Shown: in pieces, positions 1-23,010 of the stretch
Layout of the letters: each line of letters starts with the position of its first letter
Position numbering within the stretch: the first letter of the stretch is position 1
NCBI RefSeq assembly: GCF_000003605.2
Contig: NW_003105604.1
Coordinates: forward strand, 240,388-263,397
Length of the DNA stretch: 23,010 bases
Direction of reading: 5' to 3'
DNA from: Saccoglossus kowalevskii
Lineage: Eukaryota; Hemichordata; Enteropneusta; Harrimaniidae
Translations under genes and position numbers: made by a program
The notes under the pieces: generated by a model
Databases searched by the model: none
Told to the model about the DNA's origin: nothing
The model's input: the letters and a program-made list of their open reading frames with translations, nothing else

Positions 1-1
1 T

Positions 2-94
2 CACGGTAGCCCGACCGGCAGGATAGAAGGTTTCACCAACGTTAAAGAATTATACGAGAAGATCGGCGATGCGTTCGACATGCCCGCTACTCAG
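2..94 (+). CDS. GIPC: GIPC exon a: end of GH1 region, cut by window edge
   Basis: 31 codons, from [11 protein letters not shown] to MPATQ, read in frame 2. Base 1 is the last base of the preceding codon. The conserved HGSPTG..GF.NVKELY..I..AF pattern is the GIPC segment that precedes the FC.LNTHK motif. The exon ends at CAG with donor gtagaa at 95. Direct read-through gives a stop two codons later, which supports the splice. The true 5' end of the exon is outside the window. Confidence 0.95.
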
Positions 95-3000
95 GTAGAA
101 TAAAAATACTAACATTTATAATTTATTTTACCCTGTATTTTAAACTATTTTATTAACATTACACACAAATTAATACACTGAGGGCGGAACGCACCTCGTT
201 ATTTAGTTCCAATTGAAAGAAAGAAATGTACACGTTCCTGCCCCCATAATAAATCACTCAGCCATATATTGGTATTTCTTATCATCGCCAGTATTTGCTT
301 TTAAGTGCATGTAAGGGCATGGTACACATACATATAGGTAGGTTGTAGTAAATAATTAATCATAGATAAAAACAGTCACGTTGTGTAATGCATCAAGGCA
401 GTTTGTTGTGTAAAACTATAGAATATATGTGGGGATAATTACCAATATTACACTCTGATGATGTACATGTATATAGGTTTCCATTCATTTTTTTATCTCG
501 CTTCCTTAACCTCAAGCAAGACATCTTTTTCGTTGACTATACAAGAGTTGTCCTGAAAGCCAATCTGTTTTTGTCAGTTACTAGTATTTTGATATTTTTT
601 AAAAATGTGATTGTTATCTTGTACGCAAATTGAAAGGATTCAGTGAAGTAATGATGGCAAAAAGCTTTTGACAGTTCATTGTACGTTGTTTGGAAATATA
701 AATGGATTCTGGTGTAGTTGTTGAGTTTATTCTGCGTGCAACTTAATTATTTGTAAGAATTCATTTAATAGTATAATAATATTGAAAATATCTGATTGCA
801 AATAATTTCATTGCAGTTCTATTACATTGTATGTCTTCGCTTCAATTATTATTCCAGCAGTCAAAATTGAAGACTCTAAAATTTACATTGTATTTTTTTA
901 AGTACATTGTCGCATGATTTTTATTTGTGTCTCGTGCCAAAATTTTCCAACCTGACTTTTTATTGGGACCAAGACAAGATCGTTTTTTTTTTCAGCATAT
1001 GCTGATCCAGTCCTGATCGTTCACATACACATTTCAGAATGTGCCAACGTGGCCCCCCCAACTCTCTCCATGTGCTGAGATCATAACATAAACACCTCTA
1101 TCATGATGGATCCAGTGTTCTTGAAGCCTTATTTTCACCCAAAATTTTCTTGCTGAAATTAGGCAATGGGAGAAACATTTTTTTAATTTCAAATGTTTTG
1201 TTCTAGTTTTCAATCCACTTGATTCAATGTGGTTTTTAAGATGAACCAAATAATCATGTGTTTTAGCACCAAGACTGTATAGATCTTGTAAAGACCAGTA
1301 AACAAATATTTATTTTTTGGGTCATTGTGTGCGTGTGAGTTTAAATGTGTATATCACAGCTTTTGCTTTAGAATCTTGTTATCAGAATTTTAGAAATAAA
1401 ATAAAAGCACAATTTTAATGATAGTTTTAAAATGTTTAAAAACTATACACACATAACAATTTTATGAATAAATTGACAAGAAATTTTTTTTTCTGGGCCT
1501 GACTACTACATGTGTAGTGTCCATGTACATGTAGACCAGTTTACAATTTACAAATGTTTTGGTTTAGACTGGTTTTATTGTAGAATCATCAAAATATCAC
1601 TTAAAGATTTCCCAAATTGTATATGGCACTTTATGAAGCTTGCTATTATAGACAGTTTAGTACCCCTTGAAACAAATAACCGAATATAGTGTCAGTGAAA
1701 ATAACATAATAAAGAGAATCGTGCTTTATCTATATCAATCAATCAAGTTATGAAGTAATACTGTATTCAAGTTATTTTGTTGAAAATAGGGTACAAACTT
1801 AATCATGCACTCTGGTTGAAAGATTAAACATGTGCAGTCAAGATTCAGAGTCTATTTTAAAATAAAAATGAGAAACAGAGAACAACAAAAAATGAGCATA
1901 GTCGGTGAAAAAATAACATAATCAGAAGATTCATGCATCATGAAAACTAAAATAACAGGGTATAAACTTAGACATGCGTTCCGGTTGAAAGAGTGTGAAC
2001 AGGTAGTCAAGATGACGACAGATGTGTAAACAGACGGGTTGAAAGTCCATTTGAAAAAAATTGCAAGATAGAAAACAAGAATAGTCAGTGAAAAATACCA
2101 TAATAAGGAGATTCATGCATCATGAAAACAAAAATATTCAAATATTTTGTAGAAAACTGGGTACAAACTGAAAGTAACTTAGCTACCACTACATTTGTTG
2201 ACCATGCACGGAAACATCGCTGCCGTCTGAAACTAACTTTCAATTTTATTCAATTGAACAGAAACATTTAGTCACAAGAACAATTGATAACTATTGTATG
2301 TTGGAAAGATGCATATTTCGAAAAAAGAAAATGACTTGTTTATGGAGAGATACTTGTAGTTTGATTCGAAAGTTGCGACATCACAACTTAAAGATATCAA
2401 AGTAAATATGACGTCATTGTTTACTTGCTCATTAGAATATTCCAGCCCAGCTTGCGTTTGGCATCTGGCGTTTGATTTTGATGTTTGTCGCAGTTGTGTG
2501 TCCTTCCTACTATATTGTCTATGTTGCCATCAAGAAAATAAAATGTTTTCAAATACATTAAAAAGTACTCTTTTAGATAAAACATGCAGAATATTTCTGG
2601 CGAGATTCAACTTCCCTTGACATGTGGTGGGAAACGTAAATGTGTAATGTAGTACACACGATTGAAAGTTCAAATTAATTTGATTGAACTCTTCATCTTA
2701 TCAGCTTGATGCATTTTCTAATTTACATTTGCTTCAAATTGATTCCTGCAAAATTGAAAATTAATATTTCAAATAATATATTCTATTATACTATATTTTT
2801 ATGTGGTACATGTATATCATAATCTTTGATATAGGCTGGTTACGAGCCTCTTCATTGTTCTATTCAAATAAGCCTGTGATTAGATTACATAAGCCGATGC
2901 TTGCATGATTTAGGCAAGTTGGTTCATGAATGCAGTACATGTACATGTATTCGGTTTCTTGGGCTTGACAGATTATTGTTAAATTCTTCCTGACAACTTG

Positions 3001-6000
3001 TCTCTATAGTATTGACGTGACCTCTAATCCGTCAGGGGCTGACAATACTGCAGCAATTATATTAAATTTGTATTCTTCTTTCTACGCCTTGATCTAGTTC
3101 ACACATGGTGATATGGCAGTCAAGTGTATCAATGATTTTTGAGTGTGAATTTTAATTTCTCATTTTAAATAACATTAAATTGTAATATAATTGATCAAAA
3201 GAGAGGGATGTGTAGAGTGTTATATTTTTAGATTGACAATTATTAAATTATTATTTTGATGTTTACTTTGGATATTTTCGTTTTTTTAATCCAATTTCGG
3301 AAAGAAGAACAACACGTGTGTATGATTTTTGCTCGTTAATTTGTTGGTTCTGTATGTGTATATAATTTTGCTCTCAAAACAGCATCTTAATTTTGTAAGT
3401 GGGTGCCTTTATTTCAGGGAGTAAGTCACTAAAAGCGTGTTACAATCATACATAATTCATACAGTTGTCATGTTGTGATGGAGTCAAATTCACCTTTCAG
3501 CGACCGACAATCAAGTCTGCTTTTCCACCTACATTGCAATTACGTAGGTAGTGAACTGATAAGACTTTGTTTGGCTTTCTTTGATGAAGATTGTTAAAAA
3601 TTGAATTTTTGTTAGCATGTCTCAGCATGGATACTGGAAATGTGCTTTTATTATTATCATAAAATTCTGAACTTTAATGAATACAGTATTTCAATAATAA
3701 ATCATTTAAGCAGAGCATCTCTATATTTAATTTCTCTCGCATCAACTATTCCATTTGGATTTAACATTTTACATTTCTCAAAAAGGGCACAGTATTCCTA
3801 TTTTTATCAAGACCAGCTTGTTAAAAAAAAATATTCAGTCTTCCACAGTGTGGAAATACTAATTAGGAAATAAATTGCCTGTAGGTAGATTTTAACAGCC
3901 CCGCCTTTCTATTTCATACAGCAATGATCAGATCAATTCATGTTAACGTTTGTGGAATTGAAAGGTTTCTCAGATAACACCTGATTGACAGACTGTTAAT
4001 GACCTTGACAGTGAAGTATTATAAATAATGGTCATCTGCGATGAAGGATAATCGGTATGACAAGTTCTGATGTATACCGTTAATGCCTGACGCTGATTGG
4101 CTAGGGACTTTGGGAGATGTGACACAATGGTGGGGAATTTATCAAGCTTTTCAATACATTGCATTGACTTTTTGATATAATTTCGGACTCTTATACATGT
4201 TATAAGGCCAGACTTTTATTATCCCTTGTTATGCAAACCCGCCGAATGAACAGGAGTCGAAAATTAAATAAAAATAAAATTTTATTTCAGCGTAATTTCT
4301 CGCGCCTGCTGACTTGTGAGTGCAAAAAATTGCTAAAAAATTGATTTTTATCTTTATTTTTTTTCCGTCCGTCGCCTAACAAATCCAAGTTGCATTTCCA
4401 TGGGAGTATCAAAGTACCAAAGTCTAGCGCAGATCTATACTTTATGCGCGTTGGTTGACAGTGAATCTTGGGTATTAACCTATCTACGTGCTGCTTGAGA
4501 CTACTAGGCGAACATGGCGGCGGCGTGGTTTGTGGTTACACGCCGTGAAACTTTGTCGTCAAAAACAGAGAAATCTCTCATTGATGCTGAAAATTGTGCC
4601 CAATTGGCGACATTGCCAACCAGTACATAAATAAAATTTTATTTCATTTCTTTTCTTCGATCAATGATGTCACTTACAATTCTTTGAGAATCACACAAAT
4701 CTAATGGGGGAAAAAAAGAATTAATTTTATTTTTTTTCCGCCCTCCTCAAAACAATTTTACTTATAAACACTTGAGAAACAAGGAATAAAAAAAGGTCTG
4801 GCCTAAGCAGAAATAAAGTTACAAGTTTGAGTTACATGTAGCTAAGAAAAATTTCAATAAATGTTATAGTTACTTTTTGATAAATTTGGAGAATCAACAA
4901 TCTAATCGCACTGTTGCTGTTATCAAGCGCCTATTATCAAGTTTTGTGTTGTACATGTAGTTCTATATTCTCTCTTCATGCACATTTAAAGTTGCATTTT
5001 GAAATCATTGAAATTTACATGTATGTGAAATGAATTTGAATACCCAATGGACACTGAATGAGACACTGAATGAGACACTGAATGAGACACTGAAATGTGA
5101 ATGTTGAATACATAATACCAGCAATTTGTGCATATTCATATCAAATATTTCACATCATAGTTTCAATAAAGTTCCAAGAATGGTATAAGAGTGTAACTTT
5201 CGGCATCAGGGTGCATCACGAGTTAATTTTTTCAGGAGGCTGCATGTAAAATCTACTCTGTTCTGTCAGTTGTTTTATTTATTACATTAATATATGTAAC
5301 TTGCTCTATTAGAAGCAGACCTTTGGTAGAAGTTAAATGGCATTAAAACCCCAAAAATCCACTTCTGTAATTCACCTATGTGTAAGTGTTACTAATAGAT
5401 AAGTTGATATTAACCGGTAGCTGTAAAACTGCATCCTACATGTACTTTGAATAATATCTACTACTGGCTAGTTTTTTGCTTTTTTCAGTGAAAACAAAAA
5501 AAATGTATATGCAATGGTCAAATATTGGCTTTTCAGTTTTGTTCAGATGACCTATATTTTGATTTTGTCCTCTTACTTGAATGTAAAAAAAATTTCTACC
5601 ACTCGTACGGCTTTGAGTAAAAAATATAAATTCATAATGACCTGAAATAAGTGGAAGAGATGGGGATACCAAAGGTCAGATGTTGTTTGATAATTGTTAT
5701 CTTTCTGTTTGAGCATAGTGGGTTCACAAAGTACAAAATACATTGTATCAAACTGTGTCAATTAATGATGTGTGCTGTGCATTCTGTACCACGACTATCA
5801 AATGATACTCTATGTTCAGCTATACATGTATATTTCCATGACCTCACGCCAATCGTACTTGTACATAATTAAGTGTCACAAGGGGCATCATAGTTTTATC
5901 TCTCAAGACCCAATAATGAACCTACAGTCATGAAAATACAATACCGGAAGCCAAATTTGGTCGTCATTATATCTAGTTCTCTGACTGTGTATGAATAATT

Positions 6001-9000
6001 ATCTTTTGTACATTACATAATATGTTCATATTATCTTGGTATGAAAGTTTTTGCAGTATCACCATGGAAACTTGATATTTCCCTGCATTATTTCTTTACA
6101 TTATGGTAGTGATTATCGGTATATGCTATAAAACAAAACATGTAATGTGCATGTCTTGTAAAGTTTCATTCATTCTAAAGTTTATTTTATCGTTTGTCAT
6201 TTTTTTCAAAATATATTATCAAGGATTTATAAGATATGGATATAATGCAACTTTCATAACCATGTACAATGATATGCAATGATGTAAACTAGTAATGTTC
6301 TTTGTGAAAGGTTTCCCTTTAGTGCACGTCAATCCTACAGATTTCTAACCAATAACATCACAGAACGCAGTGGATGGTTGGAAATGTTTGATTGCATAAA
6401 CTGAAATGAGTATGACCACGACATCACCACTTTTTATAGCTGCAAAGTAGAATTATTACACATTTTGCGATTTAAGGTCTGAAATGAACAAAAATTTGCA
6501 GATCCACTAATTTGCATTAGGATTAAATCCTTGATATTATCTATTTTTCTCTTCTAGTCTTGATTCCTTATAAGCAGTGGCAAACTGTGCATGTTTTGAC
6601 AAGAATTGAACGCTTACGGTATTAATAATAAAAAGAATGTTTCCATGGCAATGACAGGTTTAAAGATGCTGATTAGATTCAGTGTATTCTGTCAATATGA
6701 TATTGATTGTAAGTAATCTTTTAGTAATCACCATGACAACTGAGGCACTTATTTTTTTCAGAAAACCATATACAACTGTACTCTTATAGGTCACAACTGC
6801 CATGCGCGTTAATAGCCCACTTTAGTTGATTATTTCCCCATTTCCAATATTTTGCAAATCTACATGTAATACGATACAAAGTCTGCTCATGAGTGAATGC
6901 TTGGTAAACGCCCAGCGTTGATGATATGTATAGTAAACCAATTTAAATTCATGCACAACAAATTTTTTACAACTTCCGTGATTCAATGAAATGACAAAAT
7001 TTTGCAGCACTGGGAATTTGGTTGGTGTTTTTAATGTATTTTGTTAGATCAGTCCAGAATATCGATGGCAGCAAATATTTAACAGTTTACTGCATGTCAA
7101 ATCAGAGAATTGTTTCATACATGTATGAATTTCCATTAAAAACAAAGCAAAATGGGTTAGGGTTTGTTTTTTTATTTATATGAAAACTATAGTGTTGTCT
7201 AAAAATTATGAGAATCGGGTTATATGCGTCAACTGAAGAAAGCTTTAATTTAACACATTTAAAAAAACACATTGTGAACCACTTTTTTCTTGTACATTGG
7301 TATTACCTATATTATAGAATATTTTAGAAAGTATCTGCCCGCTTCATTTAACATTACAATACCTCAACACATCACCAACCACATAATATAGTCACATACA
7401 GTTATTAGCAATTAAACAGTGCAGTCTAAGACACAATTAATATTGTATTCCAGAATTTATTGCATTTTAATATCATTATATTTATGCACTGGCATTACCT
7501 GTTATATTAAATTTTCTTTGTTTGTAGAAGAAAAGTGAAGGTGAAATGTTTCTGGTTTAATCAAAGTTTCAATGATATAGACATTAAAATAGGTATTTAT
7601 GAACCGTGAAATTTGTTGTACTAATCGATCTACTATACTACATATTCTAATAATATTTAAAGCTTACTGATGATTTATTTGTTCTGATTTACTGGTACAA
7701 ACATGTTAAATTGTTACAGTTCTTTTTAGCTGTATTCATGTTTTCAAATTAATAACTTGGCAAGGGACTACATGTCTGCTGTAATATAGTACTACGTCTA
7801 TACTCCAGCAACAAAACATGACTCAAACATGTATGTAAATGAAAAATTGATTGTTCCTGTTGTTCTTTGTTGAAACAAACATCTCAGCACAATTAGTTTG
7901 TAGGATGTCGCAATGTGTTTTTGGCTCCCAGAAGTGGTTATATTTCAATATTTTGGTGGCTTTTGCCAAAATTACACTATTTGATCACTGAAGTCCTGTT
8001 TTTTCAAAACTTAAAGTCCATTTGCCTTAAATTTATTATGAAATATTATTATAAAAATATACTTGTACATGCTAATGTGTAAAATAGTGCATCAAAATGT
8101 TGGTGGGTAAAAAAAAAATATTGTTTGCCTACTGAAAAATATCAAATTTAATATCTTTACGAAAATGATTTACATCAAAGGTAGATTAGGTGAAGAAACG
8201 TGCAATTGACAGTACAGCTATTGTAGAACATGTGCAAGAAATGGCTACAATTCATTGTATTCAAATTGATGAATGGACATAAATGGAGATTATTACTCGT
8301 GCAGGATTATAAAGATAAACGCTTAACAACTCTGTATTTATCAATTTCTCCTTTATGCTCAGTAGAATTGGAAAAGTAAATCAATTTTGAAGTTTCTGGG
8401 TTGAGTAGGTCAAGTATTTATTATTTTGTTTTTAATTTCCCCAAATGAGGTGTTTAGATTGTTGCTAAATAATGATCGTTGTTTACTGTCGCCGCCATAT
8501 TGTTCTGAACACAAAAACGACAACATTGCCAGCTAAGTTGCGGACTGGTTCGCTATGCGTGTCTCAAGATTGCTATGTGATTAGAACATGTTGGGTCAAA
8601 CCAACCTCGACAGGAGACATCAAACTAATAGTTTGAATATAAATAATGAATACCAAGAGAAGTTCCAATTAGCTTTCAAAACTATCTTAACAAGATGATT
8701 AACTAGGTACTAACACAGTATGTTAGGACACAGTGGGTGGTGTGTCTAGTGCACAGCATAATACTTGTAAATCTGCGCATTTATTCGATTTCACCTCAAA
8801 TATTGGTAGATTTATTAGTCCCCGTTCGGACGAAGTCCGAAAATGGGGACTTATAATTCGGTCTCCGTCCGTCTGTGCGTTTGTGTGTCCGTGCGTCCGT
8901 CCGGAGTCATATCTCAGAATCCCTTGGACCGATTCCGTTCATTCTTTGCATGTGCCTAGTACTTTATGTGGGACATATGCACATGCAGTGGTTTAGCAAT

Positions 9001-12000
9001 TCGATTCAAAATGGCCGACTGGCAGCCATCTTGTTTTTTGAAAATGTTGTATTTTGGACATGCTTTGTCAGTTTTCATTCAAACTTGGTATATAGATTAT
9101 ACATGTTAGGATACATGTCCATGATGATTTATTTCACAATTGGATCAAAGATGGCCGACTGGCAGCCATCTTGTTTTTTGAAAATGTTGTATTTTGGACA
9201 TGCTTTGTCAGTTTTCATTCAAATTTAGTACATAGATCATACATGTTAGGATACATGTCCCCGACCGTCCGTGAGTTCCTGAGTCTGTCCGTGCGTGTGT
9301 CCGTCTGTCCATGCGTCAGTCTATCCAACGTCATATTTCAGAATCCTGTGGACCGATTCCGTCCAATCTTTGCATGTGTCTTGTACCTTATGTGGGACAT
9401 ATGCACATGCAGTGGTTTAGCGATTCGATTAAAAATGGATGACTGGCAGCCATCTTGTTTTTTGAAAATGTTGTATTTTGGACATGCTTTGTCAGTTTTC
9501 ATTCAAACTTGGTACATATAGGATACATGTCCATGACGATTTATTTCGCAATTGGATCAAAGATGGTCAACTGGCAGGCATCTTGTTTTTGTTTTTTTAT
9601 GCGGTATCTTGGACGTGCTCTGTCAGTTTTCATTCAAATTTGGCACATACATGTACTTTGTACATGTTAGGATGCATGTCCATGACAATTTGTTTCAAAG
9701 GATAGCAGATTGACAGCCATCTGACTTTTTGGCCTTACTACTATATTTCCACAATTTATGTACCATTTTCATTCGTATTTGGCACATACATCATACATAT
9801 CAGTGTGTTTCATAATCAGATCAAAGATGGCTGAATAACGGCTGTTTTTATTTTGGCCATATTACTATGACACAAAACACGTGTTTTGATGTAAATAAAC
9901 AATCTGTTGTATACGCCATTTGGAACTCAAGTTTCAAGGACACGCTCGCGACAACCCCTCCGCTTTAATATGACGAGCACAAAGAGAACTTAACGGGGAC
10001 TGTGTCATTTTCAATGACTTGTTTTATTTGGCTAAGTTTTAAAAACACAAATATACATAGTATAAAAAGGAATGACGTCCCTTGAAATAAAACCTTGTAT
10101 ATACATGTACACAAACGTAATATTTATCCCACTCTGATGGCGATTCAAAACTTGCCCAAGATGAAATAAATTGTTTTGAATTAAATATTATTTCACAAGA
10201 TGTGCAAACACTGTAGTAAATGATGTACATTTTGAGGATGACATTTTACTTATTAGTCCCCGTTCGGACGAAGTCCGAAAACGGGGACTTATAATTCGGT
10301 CTCTGTCCGTCCGTCTGTGCATCCATGCGTTCGTGCGTCCGTCTGGAGTCATATCTCAGATACCCTTGGACCGATTCTGTTCATTCTTTGCATGTGCTTA
10401 GTACTTCATGTGGGACATATGCACATGCAGTGGTTTAGCGATTCGATTCAAAATGGCCGAATGGCAGCCATCTTGTTTTTTGAAAATGTTGTATTTTGGA
10501 CATGCTTTGTCAGTTTTCATTTAAACTTGGTACATAGAATATACATGTTAGGATACATGTCGGTGATGATTTATTTCACAGTTAGATCAAAGATGGCCGA
10601 CTGGCAGCCATCTTGTTTTTTGAAAATGTCGTATTTTGGACATGCTTTGCCAGTTTTCATTCAAATTTAGTACATAGATCATACATATTAGGATACATGT
10701 TATGACCGTCCATGAGTTCCTGAGTCTGTTCGTCCGACCGTCCATGTGTCCGTCTGTCCGTGTGTCAGTCTGTCCAACGTCCAACCGATTCCATTCATTC
10801 TTTGCATGTGCCTAGTACCTTATGTGGGACATATGCACATGCAGTGGTTTAGCGATTCGATTCAAAATGGCCGACTGGCAGCCATCTTGTTTTTTGAAAA
10901 TGTTGTATTTTGGACATGCTTTGTCACTTTTCATTCAAACTTGGTACATACATTGTACATGTTAGGATACATGTCCATGACGATTTATTTCGCAATTGGA
11001 TCAAAGATGGTCGACTGGCAGGCATTTTGTTTTTGTTTTTTTATGCGGTATCTTGGACGTGCTCTGTCAGTTTTCATTCAAATTTGGCACATNNNNNNNN
11101 NNNNNNNNNNNNNNNNNNNNNNNNNNNNNNNNNNNNNNNNNNGGCCGATTGACAGCCATCTGACTTTTTGGCCTTACTACTATATTTCCACAATTTATGT
11201 ACCATTTTCATTCGTATTTGGCACATACATCATACATATCAGTGTGTTTCATAATCAGATCAAAGATGGCCGAGCAACGGCTATTTTTATTTTGGCCATA
11301 TTACTATGACACGAAACGCGTGTTTTGATGTAAATAAACATTCTGTTGTATACGCCACTTGGAACTCAAGTTTCAAGGACACGCTCGCGACAACCCCTTC
11401 GCTTTAATATGACGAGCACAAAGAGAACTTAACGGGGACTGTGTCATTTTCAATGCCTTGTTATCGGTAGTGATGTCGTTGTGTTCAGCTGTTGGTTTCT
11501 AAACTGCCCCAGGTACATGTATGACCTAAATATCATCATCTGTAATTTGAACATTACTGTTAATATATAATCTCAATCCATTTCTTGTACAATTGCATAT
11601 TTCTATGTATCATATTCTGTTGCAGTTCATCCATTTTTAATGGTGTTTTCAGATGTTGGCAGTCGCAAATATATTATTGTGATATTATTTGTTGGAAACT
11701 CTAATATGAAACATCATTTTTTCATCAAATTTTACTTTACTGATGCATTCAAGGCATATTTATTAATCATTTTTTTCAGCGATTGTAGATTAATTAAATT
11801 TTTTAAAACGCCAATGTAGATCTGTCAAATGTTTATTCATATTCTGTCAATCAAATTTTCTGACCAGGGGCGTGGCTTAGAATTGATAATAGTTGAAAAT
11901 AATTAATGCAGAACAAAAATTGTTTAGAAGCAAGGTTTTTGGGTAATCTAACTGGTTATTCAATTGCTTTCATTTTATGTATTGTAGCCCTCTTCTGTGT

Positions 12001-15000
12001 TGTATATCACCTCAATTTATTTATCAGATTTAATACAGCTCTCTATTTTTTCTTTCTTTATTACAGATTTTATTTTGTTCTTTAAATACACATAAAATAG
12101 ACATGCAACGACTGTTAGGAGGTCAGATAGGTCTCGAAGACTTTATCTTTGCGCATATAAAAGGTTTCACCAAAGAAATAGAAGTTCTAAAAAGTGAACC
12201 AGCTTTGGGACTGACTATTACTGACAACGGCGCTGGTTTCGCATTTATTAAACGAATCAAGGAAAATAGCATCATGGACGGAGAATCAAATGTGTGCGTG
12301 GGTGACCATATAGAAGCAATTAACGGCAAAAGTATGGTGGGATGTCGGCACTTTGAGGTTGCGAGAACACTAAAAGAATTGCCTCAACATGCTAGATTTA
12401 CCATGACATTAGTGGAGCCGAGAAAAGCGTTTGGTAAGTACACACTTGCTTGACAGGATGTCGATTAAAAAACTAACTGGGGCTGCAACTTTGTTTGAGG
12501 AGTGTTCAATTTTGGTGACTCCTTGTTTACATTTTGTCTACAAAGTTGCAAAACAGATTACAGTCAGGACAGTGTTTACAAGTTCACTAGTTAGAAACCA
12601 ATTACAGAAGTGCAGAGAGAGACGAGATTTGCATTTCAAAGTTGTATTGTAATGGCTGCGAAAAAATGCATGTTCTCATCCATATTGCATTAAAAAAGTG
12701 AAAGGCACACATGAGTGATTTCAAACTCGTTATGTTGGCAAATGAACTGAATCAGACAAGAAGTCATTAGTACGGGGAAATAAAAATGCTGTGGCCTCAT
12801 AATGACAATCAGTGAGTTGGGTAAGAGCTTGTATCTTTTGTTGTTATGGTTGTTAGTTAGTACGTGCCAGGTATGTCTATTGATGATGCGTGGTATATAC
12901 AGGTGCAGTGTACGTAATCTTTGAAATTGTTACTGCCAGTAATGCTCCATAAACTGTATGAAGGCGCAACCACTTATGACCAGTATTATTAGGCATTATA
13001 GTTGTGAGCAGGCACCCTAGCTTAGTGTTATTTTATTTTTACAAATGATTAGGCTGTACCATAATGTGAGTTCTTCTGTAAAAATGATTCATTGCTTTGG
13101 ATATAGAGACGAATTATGAGATTGATTCAGTGTGGAATTGTCAGTAAGCTAAGTAGTTCAGTATTTTGTCTGCAGGCTATGGGATGCCCTAGACGCATCA
13201 ACAATTCATCAGCTCTGTGGTTCTCTCATCTTGCCGATGTTTACGAACAAATCTATATGGCTGCAACCCTTCAGGAAAATGATATTCTGAAATCCATTTG
13301 CACGGCAATTACACAGCGTGTGTTATCTCACTTATATGCCATACAGTTTTTAAACTTCACTGCATTTCAATCAATTATATTTGAAACTAATCAACTTTCC
13401 TTGTCAAAGTGTACAGGTTGATATCGTTTCGCAATATAAATTATCATTCTCAGACCCATTGAGGTAAATTATCGGGGGCATGGTATTTTAATTCTCATGT
13501 TGATATTTTAAAGGTCTGAACATGATTAAATTTGAAATAAATGCTTGGTTTCAAATAAATTGTGAGGTTGATTTCTCAAAGAAAATTGCAAGTTGTTTTT
13601 CTTCCTGTGTACGGAACTTTTCTCTACCATATGAGCTGAACAAATCATATACTGTTATTTTACAAATATTTTCATATTTATTTAATGACCATATATAGTC
13701 ATGTGACTTTATGGTAGATTGACATGCAGCCATTATTTGTTTGAAGACATAGGCTCATGATCTGATCAACATACCGGTATGTGACCATATTAAAAATGCA
13801 TAATTATCATTGCAGATATAGATATACACTATTGCAGATATAAATTAGTGCAATTGTAAACAAACTGGTTTGTGTGATATAGGAGATTTACTCTGACGTA
13901 CGATAAAGCCAAAAGTCTATACAACGTTCTACTTGATTTATACCACTCCACAAATGCCTAGCTATGGTGCTTGCAATATCTCATTATCTATTCAGATTTA
14001 TGCAAATGTCATACACACTGTGAGAGTGTCTTGAGAAATAAAGTAATATTTATTGATAATTTTAAATGCTGTGCTCTAGGAATGGATAATACTGGCTTGA
14101 TCTTAAGTTTCAAAACTATGGTCAATGGCTGACTGCAATAAGATATTACTAGCACTAAAGCTGGTCATTAGTGGAATGGCATATCAGTAGGAATTCAGTG
14201 TATTTTTCATGCATAATATTTCTAATGGAAATAACTGTAAAAAAAATCTAGTATACATACTTCACTTGATTTTTTGTAAAACTACGAATGCAGAATTTAC
14301 TGAATTGAAATAAATGACCTGTTTTTTTTTAAGTCATGTGATGAGTCATGTGAGATTAACTCACCTAACTTGTAGAAATGTAAAAAAGGTTACTTTTATG
14401 GAAATTCAGGATTGTATAATCCCTTGGTAATGTCGCCTGCCAGCGGTACATGTAACATTGTTATCTCAAGTCTTTATGGAAAAACTTAATGTACGTCATA
14501 CTCTGTTGTCAGCGAGGTTTTATTCACATAATACCTTTTACTGATATGTCAAGTATAGTACAATGATTAAACCCTGAACAAATAATATCATTTATGGGTT
14601 CTTCTAATACAGCAATTATTGTTAAAGATGGTTGAACTGTTTGTTGGAAAATATATTTGTAGATGTTACCTGTACTGGAGGTAGTTTCAGACAGTGTAAA
14701 ACTCAGAAACAAAACACAGAAAGACTTGTAGGTGTAACTTGTTTTATTTCTTGTCTATGATAAAAGCAAAGCATATATATGACTAACATCAAATGGGGTT
14801 TTATTTTGTGAGAGGTGACAATGACAATAGTAGAGAAAATAGCTCAGTGTCAAATGCTAATTCCTAATGTTTGAAATCAGGTATATGTGTATGTATGCAA
14901 CAGGAGAAGAGTAGTTGATAAAAGATGGGGCTTTTCGTACATGCCATGCCTCACAGGGAATTTTTTTGAAGAAGATGCATCATTACAGGGATGCATTTGA

Positions 15001-18000
15001 CTGAAATTGGAATGCCTGCCTTTTGATTAAAGTCTGATGAGTTACTAGTCTGTATTTGATTAGGTTATGCTAAGGTTACAGTCCTCTGGCATTGTGGTAC
15101 AGTTTGTTGAGAATCCAGATACCTGATGATGATGTAATCTAATGATATCTCTCTCTCTCTCTCTCTCTCTGAGACGTACTCTATGTAATCCCCAACTGCA
15201 TTCAGGAGTTCTGCTTTGTTCAAGTTTTGTATTGCCTGAGCATGTGATGATGCATTATGGAAATGAAATTCAAATTTAGTGCTTTATTAGCATGTCACTG
15301 AGCATATGATGATGCATTATGGGAATAAAATTCAAATTTAGTGCTTACTGAGCATGTCACTGAGCATATGATGCATTATGGGAATGAAATTCAAATTTAG
15401 TATTCACTGAGAATTCTCTTATTAGAAAGACACTATTATACAATGTATATAGGATTAATATCAATTCTAACCTGTCACTGTGCCTGATTTCTAGATATAT
15501 TCAAGCACACTCACTATAGAAATCAACACAAAATCAAATATAAAATGATAATTTGTTTCTTATTGCAGCTGAAATAGGGCCACGGCAAGCTAACCGGGTG
15601 GGTGGCAATGCGTCATTAGCGCCAACGCCAACAGAAAATCAAGTGAAATCAGGAAAAGAAACTCTACGACTCAGATCTAAGGGACCTGCTACAATAGAAG
15701 CATTGGTAAGCAATATGTCTGTACATTTGACATCAATAACAACACTGCTGGGTTCTATGTTGAATCACTGAGCCCCAAAACGATACAAGAATAATGATTT
15801 GTTGACAAAATTACAATGGCTGGATTTGAATTTTTTTTTAAATTATTGAGAAGTCTATAGAAGTAGGAGTGTATCACACATGACACCCTAAAGCTGTTGT
15901 CATATAAATATGATTTTAAGAACTACATGCATTGTTTTCCAATGTCCTGCCTGTTGACAATGTACAATCTTTTTGCTTTCAGCCGAGTGCGTTTGAAGAA
16001 CGAGCCATCAAGAAAGTGGATGATTTACTGGAAAGTTACATGGGTATAAGAGATGAAGAATTAGGTGAGGAGAAAGCATAGAATAAATGTGTGGCAGAAA
16101 AATTGTTGTACAAAGCATGTTTTCTGTATTACCGTACTTCCCCGGTCATAAGCCCAGTGGCCTCAAGATGTAAATGCATTTTTGGGGTTTTAACATTGTA
16201 ACCATGTTACCACCCTTGAAAAATTATCCAAATTATATCTTTCATTCTACATGCTGGGCTAAGGGGAATATTGCATATTTTTGGAGAAAAAAATTTGCGA
16301 AATGAGTTGTCATTGATTTCAGTTGCTATGCATGCAATATTGTTTTCTTTGTTGTTTACATAATGTTAAAAGGTCTTAGAAACATGCTTTTATACTCATC
16401 CACTGGTTAAAATATTCTGTAAACTGATTAATTTTTGCTATTACCATAAAAATTTCATAATTTCATGATTTTTTATTGCGTTTGTGAAGACAAAATCTTG
16501 CAAAAGTAGCTGACTTGCAAAATTAAAAAAAAAAAAAATTTTATGCGAAATTAAGGTGGTTTAAGGTAATTTGTGACATCTTGTTTTCCGTACTGACATC
16601 ACATGACAATTCCAAGGGATGACAGTAACGAAAATGCAAGTTCTGTAATATAACAGCGTAATCTACAACTTGTGTATTTCACATTATTCTGTATTCTGAA
16701 TCATTATTTTGATCACAACTCCTTTTAAAGTGACATTCAGCCTTCGTAATGTTGTTAGAACTCAATATAAAGAGACTATTGAGAGGTATTTGAGCTTGTG
16801 AAAATGCGCGGATAGCGAGAAATCGGCCCAAAACAGACAGCAACTGGAGAGAATTTTATTTTTCGGTGGGCCATCGACAACAAAGACCCAAACGTCAATT
16901 ACTCAGCTTTGTTATTGAGATCAGTTGACCTAGGAAGTCTTAAAAAGTGGTTGCTGGTCATCGTGCCTGTCAATTTAAAACTTGTGCCTTACCCATTTTT
17001 TTTGTCAATTTTGATGTACCGTCATATAATGTTTAACTTTATTGTGTATTTCTAGGACAGAGCATGTTTTGTCAATCAGAATCTACTTTTTATTACCCCA
17101 GACCATTCGTCCCGGTGTTATCGCTATCGCCACACGAGACTCCAGCTTGTCTCCTATACAATTTTGCTTCCGCCCACTTAATTTTAATATTCATATGACC
17201 TTTGCACTGACATCGATAGCCAATCGCATTCGACCGCGGACGTCACTCTAAATAAACAACTGAATAAATTAATATACCATATTTGGAAGATAGCGGGTAA
17301 ATTCAACGTTGTTGGTGTGTTCGTGTGTTGTTCGCACGAAACGAGTTCATGTTTCGTTATCTTTCGCAAGTAAAACAGGTCGATATGTATTAAACATGGC
17401 ATTTGTTTTCTTGTTTTAACCCCCTTATTACGCAAGCTTCCGTCGAAGTGGTGTTTTTTTCGACGATTTGTGGCATGTTGCAAAACGAACGAAACATTGC
17501 GGCATTCTTAGCGGTGGATAAGGGATTGACTATGTCGTCACATTTATGTCTCGTTTGAAAGAGAATAAACAACCGCTCAGAAAAATATGTTGCTAATATT
17601 TAAGTGCGGTGCCTTGAAATCGCCTGCCCGACGTCCAAATTTCAAAAGGATGTTCGATTTGCAATGACGACCGTTCATATGTACTAGGCGACGTTACTAA
17701 TTACTACTAGGGTCGGTGTTTGCATTAAGAATTATAGAACAAAAGATCAGCAAAGCGGTGCTTTTGTCGGCGATTTTGTCAAAGGGAATATTGATAAAAT
17801 GTTGCAAAACAGAATCGCGAGTTTGGTGAAAAATTGCGCCGGCAGCATTCTCAGCGATGGCGACACCCGAGAAACACCGTGTCACGGTGCATTCGTGCAT
17901 CAGTACACCGAAGAAATACATACATATTGTTGCGGACGACTATTGTAGACTGTGTTCGTGTAGTCTTCGAGTTTGTGGACAGTTAAAGTCGTGTGTGAAT

Positions 18001-19110
18001 TTATTCAAGCCAGGAAAAGCAGGAGGGATAACTTATGGAAATCGTCTTTCCAATTTGATCCAGTGCGACGTTGTGAAAGGAGCGACTCTGTCGTCTCATC
18101 TATGTCTAGTTTGTAAGAGAAAGATTGATAGCGCAGAAAAATCCGCCAATAATGTAAAACAGTGGCGTGAAATTGTCAGTCATTCTAATATCTCCCAACC
18201 TGTGAACGAAAGGGTTAAGCGTGCTGCCTTGAAATCGCCTGCCAAAACTAAAATGGCGCGTGTCACGTGACTTTGTTTACTAAAGATAGCGTGGGCGTTT
18301 GATTGACACTCAACTCATTAGTATTCCACCAATCACAGCTACATCTACTTTCTGGATGTGCGCAGTCAAATTGTATAGGAGACAAGCTGGAGTCTCGTGT
18401 GGCGATAGCGATAACACCGGGACGAATGGTCTGAGGTAACTTTTTATCAATGAATTTAAAAACATTATTTCATTAATGTTAAATGTAGAAAACAGATTTT
18501 AATATAATAAAAAAATCTTTATATTTTTGTTTTACCTGGGACAAGAGGCAAAATGATCAGTATTCACAGAATATAACTCTTTTGGGGCGGGGGATTTGCG
18601 ACAAATTTGTTAAATTCTCCAAATGAAAAAAATATGTTTTTAATAGTATACATATTCGTGTAGTTATATTTTGATTCATTTTGTCTTGGTGAAATACCAG
18701 AATTTCAAACCAATAACTATTCCTTTTGTAAATACTGTGCTCCTTGTGATTTATCAACAGATGTGTAGAGTCAAAGAGACTCCTTATCTGTGTGGTCAAT
18801 TTTAATATAGACTCCTTATGACCATCTGCATACTCAATATTCACCATGTTGCCATAGTTTTATTTTTCAGATGAGATTTCAGACCTACTTCTATTTTTAG
18901 AACTACTACAGTTTAAAAACGATACTTATGTAGCTGACTATTATTTTTTTTCTCACAGCTGCCACCATGGTTGAGTTTGGTAAAGATAAGAACAATCCTA
19001 ATCAGTTTGCTGCCGCCATGGATGACAACTTGGGTGATTTTGCATTCCCGGATGAATTTGTTTTTGATGTGTGGGGCGCTATCACAGATGCAAAAGCAGG
19101 AAGAATTTAG
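2..19110 (+). CDS. GIPC: GIPC family PDZ adaptor protein (5' partial, five exons)
   Basis: Join 2-94, 12067-12433, 15569-15705, 15983-16064 and 18959-19110: 831 nt, 276 residues plus TAG. I recognise the family from the [11 protein letters not shown] segment, [15 protein letters not shown], the PDZ core [20 protein letters not shown], the linker end [11 protein letters not shown] and the C-terminal block [16 protein letters not shown]. In visible-residue numbering, 1-69 is the end of the GH1 dimerisation region, about 70-148 is the PDZ domain with carboxylate-binding loop ALGL at 77-80, about 154-190 is a variable linker, and about 194-276 is the GH2 domain. Known family role: GIPC proteins are cytosolic dimeric adaptors that bind C-termini of receptors and RGS-GAIP through the PDZ domain, and myosin VI through GH2, for endosomal trafficking. 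Vertebrate GIPC1 is about 333 residues, so roughly 55-60 N-terminal residues lie upstream of the window. All joints keep frame and use gt..ag. Invertebrates usually have one GIPC gene, so I give no paralogue number. Confidence 0.96.
95..1685 (+). other. Intron 1, first part: no gene seen
   Basis: Start of the ~12-kb intron 1 (95-12066). It is AT-rich, with poly-T and poly-A runs and frequent ACATGTA words. The short reading frames here, such as the minus-strand one at 1034-1249, are of low-complexity composition and match no family I recognise. Confidence 0.8.
1686..2170. repeat. Three imperfect ~200-bp tandem units in intron 1
   Basis: Each unit starts with a variant of TAGTCAGTGAAAATAACATA: copy 1 from about 1686, copy 2 from about 1899, copy 3 from about 2081. 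Later shared blocks follow in the same order: TTCATGCATCATGAAAAC in copies 2 and 3, GGGTACAAACTT or GGGTATAAACTT, a CGGTTGAAAGA or TGGTTGAAAGA block, and a block AGAAA(A)CA(G)AG. Spacing between copies is about 213 and 182 bp, and the third copy is truncated near 2170. The units are diverged, so this is an old tandem duplication. I see no terminal inverted repeats. Confidence 0.7.
2171..4202 (+). other. Intron 1 stretch without recognised features
   Basis: AT-rich intronic DNA. Short open frames at 2408-2620 and 3640-3873 (plus) and 3970-4164 (minus) show no domain, no conserved motif and no splice support, so they are not called. A short self-complementary ACATGTACATGTAT tract lies near 2937-2950. 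Confidence 0.75.
4206..4803. mobile_element. Harbinger/PIF-like MITE, 598 bp, TAA target duplication
   Basis: The left end reads GGCCAGACTTTTATTATCCC from 4206. The right end, reverse complemented, reads GGCCAGACCTTTTTTTATTC. These form imperfect inverted repeats of about 25-30 bp, continuing into CTTGTT on both sides. Both ends are flanked by TAA (4203-4205 and 4804-4806), a 3-bp TWA duplication typical of the PIF/Harbinger superfamily. No transposase is present, so this is a non-autonomous MITE. Inside, two similar segments occur as direct repeats: a palindromic AAATAAAATTTTATTTCA block near 4273 and again near 4629, each followed about 75-95 bp later by a TTTATTTTTTTTCCG block. The Harbinger assignment rests only on the ends. 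Confidence 0.8.
4511..4521 (+). promoter_or_regulatory. YY1-type motif AACATGGCGGC inside the MITE
   Basis: AACATGGCGGC fits the published YY1 consensus AANATGGCGGC. It stands out in an AT-rich setting and lies inside the 4206-4803 MITE. An 11-bp match alone is weak evidence of function. Confidence 0.3.
4807..5050 (+). other. Intron 1 spacer, nothing recognised
   Basis: AT-rich intronic sequence between the Harbinger-like MITE and the 12-bp minisatellite. No coding or structural signal seen. Confidence 0.7.
5051..5094. repeat. 12-bp minisatellite ACACTGAATGAG, about 3.7 copies
   Basis: Three exact copies of ACACTGAATGAG followed by a partial ACACTGAA. The unit is a multiple of three, but no long frame surrounds it. 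Its perfect identity suggests recent or polymorphic expansion. Confidence 0.95.
5095..8811 (+). other. Intron 1 long stretch without a gene
   Basis: About 3.7 kb of AT-rich intronic DNA. Short frames at 5436-5672 (minus), 5573-5761 (minus), 5651-5872 (plus) and 6822-7010 (minus) overlap one another or are composed of low-complexity residues, and none shows a family motif. A slightly GC-richer island lies at about 8485-8610. I found no inverted-repeat pair or target duplication that would define an element. Confidence 0.7.
8491..8501 (-). promoter_or_regulatory. YY1-type motif on the minus strand
   Basis: GCCGCCATATT on the plus strand reads AATATGGCGGC on the minus strand, an exact fit to AANATGGCGGC. 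It sits at the edge of a GC-richer patch within intron 1. Function is not shown by sequence alone. Confidence 0.25.
8817..8851 (+). other. 5'-terminal hairpin of element copy 1
   Basis: Arms AGTCCCC (8817-8823) and GGGGACT (8845-8851) enclose an inner stem TTCGGAC (8825-8831) and GTCCGAA (8835-8841) around the loop GAA. The same structure with an even better outer stem occurs at the start of copy 2 (10255-10291). Confidence 0.85.
9009..9700 (+). repeat. Internal ~130-140-bp tandem units of copy 1
   Basis: Units share ATGGCCGACTGGCAGCCATC, then TTTTGAAAATGTTGTATTTT, GGACATGCTTTGTCAGTTTT and TACATGTTAGGATACATGTC blocks. Starts fall near 9009, 9147, 9431 and 9559, with diverged remnants near 9704 and 9824. 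The steps 9009-9147 and 9431-9559 are 138 and 128 bp. A second copy of the (GTCC)-rich head segment (about 9262-9420) separates the two pairs of units, so the element is itself built from a larger internal duplication. Confidence 0.85.
10024..10249 (+). other. Unique spacer between the two related elements
   Basis: About 230 bp of AT-rich sequence with no similarity to either element. The flanks of the two elements also differ from each other, so they look like separate insertions rather than a duplication of a larger block. Confidence 0.6.
10450..11092 (+). repeat. Internal ~140-bp tandem units of copy 2
   Basis: Four units with the GACTGGCAGCCATC / TTTGAAAATGTTGTATTTTG / GGACATGCTTTG series, parallel to those of copy 1. 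The second (GTCC)-rich head lies at about 10704-10780 between the two pairs. High identity between positionally matched units suggests both elements descend from one compound source rather than expanding independently. Confidence 0.8.
11093..11142. other. Assembly gap, 50 Ns
   Basis: A run of exactly 50 N inside the repeat array of copy 2. The matching interval of copy 1 (about 9651-9705) is near 55-60 bp, so the true gap may be similar, or the 50 may be a placeholder. Any frame running across it is meaningless. Confidence 0.98.
11463..12066 (+). other. Intron 1, 3' end with strong acceptor
   Basis: AT-rich DNA ending in a long polypyrimidine tract (TTTTTTCTTTCTTTATTACAG) just before exon 12067. 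No gene within it. Confidence 0.8.
12067..12433 (+). CDS. GIPC: GIPC exon b: FC.LNTHK motif and PDZ domain
   Basis: 367 nt, 122 codons plus one base. Starts [19 protein letters not shown] and carries the whole PDZ domain: [20 protein letters not shown], then [18 protein letters not shown] and [13 protein letters not shown], ending EPRKAF. The ALGL loop replaces the GLGF of classical PDZ domains, as in other GIPCs. The acceptor is ttacag at 12061-12066 and the donor is TTTG|gtaagt at 12434. The ATG at 12103 is an internal methionine (residue 44 of the visible protein), not a start, because the 12 codons before it are conserved. Confidence 0.97.
12434..15147 (+). other. Intron 2, main part: no gene seen
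   Basis: AT-rich intronic DNA, about 2.7 kb. The frames at 12431-12652 and 13116-13421 (plus), and at 13551-13733 and 14524-14712 (minus), show no motifs. The first is simply intron read in another frame from the exon edge. Confidence 0.75.
15148..15170. repeat. (TC)n microsatellite
   Basis: An uninterrupted TC dinucleotide run of about 11.5 units in intron 2, likely length-variable between individuals. Confidence 0.97.
15237..15411. repeat. Three-copy 62-bp tandem repeat in intron 2
   Basis: Units begin TGAGCATATGATGATGCATT at 15237 (with GTG for ATA), 15299 and 15361, an exact 62-bp period at both steps. Each continues with TATGGGAATGAAATTCAAAT and TTAGTGCTTACTGAGCATGT variants. Copy 3 lacks one GATGAT triplet and is cut short near 15411. 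Confidence 0.92.
15569..15705 (+). CDS. GIPC: GIPC exon c: PDZ-GH2 linker
   Basis: 137 nt. The first two bases complete the Ala codon split with exon b, then 45 codons follow. The linker is rich in polar residues, Gly, Ala and Pro, then ends in the conserved [15 protein letters not shown]. Acceptor tattgcag at 15561-15568, donor TTG|gtaagc at 15706. Continuing the frame past the donor gives unconserved residues and then a stop, so the splice is preferred. Confidence 0.95.
15706..15982 (+). other. Intron 3 (277 bp)
   Basis: Short phase-0 intron with gtaagc donor and a tttttgctttcag acceptor. It splits GPATIEAL from PSAFEE exactly at the linker/GH2 boundary. No RNA gene or repeat seen in it. 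Confidence 0.93.
15983..16064 (+). CDS. GIPC: GIPC exon d: start of GH2 domain
   Basis: 82 nt, 27 codons plus one base: [20 protein letters not shown] then GIRDEEL. This is the conserved first helical part of GH2, the domain known to bind the myosin VI tail. Donor G|gtgagg at 16065. The split codon G|CT is completed by exon e. Confidence 0.96.
16065..17084 (+). other. Intron 4, part upstream of the transposon
   Basis: About 1 kb of AT-rich intron. A block near 16131-16165 reading TACTTCCCCGGTCATAAGCC resembles an isolated repeat end, but no partner end was found. A candidate TTAA-flanked element at 16729-16974 is listed separately. Confidence 0.6.
16729..16974. mobile_element. Possible TTAA-flanked MITE
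   Basis: TTAA at 16725-16728 is followed by AGTGACA. TTAA at 16975-16978 is preceded by TGTCAAT, which reverses to ATTGACA. The inverted match is only about 7 bp with one mismatch. The interior is GC-richer than the surrounding intron. This is a tentative call. Confidence 0.3.
17085..17093. repeat. Target-site duplication, left (ACTTTTTAT)
   Basis: Nine bases ACTTTTTAT directly before the left inverted repeat. The same nine bases follow the right inverted repeat at 18439-18447. Confidence 0.93.
17094..17164 (+). repeat. Left terminal inverted repeat, 71 bp
   Basis: Pairs with 18368-18438, 70 of 71 positions identical (C/T at position 5). Contains the self-complementary core ATCGCTATCG. Similarity stops abruptly after ACAATTT. 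Confidence 0.96.
17446..17631 (+). pseudogene. Decayed, internally deleted copy of the zinc-finger gene
   Basis: The left half of the element repeats the gene of the right half in broken form. The leader GTGGTGTTTTTTTCGACGAT matches GCGGTGCTTTTGTCGGCGAT near 17756. GCGGCATTCTTAGCGGTGG at 17499-17517 matches the start-codon region GGCAGCATTCTCAGCGATGG, with ATG changed to GTG. TCGTCACATTTATGTCTCGT at 17535 matches the CLVC region, but there the second cysteine codon TGT is TGA. The block GCCTTGAAATCGCCTGCC at 17611-17628 is identical to 18226-18243. About 215 bp covering the first CxxC are missing. It cannot encode the protein. Confidence 0.82.
17857..18270 (+). CDS. ZAD-like C2-C2 zinc-finger protein encoded inside the transposon
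   Basis: An intact 137-codon frame, ATG in a fair Kozak setting (gcgATGg), stop TGA. Cysteines C30 and C33 in the sequence CRLC, and C83 and C86 in CLVC, form two CxxC knuckles 49 residues apart, followed by a helical [16 protein letters not shown] tail with Trp103. This spacing, the Arg after the first Cys, and the helix after the second knuckle resemble the ZAD (zinc-finger associated) domain, a dimerisation module. Similar short N-terminal modules occur in many cnidarian and lophotrochozoan proteins as I remember them. No C2H2 fingers or transposase domain follow. A basic tail ([14 protein letters not shown]) ends the protein and could aid nuclear entry or DNA contact (inference). Base composition is clearly less AT-rich than the surrounding intron. 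Expression is unproven, and it could be the first exon of a longer protein. Confidence 0.7.
   Translation: MATPEKHRVTVHSCISTPKKYIHIVADDYCRLCSCSLRVCGQLKSCVNLFKPGKAGGITYGNRLSNLIQCDVVKGATLSSHLCLVCKRKIDSAEKSANNVKQWREIVSHSNISQPVNERVKRAALKSPAKTKMARVT
18368..18438 (-). repeat. Right terminal inverted repeat, 71 bp
   Basis: Reverse complement of 17094-17164 except for one base. The arm lies about 100 bp after the stop codon of the zinc-finger ORF. Confidence 0.96.
18439..18447. repeat. Target-site duplication, right (ACTTTTTAT)
   Basis: Exact match to 17085-17093, immediately outside the right inverted repeat. Confidence 0.93.
18448..18958 (+). other. Intron 4, part downstream of the transposon
   Basis: AT-rich intron ending in the acceptor TTTTTTTTCTCACAG before exon e. 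The minus-strand frame at 18557-18847 has no recognisable motif and is not called. Confidence 0.8.
18959..19110 (+). CDS. GIPC: GIPC exon e: end of GH2 and stop codon
   Basis: 152 nt: two bases complete the split Ala codon, then 49 codons and TAG at 19108-19110. It contains [20 protein letters not shown] and then [18 protein letters not shown], the most conserved GIPC block, ending DAKAGRI where vertebrate GIPC1 ends in GRY. The GCCACCATGG at 18961-18970 looks like a perfect Kozak start but encodes internal A-T-M-V of the conserved protein. Confidence 0.97.
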
Positions 19111-19579
19111 TTCATAAGTCAAGATCCTTCTTGCCTTCCCCTTGCCCTCCATCCCCTGTATCCTCAGAACACACATTAAATAAGTCTTGGGGACTTTGTT
19201 ATCATACTTTTATTCAAGTCAGCTGGCTGAAGTTACTTAATGTCTGCATGAGTTGATAGCAGCTTAGAAGTACCAGTGAAATTAGTGATACCCGTAACAC
19301 TTGTTATATTTGTTGTTTTACATCCCACCAGCACAAAAATAAGTTCCAAATCACAGAATCTATTAGAAATAACAACATACTCAAACAATATCCAATTTGC
19401 CGCGCACACTTTTCAGACTGTGATCACAGACAGATTTACTAGAAATTGATTTAATTTTGTGAAATACACTTATGTGAAAATTTATATTGACTGCAATGCC
19501 TTGCAGGAATACTGTATACAGATTATACAGAACTTGTGTACAACAATAGTTTACAGCTGTTACTGTTTCACCTTATGTA

Positions 19580-19749
19580 CTGTAAAATACTTTATTTTAA
19601 CTGGAATTTGTTTTCCCTGAAAAGACATTTTAGGTGTTTTGTATGGAATTTATTTTCACTGATTTTTGACAAGTTGAATGTAAAATATAGGAAAAAGGGA
19701 TTTTATTTTCACTGAATCATTCCTTCAGCGAGAATAAAGTATTTTGCAG
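19580..19749. mobile_element. 170-bp MITE flanked by TA, in the 3' UTR
   Basis: The left end CTGTAAAATACTTTATTTT and the right end, reverse complemented, CTGCAAAATACTTTATTCT are inverted repeats of about 19 bp with two mismatches. The ends are bordered by TA on both sides (19578-19579, 19750-19751), as in Tc1/mariner-type elements. The inner repeat TTTTCACTGA / TATTTTCACTGA occurs near 19651 and 19704. The right arm contains AATAAA on the plus strand. Confidence 0.75.
19733..19738 (+). promoter_or_regulatory. Candidate proximal poly(A) signal inside the MITE
   Basis: AATAAA in the right arm of the 19580-19749 MITE, followed by GT-rich GTATTTTGCAGTATGTATGT. If used it would give a 3' UTR of about 640 nt. 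Confidence 0.35.
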
Positions 19750-21267
19750 TATGTATGTTCACATATAACATCCGGATTCAATGTCAGGTGAATGTCTTGT
19801 GTGATATGTATTGTCCTCTCTCTCTCTCATCACAAAAGTGGGCGAGGTCATTCAGTTCATTGAGTTTCTGCTTTCATATTTGAATGGGTCCATCTTTAAA
19901 TGAACCTTGCATATACAGACAAGAGGACTGTTAGAAAGTCTTGGCTTTGTACTAACAACTAGTTTATTATCATTGTTCTGAGAATGTATTTACAGAAACC
20001 CCCTTCTCATTGGTAGATTAGGTTCATTAGCATAATTCAGTACACGTGGTTTAAACCATTATGTGAAATAGGTAGGCAAGAGAATCAAACATGACAATCA
20101 GAAGCGATCACATAATTGATATTCACTAGGTGGGCCAGTAACACTAATTTTGTTGTTACTTATAATAATGTAGTTTTCTTCAATATTGATTTCCCATTGG
20201 GCAGAACAATGGCATTAGGTGGCCATCTGCATGTTTGACGTCAGAATTGTGCTATGTGCCAAATTATCATAATTTTAATAATTATAATTTTGTTTACTTT
20301 CTACCGATGACATGAGACGAGTATTCAATGGCGTTCACCTATGAGTCTTAGATTATTACCTGATCCATTACACAATTGCATTTTATACTCAAATAGTAAT
20401 ACAGAACAAGAAAAAATAATCAGGAAACAGTAATTTCATGAACTTTTTTCTGTAAAGATGCTTGCTTTGCTCTCAATGGTGTGGTTGTAATTTGTTTTAT
20501 GTAAAAACTGAGGTAATAATTGCAGGTAGCATTTGTTACATTACTGTTCTAGATGCTGTAAATATTTAATACCTCAAATGTTTTCTGTGCATCCCTGCCC
20601 CCAAATTGTTGTCATTATGTTTTTGAGATGAGTTGTGGTGGGCTGAGCCATGCTGATAGGTCTCTACATGCTTTAGCAATAACAGATGGTTCCATGTTTC
20701 ATAGCCTGAAGACAAGTCGAAAATATAGTATTAGCGAAGTATCTGTTAACAACAGATATGGAAGAAAAGAAGCAAGTGTCTTACCATTCATTCCTTTGTT
20801 ATAACAAATCTAAATCTTGTGCTGAAGGAAATTACCTTATATAATACAAAAAAAAGTAGTACAGGTAACTTGTTTTTCAGACAGATTCCTGGGAGATGAT
20901 GCAACCATTAGGATGTAGCTTACTTGTTTGCACTTAAAGAAATGAACAGATTAATATATTTACACTGTCATTTTCACTGTTTTATTGTGCGTTTTGTTTT
21001 ATCTTGATTAGTGTGCACTTGAGTGCCCCACCCTGCCTTAGCAATCACTGGTGATTTGATTCTCATATCTGCCACTAGAGGGTGCTCAGCAAGTTTCAGG
21101 GTTACTTAATTGTATCAATGACAAAAAACCTGACAACTATAGATTATCAGACATATTGCACTTGTTTATGATCGTTTTTTTTTCTACTGTAATACACTCT
21201 GAGCTGTATCTTGAGTCTCATGACCTTACACACACGCACGCACATCTCTTGTGAAAAATTAACTTAA

Positions 21268-21552
21268 AGGGCAGTAGTCGTCGCGCCACACATGTGCGAG
21301 ATATATGGGTCTCATATAAACAAAGATGGCGACTTTGACTGTTGTGCAGATCAACAAGTACGAACTAAGTAGTTTCCAAACTTTAATTAGGTAATTTTCA
21401 GGTGTTTGGAGGAGTCACCGGCGGTAATCAGTGCAAGTCGTGCCCAAGTCAAAACTTAAAATTGTGAATTTGAAGAGCGCATTGGATTGTGGGAAAAATC
21501 AATGTTTATCTACACAAATGTCACACATGCACAGCACGACGACCACTGCCCT
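21268..21552. mobile_element. 285-bp MITE with TTAA duplication (T2/Kolobok- or piggyBac-type)
   Basis: TTAA at 21264-21267 and 21553-21556 flank inverted ends AGGGCAGTAGTCGTCGCGCC and AGGGCAGTGGTCGTCGTGCT, with the similarity continuing through CATGTG for about 33 bp. TTAA is the target of both piggyBac and Kolobok elements. The TTAAAGG terminus resembles the T2 (Kolobok) MITE ends described in Xenopus. No coding capacity. GATGGCGAC at 21326 is a near match to the YY1 motif. Confidence 0.85.
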
Positions 21553-21741
21553 TTAAACTACATTGAGTTATCCATTATAAGGTTGCAATTTGAATACAGG
21601 TTAAATTGAATTTAAATTAAATTGTAACTATATAGACTTGGAAATTCATTTTAAGTTTAATGAATATAAAAGTATAGGTATATACAGTATAGAGATGAAA
21701 ATTAATTTAGTATTAAAATAATTCAGAATGTTAAAATTGCG

Positions 21742-21775
21742 GAGCCACTATTGGCTTCTTTTAACGTAGTGGTTC
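21742..21775 (+). other. Possible short hairpin in the 3' UTR
   Basis: GAGCCACTA (21742-21750) pairs with TAGTGGTTC (21767-21775), one pair being G:U, around a 16-nt loop. It may be a remnant of a repeat or a UTR structure, and could be chance. Confidence 0.35.
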
Positions 21776-22402
21776 ATTTTTACGATTAAATTTACTTTCA
21801 TGTAAATACAACAAACAGTCATTTTGTATATTTCTGTTATAATCGTATTCATATGAAAAAAATAATTTGGCCTTTATTTCAGTATTGTACAATAAATACC
21901 AACAATTGTATGCTCTAAAAAAAAATCTACTCATCTTGTAATACACATGCATTGATTGGCTTAAATGTGATACTTTATAAGAATTTACGATTCAAAAACC
22001 AATTAGATAAAGCCTTCTATATTGTATTAATTTTGTACTTTGATTGTTTTATTTATGTAACCCAGCTTATGTTGTTCCCCTTCAATTAACTTACAAGAAA
22101 AAACAATTGAAAAGTGTTTGACACGATTTTGAATTCTGGCATGACTAGTTTGATCTAGTCATGGCAACAAGATATTTTCATAAAAATTTCTAATTTATAT
22201 TGAGATAATTTTTAAATATACATATTGTACTATTGTCAGGTTTTGTACATCCTAATGTAATCATGTTGAATCTAAAATTTGATGTTTTAGTTTTATTTTC
22301 TTAATGGTATGCGTGAAGTACTGTAATCAATGATGCAATTTCTTATTTTATTCTTTTTAATATGTTCTTGTTACATAATGTAAATCGTTACTGAGCATTG
22401 GA

Positions 22403-22408
22403 AATAAA
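22403..22408 (+). promoter_or_regulatory. Best candidate distal poly(A) signal of GIPC
   Basis: AATAAA followed 15-30 bases later by an A-rich possible cleavage site and GT-rich TTTTGTTGAAGTCTG. Beyond it the base composition becomes less AT-rich, consistent with leaving the transcript. Confidence 0.45.
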
Positions 22409-22425
22409 TGTCAGAAATTAAAAAT

Positions 22426-23010
22426 CGATGCGTCAGTTTTGTTGAAGTCTGCCCTCTACGTGCAGTTTTTGAATTTATATCGTTATCATGGGGGTGATAT
22501 TTATTCTCCTGCTAGCCTTCGGGGCTCCTCGGTCTGCCTACTTTTAAGAATAATAAAAGCTACTCTATTCTTATGTAAATTACCTCCATGAAGTAGAACA
22601 GTAATATAGGTGATTTTCTGTTCGGTGCGATATCTCCTATTATGCGTGATCCGCGCGGACTGAACGTCTTCTGCAAAAATTTTATGATTTTGAACCTGAA
22701 TTTCTTTTCGTTTTGACGCTATGACATTTGTTTGTACTGTGTTTTACCTTCTATTTTATGTCTATTGCTTTGTACATCCTCGCTGGGTCGGGTTGTATTA
22801 GTCAAAAACGGTAGCGACTCAATTCCATGCAGACAATCAATATTAGCGACATCTTTATACTGTGTTATCAAGTTGTTAAAAACATTTTCACCAAGGTAAG
22901 AGTGGTTGGAGTCCGGAAAACGCGCTTTTCAACGCTGTCACTGCTGGGACTAGACTAGTATTATGGCAAGCAAATAACACCGAATAAACGGCAAGGTAAA
23001 GACTATGTCT
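22426..23010. other. Right-hand intergenic end, no gene recognised
   Basis: Mixed composition with several CpG-containing patches (CTTCGGGGCTCCTCGG near 22518, GATCCGCGCGGAC near 22648). A donor-like CCAAG|GTAAGAG occurs at about 22891-22901. This could be the 5' leader of a neighbouring gene, but no coding frame or family motif is visible. Confidence 0.4.

Follow-up and report, generated by a model that had tools for sequence, protein, structure and literature searches.

A young MULE-like transposon in a GIPC intron of Saccoglossus kowalevskii and the origin of its C2-C2 zinc-domain frame

A DNA transposon that contains an open zinc-domain frame and no transposase raises the question of whether the frame was captured from a host gene or belongs to the element's own lineage. 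Such an element is present in a 23,010-nucleotide stretch of the genome of the hemichordate Saccoglossus kowalevskii (the window), where it occupies positions 17085-18447 and comprises a 1,345-bp DNA transposon (17094-18438) together with its flanking duplications. A first-pass annotation had described it as a recent, transposase-less element with 71-bp terminal inverted repeats (TIRs) that differ by one mismatch, a perfect 9-bp duplication and an intact "ZAD-like" frame of 137 codons, and had proposed either a captured host gene or a component of the element family as the source of that frame. The coordinates of the repeats, the duplication and the frame are confirmed by the present analysis.

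Structure and classification of the element

The two copies of the target-site duplication (TSD), ACTTTTTAT, lie at 17085-17093 and 18439-18447 and are perfect over 9 bp. The left TIR (17094-17164, + strand; 71 bp), which starts with TACCCCAG, was delimited by inverted-repeat comparison and by the genome copies; the right TIR (18368-18438, - strand; 71 bp) has one mismatch to it, at position 5 of the 71-bp ends of the window copy. Between them lies the 137-aa C2-C2 frame (17857-18270, + strand), identified as an open reading frame and by comparison of copies, in which the CRLC and CLVC motifs are spaced 49 residues apart. Dinucleotide shuffling of the element interior gave a frame of at least 137 aa in 39 of 2000 trials, so that length alone is weak evidence for coding.

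The element combines terminal inverted repeats with constant 9-bp duplications at dispersed sites, as is characteristic of class II transposons. Duplications of 8-9 bp are also made by Merlin elements. MULEs are described, in the available excerpt of PMC6446971, as having long TIRs and TSDs of 8-11 bp, and the 9-bp TSD and 71-bp TIRs found here agree with both features. A scan of the frames of the element against Pfam gave no transposase match, as the first-pass annotation had supposed, and no MULE transposase was found to be tied to its ends; the superfamily assignment is hence MULE-like by ends and duplication only.

The element is flanked on both sides by coding stretches of the GIPC GH2 domain (Pfam PF25082), both on the + strand. 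The first (15544-15768) matches residues 1-37 of the 91 of the model with an E-value of 5e-05, just under the cut-off, and the second (18967-19107) matches residues 50-91 of 91 with an E-value of 3e-13. This indicates that the element sits, on the same strand, in an intron of a GIPC (synectin-like) gene, which spans 12034-19107 on the + strand of the window and encodes GH1, PDZ and the intron-split GH2. The window copy would be expected to serve no function for the host. Its GC content is 0.427, and its observed/expected CpG ratio is 1.38, as against at most 0.98, with a mean of 0.59, in 76 segments of the same size from elsewhere in the window; such a high value is what unmethylated or very recent DNA would show.

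The window also contains several other repeats. Two copies of a repeat of about 1.2 kb (8812-10010 and 10250-11448), which starts with AGTCCCCGTT, ends with AACGGGGACT and has inner tandem units, have the look of a mobile element, and the second of them holds a run of N. A unit of about 60 bp is present in three tandem copies at 15236-15418, and a 293-bp, TTAA-bounded element with 44-bp inverted ends (77% complementary) at 21264-21556 is probably a MITE.

The transposon is internally duplicated, with 17433-17628 aligning collinearly to 17740-18243. The left half contains a deleted version of the zinc-domain gene of the right half, with the leader and the regions of the second CxxC and of LKSPA preserved and that of the first CxxC missing. 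Collinear alignment and codon comparison show this second version (17433-17628, + strand) to be partly deleted and dead: identity is 76% over 67 bases between 17520-17586 and 18076-18142, and a TGA replaces the last Cys codon of CLVC. The pair was set aside as evidence on selection (pN 0.22, pS 0.40), as its approximately 38 codons are too short for the purpose. The internal duplication, together with the high CpG content and the truncation of the frame relative to other copies (see below), had no counterpart in the first-pass annotation.

The resemblance of the frame to ZAD (zf-AD, PF07776), a domain of insect C2H2 zinc-finger proteins, lies in two CxxC pairs at a spacing of about 50 residues and a probable helix after them; the differences are a score below the cut-off, the lack of following C2H2 fingers and the location inside a transposon. 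The Pfam model matches residues 29-95 of the 137-aa frame at 16 bits, against a cut-off of 28 (E 0.015), and a longer, 190-aa form of the frame at 11.5 bits (E 0.36); ten other frames in or near the element gave no match. A genome-wide search with the same model returned five other, unrelated places at 18.9-27.4 bits, none of them over the cut-off, and did not list the 137-aa frame at all; when the genome's other zf-AD places were read by eye, no paired-CxxC gene was recognized among them. Neither the 137-aa nor the 190-aa frame has a RAG-type Pfam match, a phmmer search against PDB retrieved nothing at E-values up to 10, and a single-sequence AlphaFold2 model is unreliable (mean pLDDT 40.8). 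No description of a transposon with a ZAD-type ORF came up in a limited literature search. The label "ZAD-like" can, judging from these sequence comparisons, probably be kept as a resemblance of motif only.

The burst of young copies

A 32-bp piece of the TIR matches 81 places in the 572-Mb genome at up to 3 mismatches, 70 of them exactly, and the reversed control pattern matches none in the same genome, which puts the TIR far beyond chance. Of the 81 places, 39 are single ends and the others make up 21 pairs with a distance of at most 20 kb, all but one of which span 0.8-1.6 kb. At least 122 genome matches to the whole element were recovered (40 of 94 candidates scored), as were at least 40 to the 71-bp TIR (40 of 92 candidates scored). 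Full-length alignment of ten two-ended copies gave differences of 0.9-4.9% from the window copy; for eight the value is 0.9-1.3%, and the two higher values include insertion/deletion stretches. Apart from the window copy, 17 two-ended copies were checked, and 13 of them are flanked by a perfect 9-bp duplication; in the remaining four it is off by one base (L041), missing (L010 and L013) or hidden where the sequence runs into N (L014). The relationships among the young copies appear star-like, with a single source. Long TIRs, 9-bp duplications and many near-identical copies bear out the description of the element as recent, non-autonomous and MULE-like.

Among 22 incomplete copies examined, 17 end in N, with long gaps that hide their interiors, and 2 at a contig end. 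In L035 the element interior gives way to unrelated sequence at base 763, and in L017 at base 1475, with no intervening N; these ends look truncated or rearranged. The one TIR pair outside the usual span (L093 and L033; genome G000, contig C2261, about 2764576-2768064) has its ends 3.49 kb apart and is the single candidate for a long member; GTTTGCAAAT (10 bp, by eye) is seen on both its flanks, and its interior is mostly N, so that the true length is hidden. A further locus, L061, with one TIR followed by 7 kb of gap-free sequence, was rejected as a long member; it matches the first 164 bases of the element only, and among its frames of at least 90 aa, judged by eye, no transposase-like frame was recognized. 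The longer members with a transposase beside the ORF, for which the first-pass annotation had proposed to look, were not found among these copies.

The frame occurs in several forms among the copies. It is 190 aa long in L027, 146 aa in L017, and 137 aa in L009, L011, L024 and the window copy; L031 is of the 190-aa type with its start inside a gap, and L019 is of the long type with a base lost beside the ATG. Internal deletions of 159 and 132 bp account for the 137- and 146-aa forms, respectively, and both leave the reading frame undisturbed. In the window copy the deletion junction lies at 18243-18244 (+ strand), where four copies (L018, L019, L027 and L031) have at least 159 bp through which the frame continues. 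The gene called "intact" at first is therefore open, but is itself derived by deletion from the 190-aa frame. A different deletion has broken the frame in L021 and L044. L019 also has some 60 bp of inserted palindromic sequence, GTGTTGAGGGACTC..., near the end of its long frame.

The complete C2-C2 stretch can be read in 19 copies, including that of the window; 13 more are only partly readable or lack the domain. In seven of the 19 a frameshift lies in or before the domain (L010, L012, L013, L015, L016, L019 and L025). The other 12 comprise one with no ATG (L022), two that are broken after the domain (L018 and L023), seven that are open with an ATG and two that are open with the start in a gap. 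Relative to the per-site majority, the private changes are 26 nonsynonymous, 13 synonymous and 4 nonsense, with one further synonymous change shared between copies; the neutral expectation is 71, 24 and 5% for nonsynonymous, synonymous and stop changes, and the nonsynonymous versus synonymous comparison gives P 0.27. Purifying selection within the young burst is rejected by this near-neutral ratio and the frequent frameshifts, so that the young copies fail the first-pass test of a frame retained at a dN/dS below 1. Among the copies sampled, the frame travels with the burst and is undergoing neutral decay.

Older relatives and a second repeat family

When the genome was searched with the protein, 45 matches were obtained (61 of 61 candidates scored); eight of the places that contain the protein lie outside the burst, and all eight are decayed. 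Six of these (L080, L081, L088, L089, L090 and L092) share element DNA outside the frame. Three (L088, L090 and L092) share internal stretches of the element, and L080 shares its right end, collinear after the gene, with an E-value of about 1e-7. Two old members, L089 with both TIRs and L081 with one, match the left as well as the right half of the element, which indicates that the duplicated layout predates the burst. The lineage carried the gene region long before the burst.

Two loci, L082 and L091, which are 76% identical to each other, are members of a second repeat family with 47 genome matches including self, mostly at 65-86% identity (40 of 40 candidates scored). These two and L094 have the protein in common with the element and no detectable shared DNA. 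The ends of this second family were not found. Downstream of LKSPA, L091 and L094 retain the stretch that is missing from the window copy, which suggests that the long form of the frame is probably the ancestral one.

The older copies also bear on earlier selection. In a DNA-only alignment of L080 with the window frame, the first, second and third codon positions differ at 20 of 70, 14 of 67 and 37 of 71 sites (Fisher P 9e-5). The five other old relatives, when pooled, show a weak third-position excess (P 0.07), and L089 shows none (protein-guided pS 0.16, pN 0.20). Protein-guided alignments gave pS and pN of 0.89 and 0.34 for L080, 1.01 and 0.39 for L082, and 0.88 and 0.41 for L091; as such alignments favour amino-acid matches, more weight is given to the DNA-only one, and the constraint seen in the second family rests on the protein-guided type. 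The crowding of differences at third positions in L080 argues that the gene was once constrained as a protein within the lineage and is not a one-off capture. Earlier protein constraint in this lineage is accordingly shown for one old relative, L080, on which the case for it mainly rests, and is weaker for the others.

The searches for a host donor were negative. No intact non-repeat homologue of the window protein was found at an E-value of 0.001 (61 of 61 candidates scored), nor was one found with the sequence of the second family at an E-value of 0.01 (47 of 47 candidates scored, 40 matches). A weak open match, C47 (37%, in an open frame of 105) has only 37 residues that match the 190-aa frame. 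The scope of these searches is the assembly, and a donor that is diverged, split by introns or located in a gap could escape them. Genome contigs searched with the protein gave 27 pattern matches, none of which was confirmed, and viral contigs searched with the protein and with the start of the TIR gave nothing.

The Pfam MULE model finds 12 places in the genome (23 of 23 candidates scored). The contigs of all 12, compared by eye, contain no match to the TIR piece, and at eight of the 12 loci the surrounding 1.5 kb on either side has no significant match to the TIR of the element. No transposase linked to the gene or to the ends was found among the copies, many of which are hidden by gaps.

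Origin and possible role of the zinc domain

These observations are best explained, with moderate probability, by a young MULE-like deletion derivative that moved in trans and kept the zinc-domain part of its lineage's own gene. The element would be a rearranged internal-deletion derivative of a long-lived lineage, non-autonomous and mobilized by cut-and-paste; its derivative nature is backed by the dead partial gene copy in its left half and by the series of 190-, 146- and 137-aa frames. Judging from the ends and duplications, a transposase encoded elsewhere would recognize the 71-bp ends, and cut and join them with a 9-bp stagger. The interior would represent the remains of the lineage's zinc-domain gene in two copies, one dead and one open. 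The original role of that gene was probably DNA binding or dimerization on behalf of the transposase; its product would have been the N-terminal portion of that enzyme or a small protein apart from it, and the former, with the C2-C2 domain as the DNA-binding or dimerizing part, is the likelier. The earlier suggestion that the frame is a component of the element family is thus favoured, although the frame may represent the transposase N-terminus instead of a separate helper.

An unlikely alternative, though the next to be considered, is that the C2-C2 protein is a separate accessory, for instance a DNA-binding or dimerizing helper of an unlinked transposase, which some of the copies express. 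The 190-, 146- and 137-aa frames each end at their own stop and two of the internal deletions keep the frame; the gene region recurs in the old relatives and in the second family, and the comparison with L080 points to old constraint. Published MULEs also provide a precedent, in that Spectre and Ghost have a zinc-finger ORF apart from the transposase ORF (PMC6446971, available excerpt). However, the young copies combine a neutral ratio of changes with frequent frameshifts, no member with both a transposase and the C2-C2 ORF occurs among the copies found, and no poly(A) signal (AATAAA or ATTAAA) follows the ORF between its stop codon and the end of the element in the window copy.

Capture of a host exon in the manner of Pack-MULE transduplication, perhaps repeatedly in related families, appears distinctly improbable. 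C2-C2 domains of similar look do occur in host proteins, as in ZAD, and old constraint combined with present neutrality is what an old capture would give; MULEs, moreover, are described as acquiring host gene fragments (PMC6446971, in part). Against this, neither donor search returned an intact non-repeat homologue, and L080 shares both the gene and the right end with the element, so that the constraint was acquired inside the lineage or else by way of a second capture. A recent capture, as one form of the captured-gene reading offered by the first-pass annotation, was rejected as first choice, as it finds no donor and the region is already carried by six older relatives and by the second family.

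That the frame is a chance opening in a non-coding element is very improbable, for while the shuffled frames of equal length, the neutrality of the young copies and the sub-threshold Pfam match would all suit it, it is contradicted by the paired CxxC motifs in open copies, by the third-position excess against L080 and by the protein similarity to the second family with no detectable DNA similarity, unless both of these comparisons are alignment artefacts.

A derivative that has kept the zinc-domain part of its lineage's gene can be compared with several known systems. Among MULEs both fused zinc fingers and separate zinc-finger ORFs are known (PMC6446971, PMC13359780, in the excerpts available). 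Spectre and Ghost are MULEs of arthropods and cnidarians: the former combines two perfect TIRs of 74 bp and duplications of 8 bp with a separate ORF for a C2H2 zinc finger, and the latter has a separate 420-bp RING zinc-finger ORF (PMC6446971, same excerpt). In size and ends they are very close to the window element; they differ in having a transposase ORF, whereas the window element has none, and in the 9-bp duplications and the C2-C2 pairs 49 residues apart of the latter. Chapaev elements make 4-bp duplications, as against 9 bp here. They provide a case of a DNA transposon that encodes an N-terminal zinc domain, Chapa, which, unlike the frame studied here, forms one protein with a Transib-superfamily transposase (PMC4411706, excerpt); the comparison is one of descriptions. 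N-RAG-TP of the sea slug Aplysia is said to consist wholly of sequence resembling the zinc region of the RAG1 N-terminus (PMC8355894, excerpt) and is alike in being a zinc-domain gene without a transposase, a likeness that is again one of description and not of sequence. The zinc domains of the RAG1 and Chapaev types are themselves thought to be of transposon origin (PMC8355894, PMC4411706, as excerpted).

The novelty of the present case is modest: it is a transposase-less animal transposon family whose C2-C2 gene is found in young members, in old ones and also in a second family of this genome. A more far-reaching proposal, which we put forward as quite unlikely, is that a stand-alone C2-C2 protein of 140-190 residues, present in at least two repeat families, serves a transposase encoded elsewhere as an in-trans partner in targeting or end pairing, and that elements bearing its gene spread without an enzyme of their own. 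More generally, the case corrects a common shortcut: when a transposon contains an open frame that is not a transposase, capture of a host gene is not the only possible source. A lineage whose young and old members share a zinc-domain gene with no visible transposase would also be suited to studying whether such domains move about as separate modules.
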